A stretch of 64,000 bases of DNA from the NCBI RefSeq assembly GCF_024199925.1, contig NZ_JANADR010000001.1, positions 9,489,501 to 9,553,500 on the forward strand. Reading direction: 5' to 3'. A program made the translations under genes and the position numbers. This document shows positions 1-64,000 of this stretch, one piece after another (positions within the stretch are counted from its first letter, which is position 1; every line of letters starts with the position of its first letter). The notes beneath the pieces are model-generated. The model was not told where the DNA came from. It worked only from the letters and a program-made list of their open reading frames with translations, and searched no databases. This DNA is from Bradyrhizobium sp. CCGUVB1N3. Its GTDB lineage: Bacteria > Pseudomonadota > Alphaproteobacteria > Rhizobiales > Xanthobacteraceae.

Positions 1-9
1 CGCAGTCTC

Positions 10-927
10 GTGAAGGCGATTGCCGTCGTGCTGGCGCTGGCGCTGCCGACCGCGCTCGCGATCACCTCCGCCGACGCCCGCGTCGGTGGCGGCCTCTCGT
101 CGGGCTCGCGCGGTTCGCGGACCTTCTCCGCACCGCCGTCGACCTCGACCGCCCCGGGCACGGCCACCCCCTTCAACCGCACCTATAGCCAGCCGGGCGC
201 GAACTCGACCGCGCCGATGGGGGGCGGCATGTTCAACCGTCCGGGCGGCAGCATGCTGCGCGGACTCGCGGCGGGCTTCATCGGCGCCGGCCTGTTCGGA
301 CTGCTGTTCGGCGGCGGCCTGTTCGGTGGCCTCGGCGGCCTGTCGTCGATCCTCGGCCTGATCCTCCAGATCGTGCTGGTCGTGTTCCTGGTGCGCATGG
401 CGATGTCCTGGTGGCAGCGCCGTCACACACCACAGGCGGCCTATGCGGGGGCGGGCGCAGCCAGCGGACCGCAGCCGAGCTATCGCAGCGGACTTGGTTT
501 CGGTCTTGGCGCCAACAACGCGCCGCTGGAGATCCAGCCGGCCGATTACGAAAGCTTCGAGCGCCTGCTCGGGGATATCCAGGCCGCCTGGTCGAACGAG
601 GATGTTGCAAAATTGCATACGCTCGCGACGCCGGAAATGGTCGCCTATTTCGAGAAGGATCTGACCGAGAACCGTGCCCGCAACGTCGTCAACAAGACTT
701 CCAACGTGAAGCTGTTGCAGGGCGATCTGGCGGAAGCCTGGCGCGAGGACGTGACCGACTATGCCACCGTCGCGATGCGCTTCGCGCTGACCGACAAGAC
801 GGTCGATCGCAACACCGGCGCAATCGTTGCCGGCAGCGAGCAGCCGACCGAAATCACGGAGGTGTGGACCTTCGCGCGCCGGCCCGGCAGCAACTGGGAA
901 CTGTCGGCGATCCAGCAGACCAACTGA
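10..927 (+). CDS. Tim44-like domain protein (5' end may lie outside the window)
   Basis: Probable inner-membrane or periplasmic protein with a Tim44-like domain. Residues 1-24 look like a signal peptide ending near ADARVGGG. Residues 25-80 are a Ser/Pro/Gly-rich linker. Residues 84-134 are a Gly-rich hydrophobic stretch that ends in a clear membrane segment and MSWWQRR. The Tim44-like part covers about residues 175-300, with the family pattern of an acidic helix (ESFERLLGDIQAAW) followed by beta strands and a terminal TEVWTF region. In mitochondria Tim44 belongs to the import motor. The role of bacterial relatives is not established. The GTG at position 10 is so close to the window edge that an upstream start is possible. 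A hairpin terminator follows at 951-980. Confidence 0.8.
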   Translation: MKAIAVVLALALPTALAITSADARVGGGLSSGSRGSRTFSAPPSTSTAPGTATPFNRTYSQPGANSTAPMGGGMFNRPGGSMLRGLAAGFIGAGLFGLLFGGGLFGGLGGLSSILGLILQIVLVVFLVRMAMSWWQRRHTPQAAYAGAGAASGPQPSYRSGLGFGLGANNAPLEIQPADYESFERLLGDIQAAWSNEDVAKLHTLATPEMVAYFEKDLTENRARNVVNKTSNVKLLQGDLAEAWREDVTDYATVAMRFALTDKTVDRNTGAIVAGSEQPTEITEVWTFARRPGSNWELSAIQQTN

Positions 928-950
928 TCGCCTTGCGACCTCTGGAACAA

Positions 951-980
951 AGGCGTCGTGCTCCGGCACGGCGCCTTTTT
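951..980 (+). terminator. Rho-independent terminator after the Tim44-like gene
   Basis: AGGCG-t-CGTGC, loop TCCG, GCACG-g-CGCCT, then a run of T. It lies 24 bases after the stop codon of the Tim44-like gene. Confidence 0.75.
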
Positions 981-1075
981 GTTTGGGTACTTCACGTCGC
1001 GGCGGCGGAATAATGCGGCGCGCCTCGGGTTCGAGTCAGGCGGCGGCCAAAATAAAATCACAACCGGAGGAAGCG

Positions 1076-1762
1076 ATGACCCGTTTCGAGAGACCGACGA
1101 CATTCCCAAGCTTCGCGTTCGCCGTGGCTGCGCTCGCCTTGCTCGCGGCACCGTCTGCTCAGGCACAATCGGCCGACATGACCTTCTTCGTCACCTCCAG
1201 CGGGCCCGGCAAGGGCGCCGATCTCGGCGGCCTCGATGGCGCCGATGCGCAATGCCAGAAGCTCGCGCAATCCGCCGGCGCCGGCACCAAGACCTGGCAC
1301 GCGTACCTTTCGACGCAGGCCGCCGACGGCAAGCCCGCCGTCAACGCGCGCGACCGCATCGGCAAGGGTCCCTGGCAGAATGCGAAGGGCGCCGTCATCG
1401 CCAAGGACGTTGCCGATCTGCACAGCGCCAACAAGATCAACAAGGAGACGTCGCTGACCGAGAAGGGCGAGGTGGTGAACGGTTTTGGTGACCAGCCGAA
1501 CCGGCACGACGTCCTGACGGGATCGCAGCCCGACGGCACGGCCTTCGCAGGCACCGACGATCGAACCTGCAAGAACTGGACGTCCAGCACGCAGGGAGCG
1601 GCGATGGTCGGCCATTCCGACGTCAGCGGTCCGGCCACGAACCCGACGGCTAAATCCTGGAATACCGCACATCCCTCGCGCGGTCCCGATGGCGGCTGCT
1701 CGCAGGCCGACCTGAAGAGCACCGGCGGCGACGGGCTGCTCTACTGCTTCGCGGCGAACTAG
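1076..1762 (+). CDS. Secreted lectin-like (endostatin/C-type-lectin-fold) protein
   Basis: A 228-residue exported protein. Residues 1-30 form a signal peptide (hydrophobic FAVAALALLAAPSAQAQ). The mature part starts with MTFFVTSSGPGKGADLGGLDGADAQC, the pattern of the collagen NC10/endostatin or C-type-lectin-like fold seen in secreted bacterial proteins, where FVT..., GGL.GAD and C recur. Four cysteines are present, including C..S near the end, which suits periplasmic disulfides. The ATG at 1076 is chosen because GGAGG lies 5 bases upstream and the signal peptide begins there, although the frame stays open further upstream. Ligand and role are unknown. The fold assignment is from pattern recall only. 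Confidence 0.7.
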   Translation: MTRFERPTTFPSFAFAVAALALLAAPSAQAQSADMTFFVTSSGPGKGADLGGLDGADAQCQKLAQSAGAGTKTWHAYLSTQAADGKPAVNARDRIGKGPWQNAKGAVIAKDVADLHSANKINKETSLTEKGEVVNGFGDQPNRHDVLTGSQPDGTAFAGTDDRTCKNWTSSTQGAAMVGHSDVSGPATNPTAKSWNTAHPSRGPDGGCSQADLKSTGGDGLLYCFAAN

Positions 1763-1767
1763 GGGAA

Positions 1768-1888
1768 GTCATTCCGGGGCCTGCGTGATCGCGAACCCCA
1801 ATGCGCAATTGCGCATTGGGGAATCTCGAGATTCTCAGGTGCGCAATTGCGCACCATAGTTCGATGCTTCGCATCGCCCCGGAATGAC
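1768..1888. repeat. Dispersed inverted-repeat element, family A, copy 1
   Basis: Perfect 12-bp terminal inverted repeats GTCATTCCGGGG (1768-1779) and CCCCGGAATGAC (1877-1888). Inside are further palindromes: CAATGCGCAATTGCGCATTG, AATCTCGAGATT, GGTGCGCAATTGCGCACC and CGATGCTTCGCATCG. The whole unit can fold as a cruciform or branched RNA. Related copies lie at 12206-12312 and 16058-16138. Confidence 0.85.
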
Positions 1889-1942
1889 GGAGACTGTGAT
1901 CGTCTGCTAAACTCGTCGCAGATAGATCACGGATAATCCCTC

Positions 1943-2650
1943 ATGAAATACGAGCTCTATTACTGGCCCGAGATCCAGGGCCGCGGCGAATATGTGCGGC
2001 TGGCGCTGGAGGAGGCGAGGGCGGCCTATGTCGACGTGGCGCGCGGGCCGCGCGGCACGGCTGCGATGATGAAGATGATGGATGCGCAAGGAGGAACGCC
2101 GCCCTTTGCGCCGCCGTTCCTGAAAGCCGGCAAGCTCGTCATCGGCCAGACCGCCAACATCCTGCTTTATCTAGGCAGCCGCCGCGGCCTCGCGCCAAAG
2201 ACCGAGGCCGGCAAATTATGGGTGCATCAGCTCCAGCTCACGATCGCCGATTTCGTGCTGGAGATCCACGACACCCATCATCCGCTTGGGCCGTCGCTCT
2301 ACTATGAGGACGCACGGCCGGCTGCGAAGAAGCGCACCGCCGAGTTCTGGAAGGAGCGCGTGCCGAAATATCTCGGCTATTTCGAGGAGCTGCTCGATGC
2401 CAATGGCGGCATCTACCTCACCGGCCGCAGGCTCACCTACGCCGACCTCTCGCTGTTCCAGATCGTCGACGGCCTGCGCTATGCGTTTCCAAAACGCATG
2501 CGCGCCTTCGAGAAGGAAATCCCCGACCTCGTCGCGCTACGCGACCGCGTCGCGGCGCGGCCGAACATCAAGGCCTATCTCGCAAGCGAGCGCCGCATTC
2601 CCTTCAACGAGCAGGGCATCTTCCGCTGCTACAAGGAGCTCGACACGTAA
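1943..2650 (+). CDS. Glutathione S-transferase family protein
   Basis: A 235-residue cytosolic protein of the glutathione transferase fold. The N-terminal thioredoxin-like domain (residues 1-85) starts with the beta strand KYELYYWP and helix GRGEYVRLALEEA. It contains PPFAPPFLKAGKLVIGQTANILLYLG, matching the cis-proline and the Q-T/S glutathione-binding region. Residues 95-230 form the all-helical C-terminal domain, with the conserved TYADLSLFQIVDGL N-capping and Asp motif. The substrate cannot be told from sequence. It stands alone between repeat copy 1 and a convergent methyltransferase gene whose stop lies next to its own. Confidence 0.87.
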   Translation: MKYELYYWPEIQGRGEYVRLALEEARAAYVDVARGPRGTAAMMKMMDAQGGTPPFAPPFLKAGKLVIGQTANILLYLGSRRGLAPKTEAGKLWVHQLQLTIADFVLEIHDTHHPLGPSLYYEDARPAAKKRTAEFWKERVPKYLGYFEELLDANGGIYLTGRRLTYADLSLFQIVDGLRYAFPKRMRAFEKEIPDLVALRDRVAARPNIKAYLASERRIPFNEQGIFRCYKELDT

Positions 2651-2651
2651 G

Positions 2652-3326
2652 CTACCAGACGCCCGGCAGCAGCCGATGGCGCACGCGCAGCGCATAGTCG
2701 GCATAGCCGGGCAGGCCCTGGATCAGCGTGCGCTCCTCGATACGGATGCGGATCGCGAGCAAGACGAGGAACAGCGGCACCATCGCGACGCCCCACCATG
2801 AGCCGACCAGCAGCGGCACGCCGAGGAAGAACAGCACCATGCCGCTGTACATGGGATGCCGCACATAGGCGTAAGGTCCGCTCGAGACCACGTGCTGCGC
2901 GCGCTCGGTTTGCAGCTTCACCACGGGTGCGGCGAATGAGTTCTCGCGAAACACCCAAAGAATGCAGGCCGTCGAGAGCAGGCTCAGCACGAAGCCTAGC
3001 ACCTGCAACGCGACTGGCACGTCAGAGGCGAGCCACCGCCGGTCCAGCCCCATCGTGACCAGCCAGGCCAGCATCGCCAGGATGAATACGGCCATGAAGA
3101 CCTTGTCGGCGGCCGGCTGGTCTTTCTGGATGACCGGGCGGAGGCGTTCGGCGAGCAGCGCCGGATCGAGCCGGTATAGCCACCAGCCGCAGACCGGGCC
3201 GAGCAGCGCAGAGGCGATCAGCCACACCCACAGGGAGGGCCAGTCCAGCGTGCCGGCGCCCGCAAACATCAGCGCGCCCATCGCGACGACGACGATCGAG
3301 TTCTGCAAGAGCAGTCTTGCGATCAT
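2652..3326 (-). CDS. Isoprenylcysteine carboxyl methyltransferase (ICMT/PEMT) family membrane protein
   Basis: A 224-residue membrane methyltransferase-like protein. Hydrophobic segments lie at about residues 10-30, 33-52, 75-95, 105-128 and 160-190. The conserved SAM-binding C-terminal pattern is GPYAYVRHPMYSGMVLFFLG followed by RIRIEERTLIQGLPGYADYALRVRHRLLPGVW. RHPMY and the E-E pair are hallmarks of the ICMT/NnrU/PEMT group. These enzymes methylate membrane-embedded substrates, but bacterial substrates are mostly unknown. The gene converges on the GST gene with a 1-base gap. Confidence 0.82.
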   Translation of the reverse strand: MIARLLLQNSIVVVAMGALMFAGAGTLDWPSLWVWLIASALLGPVCGWWLYRLDPALLAERLRPVIQKDQPAADKVFMAVFILAMLAWLVTMGLDRRWLASDVPVALQVLGFVLSLLSTACILWVFRENSFAAPVVKLQTERAQHVVSSGPYAYVRHPMYSGMVLFFLGVPLLVGSWWGVAMVPLFLVLLAIRIRIEERTLIQGLPGYADYALRVRHRLLPGVW

Positions 3327-3407
3327 GCGCGGTTCCCTGCAATTCGCGCATGATGCTAGCGCCGCTATCTGGCAAAGATGCGGCCTGAAGGCTGGCGAAA
3401 GCCGAGG

Positions 3408-3581
3408 TTAGGCGTACTGATCGATCCGCGTGCCCTGGCCCGGCGGCAGCGGCGGAGCCGGCGGCGGCTGATAGCTGGAATCGGAATCGTTAGCCTTGGT
3501 CTGGTCGTCCTGCTGCTTGGACGTGTCGTAGTTTGGCACCACGACCGCGATCGGAGGCGGCGTAACGCTGGAAACACTCAT
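3408..3581 (-). CDS. Small proline-rich hypothetical protein (57 aa)
   Basis: A short reading frame starting MSVSSVTPPPIAVVVPNYDT, followed by a polar Q/D/N/S-rich middle (SKQQDDQTKANDSDSS) and a proline stretch PPPAPPLPPGQGTRIDQYA. The start has a good ribosome-binding site (GAGG about 8 bases upstream). There is no membrane segment and no recognised domain. The composition is unlike a random GC-rich frame (several Asp, Gln and Asn, no Arg run), which supports a real gene. Function unknown. Confidence 0.6.
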   Translation of the reverse strand: MSVSSVTPPPIAVVVPNYDTSKQQDDQTKANDSDSSYQPPPAPPLPPGQGTRIDQYA

Positions 3582-3690
3582 CCGCAAATCCTCACAGATT
3601 GAAACACGCGAGCATGACCCGCGGGAGCCGAAACTTCCGTGAAGCAGATCGTTAAAATGCGAGGGATTTGAGCGCGCTTGCGCTATCCGC

Positions 3691-4170
3691 CTACTCGTCC
3701 TTCGGCCGCGTAATCGCGATCGAGGCTTCGGTCTTGGTGCGCGCGCACTCCATGTTCAGCCGCTTGTAGCGCATCGACACCTTGTCGCCGCGCAAAATGC
3801 CCATGCGCTTCAGGCAGCGCGTCGCACCGGTCGAGGTGTCGTCCTTCGGCAGCGTGAAGATGATCGCCGCCGCCGAGGCGACGAGATCATAAAACTGCGG
3901 CGTCGGCCGTCGGTCGCCCTTGGCATAGAGCTCGTTGGAATAGGTCTGGCCCTGCGCACGACAGCCGAGCGACAATTCCTTCGCCGCCGGATGGGTGAGA
4001 TAGATGATGTTGGCGGCCTTGAAGTTGACCTTCAGCCCGTCGATGCCGTTGCCGAGCTGCTTTGCGATGTCGTCGCACTGGTCCGCGCGAGCGGGGGAGG
4101 CGAAGACCACAAGGCCGGTAATTGCGGCGGCAAGCAGGATCGCGCCGCGGACGTTCAAGTTCAATGTCAT
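3691..4170 (-). CDS. Exported hypothetical protein
   Basis: A 159-residue protein starting MTLNLNVRGAILLAAAITGL, with a signal peptide cleaved near ASPARA-DQC. The mature part has Cys at the new N-terminus region (DQCDDI) and near LGCRAQG, TRCLKRMG and MECART, so two periplasmic disulfides are possible. The ATG at 4170 is preferred over 4200 because the signal peptide begins there and AGGGG lies 10 bases before it. No domain was recognised. It is divergent from the fumarase gene. Confidence 0.75.
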   Translation of the reverse strand: MTLNLNVRGAILLAAAITGLVVFASPARADQCDDIAKQLGNGIDGLKVNFKAANIIYLTHPAAKELSLGCRAQGQTYSNELYAKGDRRPTPQFYDLVASAAAIIFTLPKDDTSTGATRCLKRMGILRGDKVSMRYKRLNMECARTKTEASIAITRPKDE

Positions 4171-4422
4171 GATGAAAAGCCCCTTCGGGGGCGCATTCAA
4201 CCGTCGGCGGGACCGAAGTGCAAGGGGTGCAACGCGGCGCGGTTGTGCAGAGGCAGCGGACCGTGACCGCCGAACGACAGCGGCCGGAACGAGCGGACCG
4301 GGACAGCGAATCGGGATGGCCGGACGGCACAGAGCTCCCTTCCTTTTGCGCCGAAAATGCGCTTAGAACGCTTCCATGCCAGGGGCCTGCAAGAGGGCTC
4401 CGAAAACCCCGAGATCGCCCCC

Positions 4423-6078
4423 ATGAACGCTCCCACCGCCTTTCCCGACCAGTCCCAGCCTGTTCCGCCCTACAAGCACACCCCGCTGTTTCCGCTCGGC
4501 AAGGACGAGACGCCCTACAAGAAGATTTCCAGCGAGGGCGTGCGGGTCGAAAAGGTCCTGGGCAAGGACATGCTGGTGGTGTCGCGCGAGGCGCTGCGGG
4601 CACTGTCGGAGGCGGCCTTCGGCGAGATCAACCACTATCTGCGGCCGGGGCACCTGAAGCAGCTCCGCGCGATCCTGGAGGACGGCGAGGCCAGCCCGAA
4701 CGACAAGTTCGTCGCGCTCGACTTCCTGAAGAACGCCAACATCGCCGCCGGCGGCGTCCTGCCGATGTGCCAGGACACCGGCACGGCGATCATCATGGGC
4801 AAGAAGGGCTGCAACGTCATCACCGACGGTGCGGACGAGGCAGCGCTCTCGGAAGGCGCGCGCGACGCGTACCTCCGCCGCAACCTGCGCTACTCGCAGG
4901 TCGCGCCGCTGTCGATGTATGAGGAGAAGAATACCGCCAACAACATGCCGGCGCAGTGCGAGATCTACGCCGAGGGCGACGATGCCTACAAGTTCATGTT
5001 CATGGCGAAGGGCGGCGGAAGCGCCAACAAGAGCTTTCTGTTCCAGGCAACCCCCTCGGTGCTGACCAAGGACCGGCTGCTCGCCTTCCTGAAGGAGAAG
5101 GTGCTGACGCTGGGCACCGCGGCGTGCCCGCCCTATCACCTTGCGATCGTGATCGGCGGCACCTCCGCCGAGCTCTGCATGAAGACGGTGAAGCTCGCTT
5201 CCGCCCGCTATCTCGACGCGCTGCCGACCCACGGCTCGCCCGACGGCAACGCCTTCCGCGACGTCGAGATGGAGCAGGAAATCCACAAGATGACGCAGTC
5301 GCTCGGTGTCGGCGCGCAGTTCGGCGGCAAGTATTTCTGCCACGACGTGCGCGTGATCCGCATGCCGCGCCATGGCGCCTCGCTCCCGATCGGGCTCGGC
5401 GTGTCCTGCTCGGCCGACCGCCAGGTGCTCGGCAAGATCACCAGGGACGGCATCTATCTCGAGGAGCTCGAGCACAACCCCGCGCAGTATCTGCCGCAGG
5501 TCGAAGAGACGCTCGGCGGCGAGGTCGTCAAGATCGACCTCAACCAGCCCATGAAGGACATTCTGGCGACGTTCGCGAAATATCCGATCAAGACGCGGGT
5601 CTCGATGACCGGCACCATGATTGTCGCGCGCGACTCCGCACACGCCAAGCTGCGCGAGCGGCTGGAAAAGGGCGAGCCGCTGCCGGATTACTTCAAGAAC
5701 CATCCGGTCTATTACGCGGGTCCTGCAAAAACACCCGAGGGCTATGCCTCCGGCGCGTTCGGCCCGACCACGGCGGGCCGCATGGATTCCTTCGTCGACC
5801 AGTTCCAGGCCGCCGGTGGCTCGATGGTGATGGTCGCCAAAGGCAACCGCGCGCCGGCCGTGCGCGAGGCCTGCAAGAAGTATGGCGGCTTCTATCTCGG
5901 CTCGATCGGCGGCGCCGCGGCGAACCTCGCCGAGCACTGCATCAAGAAGGTCGAGGTGCTCGAATATCCCGAGCTCGGCATGGAAGCGATCTGGCGCATC
6001 GAAGTGGTCGATTTCCCGGCGTTCATCATCGTCGACGACAAGGGCAACGACTTCTTCAAGGAGTTGAACCTGGGCTAG
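4423..6078 (+). CDS. fumA: Class I fumarate hydratase ([4Fe-4S], FumA-type)
   Basis: Converts fumarate to malate in the TCA cycle in the cytosol. The 551 residues match the length of the homodimeric iron-sulfur class I fumarases. Three cysteines fit the cluster ligands: C116 ([13 protein letters not shown]), C235 (GTAACPPYH) and C329 ([11 protein letters not shown]). Their spacing equals that of E. coli FumA C105, C224 and C318 with a constant offset of 11. The C-terminal domain contains [15 protein letters not shown] and the KGNRAP segment. The start at 4423 ([10 protein letters not shown]) is taken for family length. The frame extends to 4357 without a better ribosome site. The cluster makes such enzymes oxygen-sensitive. 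A second fumarase class is not in this window. Confidence 0.93.
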
Positions 6079-6213
6079 CACGCGTCCTCGTAAGAGTTCG
6101 CAAAAGCATCCTGATCAAGTTGCCACGCGTGCGGCCGCCCGTCGGCCGGGCGCGCGGCTTCGATTCGTTAGGCCGGACCAGCTCCGCCTGAACCAACCAA
6201 GGCTATTCGTCTC

Positions 6214-8172
6214 GTGTCATTCTCGACCACAAGTCCGCCGCTCGCTCGCGCTCTCGCCGAGCGCAACTACGACCGGCCGACCCCCGTTCAGATCGCCGTG
6301 CTTGCGGCCGAAGCTGTCGGCCGCGACCTTCTCGTTTCGGCCCAGACCGGCTCGGGCAAGACGATCGCCTACGGGCTCGCCATTGCAAAGAATCTGCTCG
6401 GCAGCCTGGAGCGCTTCGAGCGGGCTGCCGCACCGCTTGCCTTGATCGTCGCGCCCACTCGTGAGCTCGCCTTGCAGGTCCATCGCGAGCTCGCATGGCT
6501 CTATCAACATGCGGATGGGCGCGTCGTCTCTTGCGTCGGTGGCATGGATCCGCGCCGCGAACAGCGCGAGCTTGCCGCCGGCGCTCACATCGTGGTCGGG
6601 ACGCCCGGCCGATTGAGCGATCACTTGCGGCGCGGCCATCTCGACATCTCGGAATTGAAGACCGTCGTTCTCGACGAGGCCGACGAGATGCTCAATCTCG
6701 GTTTTCGCGAGGATATGGAATTCATCCTCGAGACCACGCCGGACACGCGCCGCACGTTGTTGTTCTCGGCGACCTTCCCGCGTGGCATCGTTGCGCTGGC
6801 AAAGCAGTATCAGCAACAGGCGTTTCGGATCGAGGTCGCCGGCGACGAAGGCGGTCACGCCGATATCGAGTACCGCGCCATCCGGATCGCCCCCGGTGAC
6901 GTCGAGCATGCGGTCGTCAACGTCTTGCGTTTTTTCGAGTCGCCGAGCGCACTGGTGTTTTGCAACACGCGAGATGCCGTCAGGCATTTGCAGGCGGCGC
7001 TGCTCGAGCGTGGTTTTTCCGTGGTCGCGCTCTCCGGCGAGTTGACGCAGAACGAACGGACCCAGGCTCTGCAGGCGCTGCGGGATGGACGTTCCCGCGT
7101 CTGCGTGGCTACCGACGTGGCGGCGCGCGGCATCGATCTGCCGAGCCTCGACCTCGTCGTTCATGCGGATCTGCCGAATGATGCGGAGGTCATGCAGCAT
7201 CGCTCGGGCCGCACCGGCCGTGCGGGCCGGAAGGGTGTCAGCGTCCTGCTGGTGCCACCCGCACGACGACGGCGTGCCGAACTGCTGCTGAACCTGTCCG
7301 GCACTGACGCCGTCTGGGGCACCGCTCCGCAGGCGGACGAGATCCGCAAGCTCGATCACGAACGCATGCTGAAGGATGCGGTGTTCGCCGAGGAGACCAC
7401 CCCCGACGATCTGGTACTGGCGCAGGCCCTGCTTGCCGAGCGGTCGCCTGAGGACATCGCCGCGGCGCTCGCGCGTCTCTATCGCGCGCGGCTTCCATCG
7501 CCCGAAGACATTCTCGATCCCGGTGAGGGGAGCGGCCGGCCGCGCGACGGGCGCGGTCGAGACAACGCGGGAACGTCGCGCGGCGATGACCGTCCCGCAG
7601 GGCCCCGATCGAAGACGGGAAAATCTTCGTCGCGCCACGGCATGGCGGAGGCCAGCGTGTGGTTCCGCGCCGCCATTGGACGAAGAAAGAACGCGGAGGC
7701 GCGCTGGCTCTTGCCGATGATTTGCCGTCGCGGCGGCATCGACAAGCGTGACATCGGCGCCATCCGGATTATGGACACCACCACCGAGTTCGAGATTTCC
7801 GAGCGGGTCGCGGAATCCTTCGCCGTCAAGATCCGGCGTCCGGACAAGGAAGACAGCATCCGCATCGAGCCGATGGCAGATGCTCCCCAGGGCCAGGCGC
7901 CTTCGGACAAGCGCACACACGCGCCCCGACGCGAGGCCGGCGATACCGATCACAGTGCTCGTCGCAGCGACCATTCCCGGGACGCGACAGGGCCAAAGCA
8001 ACGCGGCAAGCCGCACGGCGACAGCGGGTCGAAATTCCCCAGCGAGCCGAAATTCGGGAAGAAAAAGAAACACCGGGACAAGCCCAGTCACGTCGAGCAA
8101 TCGCGGCCTGCAAGCGCTTGGCCTGCGAAAGGTGCCCCTGGAAAGAAGGCAAAGAAAAATCGTCGGGACTAA
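6214..8172 (+). CDS. DEAD-box RNA helicase with DbpA-like RNA-binding domain
   Basis: ATP-dependent RNA helicase of the CsdA/DeaD/DbpA type, 652 residues. The helicase motifs appear in order: AQTGSGKT (43-50), PTRELA (81-86), TPGR (130-133), DEAD (154-157), SAT (185-187), and HRSGRTGRAGR (329-339). Residues 440-475 are an Arg/Gly/Asp linker. Residues 478-555 resemble the DbpA RNA-binding (atypical RRM) domain: VWFRAAIGRRKNAEARWLLPM then GAIRIMDTTTEFEI. The tail from about 590 is Lys/Arg-rich, typical of RNA chaperone helicases. The start is GTG at 6214. The likely role is ribosome assembly or mRNA turnover, perhaps in the cold, as for DeaD. Confidence 0.92.
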   Translation: MSFSTTSPPLARALAERNYDRPTPVQIAVLAAEAVGRDLLVSAQTGSGKTIAYGLAIAKNLLGSLERFERAAAPLALIVAPTRELALQVHRELAWLYQHADGRVVSCVGGMDPRREQRELAAGAHIVVGTPGRLSDHLRRGHLDISELKTVVLDEADEMLNLGFREDMEFILETTPDTRRTLLFSATFPRGIVALAKQYQQQAFRIEVAGDEGGHADIEYRAIRIAPGDVEHAVVNVLRFFESPSALVFCNTRDAVRHLQAALLERGFSVVALSGELTQNERTQALQALRDGRSRVCVATDVAARGIDLPSLDLVVHADLPNDAEVMQHRSGRTGRAGRKGVSVLLVPPARRRRAELLLNLSGTDAVWGTAPQADEIRKLDHERMLKDAVFAEETTPDDLVLAQALLAERSPEDIAAALARLYRARLPSPEDILDPGEGSGRPRDGRGRDNAGTSRGDDRPAGPRSKTGKSSSRHGMAEASVWFRAAIGRRKNAEARWLLPMICRRGGIDKRDIGAIRIMDTTTEFEISERVAESFAVKIRRPDKEDSIRIEPMADAPQGQAPSDKRTHAPRREAGDTDHSARRSDHSRDATGPKQRGKPHGDSGSKFPSEPKFGKKKKHRDKPSHVEQSRPASAWPAKGAPGKKAKKNRRD

Positions 8173-8714
8173 TCCGTCGCCGTACAAAGCAACACCGAGA
8201 GGCTCGGCGATGTTCTACTTAAGCTGAACGAGACATGGTTGAGCCAGCTCCGCCGTGATTGTGAGACCAGCCATTTGGAGCACAAGATCACCAAAGCTTC
8301 GAAGTAAGACTGCTGGGTCCTGCGGCGGTGCGTCTGGGAGCTGGGGCGATCAACCTGCTGCGACAGCTATCGTATACAGTCCGCATGGCAGAGCCGGTCG
8401 ACCGCGTTCTTGCGTAGCCAAGATCCAAAGCGGACATGGGCAAGCCGGAGGTCGCAGACCTTGACGTGGTTCCAATTCATGTCTATATCGCGCCCACTCG
8501 ATAGATGGCCGACGACTTGGGCCGCTTCGCCTCGCTACTGACGGCGCGCACGTTTCAGACCCCTTCTCCAAAAATCGATCGACTGAAGAAGGGTGCCGAT
8601 CCCTCGGCGCCTAGGTCTTACGTGTACAGTGTCAGTGAAAGGATATTCTCTGTGAGCTGCGAGGCTGAGAAGTCAGTCCACCCAGCGCGCGATTGGTAGG
8701 CTTCGGATATCATC
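8173..8714. other. 542-base stretch without a supported gene
   Basis: Only short, unrelated open frames occur here and none has a ribosome site plus plausible protein. Base composition is lower in GC than the helicase gene. No hairpin terminator with a T run was found after the helicase. It may be decayed sequence plus the promoter region of the desaturase gene. I see nothing definite. Confidence 0.4.
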
Positions 8715-9776
8715 GTGAGTGTTAAACATAACTCAGGTCTGGCGTCGCCCGACACGCGACATTGGACGCGCATTCTCGGCGGCTATCGGACACCAAATCA
8801 CGTGCGCAGCATTGCCGAGCTGGCGATCACGGCATTGCCGCTCGTGACGTTATGGACTGCAGCTTGGTTCACATTCTCCATTGGCCATGCCTGGGCTTCA
8901 TTGCTCATCGCGGTTCCTGCTGCTGGCTTTCTCTTGCGCCTGTTCATGATCCAGCACGACTGCGGCCATGGCACCTTTTTCGCCAATCGTCTGGTGAACG
9001 ACTGGGTCGGCCGCGTCATTGGGGTGCTCACGCTGACGCCTTACGACTGGTGGCGCCGCACCCACGCGATCCATCACGCCACCACCGGCAACCTCGACCG
9101 GCGCGGTATCGGCGATATCGATACCCTGACAGTGCGCGAATACCAGGCCCGTTCGCGGTGGGGCCGTCTGAAATACCGACTTTACCGCCACCCGCTGGTC
9201 ATGTTCGTGCTCGGACCAGCCTATCTGTTTCTCCTGCAACACCGCCTCCCGGTCGGCCTCATGCGTGACGGTTGGCAGCCTTGGGCCAGCACAATGGCAA
9301 CCAATCTCGGCGTTGCCCTGATCGCCGCCGCCCTCACATGGTTCATCGGTATCAAGGCGTTCCTGCTCGTACATCTCCCGATCATGCTGCTCGCCGCCAC
9401 GGCCGGCGTATGGCTGTTCTATGTTCAACATCAGTTTGAGCAAACAGCGTGGGAGTGCGACGAGCGCTGGAATCTGCATCAAGCCGCCCTATACGGCAGC
9501 TCACATTACGATCTTCCGGTGTTGCTGCGCTGGTTCACAGCCAACATCGGCATCCACCACGTGCACCATCTCTGCAGTCGTATCCCCTTTTACCGGCTGC
9601 CGCACGTGCTGCGCGACCACCCGGAACTGCGCGAGGTCGGTCATATAACGCTTCTGCAGAGCTTCGGGTGCGTAAGGCTTGTGCTGTGGGACGAGGCTCA
9701 GCGCCGCCTGGTGTCGTTCCGTGAAATCAGAGCTCGAGAGTTGCAGGACGCGGCGCCAAAGCTCGCTGGACCATAG
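8715..9776 (+). CDS. Membrane fatty acid desaturase
   Basis: A 353-residue di-iron membrane desaturase that introduces a double bond into acyl chains. The three histidine boxes are HDCGH (81-85), HAIHH (117-121) and HHVHH (281-285). The last is followed by the typical LCSRIPFYRLPHVLRDHPEL. Hydrophobic hairpins lie at about 35-78, 160-180, 192-212 and 217-238. The start is GTG at 8715. The nearest match by recall is the plant/bacterial DesA-like omega-6/omega-3 type, but position specificity cannot be read from sequence. It stands alone, flanked by unannotated sequence on both sides. Confidence 0.9.
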   Translation: MSVKHNSGLASPDTRHWTRILGGYRTPNHVRSIAELAITALPLVTLWTAAWFTFSIGHAWASLLIAVPAAGFLLRLFMIQHDCGHGTFFANRLVNDWVGRVIGVLTLTPYDWWRRTHAIHHATTGNLDRRGIGDIDTLTVREYQARSRWGRLKYRLYRHPLVMFVLGPAYLFLLQHRLPVGLMRDGWQPWASTMATNLGVALIAAALTWFIGIKAFLLVHLPIMLLAATAGVWLFYVQHQFEQTAWECDERWNLHQAALYGSSHYDLPVLLRWFTANIGIHHVHHLCSRIPFYRLPHVLRDHPELREVGHITLLQSFGCVRLVLWDEAQRRLVSFREIRARELQDAAPKLAGP

Positions 9777-10063
9777 CCGATTTTGATACCGGCACGGTTG
9801 GCACATTGCCTGGGTCAGGGGCTCGAGGCATCAACGTCGCCTGTTGGCCCTCAGTGACATGATCGTGCTGTAGTATCGATTGCGATTAAGATCTTAAGTT
9901 GCGTGCGCGATGTTGCTCGCGGCCTCACCCGCGACATATCCCGCAGGCACCAGGGCGAGCGCGCTTGCGCGCCACGCCGGTTCGTTGCATTCGCGCGAGC
10001 CGCTCCTGCTGTTGGGACGGACAGGACGGCCGCAGCAGCAGAGAGCACGCTTGGGTAAAGAGG

Positions 10064-10360
10064 TTAGGCCCGCGTGCCGGTGAAGGGGAAGCTGCCCATC
10101 GGGCCGATGCCCATCTCACCGCTCATGCTGTCGCCGGAGACCTTGCCGATGAATTCGAGCGTCAGCGGCATCGGATTGGTGATCGAGACTTTCCAGTTGA
10201 CGGCATCGCCGCTGACCGCACCGTCGAAGATCTCGGCGGTGTTGCCTTCCGCGCCCTGCGTGCCCGTGAGCGTGCCGTCCGAGCTCGTCAGGCTCAGCGT
10301 CGCCTGGCGCTCACCCATCGGCGTCGTCATGGTCAGATTCCAGTTGCCGTCCACAGCCAT
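10064..10360 (-). CDS. Small beta-rich conserved hypothetical protein (98 aa)
   Basis: Starts MAVDGNWNLTMTTPMGERQA with GGAGACGGGA just upstream. The frame stays open further upstream, but ribosome site and compositional change favour 10360. The protein alternates short beta strands and Gly/Asp turns (LSLTSSDGTLTGTQG, KVSITNPMPLTLEFIGKVSG, SMSGEMGIGPMGSFPFTGTRA), suggesting a small beta barrel or sandwich. No signal peptide. It is the last gene of the minus-strand group below the TetR-controlled promoters, 105 bases after the YciB-like gene, so it may be co-transcribed. Function unknown. Confidence 0.75.
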   Translation of the reverse strand: MAVDGNWNLTMTTPMGERQATLSLTSSDGTLTGTQGAEGNTAEIFDGAVSGDAVNWKVSITNPMPLTLEFIGKVSGDSMSGEMGIGPMGSFPFTGTRA

Positions 10361-10465
10361 TCCCGTCTCCCTAAACTGTCGTGGTGAGCCCGCGTCGCGC
10401 GGTCCGTCCAGAGTTGAGCGTATAGCCCAACTCAATGCCGCTGCCTAACGCTCTCTTCGCCGCAG

Positions 10466-11020
10466 TCAGGCGCGGGCGGCGGCGCGCAGGCGGCCGGTGA
10501 TGATGATGCGGAAGATCACGTATTGGATGGCGAACGCCGCGATCTTGGCGCCGACGGCGACGACCGACACGTAGAACGCCCACAATTTGAGATCGCCGGT
10601 CCAGGCGACCGCGATGGTGCCGGCGCCGAGCACGAACATCAGCACCGCCCAGGCGTAGCCTGCGGCTGTGACATATTCCGGAATGACGTCGGTCACCCGC
10701 GCCGGCATATAGCGCAGCATCCAGCCGGGCTTGAGCATGATCGCGCCGATCGCGAAATGTGCGATCGAGGGCTTTGCCAGGACGAAGCGCGGATCATGGG
10801 TGAGAATGGTGGCGGTCCCCAGCACGATGACCAGCGCGAGCGAGGCGTAGGTCATGTAGCCGAGCGAGTTGCCCTTGACGCGGGCATAGATCACCTGCGC
10901 AATTGCCCCTGTAACCGCCAACGACGTCGCCAGGATGATGTTGTCGGTTGCGAGATAGATGATCAGGAAGACGATGGTCGAGAGGAAATCGGAGGCGAGG
11001 CGGGCGAATACGTCCTTCAT
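10466..11020 (-). CDS. YciB/septation protein A (IspZ) family membrane protein
   Basis: A 184-residue integral membrane protein with about five to six hydrophobic segments. The N-terminal LIIYLATDNIILATSLAVTGAIAQVIYARVKG and the following LVLGT..LTHDPRFV.KPSIAHFAIGAIML resemble YciB/septation protein A (helix, then FHDDRFIKWKPT). In the mid-region, VTAAGYAWAVLMFVLGAGTIAVAW fits the family's LNLAWALFFIALG motif. YciB-type proteins act in the inner membrane in cell envelope synthesis and division. This is a shorter, divergent relative, probably not the housekeeping copy. It follows the 11036-11605 gene by 15 bases, so the two form an operon with an operator-flanked promoter at 11626-11701. Confidence 0.7.
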   Translation of the reverse strand: MKDVFARLASDFLSTIVFLIIYLATDNIILATSLAVTGAIAQVIYARVKGNSLGYMTYASLALVIVLGTATILTHDPRFVLAKPSIAHFAIGAIMLKPGWMLRYMPARVTDVIPEYVTAAGYAWAVLMFVLGAGTIAVAWTGDLKLWAFYVSVVAVGAKIAAFAIQYVIFRIIITGRLRAAARA

Positions 11021-11035
11021 CGTCGGTCCTGTCGG

Positions 11036-11605
11036 TTAGGAGTTGGGCAGTGCGACGGGCGCACCGTACTTGATCCTGCGGTACTCGGGGTACCACTTCG
11101 TGAAATACATCGCGCTGTTGCGGGCGGCAAAGGCCACTGCGAGGCCCGACCAGATCGGCAGGCCCGGCACGTAGAGCAGCACGACGTTGGAGGCCATCAT
11201 CAACAGCGCGGCCGCGGTCCAGGCGGCGGTGATCGTGTAGTTGGCGCGCAGGAAGCCCGGCATCGCGGCGGTCTCGGCGGGGACCTCTTCGAGGGCATAT
11301 TGCAGCGTGAACGGGTGGCGAGCCAGCATCGAGCCGAGCGAGATCACGAAGATGCCGGCATCGACCGAAACCTTCACCGCGAGCGCGCTCAGCAGCGGAT
11401 TGAGCAGCGCGAGATAGATACCGATGCCGGCGAACAGGATCGCCGATCCGGCGGCGAGGATCTTCACCGAGCGGCCACGCACCACATCGATCGCGATGGT
11501 GGCAAGGCAGATTGCAGAGGCCGTGAGCACGCTGACCTTTGCCGATGCCAGGAACATCAGGAAGCCAAAGGCGCCATAGGGGGCAAGGATCAGGAAGATG
11601 GTCAT
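11036..11605 (-). CDS. Multi-pass membrane protein of unknown function
   Basis: A 189-residue protein with hydrophobic segments at about 3-20, 25-42, 50-75, 80-95, 122-140 and 143-160. No signal peptide is separate from the first membrane helix. The C-terminus FTKWYPEYRRIKYGAPVALPNS is polar and probably cytosolic. It resembles the next gene (YciB-like) in general layout, including a final segment preceded by WSGLAVAFAARNSAMYF. The two may be distant relatives, but I could not align them with confidence. It is the first gene after the operator-flanked promoter at 11626-11701. Confidence 0.75.
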   Translation of the reverse strand: MTIFLILAPYGAFGFLMFLASAKVSVLTASAICLATIAIDVVRGRSVKILAAGSAILFAGIGIYLALLNPLLSALAVKVSVDAGIFVISLGSMLARHPFTLQYALEEVPAETAAMPGFLRANYTITAAWTAAALLMMASNVVLLYVPGLPIWSGLAVAFAARNSAMYFTKWYPEYRRIKYGAPVALPNS

Positions 11606-11625
11606 GAGCCGCCTCGGTCAAGTCA

Positions 11626-11701
11626 ATCTTTACAATGTAAAGATCAATAGTTCAGGCCAAAGCAAGGGTCAAGTGAAATCTTTACAGTGTCAAAATGATG
11701 T
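11626..11701 (-). promoter_or_regulatory. Promoter flanked by two TetR-type operators (site pair 1)
   Basis: Operator 1a at 11626-11644 is a perfect palindrome, ATCTTTACA-A-TGTAAAGAT. Operator 1b at 11678-11696 is ATCTTTACA-G-TGTCAAAAT. On the minus strand a -35 TTGACC (11667-11672), a 17-base spacer and a -10 TATTGA (11644-11649) lie between and against the operators. This promoter faces the gene at 11036-11605. Segment 11667-11701 matches 13782-13816 at 32 of 35 bases. Operator 1b overlaps the 3' end of the MAPEG gene. Confidence 0.75.
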
Positions 11702-12167
11702 GAATGACTTGTAAAAAGTGAATTGCAGCAATGGCTTGCACCGCAGCTTCGTCGGCGACGTCGCGCCAGGGTAGCTGCGACAGGATCGTCAAGGCACACG
11801 TGATCAACAGGCTGATGGTGATGACAATGCCGCCGACGCGGCCGATCTGAAACCGGAGCGAGTTCGGCGCGGCGGACAGGCCGAAGGGATGGATCAGCCG
11901 CGACAGCAAAAGTGCGCCCATCAGGAGGTGAACGCGCAGTGCTGAGGCGCCGGACATTTCGATCATGGCCACCATCAGCGTGATGATCGGCACATATTCC
12001 ATGAAGTTGCCGTGCGCGCGGATCGCGTTGCGCAAGCTCGTGTTGCCGCCGTCGCTGAAGGCGGCCTTGTTGCTCCGCCGCAGCCGGATCACTTGCAGCG
12101 CGAGGACGGCGTAGATCAGGGCGAGGATCGCGAGATAGAACGCGGTGATGGAGGGCATGTGCATGTG
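11682..12167 (-). CDS. MAPEG family membrane protein
   Basis: A 161-residue, four-helix membrane protein of the MAPEG family (membrane-associated proteins in eicosanoid and glutathione metabolism). The signature lies in residues 20-110: RLRRSNKAAFSDGG, LRNAIRAHGNFMEYVPI, then LLLSRLIHPFGLS. The RAHGNFMEYVPI motif contains the Arg/His/Asn/Glu residues used for glutathione binding in known members. Bacterial MAPEG proteins often act as glutathione transferases or peroxidases in the membrane. The start is either M at 12167 or M two codons on (MHMPS). A repeat element (12206-12312) lies between this gene and the carotenoid oxygenase gene, so read-through from the upstream promoter is possible but not certain. 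Confidence 0.83.
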   Translation of the reverse strand, partial: HMHMPSITAFYLAILALIYAVLALQVIRLRRSNKAAFSDGGNTSLRNAIRAHGNFMEYVPIITLMVAMIEMSGASALRVHLLMGALLLSRLIHPFGLSAAPNSLRFQIGRVGGIVITISLLITCALTILSQLPWRDVADEAAVQAIAAIHFLQVIHIILTL

Positions 12168-12205
12168 AGGCTTCCTCGTGAGGCACGGCATGCTTTTTCA
12201 ACGGT

Positions 12206-12312
12206 GTCATTCCGGGGCGCGCCACTTGGCGCGAGCCCGGAATCCATCGTGCCGCATCAGGCGCGGCGAAAATGGATTCCGGGCTCGTCGCTTCGCTCCG
12301 CCCGGAAATGAC
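12206..12312. repeat. Dispersed inverted-repeat element, family A, copy 2
   Basis: Begins GTCATTCCGGG (12206-12216) and ends CCCGGAAATGAC (12301-12312), with one extra A in the right end. Internal hairpins are CGCGCCACTTGGCGCG and GGAATCCAT...ATGGATTCC. It sits in the space between the carotenoid oxygenase and MAPEG genes. Confidence 0.85.
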
Positions 12313-12323
12313 GGAAGTGGGAC

Positions 12324-13724
12324 CTACGCCGCTCCGACCCAATTGCCGTGAAACCCGTCGGGCACGCGGTGGCCGAGTTGTACGAGCGCGACGGGGCCTG
12401 CCTCGACATCGGTGGCGTTGAACACGGCGAGATCGCTGCGGTTCTCGCGGGCGCGCCAGACCACCGCGAGCAGCCAGCCCTCGCCTTCCGCGGCATCCTT
12501 GGCACGCTCGACGAATACCGGCTCGGAGATGCTGTCGCCGGCCGGCAGCAGGTAATGGCCGAGGCGTTTTCCCGCACCATCGACATGCACGATGCCGGAC
12601 AGCGCGGTGAACATCGGCAGTCGTGGGTTGGCGCAGGCGTACCAGCCGTGGCTCGTCTTCAATCCTGCGCGACGATCATCGACGCGCGGGAATTCGCCGG
12701 TGAGATCGTCGAGATAGGTCTGCTGGAAGCGGTCGGTATTCCCGGTGAGATCGAACGTCCAGCGGCAATGCCGCGCGAACGATTTCTCGGGATTGGTCGG
12801 CCTGCCGTCGGGATGCGGAAACAGCGGCGCCTCCTCGAACTGCATGACGTCGGCGACGATGCGGTTGCCGTCCTCCCAGGCGTTCATCACGTGGAAGACG
12901 TAGCAGGCTTCGGCGCGGAACCAGACGATGTCCTCTGGCCTGCCGTTGCGCTTCATCACGCCGACAAAGGCACCTTTCTCAGGCTCCCAGGCGTAGGGCG
13001 GCCGGCCCTTCATCGCACGCTCCATGCTGCCGGTGATGGGCAGGATCGGAAACAGCACGTGGTTCTCGGTAACGATGAAGTCATGCACCATGCTGGCATA
13101 GGGCGCCTCGAAACGCGCAAAGCGCGTCGCCTTGCCGCTGGCGTCGATCGCGCCGTAGGAGAGGGTGGGCGTGAGCGGGCCGCTCGCATTGTATCCGAAG
13201 AACACCATCTCGCCGGTTGAGGGATCGATCTTCGGATGTGCGGTGAAGGGGCCGGCGACGCGGCCCTGGTAGTTGCAATAGCCGCGCGTTGTGAGCGTGC
13301 CGGGCTCGATCTCGGTCGGCAGATGACCCTCTTCGAGCGCGAGCAGCTTGCCGGCGTGGAAGATGACGTTGGTGTTGGCGACGCCGCCGTCGGTCAGGTG
13401 CGCAGGCGCATCTGGCAATTTGCTGCCGAAGCCCTTGCCGAAGAATGCGCGGCCGGCATCATGCTCGGCCTGCCATTTCGGGGTGCGGACCCAGCGGTTG
13501 CGGTAGCTCGCGCGACCATTCTCCAGGTGGAAAGCGTGCAGCATGCCGTCGCCGACGAACCAGTGCGCGCCGGGTACGTCGAACTGTGGATTGGGACCGT
13601 TGCGATAGAGCGTCCCGTTCAATTCGCGCGGCAACTCGCCGACGACCTTCAGGAACGGCGCGTCGGCCTCGAACGGGATGGGCGCGCGATTGGGCGGCAC
13701 CTGGCTGAACACATCCTGCTGCAT
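12324..13724 (-). CDS. Carotenoid oxygenase (RPE65/CCD family)
   Basis: A 466-residue non-heme iron dioxygenase of the carotenoid-cleavage/lignostilbene family, which splits a C=C bond to give two carbonyls. Family hallmarks are the N-terminal LPRELNGTLYRNGPNPQF, GDGMLHAFHLENG, TAHPKIDPSTGEMVFFGY (first His ligand), MVHDFIVTENHVLF (second), FHVMNAWEDGN (third) and the C-terminal VPDGFHGNW (fourth). All four iron histidines are therefore present. The ATG at 13724 is preferred over the in-frame start at 13787 because GGGAG lies just upstream and the promoter lies in between. It is transcribed from an operator-flanked promoter divergent from the tetR gene. The substrate (carotenoid, stilbene or apocarotenoid) is unknown. 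Confidence 0.9.
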   Translation of the reverse strand: MQQDVFSQVPPNRAPIPFEADAPFLKVVGELPRELNGTLYRNGPNPQFDVPGAHWFVGDGMLHAFHLENGRASYRNRWVRTPKWQAEHDAGRAFFGKGFGSKLPDAPAHLTDGGVANTNVIFHAGKLLALEEGHLPTEIEPGTLTTRGYCNYQGRVAGPFTAHPKIDPSTGEMVFFGYNASGPLTPTLSYGAIDASGKATRFARFEAPYASMVHDFIVTENHVLFPILPITGSMERAMKGRPPYAWEPEKGAFVGVMKRNGRPEDIVWFRAEACYVFHVMNAWEDGNRIVADVMQFEEAPLFPHPDGRPTNPEKSFARHCRWTFDLTGNTDRFQQTYLDDLTGEFPRVDDRRAGLKTSHGWYACANPRLPMFTALSGIVHVDGAGKRLGHYLLPAGDSISEPVFVERAKDAAEGEGWLLAVVWRARENRSDLAVFNATDVEAGPVALVQLGHRVPDGFHGNWVGAA

Positions 13725-13739
13725 GGCGGATTCTCCCTG

Positions 13740-13824
13740 ATCTTTACATCGTAAAGATAAGGTAGTGGCGAGCCGGGCGCCGGTCAAGCGAAATCTTTAC
13801 ACTGTCAAAATGACGTCATATAAC
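13740..13824. promoter_or_regulatory. Divergent promoters with two TetR-type operators (site pair 2)
   Basis: Operator 2a at 13740-13758 is ATCTTTACA-T-CGTAAAGAT. Operator 2b at 13793-13811 is ATCTTTACA-C-TGTCAAAAT. On the minus strand -35 TTGACC (13782-13787), a 17-base spacer and -10 TACCTT (13759-13764) lie between the operators and face the carotenoid oxygenase gene. On the plus strand -35 TTTACA (13796-13801, inside operator 2b), a 17-base spacer and -10 TATAAC (13819-13824) face the tetR gene. The arrangement copies that at 11626-11701. Confidence 0.75.
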
Positions 13825-13831
13825 GCCAGTC

Positions 13832-14563
13832 ATGGCCAAGACCGAAACCATCCGCCGCGCTCGCCCCAGAAAATCGCCGTCATCCGCCGCGAAGGAGCGG
13901 CCGCGCCGCGCCGCGAGTGCGAAGGCCGAGACGCCTTATCACCACGGTGCGCTGCGCGAGGCGCTACTCAAGGCGGCCGAGCGCGTGCTGGAGCGCGACG
14001 GCCTCGGCGGCCTCACGCTGCGTGCGGTGGCGCGCGAGGCGGGGGTGTCGCATGCCGCGCCGACCCATCATTTCGGCGACCTCACCGGTCTCGTCAGCGA
14101 GCTCGCCGCGGTCGGCTTCCGCCAGTTCAATGCGGCGATGGCCTCGGCCTGCGATTCCGCGACGACGTCACTCGAGCGGGCGCTGGCGCGACCCAAGGCC
14201 TATGTCGCCTATGCGCAGGCCCATCCCGGCATGTACGGCATCATGTTCCGCACCGAGCGGCTCGACTATTCCAGGCCGTCGCTGCACGAAGCCGCGGAGG
14301 CCTCCTTTGCGGGGCTTGCCAACGCCATCGGCGCGATGCGCCAGGAGCAGATCAGCCGCGATACAATGACGCTCGACCAGGCGGCAGCGATCGCGCGCGC
14401 CTGGTCGATGGTGCACGGCTTCACCATGCTGCTGCTCGACGGCCGGCTCGAGGATATTTTGGGGCGGTTGCCGAATGGCACCACGGCCGAGCAGCTTCTG
14501 GAGGCGATCCTGAAGTCGACGGTGCCGAAGTGGCCAGTTGAGAGCGGCGCAGCGAAAGGCTAG
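13832..14563 (+). CDS. TetR/AcrR family transcriptional regulator
   Basis: A 243-residue repressor. Residues 1-32 are a basic, Arg/Ala-rich extension. Residues 35-85 are the TetR helix-turn-helix domain: YHHGALREALLKAAERVLERDG, then GLTLRAVAREAGVSHAAPTHHFGD. Residues 100-235 form the ligand-binding and dimer domain, of the WHG/TetR_C_33 type by recall (YVAYAQAHPGMYGIMFRTERLDYSRPS). No ribosome-binding site precedes the ATG. The predicted -10 ends 7 bases before it, so the mRNA is probably leaderless. The -35 is inside an operator, indicating autorepression. The same operator occurs at two target promoters, so this gene probably controls the carotenoid oxygenase gene and the 10466-11605 operon. 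Confidence 0.88.
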   Translation: MAKTETIRRARPRKSPSSAAKERPRRAASAKAETPYHHGALREALLKAAERVLERDGLGGLTLRAVAREAGVSHAAPTHHFGDLTGLVSELAAVGFRQFNAAMASACDSATTSLERALARPKAYVAYAQAHPGMYGIMFRTERLDYSRPSLHEAAEASFAGLANAIGAMRQEQISRDTMTLDQAAAIARAWSMVHGFTMLLLDGRLEDILGRLPNGTTAEQLLEAILKSTVPKWPVESGAAKG

Positions 14564-14574
14564 CGCGTCGCGAG

Positions 14575-14661
14575 TTAGGTACTGCCGAAGGATTGGGCGC
14601 CGGCCCGATCAAGCGCGGCGCTCGCGATGAGCAAAATCACGGCGAATGTGACACGCTTCAT
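14575..14661 (-). CDS. Very small exported peptide candidate (28 aa)
   Basis: Reading frame MKRVTFAVILLIASAALDRA then GAQSFGST. It has a basic start, a hydrophobic core and a polar end, as in a signal peptide or a single-pass micropeptide. GAGGG lies about 9 bases upstream. It converges on the tetR gene, 11 bases after that gene's stop. Length is too short to exclude chance. Confidence 0.4.
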   Translation of the reverse strand: MKRVTFAVILLIASAALDRAGAQSFGST

Positions 14662-14810
14662 GATGAGGCCCTCATGCCGCGGAACTCCCCTCATTCAGAC
14701 GTGTTCATTGTGGGGAAGGTTCAAACGGGGCCTCGAGACACCTGACATGGCCGCGGAATCGTTCTAGAAGAGCGCCTTCGCCTCGTCCCGCGTTGTCACT
14801 TATCTCGATC

Positions 14811-15371
14811 ATGTCAGCCATATCGTCGAACAAACCCTATCGCGTCGGCCGCTCCAAGACCGGACTTGGCCTCTTCGCCACCAAACCGATCAAGAAGGGT
14901 ACCCGGATCATCCGCTATTTCGGACCGATCCTGGACTGTCGGATCCCGGAACAGGACGACATCGAGAACAAATACCTGTTCGAGCTCAACGGCCGCTGGA
15001 CCATCGACGGCTCGGTGCGCAAGAACGTCGCGCGATACATCAACCATTCCTGCCGGCCCAACGCGGAATCCGACGTGCGGCCGCGCGAGCGCAAGGTCTT
15101 CATCCGCGCCATCAAGAACATCGAGGCGGGCGATGAGATCAACTACGACTACGGCACCGACTATTTCAAAGCCTATCTCAAGCCGATCGGCTGCAAGTGC
15201 GCCTCCTGCGAGACGAAGCGGAAGAAGCTGCGCGCCGAGGCGCGGGCCGAGCGGGCCAAGGTGAAGGCGCGCCCCGCGCGCAAGGCCAAGAAGACGGGCG
15301 CGAAGGCTGGCGCCAAGAAGAAGCTCAACGGCCACGCCTTCGGCAAAGCGAACGGCCGCGCGCGGGCTTAG
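14811..15371 (+). CDS. SET domain protein (putative protein lysine methyltransferase)
   Basis: A 186-residue protein. Residues 10-120 form a SET domain: GRSKTGLGLFATKPIKKGT, then YLFELNGRWTIDGS, the catalytic-core NHSCRPNAE (knot motif) and GDEINYDYG. A post-SET zinc-binding cysteine cluster follows, CKCASC. Residues 140-186 are a Lys/Arg/Ala-rich tail like histone H1, suggesting binding to nucleic acid. SET proteins transfer methyl groups from SAM to lysine, and bacterial targets are rarely known. The ATG at 14811 is preferred over a TTG at 14793. The stop overlaps the stop region of the convergent methyltransferase gene by 4 bases. Confidence 0.88.
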   Translation: MSAISSNKPYRVGRSKTGLGLFATKPIKKGTRIIRYFGPILDCRIPEQDDIENKYLFELNGRWTIDGSVRKNVARYINHSCRPNAESDVRPRERKVFIRAIKNIEAGDEINYDYGTDYFKAYLKPIGCKCASCETKRKKLRAEARAERAKVKARPARKAKKTGAKAGAKKKLNGHAFGKANGRARA

Positions 15372-15991
15372 GTCGAGTTCGCCTTCACCAGCGCAATGGT
15401 GCTCCAGCTGACGCCGGCGGGACGGTTTGCCGCCTGGATCGATTCCGAATGCACGTTGAGCATCAGCTGCAGGCCATACGGCCGTACCAGCTCGGTCGTT
15501 TCATCCGGCGAAACCTCGAACATGCGCCGGCCGGGTGGCACCGGGCCGTGACGCAGAGTCATGATGACCATGCCGTCGTCTGCGACCCGCGAGGCGAGAT
15601 TCGGCATGGCGCGGCGACGCTGCTCGATGTCGAGATGCATCCAGACCGCGGTGAGCATCACCAAGTCGAAGGTCGCGTTGCGGCGGCGCAGGAGCGCAAG
15701 ATCGGGCAGGCTGTCGTTCAGCCATTCGATGGCGGGCGAGGGATGTCGCGCAATGGCGCCCAGCCGCAAGGCATCGGTCGGCTCGACCGCGACAACGTGA
15801 TGGCCCATGTCGGCAAACCACGCCGCATCACGTCCCGTGCCGGCGCCGATGTCGAGCACGCGACGCGGCGAAGAGGGCATGAGGTGCAGCACCGCGCGAT
15901 GGGCGTCGGCGGACCGAATGTTCTCATAGCGCGTGAAAAGTTCGCCTGCTTCTTCTGCATAGCCTTCGGTGCCGCTGACCGGTTGTGACAT
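15368..15991 (-). CDS. Class I SAM-dependent methyltransferase
   Basis: A 207-residue Rossmann-fold methyltransferase. Motif I is VLDIGAGTGRDAAWFADMG (residues 44-62), the acidic end of strand 2 is VVAVEPTDALR, motif IV is FDLVMLTAVWMHL, and a later strand is DGMVIMTLRHGPVPPGRRMF. The start at 15991 (MSQPVSGTEGY) has AAGGGATGG upstream. The substrate is unknown. The 3' end overlaps the SET gene's stop by 4 bases. A family A repeat follows at 16058-16138. Confidence 0.87.
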   Translation of the reverse strand: MSQPVSGTEGYAEEAGELFTRYENIRSADAHRAVLHLMPSSPRRVLDIGAGTGRDAAWFADMGHHVVAVEPTDALRLGAIARHPSPAIEWLNDSLPDLALLRRRNATFDLVMLTAVWMHLDIEQRRRAMPNLASRVADDGMVIMTLRHGPVPPGRRMFEVSPDETTELVRPYGLQLMLNVHSESIQAANRPAGVSWSTIALVKANST

Positions 15992-16057
15992 CGCGCCATC
16001 CCTTCGGATCCGTGCGATTGTTGGCAGCACGGGCGGAGCGAAGCAATCGGCTTCTCC

Positions 16058-16138
16058 GTCATTCCGGGGCGATGCGTAGCATCGAACCCGGAATCTCGAG
16101 ATTCCGGGTCTGGTGCTGTCGCACCAGCCCGGAATGAC
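16058..16138. repeat. Dispersed inverted-repeat element, family A, copy 3
   Basis: Ends GTCATTCCGGGG (16058-16069) and CCCGGAATGAC (16128-16138). Internal palindromes are CGATGCGTAGCATCG, CCCGGAATCTCGAGATTCCGGG and TGGTGCTGTCGCACCA. It is a shorter version of the copy at 1768-1888. Confidence 0.85.
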
Positions 16139-16142
16139 GGTG

Positions 16143-16541
16143 TCACGCTGTCACAGCGCCACCGCTCTTCCGCAGCCCCACATACTGCAACTCCGCGAAA
16201 ACGCCCGTCGCGATCGCCTGGGCGACGACCATGAGCTCGCCGGCAAGGTTCGGCGACACCGCACCGGAGAACAGCAGCGCGATGCTCGCGGCCGTCCAGG
16301 CGGCGTTGCCGACCACGACGAGGATGACGAGCGCTTTCGGCACCGAGCTGCGCGAGGCAAGCCATCCGACCAGTGCGGCATAGGCGATCAGGAACAGGCC
16401 GGTCTCCCGCAGCAGCGTCTCGGGCAGATTGAACAGCGAGGCGAAGACGCCGGCGCCGAAGGCAAGGCCGATGGCCGAGACGCCGCTGAAGATCGCGTCG
16501 GCGAGCAAGGCACGGCGCAGGAAGGTGGATGCGAAGATCAT
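16143..16541 (-). CDS. Four-helix membrane protein of unknown function
   Basis: A 132-residue hydrophobic protein with membrane segments at about 12-35, 43-62, 68-92 and 98-120. The pattern (short N-terminus MIFASTFLRRALLADAIFSG, then alternating small and hydrophobic residues) suits a small integral membrane protein. No catalytic motif. It lies 34 bases upstream of another small gene on the other side of a gap (16576-16806). The pair may be one operon, the 16576-16806 gene first. Confidence 0.72.
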   Translation of the reverse strand: MIFASTFLRRALLADAIFSGVSAIGLAFGAGVFASLFNLPETLLRETGLFLIAYAALVGWLASRSSVPKALVILVVVGNAAWTAASIALLFSGAVSPNLAGELMVVAQAIATGVFAELQYVGLRKSGGAVTA

Positions 16542-16575
16542 GGTCGTTCTCCTTCTGTGGGCTTCGGGGTGAAGA

Positions 16576-16806
16576 TCAGCGCAGGCCGTGCCAGCAGGCG
16601 CGAATGATGCGTGCGAGACGAAACGGGCACAGGCCTTTTCCCACGCTGTGCTCGAGCGCCAGCACCTGCGCGACGACGAAGTCGCCGGTCGAATGCATCA
16701 GCGGTTCAGGCATGTTGAGGCTGCGCGCGAGCATGCGGGCTGCAAGCTTCACTGCCCAAGGCAGCAGGGTGTCGGCAACGGTCCGGTAGAGAAGCAACGC
16801 GATCAT
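16576..16806 (-). CDS. Small hypothetical protein (76 aa)
   Basis: Starts MIALLLYRTVADTLLPWAVK. Two ATG codons are close together. AGGAG touches the first and is 6 bases from the second (16806), so the second is taken. The protein has a moderately hydrophobic N-terminus, a central VVAQVLALEHSVG helix and a basic Cys-containing end (CPFRLARIIRACWHGLR). No known domain. It is probably transcribed with the following membrane protein gene. Confidence 0.6.
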   Translation of the reverse strand: MIALLLYRTVADTLLPWAVKLAARMLARSLNMPEPLMHSTGDFVVAQVLALEHSVGKGLCPFRLARIIRACWHGLR

Positions 16807-17309
16807 GGTCATCTCCTGTTGCCCGGAAAGATGAGCCACGGCCCTGCGCAATTCGATTAGCTCGGGGGTAAGAAAGACGCCTGTTTCTGGATATTTCTCA
16901 GATGTTCGACGCTGTCGCCCAGGACGTAGTTCGTCGCTTCAGGCTGATTGGGATGCGCTCGCGCTGAAGATCACAAGGGTCCCGGGCATCAGCGTGTTCG
17001 CCCGCAAGGGTGTCGGTTTCTTCGCAGTGTCCGTGATTTTACGGATATCCGCCATCATGGGCGCCTCGACAGTCACGGCCAAATACGGATCGCATCGCGG
17101 CATAATCGAATTAAAGTTGTCATGACATAAATTTCATGCATGTTGCCGCGGAGCCAAAAAAGGGACACGGCGGATCCTAACTCAGAACCCGACCGGCTCA
17201 ACAATCATGATGGTGGCGCGCATTTTGCTCGTGTCTCGTGCAGGCGAGTGGTGACGAACGAGCCAGATGGCGTTGAGGGGAGCGGTCGAATGAGCACCGC
17301 GGGTTGGGT
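16807..17309. other. 500-base stretch without a supported gene
   Basis: Upstream region of the low-GC patch. It contains an AT-rich promoter-like part around 17100-17145 with the 10-bp palindrome TGTCATGACA at 17119-17128, a possible binding site for a dimeric regulator. No convincing reading frame was seen. The stretch 16861-17060 looks like decayed coding sequence, but I could not name it. Confidence 0.4.
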
Positions 17310-18350
17310 ATGGACGGTGATTTGTGGCTGCGGGCATCCTTGAGCGACGCGAGCGCTGGCCTCGCACGCGTGCGAAACAGTGCTGCTGCGTTTCTTGAGG
17401 AATTTTCTGCTTCTGCTTCCAAAGAGAAGAAGGAGCATTGGATTCTCAATTGGATGACGGCTGGTGATCGGCATCGCGCATCGGCCGAACTCGCAGCCAA
17501 GGACAACCTGCCGGATAGAGCCAGTGAATTCTGGCTTTGCGCCCTGACTGCGTTTGAAGTGGCGAGACAACTGGCTTGTCCGGAGAATTCATCCGGCGCC
17601 GTACTTGCGGACAGGATCGAGGGGAGTCTCAGAAGCTTTGAATCTTGTGCGCCTGATCGGGTGGAGCGAGTAGAGATCGAGCTTTTCGAGGGAGTGCTTC
17701 TTGCCGGGTATTTTCTGCCGGCGGCGCGTTCCGAACAACCGGCACCTGCGGTCATTTTCGTTAGCGACGAGGAGTCTCCGGCCGAGTCGATCGTGAGTCG
17801 GCTATTGCCCGCCGTCAACGATCGTAATCTGTCGGTTCTCGTCGTGAGCGGAGACGATGCATCAAAACATCGTCTGTTCAAGCCCGAAGCCTTCTTGGCG
17901 AGTTGGCTAAATTATCTGGAATGCCGATCGGACGTTGATGCCGGCCGAATTGCTGTCAGCGGCGAGAGAACGGCCGCCGGCTATGCAGCGCGGATCGCCG
18001 CATCCGATCGCAGGATAGTGGCCGCCGTATGCGACGGCGGCCTTTGGGCATCGCTCCGACATCGAGCCAGCGTGGGCTGGATGACGGGAATATGGGACAC
18101 GGCCGGCGATCGTACGCGAACGTCAAGTCTGCAGTTGGTCCGCCGAATGCGGTGCCCGGTCTTGATCGTTGCGGGTAGCCGAGCGCTGTTCGACCAGCAG
18201 AGCGCTCTTGAGCTGCAAGCCGACTGCAAGCTTGCCGGATTGGATTGTTCCGTTGCAGTACATCAAGCCTCTGGCGAGCTTGAGAATTTCGTCACAAAGG
18301 ACGACCTCGTTCTTGATTGGCTTGAGCGGAAGCTGCGGTCACGCGGGTAG
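17310..18350 (+). CDS. Alpha/beta-hydrolase-like protein, probably catalytically inactive
   Basis: A 346-residue protein with an N-terminal helical region (1-115) and an alpha/beta-hydrolase domain (about 118-346). Strand order and spacing resemble the FrsA/2,6-dihydroxypseudooxynicotine hydrolase group: VEIELFEGVLLAGYFLPA, PAVIFVSDEES, DAGRIAVSG, IVAAVCDGG, CPVLIVAGSRALF. The nucleophile elbow normally reads G-x-S-x-G after that strand. Here residues 218-222 are GERTA, so the serine is replaced. The usual Asp after the GSR strand and the usual His near the end are also not visible. The start is ATG at 17310 without a good ribosome site. GC is lower than in surrounding genes. It may be a pseudoenzyme or a decaying gene. 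Confidence 0.65.
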   Translation: MDGDLWLRASLSDASAGLARVRNSAAAFLEEFSASASKEKKEHWILNWMTAGDRHRASAELAAKDNLPDRASEFWLCALTAFEVARQLACPENSSGAVLADRIEGSLRSFESCAPDRVERVEIELFEGVLLAGYFLPAARSEQPAPAVIFVSDEESPAESIVSRLLPAVNDRNLSVLVVSGDDASKHRLFKPEAFLASWLNYLECRSDVDAGRIAVSGERTAAGYAARIAASDRRIVAAVCDGGLWASLRHRASVGWMTGIWDTAGDRTRTSSLQLVRRMRCPVLIVAGSRALFDQQSALELQADCKLAGLDCSVAVHQASGELENFVTKDDLVLDWLERKLRSRG

Positions 18351-18442
18351 TTTGAGTCAATAAACTACCTGTAGCCAAAGAAGCTCAAATCGAACGGCTG
18401 CCGGCTGTGTAACTCCAAAGCCTCGTGCGTTGCTGCCCCTGA

Positions 18443-18955
18443 TCACGAGATATCTATGGCTAGCAATCTGGACGCCAACCGCGCATTCTTCGCAATCGTC
18501 GTCAGCGCGACGTTGATGTCTGCCAGGGTTTTCTCGTCGAACTCGTTGAACATAGTCGAGTTTAGAGCAAGCTTCCTCTTGGCGAGCTTCGCAATTTCAG
18601 CTTGTGCCTTGGTGGTAAGAGACATCAAGACGTAACGTGCGTCGTCTGCACGAGTCGCGCGCGACAGGAAGCCGTCCTTCTCGAGACTCTTCGTCTGATT
18701 GGTGACGAACGCCGGATGAATCCGCAACTTGTTCGCGACATCGATTCCAGCCACGCCCTGTCCCCCATCATCCAACTCGTCGATGGCCATCAGAATCAGC
18801 CATTGCGGTTCCGTGATGCCGAGGAGTTCGGCCCAGCTCTTATGGATCTCCTCCAATTGAGAGTGGATCTCCACCACATTCCAGATGAAATCCTTGATTG
18901 CCCGGTCGAGGTTTCTCTCGATCATTTTGAGTTCCAGCGAGGTTGGAGGCACCAC
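18443..18955 (-). CDS. MarR family transcriptional regulator
   Basis: A 170-residue winged-helix protein. The N-terminal dimer helix is followed by ITEPQWLILMAIDELDDGGQGVAGIDVANKLRIHPAFVTNQTKSLEKDGFLSRA (split as helices 2-4) and the wing DDARYVLMSLTTKAQ. This is the standard MarR layout with the DxR wing signature (DDAR). MarR proteins usually respond to small aromatic ligands. It converges with the hydrolase-like gene, so a regulatory link is not implied by orientation. The start could be 18955 or ten codons later (MIERNLD). GC is low, as for its neighbour. Confidence 0.85.
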   Translation of the reverse strand: MVPPTSLELKMIERNLDRAIKDFIWNVVEIHSQLEEIHKSWAELLGITEPQWLILMAIDELDDGGQGVAGIDVANKLRIHPAFVTNQTKSLEKDGFLSRATRADDARYVLMSLTTKAQAEIAKLAKRKLALNSTMFNEFDEKTLADINVALTTIAKNARLASRLLAIDIS

Positions 18956-19080
18956 AGCCTTTTAACTAGCTACTCTACTGTCATCTCAAGTGATTTTGCT
19001 CTCAGATATTTGTTATCCACGGAGGTAAAATGCCCGATTTTCGCGGCTAGATAGCGGCAAGCATCGGCCTGAATTGAGAC

Positions 19081-19109
19081 TTGCAAATATTAATTGATTG
19101 AGATAATTA
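19081..19109 (+). promoter_or_regulatory. Sigma-70 type promoter of a candidate small RNA
   Basis: -35 TTGCAA (19081-19086), 17-base spacer, -10 TAATTA (19104-19109). No coding sequence follows before the terminator at 19183-19211. Confidence 0.5.
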
Positions 19110-19115
19110 TCGTCA

Positions 19116-19211
19116 CGGTTACGGGCAGTGCGAACTCTTCAATAAGGGGTTCTGAAACACCGCTCGTTAAACCTCCAAGGAAACCCTCGGGATGCCCCCC
19201 GAGGGTTTTTT
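19116..19211 (+). ncRNA. Candidate small RNA (about 95 nt)
   Basis: A promoter-like sequence ends at 19109 and a strong intrinsic terminator ends at about 19211. Between them lies no reading frame with a start codon and ribosome site. The transcript would contain the unpaired segment ACCTCCAAGG just before the terminator hairpin. CCTCC there is complementary to Shine-Dalgarno sequences, a common feature of trans-acting small RNAs. This is inference from sequence only. Confidence 0.45.
19183..19211 (+). terminator. Strong rho-independent terminator with no upstream gene
   Basis: Stem ACCCTCGGG (19183-19191), loop ATGCCC, stem CCCGAGGGT (19198-19206), then T run. The nearest upstream gene (MarR) is on the other strand and ends far away, so the terminator serves an unannotated plus-strand transcript. 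Confidence 0.8.
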
Positions 19212-19313
19212 GCTTTTGATCTCGGTACGAAATCGGCTCAAATCCCTCGAATTCGGTGGTGTTGCACTCCTACAACAGCTCGTCACGAACAGTCGATTGA
19301 TTGAAACAATTAA

Positions 19314-19342
19314 TTGAGGCGATTGTTTTGGTGAATTATATC
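19314..19342 (+). promoter_or_regulatory. Putative promoter of the porin gene
   Basis: -35 TTGAGG (19314-19319), 17-base spacer, -10 TATATC (19337-19342). It implies a 5' leader of about 130 bases before the porin start at 19482, room for post-transcriptional control. Confidence 0.45.
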
Positions 19343-19481
19343 GAACTTAACGACGGAGGGGGGCACCTCGAAGTCGTTTCCGCAACCGGAGACCGGGGCG
19401 GGCGAATGGGGAATTGAGGGGCCGGAGGCCGCGATCTTCGATCGCGTCCAAGTCGCCCAACACCAACTTGGAGGTAAGCAA

Positions 19482-20984
19482 ATGAAATTGATGAAGAGCC
19501 TTTTGCTCGGTTCGGCGGCGGGTCTGATCGCCGTGGGCGGAGCGCAGGCAGCCGATCTGCCCGTGAAGGCCAAGGCGGTCGAATACGTGAAGATCTGCTC
19601 GCTGTACGGCGCAGGCTTCTACTACATGCCGGGCACTGATACCTGCATCAAGTTCGGTGGTTACACGCACGGCACGGTGGCGCTCGGCACCAACAACATG
19701 TACGGCTTCGCCGGCGGCGTCACCGGTGCAAACAACCGTCTGAGCAACTACTACACGTCTCGTGCCCGCTTCGATATGACCGTCGACACCCGCACCGCGA
19801 CCGAGTATGGCGTTGTTCGCACCTACGCCGATTTCGCTCTCAGCTGGGTGAGCGGCGGCTACGCGGGCGGCGCCACCGCCCCCGCCCTGACCGCATATGA
19901 CACCAGCACCGCAGTCTCGCTCGGCCTGTACCACGCGTTCGTCCAGTTCGCTGGCTTCACCTTTGGTCGTACCGCCTCGGTGTTCGACGCTCCTTGGACG
20001 GGTTATCCGGCTGGCGGTCCCGATACGCTCCCGGGCGGCAGCAACCAGGTCATCGGCATCAACCAGGCTACCTACACGGCAGACTTCGGTCAGGGCATCA
20101 CCGGTTCGATCTCGTTGCAGGATGCGGTTTCGCAGACCCAGTCGAACCTCTGGAACCTGTCGGGTGCGACCGCTGGCGGCATGATCGCCGGCACGTATGG
20201 TTCCGCCGATTGGGGTGGCTCGCGCTCTCCGGACATCGTCGGTGCCATCCGCGTCGACCAGGCCTGGGGTCTGTTCCAGATCTCCGCGGCGGCGCATGAC
20301 ATGCATGCGGCCTACTACGGCGCGACTGAGACGACCGGTCACCCCGACGACAAGTGGGGCTGGGCAGTTCAGGCGGCGTTGTCGATCAAGAACATCCCGA
20401 CCGGACCTGGCGATACCATCAACTTGACGGCCGTCTATACGGATGGTGCGACCAAGTACAACTTCCAGACTTTGTTCCCGCAGTCCTTCGCGATCTACAG
20501 CGGCACGGGCCTCGCCGGCGCCTATCAGAGCGTCGGGATCGCCGGTCTGGCTGATGGTGTCTTCACCGGAACGTCTGCCGCCAATGGCAGCTCGATCGAA
20601 AGCGTGAAGACCTGGGGTATCCGCGGTGGCTATACGCACAACTGGAGCCCGACCTGGGCGAGCGGCCTCTACGGTGCGTATGCTCAGCTGAAGTATGGCA
20701 GCAACGGCGCCGCGACGATCTGCGCCAACGCCGGCACCCTGCTCGGCTTCGTCGGCACCTGCAGCCCCAACTTCAACGTTGGCATCATCGGTACCAACCT
20801 CGTCTGGACTCCGGTGAAGAACCTGGCCTTCACGGCGGACGTCAACTGGACCCATCTCGACCAGAAGTACTCGGGAACGTTCACGAGCCCGGCGGTGGCC
20901 TCGATTGCCAAGCCGGCAGCTGTGTACGAGGCGAAGGATCAGGACGCCGTCAGCGTTCGGCTCACCGCTGCGCGCAACTTCTAA
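19482..20984 (+). CDS. Outer-membrane porin (alphaproteobacterial Porin_2 type)
   Basis: A 500-residue trimeric-type porin. Residues 1-23 are a signal peptide ending GGAQA-ADLP, the conserved cleavage region of rhizobial porins. The mature N-terminus ADLPVKAKAVEYVKICSLYGAGFYYMPGTDTCIKFGG is the family signature, with two cysteines. The rest alternates amphipathic strands with aromatic girdle residues, and it ends DAVSVRLTAARNF with the terminal Phe needed for barrel assembly. AGGAGG-type ribosome site (GGAGGTAAGC) precedes the ATG. A terminator follows at 21011-21037. It should allow diffusion of small hydrophilic solutes. Confidence 0.93.
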   Translation: MKLMKSLLLGSAAGLIAVGGAQAADLPVKAKAVEYVKICSLYGAGFYYMPGTDTCIKFGGYTHGTVALGTNNMYGFAGGVTGANNRLSNYYTSRARFDMTVDTRTATEYGVVRTYADFALSWVSGGYAGGATAPALTAYDTSTAVSLGLYHAFVQFAGFTFGRTASVFDAPWTGYPAGGPDTLPGGSNQVIGINQATYTADFGQGITGSISLQDAVSQTQSNLWNLSGATAGGMIAGTYGSADWGGSRSPDIVGAIRVDQAWGLFQISAAAHDMHAAYYGATETTGHPDDKWGWAVQAALSIKNIPTGPGDTINLTAVYTDGATKYNFQTLFPQSFAIYSGTGLAGAYQSVGIAGLADGVFTGTSAANGSSIESVKTWGIRGGYTHNWSPTWASGLYGAYAQLKYGSNGAATICANAGTLLGFVGTCSPNFNVGIIGTNLVWTPVKNLAFTADVNWTHLDQKYSGTFTSPAVASIAKPAAVYEAKDQDAVSVRLTAARNF

Positions 20985-21010
20985 GATCGATCTTTCGACC
21001 GATCAGAGAA

Positions 21011-21037
21011 CCCCGGCGGGCAACCGCCGGGGTTTTT
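21011..21037 (+). terminator. Rho-independent terminator after the porin gene
   Basis: CCCCGGCGG (21011-21019), loop GCAA, CCGCCGGGG (21024-21032), TTTTT. Confidence 0.88.
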
Positions 21038-21252
21038 CTTTGCGGCTTATGTTCGAGCGGAACGGGTCTTTCTCGGGATCAACTGCCTCAGGCTAGGACT
21101 GCAATCCGCATGTCGGTCGCAGATTGGCTTTGGCTTCGGCTTCGAGTCGCTGCTCACTGACCGGAAGCTCGCGAAAGCCGCCGCAGACAGCGCGGAGTGA
21201 GTTCTTGCGAATCAGCTCGCGGGTTCGGACCTGCCTAGCCGCGCGCTCGCGC

Positions 21253-21277
21253 AATTCCATTACCCCTGGGGTAATGG
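21253..21277. promoter_or_regulatory. 25-bp perfect palindrome upstream of the XRE regulator gene
   Basis: Half-site TTCCATTACCCC, central T, then its exact complement, ending at 21277. It lies 33 bases before the ATG of the XRE gene. Size and position fit an autoregulatory operator. Confidence 0.75.
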
Positions 21278-21310
21278 AAGGGCCGAAATCCGCATGCTAC
21301 GTTTTTGACC

Positions 21311-22132
21311 ATGAACGCATATGCATCCGCCGCGCAGGCCGAGCGCGCCCAGCCTATCCATATCGGCGACCACTTGCGCGAATGGCGGCAGCGCCGCCGC
21401 ATGAGCCAGCTCGATCTCGCAGGCGAAGCGGAGATCTCGGCGCGGCATTTGAGCTTCGTCGAGACCGGCCGCGCGACGCCCTCGCGCGAGATGGTGCTGA
21501 GGCTTGCCGAGCGGCTCGATGTTCCCCTGCGCGAGCGCAACGTGCTGCTGGTCTCGGCCGGCTACGCGCCGGCCTTTCCGCAGCGCCCGCTGGAGGATCC
21601 GGCCTTGAAGTCAGCCCGCCAGGCGATCGACCTCGTTCTCAGGGCGCACGAGCCGAACCCGGCACTCGCCTATGACCGGCACTGGAATCTGGTCTCGGCG
21701 AATCGCATGGTGGCGCCGCTCCTGGCTGGCATCCCGCAGCGGCTGCTCGGCCAGCCCTTCAACGTGCTGCGACTCGCCTTCCATCCCGAAGCGCTCGCGC
21801 CACGCACCGTCAATCTCGCCGAATGGTGCGGGCATCTGCTGGAGCGGCTGCACCGGCAATGCGAGGCGACCGCCGACCCCGAATTGATCAAGCTCTACAA
21901 TGATCTGAAGAGCTATCCGATTCCGGCACGCTCCGCGCCGCTGTCGCACGACAATGTCGCGATTCCCTTCAAGCTGCGGCATGAGGGCGAGATACTAAGT
22001 TTCTTTTCCACCACCATGGTGTTCGGCACGCCCGTCGACATCACGCTGTCGGAGCTCGCGCTGGAGACGTTCTTCCCGGCGGATGAGCGCACGGCCGAGC
22101 GGCTGAAGCAGATGGCGGCCAGAATGGGCTAG
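21311..22132 (+). CDS. XRE-family regulator with MmyB-like ligand-binding domain
   Basis: A 273-residue transcription regulator. Residues 15-72 are a helix-turn-helix: IGDHLREWRQRRRMSQLDLA, then EISARHLSFVETGRATPSREMVLRLAERL. Residues 100-265 match the MmyB-like domain, a PAS-like fold that binds acyl chains in known structures (ALAYDRHWNLVSANRM, and later LSFFSTTMVFGTPVDITLSELALETFFPADERT). The ATG at 21311 is preferred over a TTG at 21305. A 25-bp palindrome lies just upstream. The DsbA-like oxidoreductase gene follows by 70 bases on the same strand and may be a target. Confidence 0.9.
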   Translation: MNAYASAAQAERAQPIHIGDHLREWRQRRRMSQLDLAGEAEISARHLSFVETGRATPSREMVLRLAERLDVPLRERNVLLVSAGYAPAFPQRPLEDPALKSARQAIDLVLRAHEPNPALAYDRHWNLVSANRMVAPLLAGIPQRLLGQPFNVLRLAFHPEALAPRTVNLAEWCGHLLERLHRQCEATADPELIKLYNDLKSYPIPARSAPLSHDNVAIPFKLRHEGEILSFFSTTMVFGTPVDITLSELALETFFPADERTAERLKQMAARMG

Positions 22133-22202
22133 CGCCCTTGCCTCGGGGCTCGTTCGGCTTATCTTCCGGCGGAACCGATGGTCCGCCCGAAGGAGATCGC
22201 CC

Positions 22203-22883
22203 ATGAGCTCACCTAACATGAGCACGCTCAAGCCGCTTCAGATCGACGTCGTCTCCGACGTGGTGTGCCCCTGGTGCTATATCGGCAAGCGCCGAATCGA
22301 GAATGCGCTCGCGCTGGTGCCGGATGTGCCGGTCGAGCTCAACTTCCGCCCGTTCTTCCTCAATCCCTGGGTGCCGCGCGAGGGCATCAGCCGCGAGGAA
22401 TATCTGACCAAGAAGTTCGGCTCGGTCGAGGCCTATAAGGGCATTGCCGGCCGCGTGGTCGCGGCCGCAGGCGAGGAGGGGCTGACCTATCGGCCGGATC
22501 TCGTGCAGCGCCAGCCCAACACGATCGACTGCCATCGGCTGATCCATTGGGCTGAGGCTGCCGGCAAGGCGCCCGAAATGAAGCAGCGGCTGATGGAGCT
22601 CTATTTCCGCGACGGCGGCGATCTCACCGAGGTGAACGTGCTGGTGCAGGCGGCGGCCGATGTCGGGCTCAATGCGGACGACGTGCGGCGGCGGCTTGCC
22701 ACCGACGAGGACGTCGCCCTGATCTCGGCGCAGGCGCAGGACGCCGCCGAGAAGGGCATCTCCGGCGTGCCGACCTATGTCTTCGCGCAGAAATACGCCG
22801 TCTCCGGCGCGCAGGATCCGAATCTGCTCGCGCGCGCGATCCGCCAGGTGTCGGAGGAGATCAACGCGCAGGCGGCGGAGTAG
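22203..22883 (+). CDS. DsbA family oxidoreductase (FrnE/HCCA isomerase-like)
   Basis: A 226-residue thioredoxin-fold protein with the active-site CPWC at residues 22-25 in DVVSDVVCPWCYIGKRRIE. This is the FrnE-like arrangement with helical insert (residues 65-170). The cis-proline region GISGVPTYVFAQKYAVSGAQ is conserved. It has no signal peptide, so it is cytosolic. That suits FrnE-like disulfide isomerases or polyketide-related oxidoreductases rather than periplasmic DsbA. AAGGAG lies upstream of the ATG. It probably belongs with the XRE regulator gene before it. Confidence 0.88.
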   Translation: MSSPNMSTLKPLQIDVVSDVVCPWCYIGKRRIENALALVPDVPVELNFRPFFLNPWVPREGISREEYLTKKFGSVEAYKGIAGRVVAAAGEEGLTYRPDLVQRQPNTIDCHRLIHWAEAAGKAPEMKQRLMELYFRDGGDLTEVNVLVQAAADVGLNADDVRRRLATDEDVALISAQAQDAAEKGISGVPTYVFAQKYAVSGAQDPNLLARAIRQVSEEINAQAAE

Positions 22884-22886
22884 ACG

Positions 22887-24098
22887 TCACCTGCGAAGCA
22901 GGTGAAGCGCTCGCCGCGCGATGTCCAGCGCGGCATTGCGCGCGACGAGTGCCGCATGGATCAACGCCGCCATCGCATCATTCCGCCGCAGTGGAATCAG
23001 CACATCACCGATTGCAAAACGGCCGCGCCAGATCGGGTTGATCATGGGGTGATCGACGCTGGCGGTGGAATCGGCGCTCGTGATGGCCGGATCGGCGCAG
23101 AGATGGCGGGTCAGCTCGACGGTGAGCTGCACGCCCGGCGAATACCTTGCAAAGCGCTCGTCGATGCCGAGCTTGAAGAAGAAGGCGCGGTCGCGATGGC
23201 GCAGCACGATGCCGGCGGCAATCGGCGTTTCTCCGGCGCGCAGGCTGATGATCTCGCATTGACCGGTTTCGGCGAGCGCAGCCGCGGCACGGCGAATGAA
23301 GGTGGCATCGCCTGCATGCTGGATCAGCGCGGTCCCGCGCTTGCCTTTCCAGCCGCCCGCCTCGAGTCGCAAGAATGTTTCGAGCGCTGCTTTAACCGCG
23401 TCAGGCGTGCGCGCAACTTCGAACGTGACCGGACCATGCTCTTCGAGCCGGTGCCGCTGGCGCCGAAGCTCCTTGAGCTTCTTCGTCCCGAGCGCCTCGC
23501 GCAGCAGCGCATCGCCATCCTGCGTCGCATCGAGACTGGCGCGCACGTAAGAACTCAGCACGCGCGGCTTCAAACCGTCGCGAGACAAGATTGCAGTCAG
23601 CGATTTCATCGCCGCACCGTCAAGCGCGACGTCGCGCAGGATCAACGTGTGGGCGCCGGCATCGCGCGCTTGATCGAGCAGGCGCGTCGCGGCTTCGCTC
23701 GCGGTGTCACGATCAAGCAGCGGGCTGCACAGCGTGCCGTAGGGATGCGCGCTCACCAGCGCGGGCAGGGGGATTTTCCAGGCGCGCCATAGCGAGACGA
23801 CCGGCAGCAGCCCGATCAGTTGTGCAGATGGGCTCAGCGCGCGCAGCGCCATTGCGCCGGTGCGGCCGCGGGCCGTCGCGCTGACGGCGAGCACCCAGGG
23901 TGGTAGATAATAGCCGTTCGGCTCGATCGCCTGCGCGCTGAGCGCCTGCCATTGCCCCACCTCGACGGACGCAAGCGGGACGAGCGGCTCAGGGTCGGAG
24001 AGGTTACGGGCGCGCGGAGCCGTGGCATCGCTTGCCGATGCGCTCTTGACCGCAGCTCGATGTGCGATATCGACCACGTTCCGTCGTTCCCCGTTCAC
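22887..24098 (-). CDS. GNAT-superfamily acyltransferase of the CelD/BcsL (FemAB-like) type
   Basis: A 403-residue cytosolic protein with two tandem GNAT-like halves. The second half carries LKELRRQRHRLEEHGPVTF and FLRLEAGGWKGKRGTAL, plus HRDRAFFFKLGIDERFARYSPGVQL, the hallmark of the CelD/BcsL family linked to cellulose and exopolysaccharide production. Members often acylate sugars or peptides. The C-terminus is rich in Ala/Arg and may be a short membrane-associated helix. It converges on the DsbA-like gene (4-base gap). No polysaccharide genes are nearby, so the target is open. Confidence 0.82.
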   Translation of the reverse strand: MNGERRNVVDIAHRAAVKSASASDATAPRARNLSDPEPLVPLASVEVGQWQALSAQAIEPNGYYLPPWVLAVSATARGRTGAMALRALSPSAQLIGLLPVVSLWRAWKIPLPALVSAHPYGTLCSPLLDRDTASEAATRLLDQARDAGAHTLILRDVALDGAAMKSLTAILSRDGLKPRVLSSYVRASLDATQDGDALLREALGTKKLKELRRQRHRLEEHGPVTFEVARTPDAVKAALETFLRLEAGGWKGKRGTALIQHAGDATFIRRAAAALAETGQCEIISLRAGETPIAAGIVLRHRDRAFFFKLGIDERFARYSPGVQLTVELTRHLCADPAITSADSTASVDHPMINPIWRGRFAIGDVLIPLRRNDAMAALIHAALVARNAALDIARRALHLLRR

Positions 24099-24328
24099 GC
24101 CGCCCGGGCCGGAGTCCGAGCCGCATCACGGCTCATGCTTAGCGCAAACATTGGAAAATACCGTTGGCGCAAGGCTTCAATTCGAGCGGTAGTGTTAACG
24201 TCCCGTTGACCACATCCGCGGCAAGCCGCCGGATGCCGCCCTGTTACTGGTCGGCCGGCACAAAATGATCCAGGTCGGTTAAGCCCGCCTGACCGGGCCA
24301 CCATCAACCAATGACGCAAAAACGAAAC

Positions 24329-24358
24329 AGGACCGGACGACGATTGTCGTCCGGTCCT
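24329..24358 (-). terminator. Hairpin terminator after the 24380-24706 gene
   Basis: AGGACCGGACGAC (24329-24341), loop GATT, GTCGTCCGGTCCT (24346-24358). Read on the minus strand it lies 21 bases after the stop, followed by GTTTCGTTTTTG. The 13-bp stem is perfect and may act in both directions. Confidence 0.7.
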
Positions 24359-24379
24359 TTCCGATTCCATGCGACGGAA

Positions 24380-24706
24380 CTAGTAGCGATCGTCGCCGAC
24401 ACCCACGCCTACACTAACGCCCGGCGTGCGAATGCCGACGCCCGCGCGCGGTTCGTCCCAGTCGCGATAGCTGCGTCGCTCATAGTAACGCTCGCGCGGC
24501 ATGTAGCCGTAGGAATCGCGGATGATCACGCGCGCGCCGTTATGGGTGCGCCAGCAGCGGCCGGCGTCGTCGCAGACGAGGCGCACCTGCTGCACGAGAT
24601 CGGGATTGGCGTATTCGCTGGTCGCGGAGATGTCGGTAGCCTTCGCGACTCCTGTCGCGGCCAGGGCCCCGACGCCTGCCAGCAGCGCAATCATCGTTGT
24701 CCTCAT
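24380..24706 (-). CDS. Exported hypothetical protein (108 aa)
   Basis: Starts MRTTMIALLAGVGALAATGV with a signal peptide ending near AKATD. The mature part has two cysteines (VCDDAGRCWRT), a Tyr/Arg-rich middle (YGYMPRERYYERRSYRDWD) and a Gly/Val tail GVSVGVGVGDDRY. GAGAGGACTG precedes the ATG at 24706. The same frame remains open far upstream on the minus strand, but that part shows Arg-rich noise and is not coding. Proteins with this Tyr/Arg layout are common in rhizobia and lack a known role. Confidence 0.75.
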   Translation of the reverse strand: MRTTMIALLAGVGALAATGVAKATDISATSEYANPDLVQQVRLVCDDAGRCWRTHNGARVIIRDSYGYMPRERYYERRSYRDWDEPRAGVGIRTPGVSVGVGVGDDRY

Positions 24707-24846
24707 CAGTCCTCTCCGTGGCAACTGCCCTCGGGGTGACAAGAGTGGGCGTGCGCATTCGTTCCGGATGTTCTTGCGGGTTTTCCCGGAACATGACCGT
24801 TGTTCTGGGGAACATGATGACGTTGAGCGGAAGACGAAGCTGTTTC

Positions 24847-25251
24847 CTAGATCGGCTCGTAGGTTTCGGATCCGCAGATGTCGTCGGCCTCTGCGCGCCG
24901 CCGGTCGACCATCTTGCCGCCGCTGATGGTCACGACATAGGTCTGGGTGCCGAGCGCGGCGCCGGTCGCCGATGTGAGCTGCGCGCGGACGCAGGACGTC
25001 CAGCCCGGTCCGCGGACTTCGTGATCGGGTGGGGCGACCTGCACCTCGCGCGGATATGACGTCGCCATGAAGACGAATTCGATCTGCTCGTGAACGATTT
25101 TTTTGACGTCTGGTGGCGGTTCGGGAGGCGGCTGCTCGGCGTCTTTCATGCGCATGAATTCGGGCACCGGCGCGCGGCTGTCGGCAAAGCCGCAGGCGCC
25201 GAGCGCCAGCGCGCCGGCGAGCAGTGCCGCATGAGCAACGATCCGTAGCAT
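24847..25251 (-). CDS. Putative lipoprotein of unknown function
   Basis: A 134-residue protein with a lipoprotein signal: basic start, hydrophobic HAALLAGALALGAC, lipobox LGAC with Cys20 as lipid anchor. Residues 35-50 are proline-rich (QPPPEPPPDVKK). The mature domain ends ETYEPI and has a second Cys pair (TSCVRAQ, DDICGSE). It is probably anchored in the outer or inner membrane facing the periplasm. No domain recognised. Confidence 0.75.
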   Translation of the reverse strand: MLRIVAHAALLAGALALGACGFADSRAPVPEFMRMKDAEQPPPEPPPDVKKIVHEQIEFVFMATSYPREVQVAPPDHEVRGPGWTSCVRAQLTSATGAALGTQTYVVTISGGKMVDRRRAEADDICGSETYEPI

Positions 25252-25408
25252 CCGTGAAGATCCCCCGCGTCCCGACAGATGGGTACGAAGACTGCCGATC
25301 GAAGCCCCCCTCGATCAACAATTGCTGAGCGGGACCGAACGGCCGGCGGGGATTTGCCAATGAGGCAATGCAGGCTAGGTTGATACGCCAGGTGGGAGGG
25401 ATTGACGG

Positions 25409-25639
25409 ATGAGGATTTTTGTCGTCGCGGTGATCGTGCTGGCATGCGTTGCCGCGCCTGCGCAGGCCCAAATGGGCGGCCGGCGCCACGGCAATGACGG
25501 CCCCAAGACCGAGAAGAAGGCTCCCGAGGTCGACGAGAAGGCGTACAAGGCAGCCCTCGATCGCATTCCCGATCCCAAGGAGAAATACGACCCGTGGGGC
25601 GGGGCGCGCCAGACCGAGCCCGCCAAGAAGCCGAAATAG
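25409..25639 (+). CDS. Small exported protein with YK..L..IPD.K...DPWGG motif, copy 1
   Basis: A 76-residue protein: signal peptide (residues 1-20, ending APAQAQ), a Gly/His/Lys spacer, then EVDEKAYKAALDRIPDPKEK and YDPWGGARQ. GGGAGG precedes the ATG. The same C-terminal pattern recurs in the unlinked gene at 29291-29584. The mature peptide is short, charged and rich in Lys. It starts 16 bases before the quinoprotein pseudogene and could share a transcript with it. Confidence 0.75.
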   Translation: MRIFVVAVIVLACVAAPAQAQMGGRRHGNDGPKTEKKAPEVDEKAYKAALDRIPDPKEKYDPWGGARQTEPAKKPK

Positions 25640-25654
25640 CACCGGGCGAGCCCG

Positions 25655-27683
25655 ATGATCCGCCTCTGTCATCTGGCCGGCCTGCTCGCGGTCCTGATGC
25701 TTGGGCCAAGTCCGGCCTCCGGCTGGGAGTTTTGGGGCGGCGACGCCGGCGGTCAAAAATATTCAGCACTGAAGCAGATCACGCCCGACAATGTCGGCAA
25801 TCTCGTCCGCGCCTTCGAATATCACACCGGCGATCTCGTGACGCGCCCGAGCGAGGTGATGAAGCGGACGAAATTCGAGAGCACGCCGCTGTTCGTCGAG
25901 GACAGCCTGATCTTCTGCTCGCCCTTCAACGAGGTGATCGCGCTCGATCCCGGCACGGGCGCCGAGAAGTGGCGCTACGATCCGAAGATCGGCACCTATT
26001 ATCGCCCCGCAAACCGTTTCGTCTGTCGCGGCGTCACCTATTGGGTGGACGACCAGGCGCCGGCGAATGCCGCGTGCCGCGCCCGCATCTTCATGGGCAC
26101 CAACGATGTGCGACTGATCGCGCTCGATGCGCGGACCGGAATTCCCTGTGCCGGTTTCGGCGACAAGGGCGAGGTCAGGATCGACGTCGGCATGAAGCTG
26201 GAATGGCCCGGCGAATTCCAGATCACCTCGCCGCCCGCGGTCGGGCGCGGCGTCGTCGTGGTTGGCTCTGCGATCGGCGACAACCGGCGCGTCAACGCGC
26301 CGGCGGGAACGGTGCGCGCGTTCGACGCACGCAGCGGCCAGCCGCGCTGGAGCTTTGAGCCTCTGAAGCACGACGGCATCGAAGCCGGCCACGCCAATGT
26401 CTGGGCGCCGATGTCGGTGGACGAGGCGCGCGGACTGGTGGTCCTGCCGACATCCTCGCCGTCGCCGGATTTCTGGGGCGGCAGGCGCCCCGGCAACAAC
26501 GAGCACGCCAATTCGGTCGTAGCCCTGCGCATCGAGACCGGCGAGCTCGCTTGGTCGTTCCAGGCCGTGCATCACGATCTCTGGGATTACGATCTGCCGT
26601 CGCAGCCGACGCTCGCGCGCATCGACACCGGCGAGGGGCAGCGCGACGTGGTGATCCAGCCGACCAAGCACGGCTTCGTCTTCGTGCTCGACCGCGACAG
26701 CGGCAAGCCGGTGTGGCCGGTCGAGGAGCGCCGCGTTCCGCAAGGCGCGGCCGAGGGCGAAAAACCGTCGCCGACGCAGCCGTTCCCGACCCATGTGCCG
26801 GCGCTGACGCAGCAGACGATCTCGGTGGACGATGCTTTCTCGCTGATCCCCGGCATGGGCTCCGCCTGCGAGCGGCAGTTCGCGGCGGCACGCAACGAGG
26901 GCCTGTTCACGCCGCCCTCGACGCAAGGCACGCTTGAGTTTTCCGTTCACCGGCGGCGGGGTGAACTGGGGCAGCGCGGCGTTCGATCCCGGCAACCAGA
27001 TCCTCTATGCCAACACCAGCCGGGTCGCACATCTCATCAAGCTGATCCCGCGCGCGGAGGCGGCCGGCTTCAATCCGCCGCCGGGCCATGATTTCGGCCA
27101 GCAGCAGGGCGCGCCGTTCGCGATGTCGCGTTCGGTGGTGATGTCGCCGATGGGGCTGATCTGCGTCAAGCCGCCATGGGGCGAGATGGTCGCCGTCGAC
27201 CTCAAGGCCGGCAAGATCCTCTGGCGCTCCACGGTCGGCACCACCGAGGATCTCGCGCCGCTCGGCCTGCCGTTTGCGTGGGGCACGCCGCTCGTCAACG
27301 GCGTCGCGATCACGGCGGGCGGTCTCGTCTTCACCGGCGCGATGGATGCATACTTGCGCGCCTTCGATGCGAAAAGCGGACGCGAGCTGTGGCAGGGCCG
27401 GCTGCCCGTACCAGGCGTTGCCAATCCCATGACCTATCTCTGGAAGGGCGAGCAATATGTCGCGATCGGTGCCGGCGGCCATTCGGAAGGCGGCACGTCG
27501 ATCGGCGACAGCGTGGTCGCGTTCCGCCTGGCGCGGGAAGGGGAATCGCCCTCGCTATTGTCGCGTACGCTCGATCGTCCCGGCGGCCGGTTCTGGGCGA
27601 CGGTCGCCGTGCTGGTGCTCGTGGTGATCGCGCTCGTCATCGCCGGCTTTCGCGGGCGCGTGAGTCGTCGCAGGACGGTCTAG
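25655..27683 (+). pseudogene. PQQ-dependent dehydrogenase (quinoprotein), split by a +1 frameshift
   Basis: Together the two frames give about 675 residues of an exported quinoprotein dehydrogenase (glucose/alcohol dehydrogenase beta-propeller). Signals are the signal peptide (1-23, GPSPASG), WEFWGGDAGGQKYSALKQITPDNV, AVHHDLWDYDLPSQPTL, KHGFVFVLDRDSGKPVWPVEERRVP, LGLPFAWGTPLVNG and GGHSEGG near the end. These are propeller and PQQ-binding motifs. A C-terminal membrane helix (FWATVAVLVLVVIALVIAGF) and Arg-rich tail would anchor it to the inner membrane. The first frame is intact to ...TPPSTQGTL. One extra base near 26934-26936 then shifts it, and the second frame resumes SFPFTGGGVNWG. Either a true null gene or an assembly error. 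Confidence 0.85.
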
Positions 27684-27734
27684 TCGCCCGGCGCGAAAGA
27701 CGCGTTTTGCGAACCACGGTTCACAGCCTCGGCA

Positions 27735-27977
27735 TTATTGTTCGAAGGCGAGACCGAGGCGTTTATCGTTGCGCCACACGGTGCGGCACTTGCGCACGAA
27801 CAGATCGCTGGAGATCGACAGAGTAAACGACGGCGGCAGTAAAACGCGGCCGTCGAGGTCGATTGCAGCGCCGCTGCTCGACAAATTCCGCACCGTGCAC
27901 GCAACGCCGCGGCTTTCAAAGCTGATCGTCCCACCCTTGAAAACCCGATGTCGCTGCGCTGCACGCTTCTCAAACAT
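27735..27977 (-). CDS. PilZ domain protein (80 aa)
   Basis: A single-domain PilZ protein. The N-terminal RAAQRHRVFKGG matches the RxxxR motif that binds cyclic di-GMP, and CTVRNLSSSGAAIDL matches the (D/N)xSxxG motif. It ends LGLAFEQ, the usual final strand. No other domain. PilZ proteins of this size act as effectors that bind partner proteins on cyclic di-GMP binding. It is unlinked to cyclase genes here. A second PilZ gene lies at 29993-30343. Confidence 0.85.
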   Translation of the reverse strand: MFEKRAAQRHRVFKGGTISFESRGVACTVRNLSSSGAAIDLDGRVLLPPSFTLSISSDLFVRKCRTVWRNDKRLGLAFEQ

Positions 27978-28178
27978 GTCCGTTAATCCAAACTGAGAGA
28001 GTGTAAATTACGGCATGAAAATTACATCGAACTAAATTCAATCTACGTCGTACTTGCCGGGCGCTTCATACTTCGTTTACGACAATGCGCGGCAGGCGCG
28101 GGCGTTGTGCTCGCGCTTCCCAGCGGCCTCGCGAAGAGGTCGATCAATTTGTGGCGCGCCTCGCCAATGGAGATATTG

Positions 28179-28472
28179 ATGAAGACCACGATTTCGATTT
28201 TGTTCGCTGCCGCGCTCGCACTGTCGTCGGCTCCCGCCAACGCCACCAAGCTCGATCTGTCGACCATGAGCTGCAAGCAGTTTCTCGAGAGCGGTGATGA
28301 CACCATCAAGCTGGTGCTGACCTGGATGGACGGCTGGTACAAGGGTGACGAGGACAACGCGATCATCGACACCGACGTGTTCGTCGACAACGCCAAGAAG
28401 TTCGGCACCTATTGCGGCAACAACCCGACGGTCAGCATCGTCACCGCCGCCGACGAAGTGCTGGGCAAGTAA
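28179..28472 (+). CDS. HdeA/HdeB-family periplasmic protein
   Basis: A 97-residue protein with a signal peptide (residues 1-22, MKTTISILFAAALALSSAPA). The mature part has two cysteines, C32 and C79, which would form the family disulfide. Core helices are MSCKQFLESGDDTIKLVLTWMDGWYKG and FVDNAKKFGTYCG. HdeA/HdeB are acid-activated chaperones that prevent aggregation in the periplasm. The family match is by layout. TGGAG precedes the ATG at 28179, which is taken instead of an earlier in-frame start because the signal peptide begins there. Confidence 0.85.
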   Translation: MKTTISILFAAALALSSAPANATKLDLSTMSCKQFLESGDDTIKLVLTWMDGWYKGDEDNAIIDTDVFVDNAKKFGTYCGNNPTVSIVTAADEVLGK

Positions 28473-28473
28473 A

Positions 28474-28938
28474 CTACCCCGGCAGCATCGCAAACGCGCT
28501 CGAGACCATTGCCACCGGCTTGTTGTCGGTGGCGGACAACAGCGTGACGCGACCGAAGCTCATGGTGCGTCCGAGCCGCACCACCTTCGCATCCGCCAGG
28601 ACGTCCGACGATGAGACCGCGCGCATGAAGTGCGTGGTCTGGTCGACGGTCGTCATCGGCCGGTAGCCGCGGTTGGCGGCGAGGATCGCGATCACCATCG
28701 AGGTGTCGGCGAGCGCCATCAGGGCCTGGCCGCAGACCACGCCGCCGCTGCGGCACAGCCGCTCGGAGAAGGCCATGCGCAGCACCGCGCCTGGCTGCCA
28801 GTCTGTATCGTTCGGCGGCGGTTCGTGGTCGATGCGCTCGACCGACAGGCCGAGATCCTGAACCCACGGCGCGAACACGTCGCCCAGCACGCGCCTCGCC
28901 TCCTCGATGCTGAATTCCGTCGTTGGCTGCACTGGCAT
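28474..28938 (-). CDS. PaaI-family thioesterase (hotdog fold)
   Basis: A 154-residue hotdog-fold protein. GGVVCGQALMALADTSMVIAIL corresponds to the central hotdog helix that follows the usual G-G motif, and TTVDQTTHFMRAVSSSDVLADAKVVRLGRTMSFGRVTL (two strands) to the sheet. Members hydrolyse acyl-CoA thioesters. The start at 28938 (MPVQPTTEFS) is supported by GGGGGAAACG upstream. The open frame before it reads as low-complexity noise. It ends 1 base after the convergent HdeA-like gene. Confidence 0.85.
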   Translation of the reverse strand: MPVQPTTEFSIEEARRVLGDVFAPWVQDLGLSVERIDHEPPPNDTDWQPGAVLRMAFSERLCRSGGVVCGQALMALADTSMVIAILAANRGYRPMTTVDQTTHFMRAVSSSDVLADAKVVRLGRTMSFGRVTLLSATDNKPVAMVSSAFAMLPG

Positions 28939-29082
28939 GAATTCCGTTTCCCCCTGTTGCCCGATGTTTCGGCCATTCTGCCCGGTATGGCACGGCAAAG
29001 TCACCTCGTCCCGGGGGCTTCCGCCTTGGCTTGAAAATGCCCGACTTCGCCCCCTATGATGCCGCGCCTCGGAACAGGGTGG

Positions 29083-29217
29083 ATGATGTTGCGGCGATTT
29101 GTCTTGGTGTTTTGCTTGGGCCTGGTCGGCCTTGCGCTGGGCGGGTGCACCAAATGCGGCCCGATCTGGGACGATTGGCTGCAATCGCCGAAATCCTGCA
29201 AATCTGACCGTTTCTAG
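29083..29217 (+). CDS. Small lipoprotein (44 aa)
   Basis: Starts MMLRRFVLVFCLGLVGLALG followed by the lipobox Cys (LGGC at about residue 22). The mature peptide is only 23 residues, CTKCGPIWDDWLQSPKSCKS plus DRF. I recall this TKCGPIWDDW...PKSCKSD pattern as conserved in small alphaproteobacterial lipoproteins. Three cysteines remain after processing, one lipidated. The start may be either of two adjacent ATGs (29083 or 29086), with AGGG upstream. Function unknown. Confidence 0.7.
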   Translation: MMLRRFVLVFCLGLVGLALGGCTKCGPIWDDWLQSPKSCKSDRF

Positions 29218-29290
29218 CGGGTCGCGCGGGCATGCGGCGTCTCAGTTGACGACGCGCCGGCTCGACCCATCGATATCAAGGAGTGACACG

Positions 29291-29584
29291 ATGAAGGTTT
29301 TCCGTATGGCGGCGCTGCTGGCTGTGATCGCCGGGCCGGCCTACGCGCAGAATGCGATGCCTCATATCAATATGTTGCAGGATGGGCCGAGCAAGACCGA
29401 CGAAGAGAAGGCGGCCGATGCCGAGCGCGACCAGCGCTACAAGGAGACGCTGAGGAAGATTCCGGACGCCAAGGCCCCCAACAACGACCCCTGGGGCGGC
29501 ATGCGCGCCGATCCCCCCAAGACCGCAGCGCCCAAGGCGTCGGCCGCAGCCAAGAAGACCAAGACCGCTCCGACCGCCAACTGA
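29291..29584 (+). CDS. Small exported protein with YK..L..IPD.K...DPWGG motif, copy 2
   Basis: A 97-residue protein: signal peptide MKVFRMAALLAVIAGPAYAQ (residues 1-20), then KTDEEKAADAERDQRYKETL, RKIPDAKAPNNDPWGGMRAD and an Ala/Lys/Thr-rich tail. AAGGAG precedes the ATG at 29291. The motif block matches copy 1 at 25409-25639 in spacing and in Tyr-Lys, Ile-Pro-Asp, Asp-Pro-Trp-Gly-Gly and Arg. The family is probably periplasmic, with unknown role. Confidence 0.8.
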   Translation: MKVFRMAALLAVIAGPAYAQNAMPHINMLQDGPSKTDEEKAADAERDQRYKETLRKIPDAKAPNNDPWGGMRADPPKTAAPKASAAAKKTKTAPTAN

Positions 29585-29661
29585 CCGCGACAGCCGGCCG
29601 GACTCCTCTTCGCTCTCCAATCTCCCTATATTCGGGGGCGTATGGGTGAAGGAGTTGCGGC

Positions 29662-29892
29662 ATGGTGTTTCGCCCGCGGGATCTTGCCGACCGGATGGCG
29701 CGCCGGCGCAAGGCGGGCGACGGCTATTTGCGCGAGACCTTCACATTGCCCCGCGAGGCGGCGAGGGCGAAGGCGCAGGCCTTCTTCGCCCGCTATCCGA
29801 AGGCCGGCTACATGAGCGAGGTCGAAAGCTGGCGCGAGCTGCCCGGCGGCGACATCGAGTTCACGATGCGGCGCCTGCCGAGCGCCGACTGA
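29662..29892 (+). CDS. Small hypothetical protein (76 aa)
   Basis: Starts MVFRPRDLADRMARRRKAGD with AAGGAG upstream. The central part reads ARAKAQAFFARYPKAGYMSE, then VESWRELPGGDIEFTMRRLPSAD. No signal peptide or membrane segment. The alternation of helix and beta strand suggests a small alpha/beta domain. It lies between copy 2 of the DPWGG gene and a PilZ gene, all on the plus strand but with gaps of 70-100 bases. Confidence 0.68.
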   Translation: MVFRPRDLADRMARRRKAGDGYLRETFTLPREAARAKAQAFFARYPKAGYMSEVESWRELPGGDIEFTMRRLPSAD

Positions 29893-29992
29893 AGCGAGCG
29901 GCCCGGCTTCCAGCTTGCAGCAACTTTTAGTTTTTTTCGGAAACCCCGTTCAAAGCTTTGCGCTTTAGTGTCTCCTCTTTCAGGGGAGGGCG

Positions 29993-30343
29993 ATGGCCCG
30001 GCACCGCAAAGATCTTGGCGCCCGCAGACATGTGCGGGTCGATCTCTACAGGCCCGGATTTCTGATTCCGGCGCCCGATGCGCCATGGATCGAATGCACG
30101 ATCGTCGATGTCTCCGACGAGGGCGTGTCTCTCGACGTCGGTGCGTTGCCTGTGCCGAAAGTATTCGGCCTGTCGTTCACGACCGGCGGCGAGGTGATCC
30201 GGATCTGCATCCTGACCTGGCGCAATGGCGAGCACGTCGGGGCGCGCTTCGTACGTGCCAGGGACTTGCGGCGGAAGCGCCAGCGCGAGGCAGCCAGGGA
30301 GACGGCCGGGAAGGTGGAGGGCAGAGCGGCCGGACGCGGCTAA
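29993..30343 (+). CDS. PilZ domain protein (116 aa)
   Basis: A PilZ effector-like protein: LGARRHVRVDLYRPG carries the RxxxR-type motif (RRHVR), and CTIVDVSDEGVSLDV the (D/N)xSxxG motif. It ends HVGARFVRARDLRRKRQREAAR, after which the tail is basic and disordered. Cyclic di-GMP binding is plausible. The gene has GGGAGGG just before ATG and a pyrimidine-rich leader. Confidence 0.85.
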   Translation: MARHRKDLGARRHVRVDLYRPGFLIPAPDAPWIECTIVDVSDEGVSLDVGALPVPKVFGLSFTTGGEVIRICILTWRNGEHVGARFVRARDLRRKRQREAARETAGKVEGRAAGRG

Positions 30344-30352
30344 CCTTTGAGC

Positions 30353-30586
30353 CTAATCAAAGGATTCCGCGACGATACGAATCCGGAAGACCGGTTGCTT
30401 GGTCTCGTCCAGGAGCTCCATGTGCCATTCGGAGTTCTCCTGCAATTTGCGGGCGATACCGGCGGCCATGTCGGCGCAGACATGGGTCATTTCCTTCCAT
30501 GCGGCATCGCGGTCGGCGAATTCGCTGGCCTGTTCCGATGAGCCCGAATAGCGCCCGTTCCGGATCCGGAAAAAATAGAGCGGCAT
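30353..30586 (-). CDS. DUF6894 domain protein (77 aa)
   Basis: Starts MPLYFFRIRNGRYSGSSEQA, the usual opening of DUF6894 proteins (MPRYFFxxxxG...), followed by DRDAAWKEMTHVCADMAAGI and the closing strand WHMELLDETKQPVFRIRIVAE. These small cytosolic proteins are numerous in Bradyrhizobium and related genera. Function unknown. The start at 30586 is chosen for homology at the N-terminus. The frame is open upstream. It converges with the PilZ gene (9-base gap). Confidence 0.82.
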   Translation of the reverse strand: MPLYFFRIRNGRYSGSSEQASEFADRDAAWKEMTHVCADMAAGIARKLQENSEWHMELLDETKQPVFRIRIVAESFD

Positions 30587-30776
30587 GGCTGGCACCGATC
30601 GGATAATGGCCGCGCCCCGAGGCCATGAAGGCGCGCAGTGCAATCCCAAACCGCAGGCAGATCAACTCCGGAACTCTACGGGATTCATGAGCAGCAAAGC
30701 TGTGTGGACAATGCGTATGACAGCGCACCACAGGGGGCACGGCGAGGCCTTGCCGACAATGTCCTCGCGACCGGTT

Positions 30777-30965
30777 TCAGGCCGTCTTGCGATCGATAGC
30801 CTTGAGTTCGCGGTCGATACGCAATTGCACGCGACGGATGGCAAGGAGATCAATCTTGGTCTCGGTCTTGCCGGTCTTGACCGTTTCGCCGATGCGGAAT
30901 TGCCATTGCCAGACACCTTGTATCGCCGTCTTGGCCACGGTGAATTCGATGCCCCTGTGATTCAT
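30777..30965 (-). CDS. Small hypothetical protein (62 aa)
   Basis: MNHRGIEFTVAKTAIQGVWQ begins the protein, followed by WQFRIGETVKTGKTETKIDL and a basic end IDRELKAIDRKTA. GGAGG lies upstream of the ATG. The first half has the strand pattern of a small beta domain (FTVAKTAIQGVWQWQFRIG), the second is a helix. Similar small proteins occur in Bradyrhizobium by recall. Function unknown. Confidence 0.65.
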   Translation of the reverse strand: MNHRGIEFTVAKTAIQGVWQWQFRIGETVKTGKTETKIDLLAIRRVQLRIDRELKAIDRKTA

Positions 30966-31253
30966 GGCCTACCTCCACGATTCACCCTTGGTTAACGTAA
31001 CATGTTGAACGTCATAATATTCCCGCCGTCTGTCAAATTTGCCGCTAAGCCGTGGATAATGCAACGAAATCCTTGATGTCCGGGTGGCGTGAAACACGAG
31101 GGGATGTCGCGAAAGATGCTCCCCACGAATGGTGCGGCGCAAATTTCGGCTGGGGATGAGGGAACCGGTCGGCTGGCCGCGCATTGGCTGGGCAATGATT
31201 CATCCAGAGCCATTCGGCTCAAACCCGGCGGCCCGGCAACTCGTTCGGATTCC

Positions 31254-31424
31254 ATGAAGCTGATCGTCGACCTCCTCAAGCGGGTCTGGCAGCGCGGCCG
31301 GCCCGAGACAGACGGCTACATCCTGCGCGCAAGCGAGGGCGACGACCGTTCGAGCATGGCAGATTTCGTCCGCATCCTTCAGATGCACGACCGGGAGGGC
31401 GGGCGGAGCAACTATCCGAATTGA
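31254..31424 (+). CDS. Small hypothetical protein (56 aa), weak support
   Basis: Starts MKLIVDLLKRVWQRGRPETD and continues GYILRASEGDDRSSMADFVR, ILQMHDREGGRSNYPN. It resembles a short amphipathic helix plus polar tail. No clear ribosome site is present, and the same region can be read in other frames. Listed because codon use looks normal and the sequence is not Arg-biased as chance frames are. Confidence 0.35.
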   Translation: MKLIVDLLKRVWQRGRPETDGYILRASEGDDRSSMADFVRILQMHDREGGRSNYPN

Positions 31425-31780
31425 CCGCGCTGCCGCTGCTTGCGCAGGAACTTTGTTCATGGCCGGAGAACCACGGATTCCGCGAGCGACATGTCCGCGG
31501 ACGACGCGCGGCGTGACGCGATATGCAGTGTGAATACGCAGCGCGTTGCGGCTTTCAGGTGCGGACGCTATGGCCTCGGCGAGGACGCTCGCCTGCGAGC
31601 GATGCGGCGAGGCGAGCGTGATCACCTTCTGGCGCTTTGAGGGACTGTCGAAACAGCCGCGTGGCTGCGGCGGCGATTCATCCGCCGAGCAGCGTTGGCA
31701 CCCGGGTCGCATCGCGCGGTGAGATGAGCGCATGGCACGTGCCTTGCTCCGCTCGTGGCGGATTGGAGACAAGGCGCTTC
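31425..31780. other. 356-base stretch without a supported gene
   Basis: Short frames occur on both strands, all Arg/Ser/Ala-rich as expected by chance at this GC. No hairpin, repeat or promoter was recognised with confidence. It separates two groups of small genes. Confidence 0.4.
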
Positions 31781-32017
31781 ATGCTCGGCATTCCCCGTCG
31801 CTACAGCCATTTTGTATTCGGCACGATCCAGTCCGGCCTGACCTGCCTGATCGCCGCCGCCATTGCGAGTTTGCCCGCGACCGCAGCACCCGACTTCGTC
31901 AAACACTGGCTCGCGTCCTGGTTGATCTCCTGGACCGCGATGCTGCCGGTCGTCCTCCTGGCCGCGCCTGCGATCAGATCCTTCTCGCTGCGGCTGACGC
32001 GCGAATCTCAGGATTGA
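31781..32017 (+). CDS. DUF2798 family membrane protein (78 aa)
   Basis: MLGIPRRYSHFVFGTIQSGL begins the protein, followed by TCLIAAAIASLPATA, a loop with DFVKHWLASWLISWTAMLPVVLLAAPAIRSFSL (two parts) and a polar end RLTRESQD. Two membrane helices flank the FVKHWLASW motif that marks DUF2798. AAGG lies 8 bases before the ATG at 31781. Function unknown. DUF2798 proteins are small inner-membrane proteins in many proteobacteria. Confidence 0.8.
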   Translation: MLGIPRRYSHFVFGTIQSGLTCLIAAAIASLPATAAPDFVKHWLASWLISWTAMLPVVLLAAPAIRSFSLRLTRESQD

Positions 32018-32025
32018 GCACCGCG

Positions 32026-32059
32026 AAAAAAGCCCCGCCAGGGGAGAGCCGGGCGGGGC
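32026..32059 (-). terminator. Minus-strand rho-independent terminator without an assigned gene
   Basis: Read on the minus strand: GCCCCGCC, 12-base loop, GGCGGGGC, then TTTTTT (plus-strand A run 32026-32031). No minus-strand gene was recognised upstream (32060-32300), so it may end a small RNA or an unrecognised transcript. It may also help stop the DUF2798 mRNA. Confidence 0.65.
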
Positions 32060-32307
32060 AGAAGGTTATTGGAGGCTGAGGTGCTGGGCTGCAACACCGT
32101 AGCCAAGCGAGGTTAACCCGCGCAGCTTACAGGGAGCTTACAGGCCGAAGCGGGCGATTGGCTCTTCAGGGCCGGATTGCCAACTCAAGGACGAATCCCG
32201 TCCCAATTCCGACACCCACTCGCAGAAATTACGACACAGCGATTGGGGAGACTCAGCGCGTTCGGCGACGCCATGGGGGAACGTGGCCCGCCGATCAGGG
32301 GTGGCAG

Positions 32308-32397
32308 ATGGATAACGTAGAGCGATCATTCGCCGCTGCGACGGCGATGGGTTTTGTCGTGCTGGTCGTGGGGCTCATTCTGTTGGCCGTGCTGTAG
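32308..32397 (+). CDS. Single-pass membrane micropeptide candidate (29 aa)
   Basis: MDNVERSFAAATAMGFVVLV followed by VGLILLAVL: a polar start and one hydrophobic helix. AGGGGTGG lies upstream of the ATG. Such tiny membrane proteins are common in bacteria, but length alone is weak evidence. It stops within a GC-rich region before the recA leader. Confidence 0.45.
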   Translation: MDNVERSFAAATAMGFVVLVVGLILLAVL

Positions 32398-32872
32398 GCC
32401 GGCACGCGCGGGGAGAGGAGGCTGCTGGGCGGGGCGGCCTTGCTCGTTTCACGGGCCAAAACTGCGGACGGTGGCGATGAGACGTAGCGACCGGGGCGGG
32501 GCCGGCTACTTTGCATGGGGTTGTTTTCGCGGATTTTGGTGAGAGCCCGAAACCGTCCCCGAAACCGTCCTGGAAATGAAAGAGGCCGCCAGTTCGGGCG
32601 GCCCTGTCCTTGAATATAAACGGCCCCAATGGGGGGCCGCCAACCCGCTTGAGGGGTTTTCCTCCAGCAGTCGGGGGGGCACCTTTCGGCTGGGGGCCTC
32701 ATACCGACGCGTTGCCCGGCTGATTGTTCCCTATACGAAATGGGCTACCCCATTCAGACTAGGCGCTCCGAGGCATGAACGCCTTGAGGCGGTTTGCGAA
32801 CAAATTAGGACACCCACAAATTCAACTTAGGGCGCTGGGGGTTAAATGCGAACGGTACCCCGAAGCGCAAAA
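32398..32872. other. Long upstream region of recA with hairpins, no supported gene
   Basis: Contains adjacent short hairpins, GGCCGCC-agttc-GGGCGGCC (32583-32602) and CGGCCCC...GGGGCCG (about 32621-32638), then AACCC...GGGTT with T's. The hairpins might end a transcript entering from the left and insulate recA. No coding frame has a ribosome site. Confidence 0.45.
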
Positions 32873-32887
32873 GAACATATTGCGAAC
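32873..32887 (+). promoter_or_regulatory. LexA binding site (alphaproteobacterial SOS box) of recA
   Basis: GAAC-ATATTGC-GAAC at 32873-32887, an exact match to the alphaproteobacterial LexA consensus GAAC-N7-GAAC. It overlaps the putative recA -35, so LexA would block RNA polymerase until DNA damage. Confidence 0.85.
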
Positions 32888-32908
32888 TTGGAACAAACGG
32901 TGTACATT
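32880..32908 (+). promoter_or_regulatory. recA promoter
   Basis: -35 TTGCGA (32880-32885), 17-base spacer, -10 TACATT (32903-32908). The leader to the ATG at 32981 is about 66 bases. Confidence 0.65.
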
Positions 32909-32980
32909 GCTTTTATCGCCGACCCGCTTCGCCAATCGTTTGTCGCAACGCCGAATCCCCGCCATAAGGAGCACGACCAG

Positions 32981-34069
32981 ATGTCCGCCACTGCCCTGCG
33001 TATCGTCGAAGGATCTTCCATGGACAAGAGTAAAGCCCTGGCTGCCGCGCTCTCTCAGATCGAGCGTCAGTTCGGCAAGGGTTCGGTGATGAAGCTCGGC
33101 AAGAGCGATCGTTCGATGGACATCGAGGCGGTGTCCTCCGGCTCGCTCGGGCTCGATATCGCGCTCGGCATCGGCGGCCTGCCCAAGGGGCGCATCGTCG
33201 AGATCTACGGGCCGGAATCCTCGGGCAAGACGACGCTGGCGCTGCATACGGTGGCGGAAGCGCAGAAGAAGGGCGGCATCTGCGCCTTCATCGACGCGGA
33301 GCACGCGCTCGATCCGGTCTATGCGCGCAAGCTCGGCGTCAACATCGACGACCTCCTGATCTCGCAGCCCGACACCGGCGAGCAGGCGCTGGAAATCTGC
33401 GACACGCTGGTGCGCTCGGGCGCGGTGGACGTGCTGGTGATCGATTCGGTCGCGGCGCTCGTGCCGAAGGCCGAGCTCGAGGGCGAGATGGGGGAATCGC
33501 TGCCGGGTCTCCAGGCGCGGTTGATGAGCCAGGCGCTGCGCAAGCTGACGGCCTCCATCAACAAGTCCAACACGATGGTGATCTTCATCAATCAGATCCG
33601 CATGAAGATCGGCGTGATGTACGGCTCGCCGGAAACCACGACCGGCGGCAACGCGCTGAAGTTCTACGCCTCGGTCCGCCTCGACATCCGTCGCATCGGC
33701 GCGATCAAGGAGCGCGACGAGGTCGTCGGCAACACCACGCGCGTGAAGGTGGTGAAGAACAAGCTGGCGCCGCCCTTCAAGCAGGTCGAGTTCGACATCA
33801 TGTATGGCGAGGGCGTCTCCAAGATGGGCGAGATCCTCGATCTCGGCGTCAAGGCCGGCATTGTCGAGAAGTCCGGCGCCTGGTTCTCCTATGACAGCCA
33901 GCGCCTCGGCCAGGGCCGCGAGAACTCCAAAGCGTTCCTGAAGGCCAACCCGGACGTCACCGCCAAGATCGAAACCGCGATCCGCCAGAACTCCGGCCTG
34001 ATCGCCGAGCAGATATTGGCCGGCAATCCCGAGCGCGACGCCGACGGCGAGGAGCCGACGGAGGAGTAG
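32981..34069 (+). CDS. recA: Recombinase RecA
   Basis: A 362-residue RecA. It forms filaments on single-stranded DNA, catalyses strand exchange in homologous recombination and triggers LexA self-cleavage. Walker A is GPESSGKT (77-84). The ATP-site Glu region is [13 protein letters not shown], Walker [21 protein letters not shown], and loop L2 [27 protein letters not shown] (two parts). The start is ATG at 32981 with AAGGAG upstream. The frame stays open before it, but the family start is [11 protein letters not shown] with a short N-terminal tail. Regulated by LexA through the box at 32873-32887. A hairpin terminator follows at 34100-34145. Confidence 0.97.
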
Positions 34070-34099
34070 GACCTAACACCAGTCAAGTTTCGCGAGGAG

Positions 34100-34145
34100 C
34101 GGGCGCTGAGGACGTTGAGTTGCCGACGTCTTCGGCGCCCGTTTC
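34100..34145 (+). terminator. Rho-independent terminator after recA
   Basis: CGGGCGC (34100-34106) pairs with GCGCCCG (34135-34141), extended by GA.GACGT and ACGTC.TC inside, followed by TTTCGTTT. Confidence 0.65.
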
Positions 34146-34172
34146 GTTTGGGTGCTGAGTGGGCGGAGTCAC

Positions 34173-35156
34173 ATGTCGCATTTGATCCTGACGACGAACG
34201 ATCTTGCGCCACTTCAATTGCGGCCGACGCCTTTGGCGAACATCGTACTTGGCTTTTCTCTTCGCTTCGTCCTGGACCGGCTACCGTCCGAGGAGCAGCT
34301 TGTCATCGGGCTGGAGCCACGCTCCGCGAAGCACTGCAATGTTGGCGATCACTGGCTCGACGACGTTCCGCGGTGCTCACTGAAAGGTTTCGGCACGCGA
34401 GATATCGGCTTCTTCGAGCTCTGCGAGAAATTCGATTCGATTGAAGTGTGGGTTGATCCGCTGCCAAACGATCAACTCGTGCTGGTCTGGCTGCTCAACC
34501 TTCTTCGCCCATACAAGGAGATCACGACCAAGCTGAGCCTGGTGCACACGGACGACGCCGTCGCGGGGTATCACCCGGAATCAGTGGCGGAATGGAAGTT
34601 GCCGGCGTTCAAAGTTGCGGATAGTCACCTGACACTAGCGAGCCGCGCCTGGCAGGCCTGGCGTGCGCCGACGCCCGAGTGCTGTTTCGATCTCTTGATG
34701 AATGATCTGATGCTCCTTCCTCGGCTGCGGTCGGCTCTTATCGCCCTGCTTCAGGAGTTGCCTAATTTAACAACAGGCCTCGGCCTGAGCGAAATGGCAA
34801 TGCTGGACTACATCGAAGACGGGTGCGCCGACCCTCAGGTGGCGCGTCGAGCGGCGCAGCACCAAGAGGTGTTCGATGAGAGCGAGGCCGGCGAATTGCT
34901 GGACGATTTGGCACAATGCCCAAAGCCGATGATTTTTGGGTTGGGCGAGGCGCCGTTCGAGAAGGACGAAGTGGCTCGTTACCACCGTTACAGGAAGAGC
35001 CAGGTCGCGCTGACTGAGCTTGGGCGGGCAGTCGTGGCCTGCGAAGATGATTTCTGCCGCCACAATCCGATCCATCGCTGGTGGGGCGGCACTAAGCTGA
35101 CCAACGAGAGGCTCTGGCGGTGGGACGCAGGCGCTCGTGCGCTGGTTGCGCCGTAG
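34173..35156 (+). CDS. DUF1835-like protein
   Basis: A 327-residue protein. The N-terminal part (about 25-125) contains FDSIEVWVDPLPNDQLVLVWLLNLL, matching DUF1835 proteins (FDTVVLWFEHDLYDQLQLLQLL pattern). The C-terminal part has GLGLSEMAMLDYIEDG (winged-helix-like), VALTELGRAVVACEDDF and HRWWGGTKLTNERLWRWD, which is the usual ending in this family. It lacks membrane segments. Function unknown. GGAG precedes the ATG at 34173. Local GC is lower than in recA, possibly an acquired gene. Flanked on the right by a repeat element (35188-35330). Confidence 0.7.
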   Translation: MSHLILTTNDLAPLQLRPTPLANIVLGFSLRFVLDRLPSEEQLVIGLEPRSAKHCNVGDHWLDDVPRCSLKGFGTRDIGFFELCEKFDSIEVWVDPLPNDQLVLVWLLNLLRPYKEITTKLSLVHTDDAVAGYHPESVAEWKLPAFKVADSHLTLASRAWQAWRAPTPECCFDLLMNDLMLLPRLRSALIALLQELPNLTTGLGLSEMAMLDYIEDGCADPQVARRAAQHQEVFDESEAGELLDDLAQCPKPMIFGLGEAPFEKDEVARYHRYRKSQVALTELGRAVVACEDDFCRHNPIHRWWGGTKLTNERLWRWDAGARALVAP

Positions 35157-35187
35157 AGCTTAATGAGACGTGCGGTGGCCTGTCTCC

Positions 35188-35330
35188 CTCCTTCTCCCCT
35201 TGTGGGAGAAGGTGGCGCGAAGCGCCGGATGAGGGGTTCTCTCCGCACGTGAGAATGTCGAGAAAGACTCCTCACGCTAGCGAGTTTGTATCTCGTGGCG
35301 GAACTGCCCCTCTCCCACAAGGGGAGAGGC
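35188..35330. repeat. Dispersed inverted-repeat element, family E
   Basis: Each end is itself a palindrome: CCTTCTCCCCTTGTGGGAGA (from 35190, completing with AGG) and CCCTCTCCCACAAGGGGAGA (from 35308, completing with GG). The ends are inverted copies of one core, CTCCC-ACAAGGGGAG. Middle 35215-35305 has shorter hairpins. The type is frequent between genes in Bradyrhizobiaceae by recall. Confidence 0.75.
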
Positions 35331-35424
35331 ACAGCAATGCGCGAAGCGTAACCCATCGCCTTCTTCATCGCTTGAGAATCGCAGTGGTGGGTTTCGCTGA
35401 CGCTCTACCTACCCTACAAATTCA

Positions 35425-38292
35425 TCACTCCGCCGCCTGCGCGTAGTCGCTCACCGGCGGGCACGAGCACACGAGGTTGCGGTCGCCGTAGACATTGTCG
35501 ACGCGGCCCACCGGGCACCAATATTTGTCGGTGCGCGAGACGCCGTTAGGGAAGCAGCCCTCAGTGCGGGTATAGGCGCGGGTCCAGTTGTCGTCGGCGA
35601 TGTCGTGCACGGTGTGCGGCGCTTGGCGCAACGGCGACGCTTCGATCTTGAAGCGCCCGGCTTCGACCTCGGCGATCTCCTTCCGGATCGCGATCATGGC
35701 GTCGCAGAAGCGATCGAGCTCGGCCTTCGATTCCGACTCGGTCGGCTCGATCATCAGCGTGCCCGGCACCGGGAAGCTCATGGTCGGGGCGTGGAAGCCG
35801 TAGTCGATCAGGCGCTTGGCGATGTCGTCGACGGTGACGCCGCTTGTCGTCTTCAGCGGTCGCGGGTCGATGATGCATTCGTGCGCGACGCGGCCCTTCG
35901 CGTTCTTGTAGAGCACCGGGAAATGCGCATCCAAGCGTGCCGCGACATAGTTGGCGTTGAGGATCGCGATCTCGGTCGCACGCTTCAACCCTTCGCCGCC
36001 CATCATCAGGATGTAGATGTAGGAGATGGTCAGGATCGAGGCCGAGCCGAATGGTGCGGCCGAGACCGGGCCGACCGTCGCATTCGGATCGGTTGAGGGA
36101 TGTCCAGGCAGGAACGGCGCAAGGTGCGCCTTGACGCCGATCGGTCCCATGCCCGGGCCGCCGCCGCCATGCGGGATGCAGAAGGTCTTGTGCAAATTGA
36201 GATGGCTGACATCGGCGCCGTAGTCGCCGGGCCGCGACAGGCCGACCTGCGCGTTCAGGTTGGCGCCATCGAGATAGACCTGGCCACCATGGCCATGCAC
36301 GATATCGCAGATCTCCCTTATGTGCTCTTCGAACACGCCGTGCGTCGAGGGATAGGTGATCATCACGGCGGCGAGATCGTTCGAGTGCTTCTCGGCCTTG
36401 GCGCGGAGATCATTGACGTCGACGTCGCCGTTCTTCTCGCAGGCGACGACCACCACCTCCATGTCGACCATCGCGGCCGAGGCCGGGTTGGTGCCATGCG
36501 CAGAGGAGGGGATCAGGCACACCTTGCGATGGCTTTCGCCACGCGCTGCATGGTACCCACGGATGGCCAAAAGTCCGGCATATTCGCCTTGCGCACCTGA
36601 GTTCGGCTGCAGCGAGATCGCGTCATAGCCTGTGATGTCGCAGAGCCATTTTTCCAGCCGCGCGAACAGCGCGTGATAGCCTTTTGCCTGCTCGCTTGGC
36701 GCGAATGGATGCAGGCTGCCGAATTCCGGCCAGGTCAGCGGCATCATCTCGGTGGTCGCGTTCAGCTTCATGGTGCATGACCCCAGCGGGATCATGGCGC
36801 GGTCGAGCGCGAGGTCGCGGTCTGAGAGCTTGCGCATGTAGCGCAGCATCTCGGTTTCCGAGCGATGCGCGTGGAACACGGGATGGGTGAGGAAGCCCGT
36901 CGCCCGCTTCAATGCGTCAGGCAGCGCCTCGCGCGTTGTCGCGTCGATCTCGGCATAAGCGAGCTTGCCGCCGAACGCGCGCCAGACCGCCTCGATGGTC
37001 GCCGGCGTCGTGGTCTCGTCGAGCGCGATGCGCAAGCCGTCGTTGCCGACGCCGAGATTGATTGTCTCGGAAGCCGCGCGCGCGACGATCTCGTCGCGCT
37101 TGGCGCCGACGTCCACGGTGACAGTGTCGAAGAAGTTTTCGGAACGCGGCGCGAAGCCGAGCTTGCGCAGGCCCGCGGCCAGCACGGCGGCGCGGCGATG
37201 CACGATGCGCGCGATCTGCGAGAGGCCTTCGGGGCCGTGATAGACGGCGTACATCGAGGCGATCACCGCAAGCAGCACCTGCGCGGTGCAGATATTGGAG
37301 GTCGCCTTCTCTCGGCGGATATGCTGCTCGCGGGTCTGAAGCGCGAGGCGATAGGCCGGCGCGCCGCGCGAGTCCACGGAGAGGCCGACGATGCGGCCGG
37401 GCAGCGAGCGCTTCAGCGCATCGCGCACTGCCATGTAGGCCGCGTGCGGTCCGCCATACCCCATCGGTACACCAAAGCGCTGCGCCGAGCCGATCGCAAT
37501 ATCCGCCCCTAGCTCGCCGGGCGAAGCGAGCAGCGTCAGCGCCAGCAGATCGGCGGCAACGATCGCGAGCGCGCCCTTGGCGCGCAGCGTCGCGATTGCC
37601 GGCCGCAGGTCGCGTACCGCACCCGAGCTGCCGGGATATTGCAGCAGCGCGCCGAGCACGTCTGCCTTATCGAGATCGGTGAGGGGATCGCCGACGATCA
37701 GGTTCCAGCCCAAGGGTTCGGCACGGGTGCGCATCACGGCGAGCGTCTGCGGATGCACGTCCTTGTCGACGAAGAAGGCTTGCGCCTTCACCTGCGAGTG
37801 CCGCTCCGCGAGCGCCATGGCTTCCGCCGCAGCCGTCGCCTCATCGAGCAGCGAGGCGTTGGCAACATCAAGCCCGGTGAGGTCGCAGATCATGGTCTGG
37901 AAGTTGAACAGCGCTTCCAGCCGGCCCTGGCTGATCTCGGGCTGGTAGGGCGTGTAGGCCGTGTACCAGGCGGGATTTTCCAGAATGTTGCGCTGGATGA
38001 CCGCGGGCAAGATCGTGCCTGAATAGCCCTGGCCGATCAGCGAGGTGAAGACCTGGTTCTGGGCTGCGAGCTCGGCCATATGCGCGATCGCTTCGGTCTC
38101 GCTCAGCGGCTTGCCGAGATCGAGCGGAGCGGCCTGCCGGATCGATGCCGGCAGCGTCTCCGCCATCAGCGCGTCCACGCTTTTCGCACCGACCGTGTCC
38201 AGCATCGCCGCGACATCGCGCGCGGAGGGACCGATATGGCGGCGAACGAAAGAGGCGGCGGTATCGCCGTTGGATTTGCGGTGCGCGGTCAT
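35425..38292 (-). CDS. gcvP: Glycine dehydrogenase (decarboxylating), P protein
   Basis: A 955-residue PLP enzyme of the glycine cleavage system, which decarboxylates glycine and passes the aminomethyl group to lipoyl-GcvH. The PLP lysine is in [17 protein letters not shown] at about residue 700. Other motifs are [40 protein letters not shown] (several family blocks), [14 protein letters not shown] and [19 protein letters not shown]. Start at 38292 ([10 protein letters not shown]) is preferred over 38304 because GGAG lies 6 bases upstream of it. It is the last gene of the gcvT-gcvH-gcvP operon, 15 bases after gcvH, controlled by the glycine riboswitch at 39887-40058. Confidence 0.96.
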
Positions 38293-38307
38293 CGCTTGCT
38301 CCATCGC

Positions 38308-38676
38308 TTAAGCCGTGTGCGCCTTGTAGGCGGCTTCATCCATGAGTCCGCCGAGCTCGCTCTTGTCGGCAATCTTGATCTTGAAGAACCAGGCCTTGCC
38401 TGCGGCATCCGAATTGACCAGCGCCGGCTCATCGACGACCGCCTGGTTGACCTCGAGCACTTCGCCCGAGATCGGCGCATAGACGTCGGACGCCGCCTTC
38501 ACGGACTCGACCACGGCGGCGGCTTCCGTCTTCTTCAGCGTACGGCCGACCTTGGGCAGCTCGACGAACACGACGTCGCCGAGCTGCTGCTGGGCGTAAT
38601 CGGTGATGCCGACGGTTGCGACGTCGCCGTCGATATCAAGCCATTCATGGTCGGAGGTGTACAGCGTCGTGGTCAT
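38308..38676 (-). CDS. gcvH: Glycine cleavage system H protein
   Basis: A 122-residue lipoyl carrier protein. The modified lysine is K60 in [20 protein letters not shown], a perfect family motif. It shuttles the aminomethyl group between P, T and L proteins. The start [20 protein letters not shown] is standard. It lies 9 bases after gcvT and just before gcvP in one operon. The L protein (lipoamide dehydrogenase) is not in the window, as is usual because it is shared. Confidence 0.97.
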
Positions 38677-38685
38677 TCTCGATCC

Positions 38686-39837
38686 TCAGCGTTTGTAGGT
38701 GTTTTTCACAAATGGCATGGCGGCGACGGTGAGCGGCAGCCGCTGGCCGCGCACTTCGGCAAAGAGCTTTGTGCCGAGCGCGCCTTTCGCGGCAGGCACA
38801 TAGCCCATCGCCACCGGCGCATTCAGGCTCGGGCCAAAGCCGCCCGAGGTGACGGCGCCGATCGCCTCGGTCGACGTCGCGTCCGCAAACAACGGCGCGC
38901 CCTCGCGCACCGGCGCGCGGCCCTCAGCGCGCACGCCGACGCGGCGGCGGCCCGCGCCCTGGTCGAAATGGGCGAGGATCTTCTCTGCACCGGGAAAACC
39001 GCCGGCGCGGGCGCCACCGGTGCGGCGGCTTTTCTGCACCGACCATTCCAGCGCGCCCTCGACCGGCGTGGTCGTGGTGTCGATGTCATGGCCGTAGAGG
39101 CAAAGGCCGGCCTCGAGCCGCAGGCTGTCGCGGGCGCCTAACCCGATCGGCAACACGTCGGAATTTGCGAGCAGCGCCTTGGCGAGGCGTTCGGCATCGC
39201 CCGCGGGAACCGATATCTCGAACCCGTCCTCGCCGGTGTAGCCTGAGCGCGACACGAAACAGTCGACGCCGTCGACCTTGCGCGGGCCGGCGTCCATGAA
39301 CTTCATGGACGGAGCCTCTGCACAAAGTTTCGCCAGCACGGCCTCGGCCTTCGGACCCTGAAGTGCGATCAACGCGCGCTCGGTAAGCGACTCGATGATG
39401 CAGTCATCGGAGAGATGCGCGCGCAGATGCGCCTCGTCCTCGGCCTTGCAGGCGGCGTTGACGACCAGGAACAGGTAATCGCCGAAATTGGCGACCATCA
39501 AATCGTCGAGGATGCCGCCGTCCGGATTGGTGAACTGGGCGTAGCGCTGCCGCCCCGGCGCAAGCGCCGCGATGTCTTGCGGCACTAGGCGTTCCAGCGC
39601 GCGGGCCGCGTCCTCGACCCTGCCGGATTTCGGCCGGAGCGCGATCTGGCCCATATGGGACACGTCGAACAGGCCAGCAGAACTGCGGGTATGCAGATGC
39701 TCTTTCAGGACGCCCGCAGGGTACTGCACGGGCATCTCATAGCCCGCGAACGGCACCATCTTGCCGCCAAGGGACACGTGGAGCCCGTAAAGGGGGGTAC
39801 GTCTGAGGGAGTCTTGGTCGTCGCGCGCAAGCATCAC
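38686..39837 (-). CDS. gcvT: Aminomethyltransferase, T protein
   Basis: A 383-residue tetrahydrofolate-dependent enzyme that releases ammonia and makes 5,10-methylene-THF from the aminomethyl group on GcvH. Motifs are TPLYGLHVSLGGKMVPFAGYEMPVQY, the catalytic-region VSHMGQIAL, SRSGYTGEDGFEISVP and GLGARDSLRLEAGLCLYGHDID, and the C-terminal barrel GAVTSGGFGPSLNAPVAMGYV. The start may be either of two adjacent Met codons (39837 or 39834). First gene of the operon, 49 bases downstream of the riboswitch. Confidence 0.95.
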   Translation of the reverse strand: MMLARDDQDSLRRTPLYGLHVSLGGKMVPFAGYEMPVQYPAGVLKEHLHTRSSAGLFDVSHMGQIALRPKSGRVEDAARALERLVPQDIAALAPGRQRYAQFTNPDGGILDDLMVANFGDYLFLVVNAACKAEDEAHLRAHLSDDCIIESLTERALIALQGPKAEAVLAKLCAEAPSMKFMDAGPRKVDGVDCFVSRSGYTGEDGFEISVPAGDAERLAKALLANSDVLPIGLGARDSLRLEAGLCLYGHDIDTTTTPVEGALEWSVQKSRRTGGARAGGFPGAEKILAHFDQGAGRRRVGVRAEGRAPVREGAPLFADATSTEAIGAVTSGGFGPSLNAPVAMGYVPAAKGALGTKLFAEVRGQRLPLTVAAMPFVKNTYKR

Positions 39838-39886
39838 AGGGGCCCTCGCGGTTCCCGGGGAGGATTCCCCGAAAAACCAGTCGAAG

Positions 39887-40058
39887 CCCCATCTGTCGCT
39901 GTGCCTGAGAGTATTATCCCGTCGGCGGGTGCCACCCGGGCTTCAATGCCCGTCGGCGCCTCTTTCCAGATGCTGTCAAAGCCACGCGGTCCTTTTGCCT
40001 GAGAGTTTCCGGGGCGGTTGCTCCTTCGGCGCCGGCACCAAAGCCGGTCTCTCCCGAC
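39887..40058 (-). promoter_or_regulatory. Tandem glycine riboswitch upstream of gcvT
   Basis: Read on the minus strand, aptamer 1 begins CGTCGGGAGAGACCGGC and contains GCCGAAGGAGCAACCGCCCC and ACTCTCAGGCAAAAGGACCG. Aptamer 2 begins TCTGGAAAGAGGCGCCGACG and ends TACTCTCAGGCACAGCGACA then GATGGGG. Both aptamers carry the conserved GGAGAG/GAAAGAG opening and the CTCTCAGGC core of glycine riboswitches, separated by a short linker. Glycine binding turns on gcv operons in known cases. Immediately downstream a C/G-rich segment could act as expression platform, without a strong T-run terminator. Confidence 0.92.
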
Positions 40059-40279
40059 GTGGCCGTACGATACAGGTAGGTACAGAACACAGGCTGGCCA
40101 AGCCTGTCAACGCGCCTGCAACAGCTATCAACGAGGATTGCGCGCCTGCGGCAACCCTCTGATCTCTCTGCACAGTTTCTGGACAGGGCAGCTCACCTTG
40201 TCTAAAAGCGCAATCGCCCGCAGATATCAGCCTTGATGTCGAGTTTGGATGGCTCTGGCGGGTCCTATCACCCGATTGG

Positions 40280-42964
<2,685 letters not shown>

Positions 42965-42969
42965 ACACC

Positions 42970-44196
42970 GTGCGCCTCGTTCCGCGAGGACGTGGGCTTC
43001 GCGATCCCAATTTGAGGGATCGCTTGTACGAACTGCTGGAGCACGATCCGCTGGCCTATTCGGCCGGGTCGCGCTTCATCCAGGTGATCATTGCCGTCAT
43101 CGTGCTCGACGTCGTGGCAATGACGCTTGCCTCGGTGCCGGACCTCGACGCGCAGTTCGGCCCGCTGTTCTCGGCGATCACCATCCTGTCCGTGATCGTG
43201 TTCGCGCTGGAATATGCCGCGCGGCTGTGGACGGTGGCGGGGCACACGCCGCGCAAAGGCTCGGCGCTCGCCGACCGCCTCGACTATGCCTTCTCCGCGC
43301 TCGGCATCATCGATCTCATGGCGTTCCTCCCCGCAGCCATCGTGCTGGCCACTGGCCGGCACGCGACGCTGGCTGCGCTCGGCGTGCTGCCGTTCTTCAA
43401 GTTGATCCGCTATTCGCCAGCGATGCGCTCGCTGCTCGCAGCCGTCCATGCCGAACGGCGCGCGTTGATCGGATGCATCGTCATCCTGATCGGTGTGGTG
43501 CTCACCTTCGCTTCGCTCCTCTATGCCATCGAGCGCGAAGTGCAGCCGGAGAAGCTCGGCACCATCCCGCAGGCGATGTGGTGGGCGATCGTGACGCTCG
43601 GCACAGTCGGCTATGGCGACGTGGTGCCGGTGACGCCGCTCGGCAAATTCGTTTCCGTGTTCGCCATCATCAGCGGCTTTGCCATGATCGCGCTGCCGGT
43701 TGCGATCATCTCGAGCGCCTTTGCGGAAGAGGTGAGGCGGCGCGACTTCGTCGTCACCTGGGGCATGCTCGCGCGCGTGCCGCTGTTCTCGCACCTCACG
43801 GCATTGGAGATCGCCGACATCATGCGGCTGCTGCGGGCACGCACCATCGAGCAGGGCGAGATCCTGGTTCGGCGTGGCGATGCTGCCTCGTCGATGTATT
43901 TCATCACGGCCGGCGAGGTCGAGATTTCACTCCCGAGCCAGCGCGTGCGGCTTGCGGACGGCACTTTCTTCGGCGAGATCGCACTGCTGCACAAAACCAA
44001 ACGCAGCGGCACCGTGACCGCCACGCGCAAGACCCGCCTTCTGGTGCTCGACGCCCAGCATTTTCATGCCCTGATCGAACGCATGCCGACGCTCGCCGCG
44101 CATGTGCACAAGACGGCTAAGGCGCGTCTCGAAGAGACTGGCGACCTCGCGGCGACCGAGCTCGCGCAGGCGGAGCGCGAGGGCACGGACCGCTGA
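42970..44196 (+). CDS. Cyclic-nucleotide-gated potassium channel (MlotiK1-like)
   Basis: A 408-residue tetrameric channel subunit. Membrane segments S1-S4 occur at about 37-56, 67-88, 105-127 and 132-148. S5 is 165-187, the pore helix 198-211 and S6 224-245. The selectivity filter is TVGYGD (212-217), which passes potassium. S4 is poor in Arg/Lys, as in MlotiK1. Residues 270-370 form a cyclic-nucleotide-binding domain: GEILVRRGDAASSMYFITAGEV, then DGTFFGEIALLHKTKRSGTV, where FGEIAL and the Arg of RSGTV line the phosphate cassette. The start is GTG at 42970, 5 bases after alaS, probably the same operon. Confidence 0.9.
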   Translation: MRLVPRGRGLRDPNLRDRLYELLEHDPLAYSAGSRFIQVIIAVIVLDVVAMTLASVPDLDAQFGPLFSAITILSVIVFALEYAARLWTVAGHTPRKGSALADRLDYAFSALGIIDLMAFLPAAIVLATGRHATLAALGVLPFFKLIRYSPAMRSLLAAVHAERRALIGCIVILIGVVLTFASLLYAIEREVQPEKLGTIPQAMWWAIVTLGTVGYGDVVPVTPLGKFVSVFAIISGFAMIALPVAIISSAFAEEVRRRDFVVTWGMLARVPLFSHLTALEIADIMRLLRARTIEQGEILVRRGDAASSMYFITAGEVEISLPSQRVRLADGTFFGEIALLHKTKRSGTVTATRKTRLLVLDAQHFHALIERMPTLAAHVHKTAKARLEETGDLAATELAQAEREGTDR

Positions 44197-44200
44197 GTGA

Positions 44201-44704
44201 TTAGCCCTTGCGCAGGAAGATGTAGTCGGCCGAGTAGGGTGCGCTCTTGAACTCGCCGGCCTTCTCGCAGGCGCCGTCGAGCTTGCCGCCATGGGTGTTG
44301 ATGCGCTGAACCGTGGTGACGGGTGTCAGAATGCCGCTACCCCGACGCGAGGCGACCTCGAGCTTCAGCCAGGGGATATCGCCTGCGGTTGCGCCCGGCG
44401 CGTTGCCGATGGCCTTGCCGACCACTGCGCTGCCGTCGGCGTGCTCCCAATTGGGGCCTGCATAGTGGCGGCCGATCGTCTTGCCTTCGGAAAGCAGCGT
44501 CGCGATCGGCTCGCGGAAGGCCCAGGCGAGCTTGCCGTCGGTCCCTGCCTTGCACTCATAAACCTGCGCGCCCTCGGCGTGGACGCTCAGCACGACGGTC
44601 TCGCCGGGCGCGGCGATCGCGTCGGGAAGCTCCGCGGCTGCGGCAACGGCCGATGTGCTGGCCAGTGTGAGGACGGCGAACGCGAGGCTCTTGATTGTCG
44701 GCAT
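44201..44704 (-). CDS. Exported DUF3455 protein
   Basis: A 167-residue protein with signal peptide (1-23, FAVLTLASTSAVAAAAE). The mature domain has the DUF3455 pattern: GAQVYECKAGTDGKLAWAFREPIATL, GRHYAGPNWEHADGSAVVGK, IPWLKLEVASRRGSGIL and THGGKLDGACEKAGEFKSAPYSADYIF. Two cysteines may pair. Found in bacteria and fungi, role unknown. It converges with the channel gene, with stops 4 bases apart. Confidence 0.87.
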   Translation of the reverse strand: MPTIKSLAFAVLTLASTSAVAAAAELPDAIAAPGETVVLSVHAEGAQVYECKAGTDGKLAWAFREPIATLLSEGKTIGRHYAGPNWEHADGSAVVGKAIGNAPGATAGDIPWLKLEVASRRGSGILTPVTTVQRINTHGGKLDGACEKAGEFKSAPYSADYIFLRKG

Positions 44705-44727
44705 GATGCTTACCCGGATAAGAGGCT

Positions 44728-44809
44728 CGTCATTGCGAGGAGCGACGAAGCAATCCAGTGTCCGACCGTGGAGACAGCCTGGGATTGCTTCGCTTCGCTC
44801 GCAATGACG
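44728..44809. repeat. Dispersed inverted-repeat element, family B, copy 1
   Basis: Perfect 12-bp ends CGTCATTGCGAG (44728-44739) and CTCGCAATGACG (44798-44809), with an inner stem GAAGCAATCC...GGATTGCTTC. The same design occurs at 59113-59198. Confidence 0.85.
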
Positions 44810-44828
44810 GTTGAGGCGAGACGCCGGC

Positions 44829-46043
44829 TTACGCCGCCAGCGCCTTCGTGAGGTTCTCGGCGACCTTGTCGAGGAAGCCGGTGGTGGAGAGCCAGCGCTG
44901 GTCGGCGCCGACGAGGAGCGCGAGGTCCTTGGTCATGTAGCCGTCTTCCACGGTGTCGACGCAGACCTTCTCCAGCGTGGCCGCGAACTTCGCCAGCTCC
45001 GGATTGTTGTCGAGCTTGGCGCGGTGGGAGAGGCCACGGGTCCAGGCGAAGATCGAGGCGATCGAGTTGGTCGAGGTCTCCTTGCCCTTCTGGTGCTCGC
45101 GGTAGTGGCGGGTCACCGTGCCGTGGGCGGCTTCGGCTTCCACCGTCTTGCCGTCGGGCGTCAGCAGGACCGAGGTCATCAGGCCGAGCGAGCCGTAGCC
45201 CTGCGCGACCGTGTCGGACTGCACGTCGCCGTCGTAGTTCTTGCAGGCCCAGACGTAGCCGCCGGACCACTTCAGCGCCGAGGCCACCATGTCGTCGATC
45301 AGGCGATGCTCGTAGGTCAGGCCCTTGGCCTCGAATTCCTTCTTGAACTCGCGGTCGAAGATGTCCTGGAAGATGTCCTTGAAGCGGCCGTCATAGACCT
45401 TGAGGATGGTGTTCTTGGTTGACAGATACACCGGGTAGCCGCGCAGCAAACCGTAGTTGAACGAGGCGCGGGCGAAGTCGATGATGGAGTCGTCGAGATT
45501 GTACATCTCCATGGCGACGCCGGCGCCGGGAGCCTTGAAGACCTCCTTCTCGATCACGGTGCCGTCCTCGCCGACGAACTTCAGCGACAGCGTGCCCTTG
45601 CCCGGGAACTTGATGTCGGTGGCGCGGTACTGGTCGCCATAGGCATGGCGGCCGATGATGATCGGCTTGGTCCAGCCGGGGACGAGGCGCGGCACGTTCT
45701 TGCAGATGATCGGCTCGCGGAAGATCACGCCGCCGAGGATGTTGCGGATGGTGCCGTTCGGCGACTTCCACATCTGCTTCAGGTTGAATTCCTTCACCCG
45801 GGCTTCGTCCGGGGTGATGGTGGCGCACTTCACGCCGACGCCGACCTTCTTGATCGCCTCGGCGGCGTCGATGGTCACCTGATCGTTGGTCTGGTCGCGG
45901 TACTCCATCCCCAGGTCGAAATACAGGAGCTGGACATCGAGGAACGGGTTGATCAGCTTGTCCTTGATGTACTGCCAGATGATCCGGGTCATCTCGTCGC
46001 CATCGAGTTCGACGACGGGGTTGGACACCTTGATTTTTGCCAT
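44829..46043 (-). CDS. icd: NADP-dependent isocitrate dehydrogenase
   Basis: A 404-residue enzyme of the eukaryote-like (type II) NADP-isocitrate dehydrogenases, oxidising isocitrate to 2-oxoglutarate in the TCA cycle. Motifs: [40 protein letters not shown] (substrate-binding S..N..R), [29 protein letters not shown] variant [14 protein letters not shown], the metal-binding [28 protein letters not shown] and the NADP-binding [17 protein letters not shown]. The TRHYRE site with His and Arg favours NADP over NAD. Single gene between a family B repeat and a divergent trmJ-like gene. Confidence 0.97.
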
Positions 46044-46380
46044 GATCGGGGAAGCCTCTTGGGAACGGCGCTTTGGCGCGTCAACGGGAATATCCGCCGC
46101 CTCATAGCACCGGGAAGCGGCGGGCGAAAGCCAAGGGATTATGCACTTTTAGCCCATCCAGCATCCTTAAGCGGGGAGCCGCGGCGGCACTGCGGCCGGG
46201 TCCGGAGCTGAAGTTTCGGGCGAGATTCAAAAGCCGAATCTAACCCCGTTATTTCGCTTGAGAATTCTGTCAGGACAGGCAAACGAGGCGCAATCGGCGG
46301 AGCCGGTCGGTGGCCGGCTTGAATCATTTCCTAAGGCGCCCTCTCCAAGGCCTTGAGAACCAGCGTGAAAGCAGAACGAG
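46044..46380. other. Intergenic region between icd and the trmJ-like gene
   Basis: Holds the divergent promoters of icd and the trmJ-like gene, which I cannot place reliably. A short inverted repeat AGATTC-aaaagcc-GAATCT sits at 46223-46241. No reading frame was supported. Confidence 0.45.
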
Positions 46381-47577
46381 ATGTCGGGGACTGACAAGAG
46401 CAAGGCGGGCCTCGCCCTCGACGGTCCCATCGTGATCCTGGTCGAGCCGCAACTCGGCGAGAACATCGGCATGGCGGCCCGTGCCATGGGCAACTTCGCC
46501 CTGAGCCGCTTGCGCATCGTCAACCCACGCGACGGCTGGCCCAACATCGCCGCCCAGCGCGCCGCGGCCGGTGCCGACCACATCCTGGAGCGGGTCGAGC
46601 TGTTTGACACCGTCGAGCAGGCGGTCTCCGACCTCGACCTGTTGTTCGCCACCTCCGCCCGGGCCCATGACCAGGCCAAGCCGGTGGTCGGCCCGGAAGC
46701 GGCGACGACCGAGATCGCCAGCCATGTCGCGACCGGCGGAAAGGCCGGCATCCTCTTTGGCCGTGAACGCTGGGGGCTGACCAACGAGGAGGTCGCGCTG
46801 GCCAACCGGGTCATCACCTTCCCGGTCAATCCCGGCTTTGCCTCGCTGAATCTCGCGCAGGCGGTGCTGCTGGTCGGCTACGAATGGTTCAAACGGGTTA
46901 CGGAGGGCGCGCTGCCGCACGGCATGCCGGAGCGCTCGGAGCGCGCCTCGCAGCACCAGATTCAGGCCTTCTTCGACAACCTCGTGCGCGAGCTCGACCG
47001 GGTCGAGTTTTTGCGCCCGGCCGAGAAGCGCGACACCATGCTGGTCAACCTGCGCAACATCTTCACCCGCATGGAGCCGACCAAGCAGGACATGCACACC
47101 CTGCACGGGGTGGTCATGGCGATCGCGGAAGGGCGCAAGGGCCCGGCCAAGGGCGGCGTGCTCGACGGCGAGCAGGCGACGCGGCTGCGCGCGCTGCTCG
47201 CCGAACACGGGCAGGGCGGGGTGCCCGACAGCGGCAGCACCGTGCGCGGGCTCGCGCGCCTGCTTCGCCGTAACCCGACCGACGCCGAGCGCCTGCTCTG
47301 GCAGGCCCTGACCCACGACCGTCGCTTCGCCGGGCAGTTCAAGCGCCAGACGCCGGTCGGGCGGCACATTCCGGACTTCGTCTCGTTTCCGCACCGGATC
47401 GCGATCGAGCTGGTCAATCCGGGCGAGGGCGAGACCATCGACGCCGACCGCGCGTCACGGCGGACGTGGCTGGAGGCGCGCGATTATCGGGTGATGGAGA
47501 TCCGCGCCGCGGACGTGGAGCGCGATCTGGAGTCGGAGCTGGTGCGGCTGCAGGGGGTGATCGAGCAATCACAGTAG
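46381..47577 (+). CDS. TrmJ-like tRNA/rRNA methyltransferase fused to a DUF559 nuclease-like domain
   Basis: A 398-residue, two-domain protein. Residues 15-260 form the SpoU/TrmJ methyltransferase: PIVILVEPQLGENIGMAARAM, then MVGDWG-type variant GKAGILFGRERWGLTNEEVALAN, and FPVNPGFASLNLAQAVLLVGYEW, the trefoil-knot SAM-binding motif. TrmJ methylates the ribose of tRNA position 32. Residues 289-398 form a DUF559 (Vsr-like, PD-(D/E)xK) domain: RGLARLLRRNPTDAERLLWQ, FKRQTPVGRHIPDFVSF and RIAIELVNPGEGE, then DYRVMEIRAADVERDLE. The usual VIELDGGQH of DUF559 is replaced by AIELVNPGEGE, so nuclease activity is uncertain. The two parts are joined without a linker. Confidence 0.85.
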   Translation: MSGTDKSKAGLALDGPIVILVEPQLGENIGMAARAMGNFALSRLRIVNPRDGWPNIAAQRAAAGADHILERVELFDTVEQAVSDLDLLFATSARAHDQAKPVVGPEAATTEIASHVATGGKAGILFGRERWGLTNEEVALANRVITFPVNPGFASLNLAQAVLLVGYEWFKRVTEGALPHGMPERSERASQHQIQAFFDNLVRELDRVEFLRPAEKRDTMLVNLRNIFTRMEPTKQDMHTLHGVVMAIAEGRKGPAKGGVLDGEQATRLRALLAEHGQGGVPDSGSTVRGLARLLRRNPTDAERLLWQALTHDRRFAGQFKRQTPVGRHIPDFVSFPHRIAIELVNPGEGETIDADRASRRTWLEARDYRVMEIRAADVERDLESELVRLQGVIEQSQ

Positions 47578-47584
47578 GTCTCGT

Positions 47585-47673
47585 AGGGTGGGCAAAGCGG
47601 AGCGTGCCCACCATTGCGAATCGAGCAACCGGAGAGATGGTGGGCACGGCGCAAGAGCGCCTTTGCCCACCCT
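47585..47673. repeat. Dispersed inverted-repeat element, family C
   Basis: Perfect 13-bp ends AGGGTGGGCAAAG (47585-47597) and CTTTGCCCACCCT (47661-47673), with inner pairs CGTGCCCACCAT and ATGGTGGGCACG. The IS110 element begins about 25 bases after it. Confidence 0.82.
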
Positions 47674-47717
47674 TGTATTAGCGCGCCGGATTACAATGGC
47701 CTGGTTCCGTGAGGAAT

Positions 47718-47749
47718 GGCCCAGCCCGGGCGGCCACCCGAGCTGGGCC
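47718..47749 (+). other. Stem-loop in the left non-coding end of the IS110 element
   Basis: GGCCCAGC (47718-47725), bulge C, CGGG, loop CGGCCA, CCCG, bulge A, GCTGGGCC (47742-47749). It could be the first stem of a bridge RNA, as in the IS110-group elements where that RNA is transcribed from the left end. Confidence 0.5.
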
Positions 47750-47882
47750 GCCGATCGATCGGATCGATGCCCACCGAAGCCTTGAGGGCTGCGTTTCGTA
47801 GCAAGATCGCGATCGGCACTTCATCGGGACCCGCATGGTTGAACGAACTTCAGGTTCGCATCACAAGGGAGGGTCGAGGAAG

Positions 47883-48854
47883 ATGGCCAAGCGTATCACG
47901 ATCTGTGCCGGGATCGATACCGGCAAGCGCAAACTTGACGTGGCAGTCGATGGCTGTTCGGAGCCGTTGCAGGTCGAGAACACACCGGAAGGCTACAAGG
48001 TGCTGGTGGAATGGTTGCAGCGCCGGAAGGTCAAACGGGTCGGGATCGAGGCGAGCGGGGGCTATGAGCGGGCGGTCGTCGCCGAGCTGCGACGCAAACG
48101 TTTTGTCGTCGTGGTCTTTCAGCCGGTCCAGGTGCGCGCCTTTGCCATGTTCCACCTGCAGCGGGCCAAGAATGACAAGATCGATGCAGCGCTGATTGCA
48201 GCCTGCACCGCCGCGGCCAAGAAGATCCACCCCGCTCCGGATCCTCGGCTGGGGCCCTTTGCCGAGCATCTGACAATGATCGAGCAGATCGGAGAGGATA
48301 TTGCAAAGCTCAAAAACCGGTTGGAGAGCTGCCGCAACGCGCGTATCCAGAAGCTCTGGAAGGAGCAGATTGCTCTCTTGGCCAGGCACAAACGAGCCGA
48401 GTTCAAGGCTCTGGTGGCAGCGATCCGCAAGCATCGCGATCTCGCCGAACGGCTCGATCTGATCTACGGCGTCGCCGGCAGCGGCCTTCCGACTGCGGTT
48501 TCCATCCTGATCAGGATGCCCGAGATTGGCCAGGTCACGCGCGAGCAAGCCGCAGCCCTCGTCGGGCTTGCGCCTTACGACAACGACAGCGGCGATCACG
48601 TTGGCGTCCGTCACATCGAAGGCGGGCGCGAACGCTTGCGCCGGGCGCTCTACACCGCGGCTCTACCGGCATCATTCCGCTGGAATCCGCAGCTCATGGC
48701 CCTGTACAACCGGCTGATCGCCGCCGGCAAGGGCCACAAGCGCGCGCTCATCGCCTGTGCCAGGAAGCTGCTCGTCGTCATCAACGCCGTCGTCGCACGC
48801 GGAACGCCGTGGCTCGCCGAACCGCCCAAAATCGCGAGCGTGCCCGCCACCTGA
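47883..48854 (+). CDS. IS110-family transposase (DEDD recombinase)
   Basis: A 323-residue transposase. The RuvC-like domain (1-160) carries the DEDD residues D12 (CAGIDTGK), E56 (VGIEASGG), D98 and D101 (KNDKIDAALIA). A coiled helical linker follows. The Transposase_20 domain begins LDLIYGVAGSGLPTAVSILI and carries the catalytic Ser at S236 in GLAPYDNDSGDHVGVRHIEG. It moves the element by site-specific recombination guided by a bridge RNA in characterised relatives. Start MAKRITICAG at 47883 has GAGGAAG upstream; an in-frame ATG lies at 47835. All visible catalytic residues are intact, so the copy may be active. Confidence 0.92.
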   Translation: MAKRITICAGIDTGKRKLDVAVDGCSEPLQVENTPEGYKVLVEWLQRRKVKRVGIEASGGYERAVVAELRRKRFVVVVFQPVQVRAFAMFHLQRAKNDKIDAALIAACTAAAKKIHPAPDPRLGPFAEHLTMIEQIGEDIAKLKNRLESCRNARIQKLWKEQIALLARHKRAEFKALVAAIRKHRDLAERLDLIYGVAGSGLPTAVSILIRMPEIGQVTREQAAALVGLAPYDNDSGDHVGVRHIEGGRERLRRALYTAALPASFRWNPQLMALYNRLIAAGKGHKRALIACARKLLVVINAVVARGTPWLAEPPKIASVPAT

Positions 48855-49106
48855 TCGCGTTTCTTTGTTCGGCCGAAGCACCGTTTCTTCGTCCCGACCT
48901 GCCCTCGCAAATGACGCCGCGCACAGCGGCCGTCAAGGCTGGCCGTCGTGCCGGCCTCGCCTCACATCCGCCGCTGCCAGGCCACGCCTTGACGGCCACG
49001 AGCACGGCGTCATCCTCCCGGCAATCGGACGTCGCTTTAATGGTTGCTACGAGAGCGAATTGTTGGTTTGCTGAGGGCGCCGGCGTGAAGCTGTAAGCCT
49101 CATTTA

Positions 49107-49123
49107 TTGGCACGTTTCGTGCG
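49107..49123 (+). promoter_or_regulatory. Sigma-54 (RpoN) type promoter of cynS
   Basis: TTGGCACG-TTTC-GTGCG: GG at 49109-49110 and GC at 49121-49122 are separated by exactly 10 bases, matching the -24/-12 consensus TGGCAC-N5-TTGC with one difference in the -12 part. It is 48 bases upstream of the cynS ATG. Fits nitrogen-limitation control. No clear NtrC upstream site was seen. Confidence 0.6.
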
Positions 49124-49171
49124 TCCCAAAGCGGCAGGCTCGTCACATGCCTGACCTAGGGAGACCCTCAC

Positions 49172-49660
49172 ATGAAGCGTTCCGACCTCACCGAAAAACT
49201 GCTCGACATCAAGCGCGAGAAAGGCTGGAGCTGGAAATACATCTGCGAGAAGATCGGCGGCTATTCGGAGGTGCTGATCGTCGGCGCGATCATGGGCCAG
49301 ATGAAGCTGACGAAGCCGCAGGCGGCCAATGCCGGCGAGCTGTTCGGGCTGTCGAAGGCGGAGACCGTGATGCTCAACGAGGTGCCGATGCGCGGCACCG
49401 GCACGCCGATGCCGCCGACTGATCCCTTGATCTATCGCTTCTACGAGATGGTGATGGTCAACGGCCCGGCCTGGAAGGCGCTGATCGAGGAGGAGTTCGG
49501 CGACGGCATCATGTCGGCGATCGATTTCGACATGGCGATCGAGCGCGTCGCCAACCCCAAGGGCGATCGCGTCAAGATCACCATGAGCGGCAAATTCCTG
49601 CCCTACAAATATTACGGCGCCAGCGGCAACGTGCCGGAGTACGGCTTCAAGGAGGAGTGA
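49172..49660 (+). CDS. cynS: Cyanate hydratase (cyanase)
   Basis: A 162-residue cyanase that converts cyanate and bicarbonate to ammonia and CO2, for detoxification and as nitrogen source. The N-terminal POU-like helical part (1-75) is followed by the catalytic domain with R89 and E92 in IYRFYEMV and S115 in GIMSAIDF. These equal E. coli R96, E99 and S122 with a constant offset of 7. It ends KYYGASGNVPEYGFKEE-like family tail (KFLPYKYYG). GGGAG precedes the ATG. Unusually there are no cynT or cynR neighbours. A sigma-54 type promoter and an IS110 element lie upstream. The stop overlaps the convergent gene by 14 bases. Confidence 0.96.
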   Translation: MKRSDLTEKLLDIKREKGWSWKYICEKIGGYSEVLIVGAIMGQMKLTKPQAANAGELFGLSKAETVMLNEVPMRGTGTPMPPTDPLIYRFYEMVMVNGPAWKALIEEEFGDGIMSAIDFDMAIERVANPKGDRVKITMSGKFLPYKYYGASGNVPEYGFKEE

Positions 49661-50474
49661 CCGCGGCGAAGGCGTCGCGGAGCTCCTTGATCGGCGCCAT
49701 CTCGCGAACGTAGGTGAAGGATCCCTTCTCCTTCATCTCCCGCGCGCTGCGCAGGAAGGCTGCGAGCGCAAATCGCGACATGGCACCCCCGACGCTGACG
49801 CGCTTGACGCCGGCCTCCGACAATTGCGCGCGCGTCAGCGTCGGGTCGGCAAAGCCCATCACCAGGTTGAAGGGCTTTGTCACCGACGAGACGACCATCT
49901 TGATCGTCGCGAGGTCGTAGACGCCGGGCGCATAGAGCACGTCAGCGCCTGCGGCCTCGAACGCCCTGAGGCGCTTGATGGTGTCGTCGAGATCATTGCG
50001 CCCGTGCAGCAAGTTTTCGGCACGCGCGGTGAGCGTGAACGGTACGGGCAGCGAGCGGGCCGTCTCCACCGCGGCCTGGACACGCTCGAGCGCGTGCGAA
50101 AAATCGTAGATCGGCCGCGTCCGATCGCCCGTGAAATCCTCGATCGAGCCGCCGACCGCGCCAGCCTCGGCCGCGCGCCGGATGGCCTCGGCCGCGCGTT
50201 TCGGCTCATGCGCGCCGCAGTTCTCGAGATCGACGCTGACCGGCAGGTCGGTCGCCGCGGCGATCGCGCGGCAATTGACGAGGATGCCATCCAGGCTGAC
50301 GGTCGAGCTGCCGAGCATGTTGGCAAGCCCGAGGCTGGTGGTCGCGAGCGCCTCGAATCCCATGGCCGCGAGCAGCTTTGCGGTGCCGGCATCCCAGGGA
50401 TTGGGAATGATGAAGGCGCCCGGCCGCTCGTGCAGGGCTCGAAACGTCTTTGCCTTCTCCAGTTGGCTCGTCAT
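49647..50474 (-). CDS. PEP mutase/isocitrate lyase family enzyme
   Basis: A 275-residue TIM barrel of the phosphoenolpyruvate mutase/isocitrate lyase superfamily. Motifs: NPWDAGTAKLLAAMGFEALATTS, LPVSVDLENCGAHEP, GAVGGSIEDFTGD and TARAENLLHGRNDLDDTIKRLRAFEAAGADVLYAPG, where SVDLE and SIED supply the Mg-binding acids. The isocitrate lyase KKCGH motif is absent, so the enzyme is more like oxaloacetate decarboxylases or methylisocitrate/phosphonopyruvate-type lyases. Start at 50474 (MTSQLEKAKT) has GGGAAGCG upstream. Divergent from a LysR gene with an inverted repeat in between, so probably regulated by it. Confidence 0.85.
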   Translation of the reverse strand: MTSQLEKAKTFRALHERPGAFIIPNPWDAGTAKLLAAMGFEALATTSLGLANMLGSSTVSLDGILVNCRAIAAATDLPVSVDLENCGAHEPKRAAEAIRRAAEAGAVGGSIEDFTGDRTRPIYDFSHALERVQAAVETARSLPVPFTLTARAENLLHGRNDLDDTIKRLRAFEAAGADVLYAPGVYDLATIKMVVSSVTKPFNLVMGFADPTLTRAQLSEAGVKRVSVGGAMSRFALAAFLRSAREMKEKGSFTYVREMAPIKELRDAFAAVTPP

Positions 50475-50486
50475 GGCTCGCTTCCC

Positions 50487-50510
50487 GTGTCGTGGTATCT
50501 GTTCCGACAC
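50487..50510. promoter_or_regulatory. Putative LysR binding site
   Basis: GTGTCG (50487-50492), 12-base spacer, CGACAC (50505-50510), a perfect interrupted inverted repeat with the T...A symmetry of LysR boxes. It is 13 bases upstream of the PEP mutase family gene and 81 bases upstream of the lysR gene. Confidence 0.6.
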
Positions 50511-50590
50511 CATCGATAGGAGCATTTTCGCCATCCGCCAAATTTGTTATTTCTCTTCAGATCATCAGTTTTCTGCATGAGGTGTTCGTG

Positions 50591-51565
50591 ATGGACAGCG
50601 ATGCCCTCGATACGTTCCTGACCGTTCACCGCAGGGGAGGGATCTCGAACGCGGCCAAGGTGCTGCATCGCTCGCAGCCGGCAATTTCGCGCCGCATTGC
50701 GCTGTTGGAGCAGGAACTCGGCGTGCCCCTGTTCGAGCGGATTGCGGGCCGGACGCTGCTGAGCGATGCCGGGCGCGTGCTGGTCCCCTATGCCGAGCGC
50801 GCCGTCGCGGCTGCGCAGGATGCGTCGCAGGCGATACGCGCGCTCACGAAACAGAATTCAGGACCGGTCACGCTCGCCGTCACCGGCACGCTCGCCGACA
50901 GCCGCCTCTCGGAGATCATGAAGGGATTTGCGAGAGCGCATCCGGACGTCGCGCTCACGCTTCGCACCGCCACCAGCACTGAGGTCAGCGACCTCATCCG
51001 CCGCGGGGAAGCGACGATCGGGCTGCGCTACAATGTCGATCGGTCGGCCGATCTAGCTTGCGAGCCGATCCTGACCGAGCGGCTGCAAGTCGTGTGCGCG
51101 CCCGATCATCCGCTCGCCGGCAAACGTGTCAGACGTCTCGCCGAGCTTCGTGGGCAACGCTGGATCGCTTTTCCCGAGATACCCGGACGCCGCGAGATTG
51201 CGGCCTCCCACGTCTTTGCGTTGTTTCTCACGCAAGGATTGGGCGAGGTCGAATGGACGCCGGTCGACAGCCTCACCGCGCAGAAGCGCCTCGTGGAATC
51301 AGGCTTCGGCGTTGCGCTGCTCGCGCAAAGCCACGTGGCCGAGGAGATGGTCTCAGGCACCATGTCGACCATTGCCGTCGGCGATCTTTCGGCGAGCCAC
51401 GATGTGACCGTCGTCACCCGGCGCGGCGGATTTTTGAGCATGGCGGCGCGGCAATTGCTGGAGGCCATCCGCCGTGACTACGGCGCGGCCGATCACGTCG
51501 TGGCCGGGCGTCCGCGGAAGCGTCGCGCGGCGCGCAAGACACGTGCGCGCCGGCGCGCTGCATAG
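50591..51565 (+). CDS. LysR family transcriptional regulator
   Basis: A 324-residue LysR-type regulator. The winged helix-turn-helix is residues 1-62: DALDTFLTVHRRGGISNAAKVLHRSQPAISRRIALLEQELGVPLFER (in two parts), ending GRTLLSDAGRVLVPYAER. The effector domain (90-295) has VTLAVTGTLADSRLSEIMKGF and VNDR-like strands, including LVESGFGVALLAQSHVAEEM. A basic tail (RKRRAARKTRARRRAA) is unusual for the family and may add DNA affinity. Start ATG at 50591; the reading frame is open upstream. Divergent from the PEP mutase family gene it probably controls. Confidence 0.92.
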   Translation: MDSDALDTFLTVHRRGGISNAAKVLHRSQPAISRRIALLEQELGVPLFERIAGRTLLSDAGRVLVPYAERAVAAAQDASQAIRALTKQNSGPVTLAVTGTLADSRLSEIMKGFARAHPDVALTLRTATSTEVSDLIRRGEATIGLRYNVDRSADLACEPILTERLQVVCAPDHPLAGKRVRRLAELRGQRWIAFPEIPGRREIAASHVFALFLTQGLGEVEWTPVDSLTAQKRLVESGFGVALLAQSHVAEEMVSGTMSTIAVGDLSASHDVTVVTRRGGFLSMAARQLLEAIRRDYGAADHVVAGRPRKRRAARKTRARRRAA

Positions 51566-51576
51566 AAGGCGTTCGC

Positions 51577-51900
51577 TTACTTCCCGGCCTTGACCTCGAT
51601 CGCCGCCACGGCCAGCAGCTCGGTCATTTTGGCGCGAATCGCCTGCTCGGTGACGGCAACGCCCTTGGCTGAAAAGTCGCCCAAAACCTTGCGCAGGACG
51701 TCACCGTCGCCGGCTTCCTCGAAATCGGCTGCGACCACATCCTTGGCATACGCCGTGGCGGCATCGCCCGTGATGCCGAGCTTCTCGGCCGCCCACAGGC
51801 CGAGCATCCGGTTGCGGCGGGCCTCGGCCTTGAATTTCTGCTCCTCGTCGAGGGCGAATTTCTTCTCGAAACCTTCCTGGCGCTTGTCGAACGTGGTCAT
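51577..51900 (-). CDS. DUF1476 protein (zeta-type F1FO-ATPase inhibitor)
   Basis: A 107-residue protein with the alphaproteobacterial DUF1476 pattern: MTTFDKRQEGFEKKFALDEE at the start, then FKAEARRNRMLGLWAAEKLG, AYAKDVVAADFEEAGDGDVL and LLAVAAIEVKAGK. In Paracoccus this family (zeta subunit) inhibits F1-ATPase by its N-terminal helix. Strength of inhibition differs among relatives. Start at 51900 has GGAACGG upstream. It converges with the LysR gene (11-base gap). Confidence 0.9.
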   Translation of the reverse strand: MTTFDKRQEGFEKKFALDEEQKFKAEARRNRMLGLWAAEKLGITGDAATAYAKDVVAADFEEAGDGDVLRKVLGDFSAKGVAVTEQAIRAKMTELLAVAAIEVKAGK

Positions 51901-52215
51901 GCTTTTCCGTTCCAATTCCCTGGCTGAATCCGGCCGTGACGCCGCGTTGCGGTGACCCCGGCCGATGCCTAGATAAGGGGCACGAATCGGCAGACCAATG
52001 AGCCGTTAAGCCGCAGGCAAGACGGTATAAGTTGGTGCTGGAAGAGCCGGGTCGATTGTGCTGGGACAGCCAATCGGATAGGTTGCCTAAAGGTTTGGTT
52101 CCTGTTCTGTTTCTGTGGGTTCCAGGCCGTTCACGGCAGCTCCGCTGTGGGTCCTGATCCTTGTCAACCGGAGCACACCAAATTCATGGATTTTAACAAA
52201 ACACGGTACATCCCC
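51901..52215. other. Leader region of purC without a supported gene
   Basis: Divergent space between the DUF1476 and purC genes. Contains several pyrimidine tracts and a possible second start for purC at 52186 ([10 protein letters not shown]..., GGAG 12 bases upstream). No riboswitch or hairpin terminator was recognised. Confidence 0.4.
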
Positions 52216-52983
52216 ATGAGCCGTCGGCGACGCATTTATGAAGGCAAGGCAAAGGTTCTCTACGAAGGCCCGGAGCCCGGGACCCTGATCCAGCACTTCA
52301 AGGATGACGCCACTGCGTTCAATGCGAAGAAGCATCAGGTGATCGAGGGCAAGGGTGTCCTCAACAACCGGATCTCGGAGTACCTGTTTCAGCACCTCAA
52401 CGACATCGGGGTGCCGACCCATTTCATCCGCCGCCTCAACATGCGCGAGCAGTTGATCCGCGAGGTCGAGATCGTGCCGCTCGAGGTGGTGGTGCGGAAC
52501 GTCGCCGCCGGCTCGCTGTCGCAGCGCCTCGGCATCGAGGAGGGCACGCAGCTGCCGCGCTCGATCATCGAATTCTATTACAAAAACGACCAGCTCAACG
52601 ACCCCATGGTGTCGGAAGAGCACATCACCGCCTTCGGCTGGGCGACGCCGCAGGAGATCGACGACATCATGGCGCTCGCCATCCGCGTCAACGACTTCCT
52701 CACCGGTCTCTTCCTCGGCATCGGCATCCGCCTCGTCGACTTCAAGATGGAGTGCGGCCGCCTGTTCGAGAACGAGATGATGCGCATCATCGTCGCCGAC
52801 GAGATCTCGCCGGACTCCTGCCGTCTGTGGGACATCAAGTCGAACGAGAAGCTCGACAAGGACCGCTTCCGCAGGGACCTCGGCGGACTCCTGGAGGCCT
52901 ATACCGAAGTTGCAAAGCGGCTCGGCATCCTCATGGAGAACGAGCGTCCGGCGGGCTCCGGCCCAGTGCTGGTGAAGAGCTAA
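52216..52983 (+). CDS. purC: Phosphoribosylaminoimidazole-succinocarboxamide synthase
   Basis: A 255-residue SAICAR synthetase, step 7 of purine synthesis, joining CAIR and aspartate with ATP. Motifs: [20 protein letters not shown] (nucleotide-binding KAK), [56 protein letters not shown] and [14 protein letters not shown] variant [13 protein letters not shown]. The start at 52216 matches the usual rhizobial N-terminus. An upstream ATG at 52186 would add ten residues and has a better-placed GGAG. purS follows 15 bases later, so the two form an operon. Confidence 0.96.
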
Positions 52984-52998
52984 AGAGGGATTATCGAC

Positions 52999-53238
52999 GT
53001 GAAGGCACGTGTCACCGTTACCCTGAAGACGGGCATTCTGGATCCGCAGGGCAAGGCCATCGAAGGCGCGCTGAAATCGCTCGGCGTCGATGGCGTCGCC
53101 AGCGTCCGTCAGGGCAAGGTGTTCGACATCGAGTTCGCTGGCGCCGACAAGGCCAGGGCCGAAGCCACGCTGAAGGAAGCCGCCGACAAGCTTTTGGCGA
53201 ACACCGTGATCGAGAATTATCGCGTCGAGATCGTCTGA
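52999..53238 (+). CDS. purS: Phosphoribosylformylglycinamidine synthase subunit PurS
   Basis: A 79-residue small subunit of the FGAM synthase complex PurLQS. It bridges PurL and PurQ. Typical sequence: MKARVTVTLKTGILDPQGKA, IEGALKSLGVDGVASVRQGK, VFDIEFAG, then LANTVIENYRVEIV. Start is GTG. Operon with purC. In many relatives purQ follows directly. Here corA on the opposite strand and a repeat element separate them. Confidence 0.96.
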   Translation: MKARVTVTLKTGILDPQGKAIEGALKSLGVDGVASVRQGKVFDIEFAGADKARAEATLKEAADKLLANTVIENYRVEIV

Positions 53239-53249
53239 GTCTGTATTGT

Positions 53250-53366
53250 GGTCCTCATGGTGAGGAGCGCGAAGCGCGTCTCGAACCATGCAGGCCTGGC
53301 TTTCGCACCTTGGCCTTCATCCTTCGAGACGCCCGCCTTTGGCGGGCTCCTCAGGATGAGGAGCGA
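53250..53366. repeat. Dispersed inverted-repeat element, family D
   Basis: Left part GGTCCTCATGGTGAGGAGCG and right part GGCTCCTCAGGATGAGGAGC are near-inverted copies. Inner pairs are GCGTCTCGAACCATG-type and CATCCTTCGAGACGC. The ends mismatch in a few positions, so it is an older copy. Located between purS and corA. Confidence 0.7.
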
Positions 53367-53403
53367 GACTGATCGCGACGCTGTCGGTTGAGTATTTTCG
53401 CCT

Positions 53404-54420
53404 TCACAGCCACCCGACGCGGCGGAAGCGCCAGTAGAGCGCGAGACACGCGACCACCATCAGGCCCAGTACGGCAAAGTAGCCGTACTCCCACTCCAGC
53501 TCCGGCATGTGCTTGAAGTTCATGCCGTAGATGCCGGCAACCGCCGTCGGAACGGCGATGATCGCGAGCCAGGAGGCCAGCCTCTTGGAGACCACGGTTT
53601 CCTGCGCCTGGCCGACCAGGAGGCTTGCTTCGAACGCGAACGCGAGCACCTCGCGCATGGAATCGATGCGCTCCTGGATATTCCTGACGTGGTCGGTGAC
53701 GTCGCGGAACAGCGGCTGCATGGTCGGGCGGACCATCGACAGTTCGTCGTGCTCCAGCCGGCGGCAGACCTCGACAAGCGGGCCGATCGCGTTGCGCAGC
53801 CGCAGCAGGTCGCGGCGCAGCATGTAGAGCCGCTCGATCTGCGCCTTGCTGATTGGCTTGGAGAGCACGTCCTCCTCGATCCCCTCGACCTCATCGTGAA
53901 TGCTTTCGAGCACAGGGGAGTAGTTGTCGACGATGAAATCGAGAACGGCATAGAGGATGTAGTCCTCGCCGCGTGCCAGCGCCCGCGGGCAGCTCTCGCA
54001 GCGCTCGCGCACTGCCGTATAGGACGTCGAGGCGCCGTGACGGACGGTGACGAGATAACCGTCGCCGACGAAGATGTGCGTCTCGCCGAAGACGGTCCGG
54101 CCCTCGAAGAGTTGCGCAGTCCGCGCAACGATGAACAGGGCTTCGCCATATTGCTCGATCTTCGGCCGCTGATGGGCGTGGTTGGCATCCTCAATCGCGA
54201 GCTCGTGCAGATCGAATTGCTTCTGCACGGCGCTGAGTAGCGCCATGTCCGGCTCGTGCAGCCCGATCCAGACGACATGCCCGGGCTTTGCCCGCCAGCT
54301 CGAGGCTTCGCTGATCGCGATATTGGCGACGCGCCGGCCGTCGACATAGGCACCGGCCGCGACGACGCCCTCGGCGGAGACCGGTTCTGCCGGAGACGTG
54401 GGCGATGACGGGACGTTCAT
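53404..54420 (-). CDS. corA: CorA-family magnesium/cobalt transporter
   Basis: A 338-residue pentameric channel subunit for Mg2+ uptake. The cytosolic domain (1-275) has the CorA beta/alpha layout, [45 protein letters not shown] (family block in two parts), then the long helix with [18 protein letters not shown]. Two C-terminal membrane helices follow. The signature GMN loop is in [20 protein letters not shown]. Start at 54420 ([10 protein letters not shown]). Antisense to the purine direction, inserted between purS and purQ. Confidence 0.93.
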
Positions 54421-54587
54421 GGCTTCAATCCCGGGCAAAATCGTTCGGCCAAAAGGCGGGCTATGGCCTGTGCACAAAGCGGCCAAGTGAGGCTAGCACT
54501 GGTAAAATCCGCGTCAAATGGTTATGTCTCCTCACGATTTGGCCGCTGGCCAGCCCGATTCCATTCCTCGCTTCGGAACTCAAAGCC

Positions 54588-55289
54588 ATGAAAGCCGCCA
54601 TCCTCGTCTTTCCCGGAATCAACCGCGAGCGCGACATGGCGCGTGCGCTGAAGCTGATCTCGGGACACGAGCCGGCGATGGTCTGGCACGCCGAGACCTC
54701 GCTTCCGGCAGGAACCGATCTCGTCGTGGTGCCCGGCGGCTTCTCCTATGGCGATTACCTGCGCTGTGGCGCCATCGCGGCGCGCGCGCCGGTGATGGAT
54801 GCGGTGCGCGACTATGCGGCCAGGGGCGGGCTCGTGCTCGGCGTCTGCAACGGTTTCCAGATTCTCTGCGAGTCCGGCCTGTTGCCGGGCGTGCTGATGC
54901 GCAATGCGCGGCTCAAGTTCATTTGTCACGACGTGCATCTGCGCGTCGAACGCTCCGATACGCCGTTCACCCGCGGCTACAACGCCGGCCAGGTGATCCG
55001 CGTGCCGGTCGCCCATGGCGAGGGCAATTACGAGGCGGATGAAGAGACCATCAAGCGCCTCGAGGGCGAGGGGCGAGTGCTCTATCGCTACTGCTCGGCC
55101 GAAGGCGTCGTCGACGAGGCCTACAACATCAACGGCGCGGCGCATTCCATTGCCGGCATCGTCAACGACAAGGGCAACGTGCTCGGCATGATGCCGCATC
55201 CGGAAAACCACGTCGAAGACATCATGGGCTGCACCGATGGGCGCGGCCTGTTCGCCGGCCTCGTCGCGCATCTCGACCGCGCGGCGTGA
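54588..55289 (+). CDS. purQ: Phosphoribosylformylglycinamidine synthase subunit PurQ
   Basis: A 233-residue class I glutamine amidotransferase that supplies ammonia to PurL. Catalytic triad: C87 in [15 protein letters not shown] and the His/Glu pair in [10 protein letters not shown] near residue 206. Other motif [20 protein letters not shown]. Start at 54588 ([10 protein letters not shown]). Usually directly after purS. Here corA and its leader intervene, so it needs its own promoter, probably in 54421-54587. Confidence 0.96.
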
Positions 55290-55433
55290 ACCTCATCACG
55301 CGACATCGCGACTGACGAAGGGTTGTTCGATCGCGCGCGAAGATCCGCGCGATCCGAACAACTCTGGATTGTCGCATCGCGCCGGCATGCCATCAAAGGT
55401 GCCAGCGCCATTGATACGCGCGTCGGATTTCGC

Positions 55434-56171
55434 ATGCCCGTTGCCCTGGTCGTCCTGCTGCTCGAAATCACGCTCATTTGGCACGCAGCGCGCACCGGGC
55501 GGTTGCGGCCTTGGGCGTTCATCATCCTGATGGTGCCGCTGATCGGCTCGCTGGCCTACATCGTCGTCGAGCTCATTCCCGAATGGTTTTCGAGCCCGCA
55601 GGCGCGGCAAGCCCGCCAGCGCTTCGCCGACCGGCTCGATCCGGAAAAGCGCTATCGCGAATTGCAGGATCGCCTCGCCGCGACCGACACCATCGCCAAT
55701 CGCGCGGCGCTCGCCCAGGAATGCGTGAGGATCGCGCGGTTCGGCGAGGCCGAACGGCACTACGATCACATCCTGAAGCTGCCGACGGGCCACGACCCTG
55801 CTTATGCGCTCGGCAAGGCGCAGGCGGAATTTTCAGGCAATCGTCCGGCCGATGCGCTGGTCACCCTCGACGATCTCCAGAAGCAGTGGCCGGAGTTCGA
55901 CTCGGCCGAAGCGCATCTGTTGTACGCTCGCGCGCTCGCCGAGGTCGGACGCCTCGACGAGGCGCTCGAGGAATATCACGCGGTGTCGGCCTATTTCCCC
56001 GGTGCCGAGGCGCGGGTGCGCTACGGCATGCTGCTGCAAATGGTCGGCCGCACCGCGGAAGCGCGGGTGATCTTCAACGAGCTCCTGATCCAGATGCGGC
56101 GCGCACCAAAATATCTGCGCAATGCGCAGGCCGAGTGGCTCTCGATCGCCGAAAAGCAGCTCTCGACCTGA
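55434..56171 (+). CDS. Membrane-anchored TPR protein
   Basis: A 245-residue protein. Residues 1-20 and 24-48 form two membrane helices (VALVVLLLEITLIWHAARTG, AFIILMVPLIGSLAYIVVEL). The rest is helical with TPR-like repeats: ALAQECVRIARFGEAERHYDHILK, AHLLYARALAEVGRLDEALEEYHAV, ARVRYGMLLQMVGRTAEARVIFNELL. TPR repeats usually bind other proteins. The N-terminus (SLAYIVVELIPEW) resembles the short membrane domain found before PLD nuclease and TPR proteins. Role unknown. Start at 55434, downstream of purQ by 144 bases, same strand. Confidence 0.8.
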   Translation: MPVALVVLLLEITLIWHAARTGRLRPWAFIILMVPLIGSLAYIVVELIPEWFSSPQARQARQRFADRLDPEKRYRELQDRLAATDTIANRAALAQECVRIARFGEAERHYDHILKLPTGHDPAYALGKAQAEFSGNRPADALVTLDDLQKQWPEFDSAEAHLLYARALAEVGRLDEALEEYHAVSAYFPGAEARVRYGMLLQMVGRTAEARVIFNELLIQMRRAPKYLRNAQAEWLSIAEKQLST

Positions 56172-56218
56172 GCGGCCCGGCGAGCGTGCCGTCCATCGCG
56201 AGGGCTGCGGCCCTCGGG

Positions 56219-56698
56219 CTAGGCGCCGGTCGGCGGCAGCGCCTTCCGCTTCACCCGCTTGATCGTGCCGGAGAAGGTGAACAGCCTGCGCTCGCCGGCC
56301 ATCATCTCCCCGCGTAGGAAGATCAGCGAGCCGCCGGCGCGGGTGATCTCGCCGGTGCATTCGATCAGCTCGCCCTCGTGCCCGGCATCGAGGAATTCGC
56401 AGCCAAAATTGACGGTCACGCCCCGGCCGTTCAGCGCATGGCGGCCGATCGCGAACAGGCAGTAATCGGCGAACGCCATGAAGCAGCCGCCATGGACGTT
56501 CTGGGACCCGTTGAGGTGCTTTTTCTCGACCCGGAAGGCGCAGCGGACGCGGCCGTCCTCCTCGAAACGGTGCCAGAAGGGGCCGATATGGTTCTCAAAA
56601 CTGTCGCGAATCCAGGTCTGCCAGCCCTTGAATTCCCCTTCGGTCGCGACATGCAGGTCGGGGCGGTGGGGAGGCGTCATTTTGGTCAGCTCGTGCAA
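56219..56698 (-). CDS. PaaI/4HBT-type thioesterase
   Basis: A 159-residue hotdog-fold thioesterase-like protein. Core motif HLNGSQNVHGGCFMAFADYCLFAIGRH, with the catalytic-region HGG(x)4-FAD of PaaI-type enzymes, followed by GVTVNFGCEFLDAGHEGELIECTGEI and FLRGEMMAGERRLFTFSGTIK. Start may be 56698 or 56680 (MTPPHRPDLH). It converges with the TPR gene (48 bases) and is divergent from purL. Confidence 0.85.
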   Translation of the reverse strand: MHELTKMTPPHRPDLHVATEGEFKGWQTWIRDSFENHIGPFWHRFEEDGRVRCAFRVEKKHLNGSQNVHGGCFMAFADYCLFAIGRHALNGRGVTVNFGCEFLDAGHEGELIECTGEITRAGGSLIFLRGEMMAGERRLFTFSGTIKRVKRKALPPTGA

Positions 56699-56881
56699 GG
56701 AATGGGGCCTTCAAATGAGGGGTTTTTGCCCTTAAATCCGATCCGTCCGCGCTGTGCAATTCCTGTTCCTGCGGGCCCCTTCTGCAAAACTATGGACAGT
56801 GGGAAAATGCGCCTTAAAGGGCTTTTCCCAGGCCGTGGATGTTCCTAAGAACGGCCAGACCCCGCCGAAAGCGCCGAATCC

Positions 56882-59095
<2,214 letters not shown>

Positions 59096-59112
59096 GTCAC
59101 CGCCACATCCTC

Positions 59113-59198
59113 CGTCATTGCGAGGAGCGAAGCGACGAAGCAATCCAGACTGTCTCCGCGGAGACAGTCTGGATTGCTTCGCTGCGCTCGCAATGACG
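59113..59198. repeat. Dispersed inverted-repeat element, family B, copy 2
   Basis: Ends CGTCATTGCGAG (59113-59124) and CTCGCAATGACG (59187-59198). The centre is a perfect 26-bp palindrome, half-site CAGACTGTCTCCG. Inner stem GAAGCAATCC...GGATTGCTTC as in copy 1. Confidence 0.87.
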
Positions 59199-59215
59199 AA
59201 CTGAGAGGGCGAGCC

Positions 59216-60403
59216 TCACAACACCCGCGTCGCGCCGGGAATCTTTCGTAGCGCCGCGGTGGCGGCCCAGCTCAGGATCACCGTGAGCACGAATGCGATC
59301 GCGGCCTTCACGATCGCCGGCACGCCGATGTCGAACAGATAATACTGGATCCACAGCACGATCGGATAGTGCACCAGGAACATGCCGTAGGCTTCGCCCT
59401 GCATGCGGTCGAGCAAGGTCGGTCCCGGTGCTTTCGAGTGCAGGAAGAAGGCGAGGATCGTCAGCAGGATCGACGCCGAGAACAGCACGAAGCACGTGCC
59501 GTAGATCGTATGGTACCACCATGGCAGTATCGGCGGATTACCGAGGATCTCGCGCTTGACGAAGATCATGCACCACATCCCGGCGTAGGGGATCAACGTC
59601 ACAAACAGCCAGCTCCATCGACTCTTCGGCAACTGGCCATCCGCGCCGAGCACACCGGTCGAGATACTTGCGCAGCCCACGCCGGCGCCGATGAAGAAGT
59701 AGGACGCATAAAGCAGCACGCGGCTCGCCTGCAACGAGAATGGCCCGAACTCGAACCAGCGGTTGACGCCGTAATGGACGAGCAGCGGGATGTAGGCGAT
59801 CTCGGTGACGATCCAGAGCAGCAGCCAGAACCGCCACGGCTCCTTGAAGCCCAGTTGCGAGATGCGGTTGATCGGAAACACCAGCGTCGAGGAGACCCGG
59901 TAGAGCAGGCACGCCGTGACGTCGAAGGCGAGCAGCACCCAGACGAACCAGATCGGTCCGCTTGGCCATGGCCCGACCGTCACCATCTTCCACCAGAACG
60001 CCGAGAAGCTGAGATCGGAGCCGCCCTGCAATGCCAGCGCGTAGTAGGCGAGCGGGATCACCGTCAGCGCGCAGATCGCAAACGGCAGCCCGAGCCGCAG
60101 CAGGCGGTCGCGGATGAAGGTCAGCGGCGCCTTGTGGCCGAGGCCGGGCCATACGAACAGCCCCGACAAGAAGAAGAACATCGCCATGAAGAAGGAGTCA
60201 TTGGCGAGCACGATCAGGTCGAAGCCGATCCACTCGGTCGGATCGGTGTGCCCGAAATAGGTGTAGGGGATGACGGCATGATGCAGCAGCACGACCAGGG
60301 TCAGGAACGTACGCGCCCGATCCAGCGACAGGTTTCGCACCTTGCTCTTGGGAGTTGCGCTGACCTCCGCGCCTGCCGTCGCCGTAGGTGAGATCGTTGT
60401 CAT
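59216..60403 (-). CDS. Acyltransferase 3 family membrane protein
   Basis: A 395-residue integral membrane acyltransferase with about ten membrane helices. Motif near the N-terminus: LDRARTFLTLVVLLHHAVIP, in which R-H residues (R..H) of the family are conserved, then FFMAMFFFLSGLFVWPGL and RLLRLGLPFAICAL. Near the end GEAYGMFLVHYPIVLWIQYYL. Such proteins O-acylate sugars, antibiotics or polymers using cytosolic acyl donors. N-terminal 20 residues are polar. Stands alone between two repeat elements. Confidence 0.9.
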   Translation of the reverse strand: MTTISPTATAGAEVSATPKSKVRNLSLDRARTFLTLVVLLHHAVIPYTYFGHTDPTEWIGFDLIVLANDSFFMAMFFFLSGLFVWPGLGHKAPLTFIRDRLLRLGLPFAICALTVIPLAYYALALQGGSDLSFSAFWWKMVTVGPWPSGPIWFVWVLLAFDVTACLLYRVSSTLVFPINRISQLGFKEPWRFWLLLWIVTEIAYIPLLVHYGVNRWFEFGPFSLQASRVLLYASYFFIGAGVGCASISTGVLGADGQLPKSRWSWLFVTLIPYAGMWCMIFVKREILGNPPILPWWYHTIYGTCFVLFSASILLTILAFFLHSKAPGPTLLDRMQGEAYGMFLVHYPIVLWIQYYLFDIGVPAIVKAAIAFVLTVILSWAATAALRKIPGATRVL

Positions 60404-60482
60404 GTTCGCCCCGGTTGCATCCTTCCCTGGGTACGGATGTTGCCGCCGGGACGGGAAATCAGCAAGTTCTGTTTGGCCTAAA

Positions 60483-60579
60483 GCGCGATGAGATTAGGAT
60501 GAATCGTCATCGCGCCTTAGGTTGTTGTTTGAGCATGATCTTTTCGGAAAACCGCTCCACACTTTTCCGGATCATGCTC
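60483..60579. repeat. Dispersed inverted-repeat element, family F
   Basis: Two nested units: GCGCGATGA (60483-60491) with TCATCGCGC (60507-60515), and GAGCATGATC (60531-60540) with GATCATGCTC (60570-60579). The second has an inner TTTTCGGAAAA / TTTTCCGG similarity. It is common in Bradyrhizobium by recall. Confidence 0.8.
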
Positions 60580-60718
60580 TAGCCATGCTCCGTCTCGCGG
60601 CCGTACCAGTGGCGGAGGAGCCGGTCCATCCCCTGCACGCTAAAGTTCACGAAATCTTTGCTCGCCCGCCTTGGCGGCGCGGAGCGGAAGCGACGCCGTC
60701 CCTTGGGTCGCGCCGCGG

Positions 60719-61078
60719 CTACCCCACTTCCTCGATCTTCACCTTGTCAGGATAGAAGGCGAGATGGCCGGAGATCTCCGTCATGGCGGGGAACGGCGTC
60801 TCGTAAGTCCAGATCGCATTGTCCAGCGTCTTGCCGTCGGCCTTGACGCTGAAATAGCTCGCGTCCCCCTTGTAGGGACAATGGGTGACGCGGTCGGTCC
60901 GCTCAAGCAAGGCCATATTGGCATCTTCCCGCGGCACATATTGGACGGCCGGATACCGGGCCTCCTTCAGCGTCAGCGCCTTCATGGTGTCCGCGATCAC
61001 GACGTCGCCCGCTGTCACGCGGACACGCCTGGGGTTGTGGGTGATGGTGATGGGGTGGTCGGGGCCCGGAAGCTTCAT
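60719..61078 (-). CDS. DUF427 protein
   Basis: A 119-residue single DUF427 domain: MKLPGPDHPITITHNPRRVR, then VVIADTMKALTLKEARYPAVQYVPREDAN, THCPYKGDASYFSVKADGKT and AIWTYETPFPAMTEISGHLAFYPDKVKIE. The last block (W.Y..P......I..H.AFY...V) is the family signature. No signal peptide. Role unknown. Start at 61078 has AAAGG upstream. Confidence 0.9.
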   Translation of the reverse strand: MKLPGPDHPITITHNPRRVRVTAGDVVIADTMKALTLKEARYPAVQYVPREDANMALLERTDRVTHCPYKGDASYFSVKADGKTLDNAIWTYETPFPAMTEISGHLAFYPDKVKIEEVG

Positions 61079-61268
61079 GTTTTCACGCCTTTTTGGTCGG
61101 TTGGCCGCGCGCGGCACTTTGTCGTGCCTTTATCCCGCTTGAAGGGGGAATATAGTGGCTGAAAGCGTGACCCAGAAGGCCGTTCACGCTAAGTTTGGGC
61201 CTGCCGGTCCCGGGGACCCCGGCAGGTGATTCGAAGGCCTGAATTGCGAAGACAGGAGCGAGAGCAGA

Positions 61269-61505
61269 ATGCCAATGGACGCCCACGATATCGAGGCGAT
61301 GATCAAGGCAGCGATCCCCGATGCCGAGGTGACGATCCGGGACCTCGCCGGTGACGGCGACCACTATGCCGCGACCGTGATCTCGGAATCCTTCCGTGGC
61401 AAGTCCCGCGTCCAGCAGCACCAGATCGTCTATCAGTCGCTGCGCGGCCAGATGGGCGGCGTGCTTCACGCGCTGGCGCTGCAGACCGGCGTGCCCGGAA
61501 GCTGA
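61269..61505 (+). CDS. bolA: BolA-family protein
   Basis: A 78-residue BolA/IbaG-like protein with the fold alpha-beta-beta-alpha-alpha-beta: IEAMIKAAIPDAEVTIRDLA, GDGDHYAATVISESFRGKSR, VQQHQIVYQSLRGQMGGVLH, ALALQTG. The conserved HYAA..VS..F.GKS..Q.HQ.VY is clear. It probably binds a monothiol glutaredoxin through a shared [2Fe-2S] cluster and acts in iron homeostasis. In many rhizobia it follows purL and precedes the glutaredoxin gene. Here the acyltransferase and DUF427 genes come between purL and bolA, and no glutaredoxin gene follows. Confidence 0.93.
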   Translation: MPMDAHDIEAMIKAAIPDAEVTIRDLAGDGDHYAATVISESFRGKSRVQQHQIVYQSLRGQMGGVLHALALQTGVPGS

Positions 61506-61539
61506 TGTCGAATTGAACTTTTTGCCGGCGGGGTAGGCT

Positions 61540-62727
61540 ATGGCTGCGGACAATCCTCGCGGCGCGATGTTTCGTGTCATCGTGCCGAACCAGCCGAGCC
61601 GCGTGACCTATGTCGAGCTGTTCTTCGATCTCGTCTTCGTCTACGCCGTCACGCAGATTTCTCACACGTTGCTCGGCCGTTTCACACCGCTCGGCGCGGT
61701 GCAGGTCACGCTGCTGTTCCTCGCGGTGTGGTGGGTCTGGGTCTACACCGCCTGGGTCACCAACTGGCTGAACCCCGAGCTGACGCCGGTCCGCGTCCTG
61801 CTCTTCCTGATGATGCTGGGCGGCCTCGTGCTGTCGATCTCGATCCCGACGGCCTTCGAGGGACGCGGCCTGTGGTTTGCGATCGCCTATGCGGCCATGC
61901 AGGTCGGGCGGACGGCCTTCTGGCTGTTCGCAACGCCGCCGCACCGGATCTTGGTGCGGCATAATGCGATCCGCATCCTGGCCTGGCTCTCCGTCTCTGC
62001 CGTGCTGTGGATCGCAGGCGGGTTTGCTGAGGGCGAGACGCGGCTGTGGTTCTGGCTCGCGGCCGTCGCCTTCGAATACATCTCGCCAGCCGCGCGCTTC
62101 TGGGTCCCGAAGCTGGGATTTTCCTCGATGGAGGCCTGGAGCGTCGAGGGCGGCCACATGGCCGAGCGCTGCGCCGGCTTCATCATCATCGCGCTCGGCG
62201 AGGCCATCGTCGTCAACGGCGCGACCTTTGCAGAGCTGAGCTGGACCGGTGAAAATATCTCCGCCTTTCTTGCAGCTCTGCTCGGCAGCGTCACGATGTG
62301 GTGGATCTATTTCCACAAAGGTGCCGAAGCGGGCTCGGAGCTGATTTCGAAATCCGCCGAGTCCGGCCGGCTGGCGCGGCTCGCCTACACCTACCTGCAC
62401 ATGCCGATCATTGCCGGCATCATCCTGACCGCCGTGTCCGACGAGCTCGTGCTGAAGCATCCGACCGGACATTCCGATCTCAGGACGGTGTTGAGCACGG
62501 TCGGTGGTCCCCTGGTGTTTTTGGTCGGCACCATCCTGTTCAAGCACGCCATCCGCGGCTTCCTCCAGCTCTCGCACGGCGTCGGCATTCTCATGCTTCT
62601 GGCGTTAGGCTGGTTCGGCGGTGAATGGTCGCCCCTCTGGCTGTCGATCGCGACGACGGCGATCCTGATCGTGGTGGCGGTATGGGAGTCGGTGTCGCTG
62701 GGATCCAAGCCTGAAGCGGCCGATTGA
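61540..62727 (+). CDS. ltrA: Low temperature requirement A (LtrA) family membrane protein
   Basis: A 395-residue multi-pass membrane protein of the LtrA family, first found in Listeria as needed for growth in the cold. Family start: VTYVELFFDLVFVYAVTQIS (the F-F-D-L-V-F-V-Y-A motif), then AVWWVWVYTAWVTNWLNPEL, AERCAGFIIIALGEAIVV (the E-R-x-G-x-x-x-I-x-x-LGE motif) and TMWWIYFHKGAEAG. About twelve membrane helices. Function of the protein is unknown. Start at 61540 (MAADNPRG). Confidence 0.93.
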   Translation: MAADNPRGAMFRVIVPNQPSRVTYVELFFDLVFVYAVTQISHTLLGRFTPLGAVQVTLLFLAVWWVWVYTAWVTNWLNPELTPVRVLLFLMMLGGLVLSISIPTAFEGRGLWFAIAYAAMQVGRTAFWLFATPPHRILVRHNAIRILAWLSVSAVLWIAGGFAEGETRLWFWLAAVAFEYISPAARFWVPKLGFSSMEAWSVEGGHMAERCAGFIIIALGEAIVVNGATFAELSWTGENISAFLAALLGSVTMWWIYFHKGAEAGSELISKSAESGRLARLAYTYLHMPIIAGIILTAVSDELVLKHPTGHSDLRTVLSTVGGPLVFLVGTILFKHAIRGFLQLSHGVGILMLLALGWFGGEWSPLWLSIATTAILIVVAVWESVSLGSKPEAAD

Positions 62728-62880
62728 ACCGCTTGTGCCGATCGGACGTCTAACGACGAGCCGTTCTCCGCCAGGGATATCATTCAGGCCCGACGTCTCG
62801 CGCCGTGTCGGCCTTGCCGGGGCATTTTGCGCCTGCTCATAGCTGAATTTGTGATGTCCCTCGTCAAGGCTCCGACAGAC

Positions 62881-63420
62881 ATGGACCTTCCCGTGTTCCG
62901 ATATCATCCTGATCCGATTGCAAGCGGCAGCATCGTTGCGTCCGGGGCGCAATGCGTTTGCTGCGATCAGCGGCGCGGCTTCATCTATACGGGGCCAAGC
63001 TATTGCGAGGCGGAGCTCGACGAGGCTCTCTGTCCGTGGTGCATCGCCGACGGCTCGGCGCATGAGACATTCGACGCGAGCTTCGTCGACGAAGCGCTCT
63101 TCCCGGACGAGATTCCCCGCGAGGTCGTCGAGGAGATCGCCTTTCGCACCCCGGGCTTCTCCGGCTGGCAGCAGGAGCAGTGGATGGCCTGTTGCTGTGA
63201 TGCGGCCGCCTTCATCGAGCCTGCCGGCCATGCCGAGATCCGCGCACGCCATCCGCAGCTCGAGGGCACATTGATGATGCACATCGTGCACGATCACGGC
63301 CTTTCCGGCGGCGCCGCGACGCGATTTCTCACCTCGCTCAACCGCGACCGCGGGCCGACAGCTTACGTCTTCTGCTGTCGTCACTGCGACAGCAAGCTCG
63401 CCTACATCGACTGTCTTTAG
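62881..63420 (+). CDS. CbrC family (UPF0167) protein
   Basis: A 179-residue cytosolic protein with zinc-like cysteine pairs. It starts MDLPVFRYHPDPIASGSIVA, matching the CbrC start MTIPTFRYHPDPLKTG. Other blocks: CVCCDQRRGFIYTGPSYCEA (CxC/CCxxC), LCPWCIADGSAHETFDASFVD, TPGFSGWQQEQWMACCCDAAAF and FCCRHCDSKLAYIDCL. E. coli CbrC affects colicin E2 tolerance. Start at 62881 is chosen by alignment, with AAGG 12 bases upstream. Earlier in-frame starts are at 62854 and 62827. Confidence 0.87.
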   Translation: MDLPVFRYHPDPIASGSIVASGAQCVCCDQRRGFIYTGPSYCEAELDEALCPWCIADGSAHETFDASFVDEALFPDEIPREVVEEIAFRTPGFSGWQQEQWMACCCDAAAFIEPAGHAEIRARHPQLEGTLMMHIVHDHGLSGGAATRFLTSLNRDRGPTAYVFCCRHCDSKLAYIDCL

Positions 63421-63440
63421 CCAAGGCACGCGGAGCCAAC

Positions 63441-64000
63441 ATGAGCCACGCCTTCTGGAGCTGCTTGACCTGCCTTGCGATCATGACGTTCTCGTCGACG
63501 TCAGGCTTGGCCGGCGACACGGTCCTGCTGGAGGTCGAGCTCAAGCTGACGGATCGGGACTACAAGCCGCTCGCCGGCGTGCCGGTTCGCCTGGTATTCG
63601 GCACCGGGGATTGGCAGGCGCCCAATGCCGGCACGCGTGTCGTCTCCGCGGACGATGGCACCGCGCGATTTACGGCGCAGGCCGTCATCGACCGACGCTG
63701 GAATTTTAGCAATATCGGCTTCACACCGTTCAGCATGCCGTTTCGTGCCGACCATCTTTTTCTTGCGGCCGAGCTCGAATTCGTAATTCCGAGGCGGGAC
63801 GGCGGGGATGCCGTTCATCAGTTTCTCTACACTGCCGATATCGATCGGATGCCCGACGGGGACTGCAGCACGTTGGATCTCGACAAGGTGTACGAGGCGG
63901 GCCCGGACGGCCGATTCACCAGGCTCGTCGGCTCCAACGCTGCGGGCCCGAATTTCGACGGCACGATCGACGGTTGGAGGCTCGACAGCGCCGGGTACAG
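63441..64000 (+). CDS. Exported protein of unknown function, cut by the window end
   Basis: Begins MSHAFWSCLTCLAIMTFSST, a signal peptide with cleavage near GLAG-DTVLL, and is open to the last base (at least 186 residues). CGGAG precedes the ATG. The first mature part, VLLEVELKLTDRDYKPLAGV then PVRLVFGTG, resembles an Ig-like or carboxypeptidase-regulatory beta domain. Later parts have DIDRMPDGDCSTLDL and YEAGPDGRFTRLVGSNAAG. No catalytic motif visible. It follows the cbrC-like gene by 20 bases and may be co-transcribed. Confidence 0.7.
   Translation, partial: MSHAFWSCLTCLAIMTFSSTSGLAGDTVLLEVELKLTDRDYKPLAGVPVRLVFGTGDWQAPNAGTRVVSADDGTARFTAQAVIDRRWNFSNIGFTPFSMPFRADHLFLAAELEFVIPRRDGGDAVHQFLYTADIDRMPDGDCSTLDLDKVYEAGPDGRFTRLVGSNAAGPNFDGTIDGWRLDSAGY

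Follow-up and report, generated by a model that had tools for sequence, protein, structure and literature searches.

The genes and control elements of the locus

The window, which is the whole analysed stretch of 64,000 nucleotides of Bradyrhizobium DNA, carries a TetR-family regulator gene that stands divergent from a carotenoid-oxygenase-family gene (CCO), and further on lie a MAPEG-family gene and the genes of two membrane proteins. Four ATCTTTACA-type palindromes are set among these genes and form two pairs, with spacings of 52 nt (pair 1) and 53 nt (pair 2). The features are as follows.

10466..11020 (-), gene of an IspZ-like membrane protein (intracellular septation protein A family), PF04279 E 1e-14
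11036..11605 (-), Orf189, predicted membrane protein, weakly VC0807/IspZ-like
11626..11644, site A of pair 1, a perfect palindrome lying immediately downstream of the -10 for Orf189
11644..11672 (-), predicted Orf189-IspZ promoter, TTGACC-17-TATTGA, read from sequence
11678..11696, site B of pair 1, conserved, although a divergent promoter is not seen here
11682..12191 (-), MAPEG-family gene, PF01124, between pair 1 and CCO
12324..13724 (-), CCO, carotenoid-oxygenase-family gene, 466 aa, PF03055 E 9e-134
13740..13758, site A of pair 2, a near-perfect palindrome lying immediately downstream of the -10 for CCO
13759..13787 (-), predicted CCO promoter, TTGACC-17-TACCTT, within pair 2
13793..13811, site B of pair 2, imperfect palindrome upstream of the CCO -35, containing the tetR -35
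13796..13824 (+), predicted tetR promoter, TTTACA-17-TATAAC, its -35 inside the distal site B of pair 2
13832..14563 (+), gene of a TetR-family regulator (243 aa), the candidate protein for binding at all four sites

The regulator carries a TetR-family helix-turn-helix (PF00440, TetR_N, 36.7 bits against a cut-off of 24) together with PF13305 (TetR_C_33, 51.9 bits against 26.8), and its nearest solved sequence is 3on2, listed as a probable transcriptional regulator. Orf189 has no Pfam match, and its NCBIfam hit (NF041646, E 6e-5) lies under the cut-off; its homologues at E<=1e-5 number 3130, and the best 120 of the 3130 bear names that point to Bradyrhizobium. The IspZ-like gene begins 15 bases beyond Orf189. 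Its product belongs to PF04279 but falls under the NCBIfam IspZ cut-offs and outside the IspZ equivalog (TIGR00997, 46.2 bits against 165.2). The MAPEG-family gene ends inside site B of pair 1, its TAA stop being part of the palindrome (11682-11696); a tblastn match in only 29 of 111 loci excludes it as a stable member of the regulon.

Two further features lie nearby. A perfect 16-base inverted repeat with its arms 24 bases apart (12232-12287) is found between CCO and the MAPEG-family gene, and a SET-domain protein gene (14793-15371) stands downstream of tetR, where matches to it are also seen in most of the loci listed. An RNA element is not a suitable explanation of the region, as 9800-15600 holds no Rfam match at gathering score.

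The first-pass annotation had described the four palindromes in two pairs, 52 and 53 bases apart, at these same coordinates, and had placed a minus-strand promoter exactly between the two sites of each pair. The TTGACC-17-TA promoter is present in both pairs (TTGACC 11672-11667 with TATTGA 11649-11644; TTGACC 13787-13782 with TACCTT 13764-13759), but its -10 touches site A, overlapping it by one base in pair 1 and abutting it in pair 2. Twenty bases separate pair 2 from the start of the TetR gene (13832), which had been placed beside the pair, and the tetR transcript probably starts at about the ATG, making it leaderless or nearly so. The tetR promoter, the MAPEG stop codon within site B of pair 1 and a third pair elsewhere in the genome (see below) are additions to that annotation. 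Pair 2 overlaps both divergent promoters and is conserved across species, which is the arrangement of a local autoregulated TetR module.

Chance or AT-rich noise does not account for the sites. At a tolerance of 3 mismatches, 10 strand-hits at 5 places are found in the window; 100 dinucleotide shuffles gave 0.04 on average and never as many as 10. The reversed control of the pair pattern is present in none of the 265 genus genomes. The fifth place, at 60735, has 3 mismatches and is chance-like.

Conservation and spacing of the paired sites

The sites stand out from their surroundings across the genus. In pair 1 (93 distinct sequences) the mean majority base is 91% for site A and 98% for site B over outer flanks of 54-57%, and in pair 2 (103 distinct sequences) it is 98% for A and 93% for B. 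The complement of the -35, GTCAA, likewise keeps a single offset before site B in 88 of the 93 sequences of pair 1 and in all 103 of pair 2; the longer GTCAAG precedes site B in 89 of 93 and 103 of 103. The tetR promoter (TTTACA with TATA after 17 nt, or ATAA one base on) is present in at least 100 of 103 sequences. Behind site B of pair 1, a consistent divergent -10 was not found in the 93 sequences. The conservation of this site therefore suggests that it takes part in the control of the Orf189 promoter, over and above the autoregulation of tetR.

Such a role need not be repressive. The TetR protein might activate or assist RNA polymerase from site B and repress from site A, in which case occupancy would switch the promoter rather than plainly shut it. 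The fixed distance from B to the -35 with a distance from A to B that varies by a few bases would suit an activator, as would the stronger conservation of B than of A in pair 1, where B lacks a divergent -10, and the poor -10 hexamers. The position of site A over the start region argues instead for repression, and B is centred near -50, where activators are not usually centred; moreover, most local TetR proteins are repressors. Activation from B is accordingly held to be improbable, and plain repression is the reading retained.

The spacing of the pairs is restricted. Over 144 loci, with 40-60 nt allowed, spacings of 51-56 and of 42 occur, and none of 43-50. The 42-nt spacing is found at pair 2 of three loci (L142, L144, L146), both sites being kept, and in one more genome (G531) among the matches listed genus-wide. 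Being about one helical turn shorter with both sites retained, it suits binding on one face of the DNA. Spacings of 51-56 are equally demanded by promoter geometry, and therefore the argument for phasing rests mainly on the 42-nt cases.

Presence and co-loss across the genus

The first-pass annotation had proposed a search of related genomes for the operator pairs. In the genus Bradyrhizobium, 256 of 265 genomes contain the paired pattern and none contains the reversed control. Genomes with the pattern have one or two pairs, except this genome (G000) and G509, which have three. Among 117 sampled genus genomes, 114 encode a TetR orthologue (E<=2e-78) and 111 show the pattern, that is 111 of the 114 with the orthologue and none of the three without it (G040, G047 and the 67% complete G100). 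The three TetR-positive misses are two loci in which a pair carries a mismatch (L117, L163) and one contig end.

Of the genus TetR loci, 113 were fetched (L084-L196), and in 93 of them CCO, Orf189 and IspZ are all present while the sites, at up to 3 mismatches, number exactly four. Further counts refer to 111 loci, the window included and three cut at a contig end excluded. A scan for spacings of 48-58 finds pair 2 at 108 of the 111. Orf189, scored as present when the match exceeds 120 residues, occurs in 98 loci, and the scan detects pair 1 beside it in 94. Upon locus-by-locus inspection of the scan misses, 97 of the 98 prove to have a pair immediately upstream of Orf189: L148 and L156 have a single pair common to Orf189 and tetR, with CCO absent between them, and L163 has a one-mismatch pair just upstream of Orf189. 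In L151, Orf189 directly follows CCO and has no pair of its own.

The loss of the gene is accompanied by the loss of its sites. Orf189 is missing from 13 loci, two of which (L158, L165) were dropped as contig breaks, their partner contigs (L199, L200) carrying Orf189 and a pair; a separate pair 1 is found in 0 of the remaining 11. Two loci without Orf189 (L102, L138) retain a single B-like site, and in L117 an Orf189 fragment is found together with one pair beside tetR. Sites remain beside tetR where CCO or Orf189 has been lost. The earlier proposal that one repressor controls CCO, tetR itself and the 10466-11605 operon is well supported by this conservation and co-loss, which argue for shared control by one regulator. 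As the layout is kept across the genus, the predicted circuit is real though fairly ordinary as local control circuits go, and its history is unusually readable.

A third pair and distant relatives

In the 10.4-Mb genome, the forward strand has 17 matches with up to 3 mismatches and the reverse strand 16, where the reversed control has 4 on each, and all six sites with up to 2 mismatches fall within three pairs. The third pair is unlinked to the locus (C1:2613305/2613358, spacing 53; L053:5306-5377) and reads on the minus strand B, TTGACG, 17 nt, TAAGGT, A. It lies just upstream of an M20-family amidohydrolase gene, itself behind a tandem paralogue, and the same is seen in G509 (L257), where the pair stands between the same tandem amidohydrolases. 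These are the only two of the 265 genus genomes with the amidohydrolase pair; within the 117-genome subset, none of the 116 genomes other than this one has more than two pairs. The amidohydrolase itself (E<=1e-150) is found in 114 of the 117, with close tandem copies in at least 12 besides this genome. The predicted regulon extends, then, to an unlinked third promoter beyond this locus.

Two other candidate occurrences were set aside. The tally of three in G604 is one pair counted on both strands plus one more pair, and three stretches in genome_contigs (Salinivirgaceae, Prevotella and Chryseobacterium records) that match an exact ATATTTAC-type form of site B together with its -35 are taken as chance.

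Comparable sites occur in a few distant relatives of the regulator. A paralogous locus in G031 (L202: TetR 48%, CCO-family 32%, Orf189-like 40%) and an order-level relative (L233, G323) have palindromes of a similar but shifted kind, spaced by 52-54, the second of them preceded by GTCAA, and a second TetR copy in G035 (L201, 62%) has no recognisable sites. The architecture may belong to a TetR subfamily, as judged from few loci and a permissive scan. In L202, L233, L234 and L235 a His-to-Asn change in the recognition helix of TetR occurs together with a C-to-A change at operator position 3; a link between the two is possible, but is kept as no more than a lead, because the sites came from the permissive scan.

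At L202:1097-4707, DUF6790, CCO-family and Orf189-like genes stand divergent from the related TetR, with shifted palindromes. At L203:7183-9891 a related TetR (40%) stands beside pirin-like and tautomerase-like genes, with repeated AATCTAGACA motifs and GTCAA before the last. In L238 and L241 a 107-aa membrane-like ORF precedes Orf189 behind the distal pair, about 1.7-2.1 kb upstream of tetR.

An unlinked pair raises the question of whether the neighbouring TetR binds the sites at all, or is a bystander to a regulator encoded elsewhere. The third pair in G000 and G509 would fit a bystander, and one family locus outside the genus (L246) has TetR (65%) and CCO but no recognisable site. The sites nevertheless stay beside tetR where CCO or Orf189 is gone, they follow the orthologue from genome to genome (111/114 against 0/3), and a few distant TetR relatives have similar sites in the same place. 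A distant regulator is hence considered very improbable, and the neighbouring TetR remains the candidate binder.

Origin of the second pair

The first-pass annotation had read one control region as a copy of the other and had reported a 35-base block (11667-11701 against 13782-13816) identical at 32 positions. A recount gives the same 32/35. Copying is favoured by the gene order of relatives, but the block identity gives it no support. Across 103 two-pair loci the two blocks agree at 28.9 of 35 positions within a genome and at 28.4 across genomes. The 32 of the window is near the top (at least 32 is reached by 6 of 103 loci), and when the window's pair 2 is set against pair 1 of each other locus, at least 32 positions agree in 33 of 102 cases. 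As identity within genomes is about that across genomes, the 32/35 reflects shared constraint, and a recent duplication or gene conversion behind it is unsupported.

These values would also suit a separate origin of the two pairs, or their repeated capture, driven by selection for one repressor and one promoter geometry, with no ancestral region being copied. Nothing obvious is common to the window's two spacers, and 2 of 265 genomes have a third pair, which lies beside an unrelated gene. Set against this are the order of elements, the fixed offset from the -35 to B and the asymmetries of site B, all of which the pairs share, and the seven CCO-less family loci that have one such pair where Orf189 meets tetR. 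An independent origin is possible but rather doubtful.

The insertion of CCO with a duplication of the control region, the history preferred here, draws on the wider family. Loci outside the genus come from 23 of 28 genomes with a TetR match (G137, G226, G158, G189 and G199 were left out). CCO and Orf189 occur with two pairs in eight of these (L237-L242, L247, L248). L244 also has two pairs, on a contig that ends before Orf189 would start, and in L249 CCO and Orf189 are accompanied by one distal site alone. CCO occurs without Orf189 in L251, L252 and L253, with one pair or one strong site. In nine loci (L230, L231, L232, L243, L245, L250, L254, L255, L256) Orf189 adjoins tetR and CCO is absent; the seven of them whose sites are listed carry one A-B pair each, with GTCAAG before B, and L256 and L230 have only one strong site each.

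A TetR tree of 59 rows, rooted with L233 and L234, places eight of the nine CCO-less family loci on early branches, in several steps (SH-aLRT 87-92, unstarred). L245 falls inside a CCO group, like a later loss, and L251, which has CCO and no Orf189, is near the base on a long branch. The layout labels require 17 changes over the 59 rows. A single clade of the CCO rows and the presumed later losses (L243 included), picked after a first tree, is not rejected (p-AU 0.294). In that first tree L181 was labelled CCO-less on account of a partial CCO match, and it has both pairs. The gene order of the relatives and the TetR tree therefore favour, without proving, that CCO was inserted together with a duplicated control region; L117, L148, L156, L163 and L245 look like later losses.

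Proposed mechanism and significance

It is quite likely that the TetR protein encoded at 13832-14563 is a ligand-responsive autorepressor of three operator pairs and that the second pair came with the insertion of CCO and a duplication. TetR dimers would occupy A and B on one face of the DNA, with about five helical turns between the two palindromes and possibly with cooperativity. Site A would cover the start region just downstream of the -10 and site B would lie at a fixed distance upstream of the -35, and occupancy of both together would shut the promoter that the pair frames. Pair 2 would thereby control CCO and the divergent tetR, pair 1 the Orf189-IspZ operon, and the third pair the M20 amidohydrolase. 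The ancestor would have had a single divergent control region between Orf189-IspZ and tetR, into which CCO was later inserted with a duplicated control region, so that either half retained a pair of its own. In several lineages, recombination or deletion would later have eliminated either CCO or Orf189 together with a pair. What the sequences themselves show is the sites with their spacing and conservation, the co-loss and the gene orders; the identity of the binder, repression, cooperativity, the ligand and the direction of the duplication are inferences.

A more tentative proposal, which seems unlikely on balance, is that A, promoter and B form a cassette that moves as a unit, bringing a promoter and its repression to a new gene at once. 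The whole element could be copied, since B keeps its place relative to the -35 and A occupies the opposite end of the element, on the same face. Its steps would be the insertion of CCO, the loss of CCO with collapse to one pair, the spacing shorter by one turn, and the capture of the amidohydrolase.

With autorepression of three pairs by the local TetR, a regulon that seems to be uncharacterised so far would run through the genus Bradyrhizobium. It would comprise a candidate regulator, three promoters as targets and an operator defined at 19 bp. One signal would link a carotenoid-oxygenase-like enzyme with two IspZ-like membrane proteins. The natural variants (a single pair, a lost CCO, the 42-nt spacing, a relocated pair) provide a ready series on the function of paired operators, and also bear on how a regulon gains and loses a promoter.

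The carotenoid oxygenase and comparison with known systems

CCO belongs to the RPE65 superfamily (PF03055, 447.5 bits). Its His 163, 214, 278 and 459 align with His of 7qr6 and are presumably the Fe ligands, and its nearest PDB sequences are dioxygenases such as 5j53 (NOV1) and 6ojr (LsdA). Lignostilbene dioxygenases conserve Phe-59, Tyr-101 and Lys-134, according to PMC8191317. Counted on an alignment to 7qr6, which has F, Y and K at those numbers, CCO has Phe at the first column, Phe at the second and Glu at the third, and two of the three signature residues hence differ. Its relatives agree: of 121 aligned rows, in which the window protein is contained twice, 120 have Phe in place of Tyr-101 and 116 have Glu in place of Lys-134. 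Thus, CCO shares the fold family, the four candidate Fe-ligand His and the Phe-59 column with NOV1, LsdA and LSD4, and it departs from them by Tyr-101 to Phe and Lys-134 to Glu. The NCBIfam score for lignostilbene dioxygenase is 416.5 against a cut-off of 800. With Phe and Glu at the Tyr and Lys columns, a phenolic stilbene is an unlikely substrate, and lignostilbene catabolism is disfavoured as the role of CCO; an apocarotenoid or another alkene would be a guess.

Among titles and the starts of abstracts in the open-licence PMC literature, no paper on this regulator or operator was found. TetR modules that regulate themselves through a pair of operators are an established type, which the predicted operator-TetR system joins, and its interest comes mainly from the natural variants. 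In Tn10, TetR and tetA share a divergent control region with two operators, tetO1 and tetO2. Likewise, the present locus has a predicted TetR-fold autorepressor divergent from its target, with two palindromes over both promoters. It differs from Tn10 in the wider spacing (52-54 nt in most loci), in unrelated targets with the efflux pump absent, and in second and third copies of the pair at other promoters. GalR/gal (PMC4693257) also has two operators that frame promoters and lie several helical turns apart; the present system, which gives no sign of looping, differs from it in the TetR fold and in a separation of about 5 turns.
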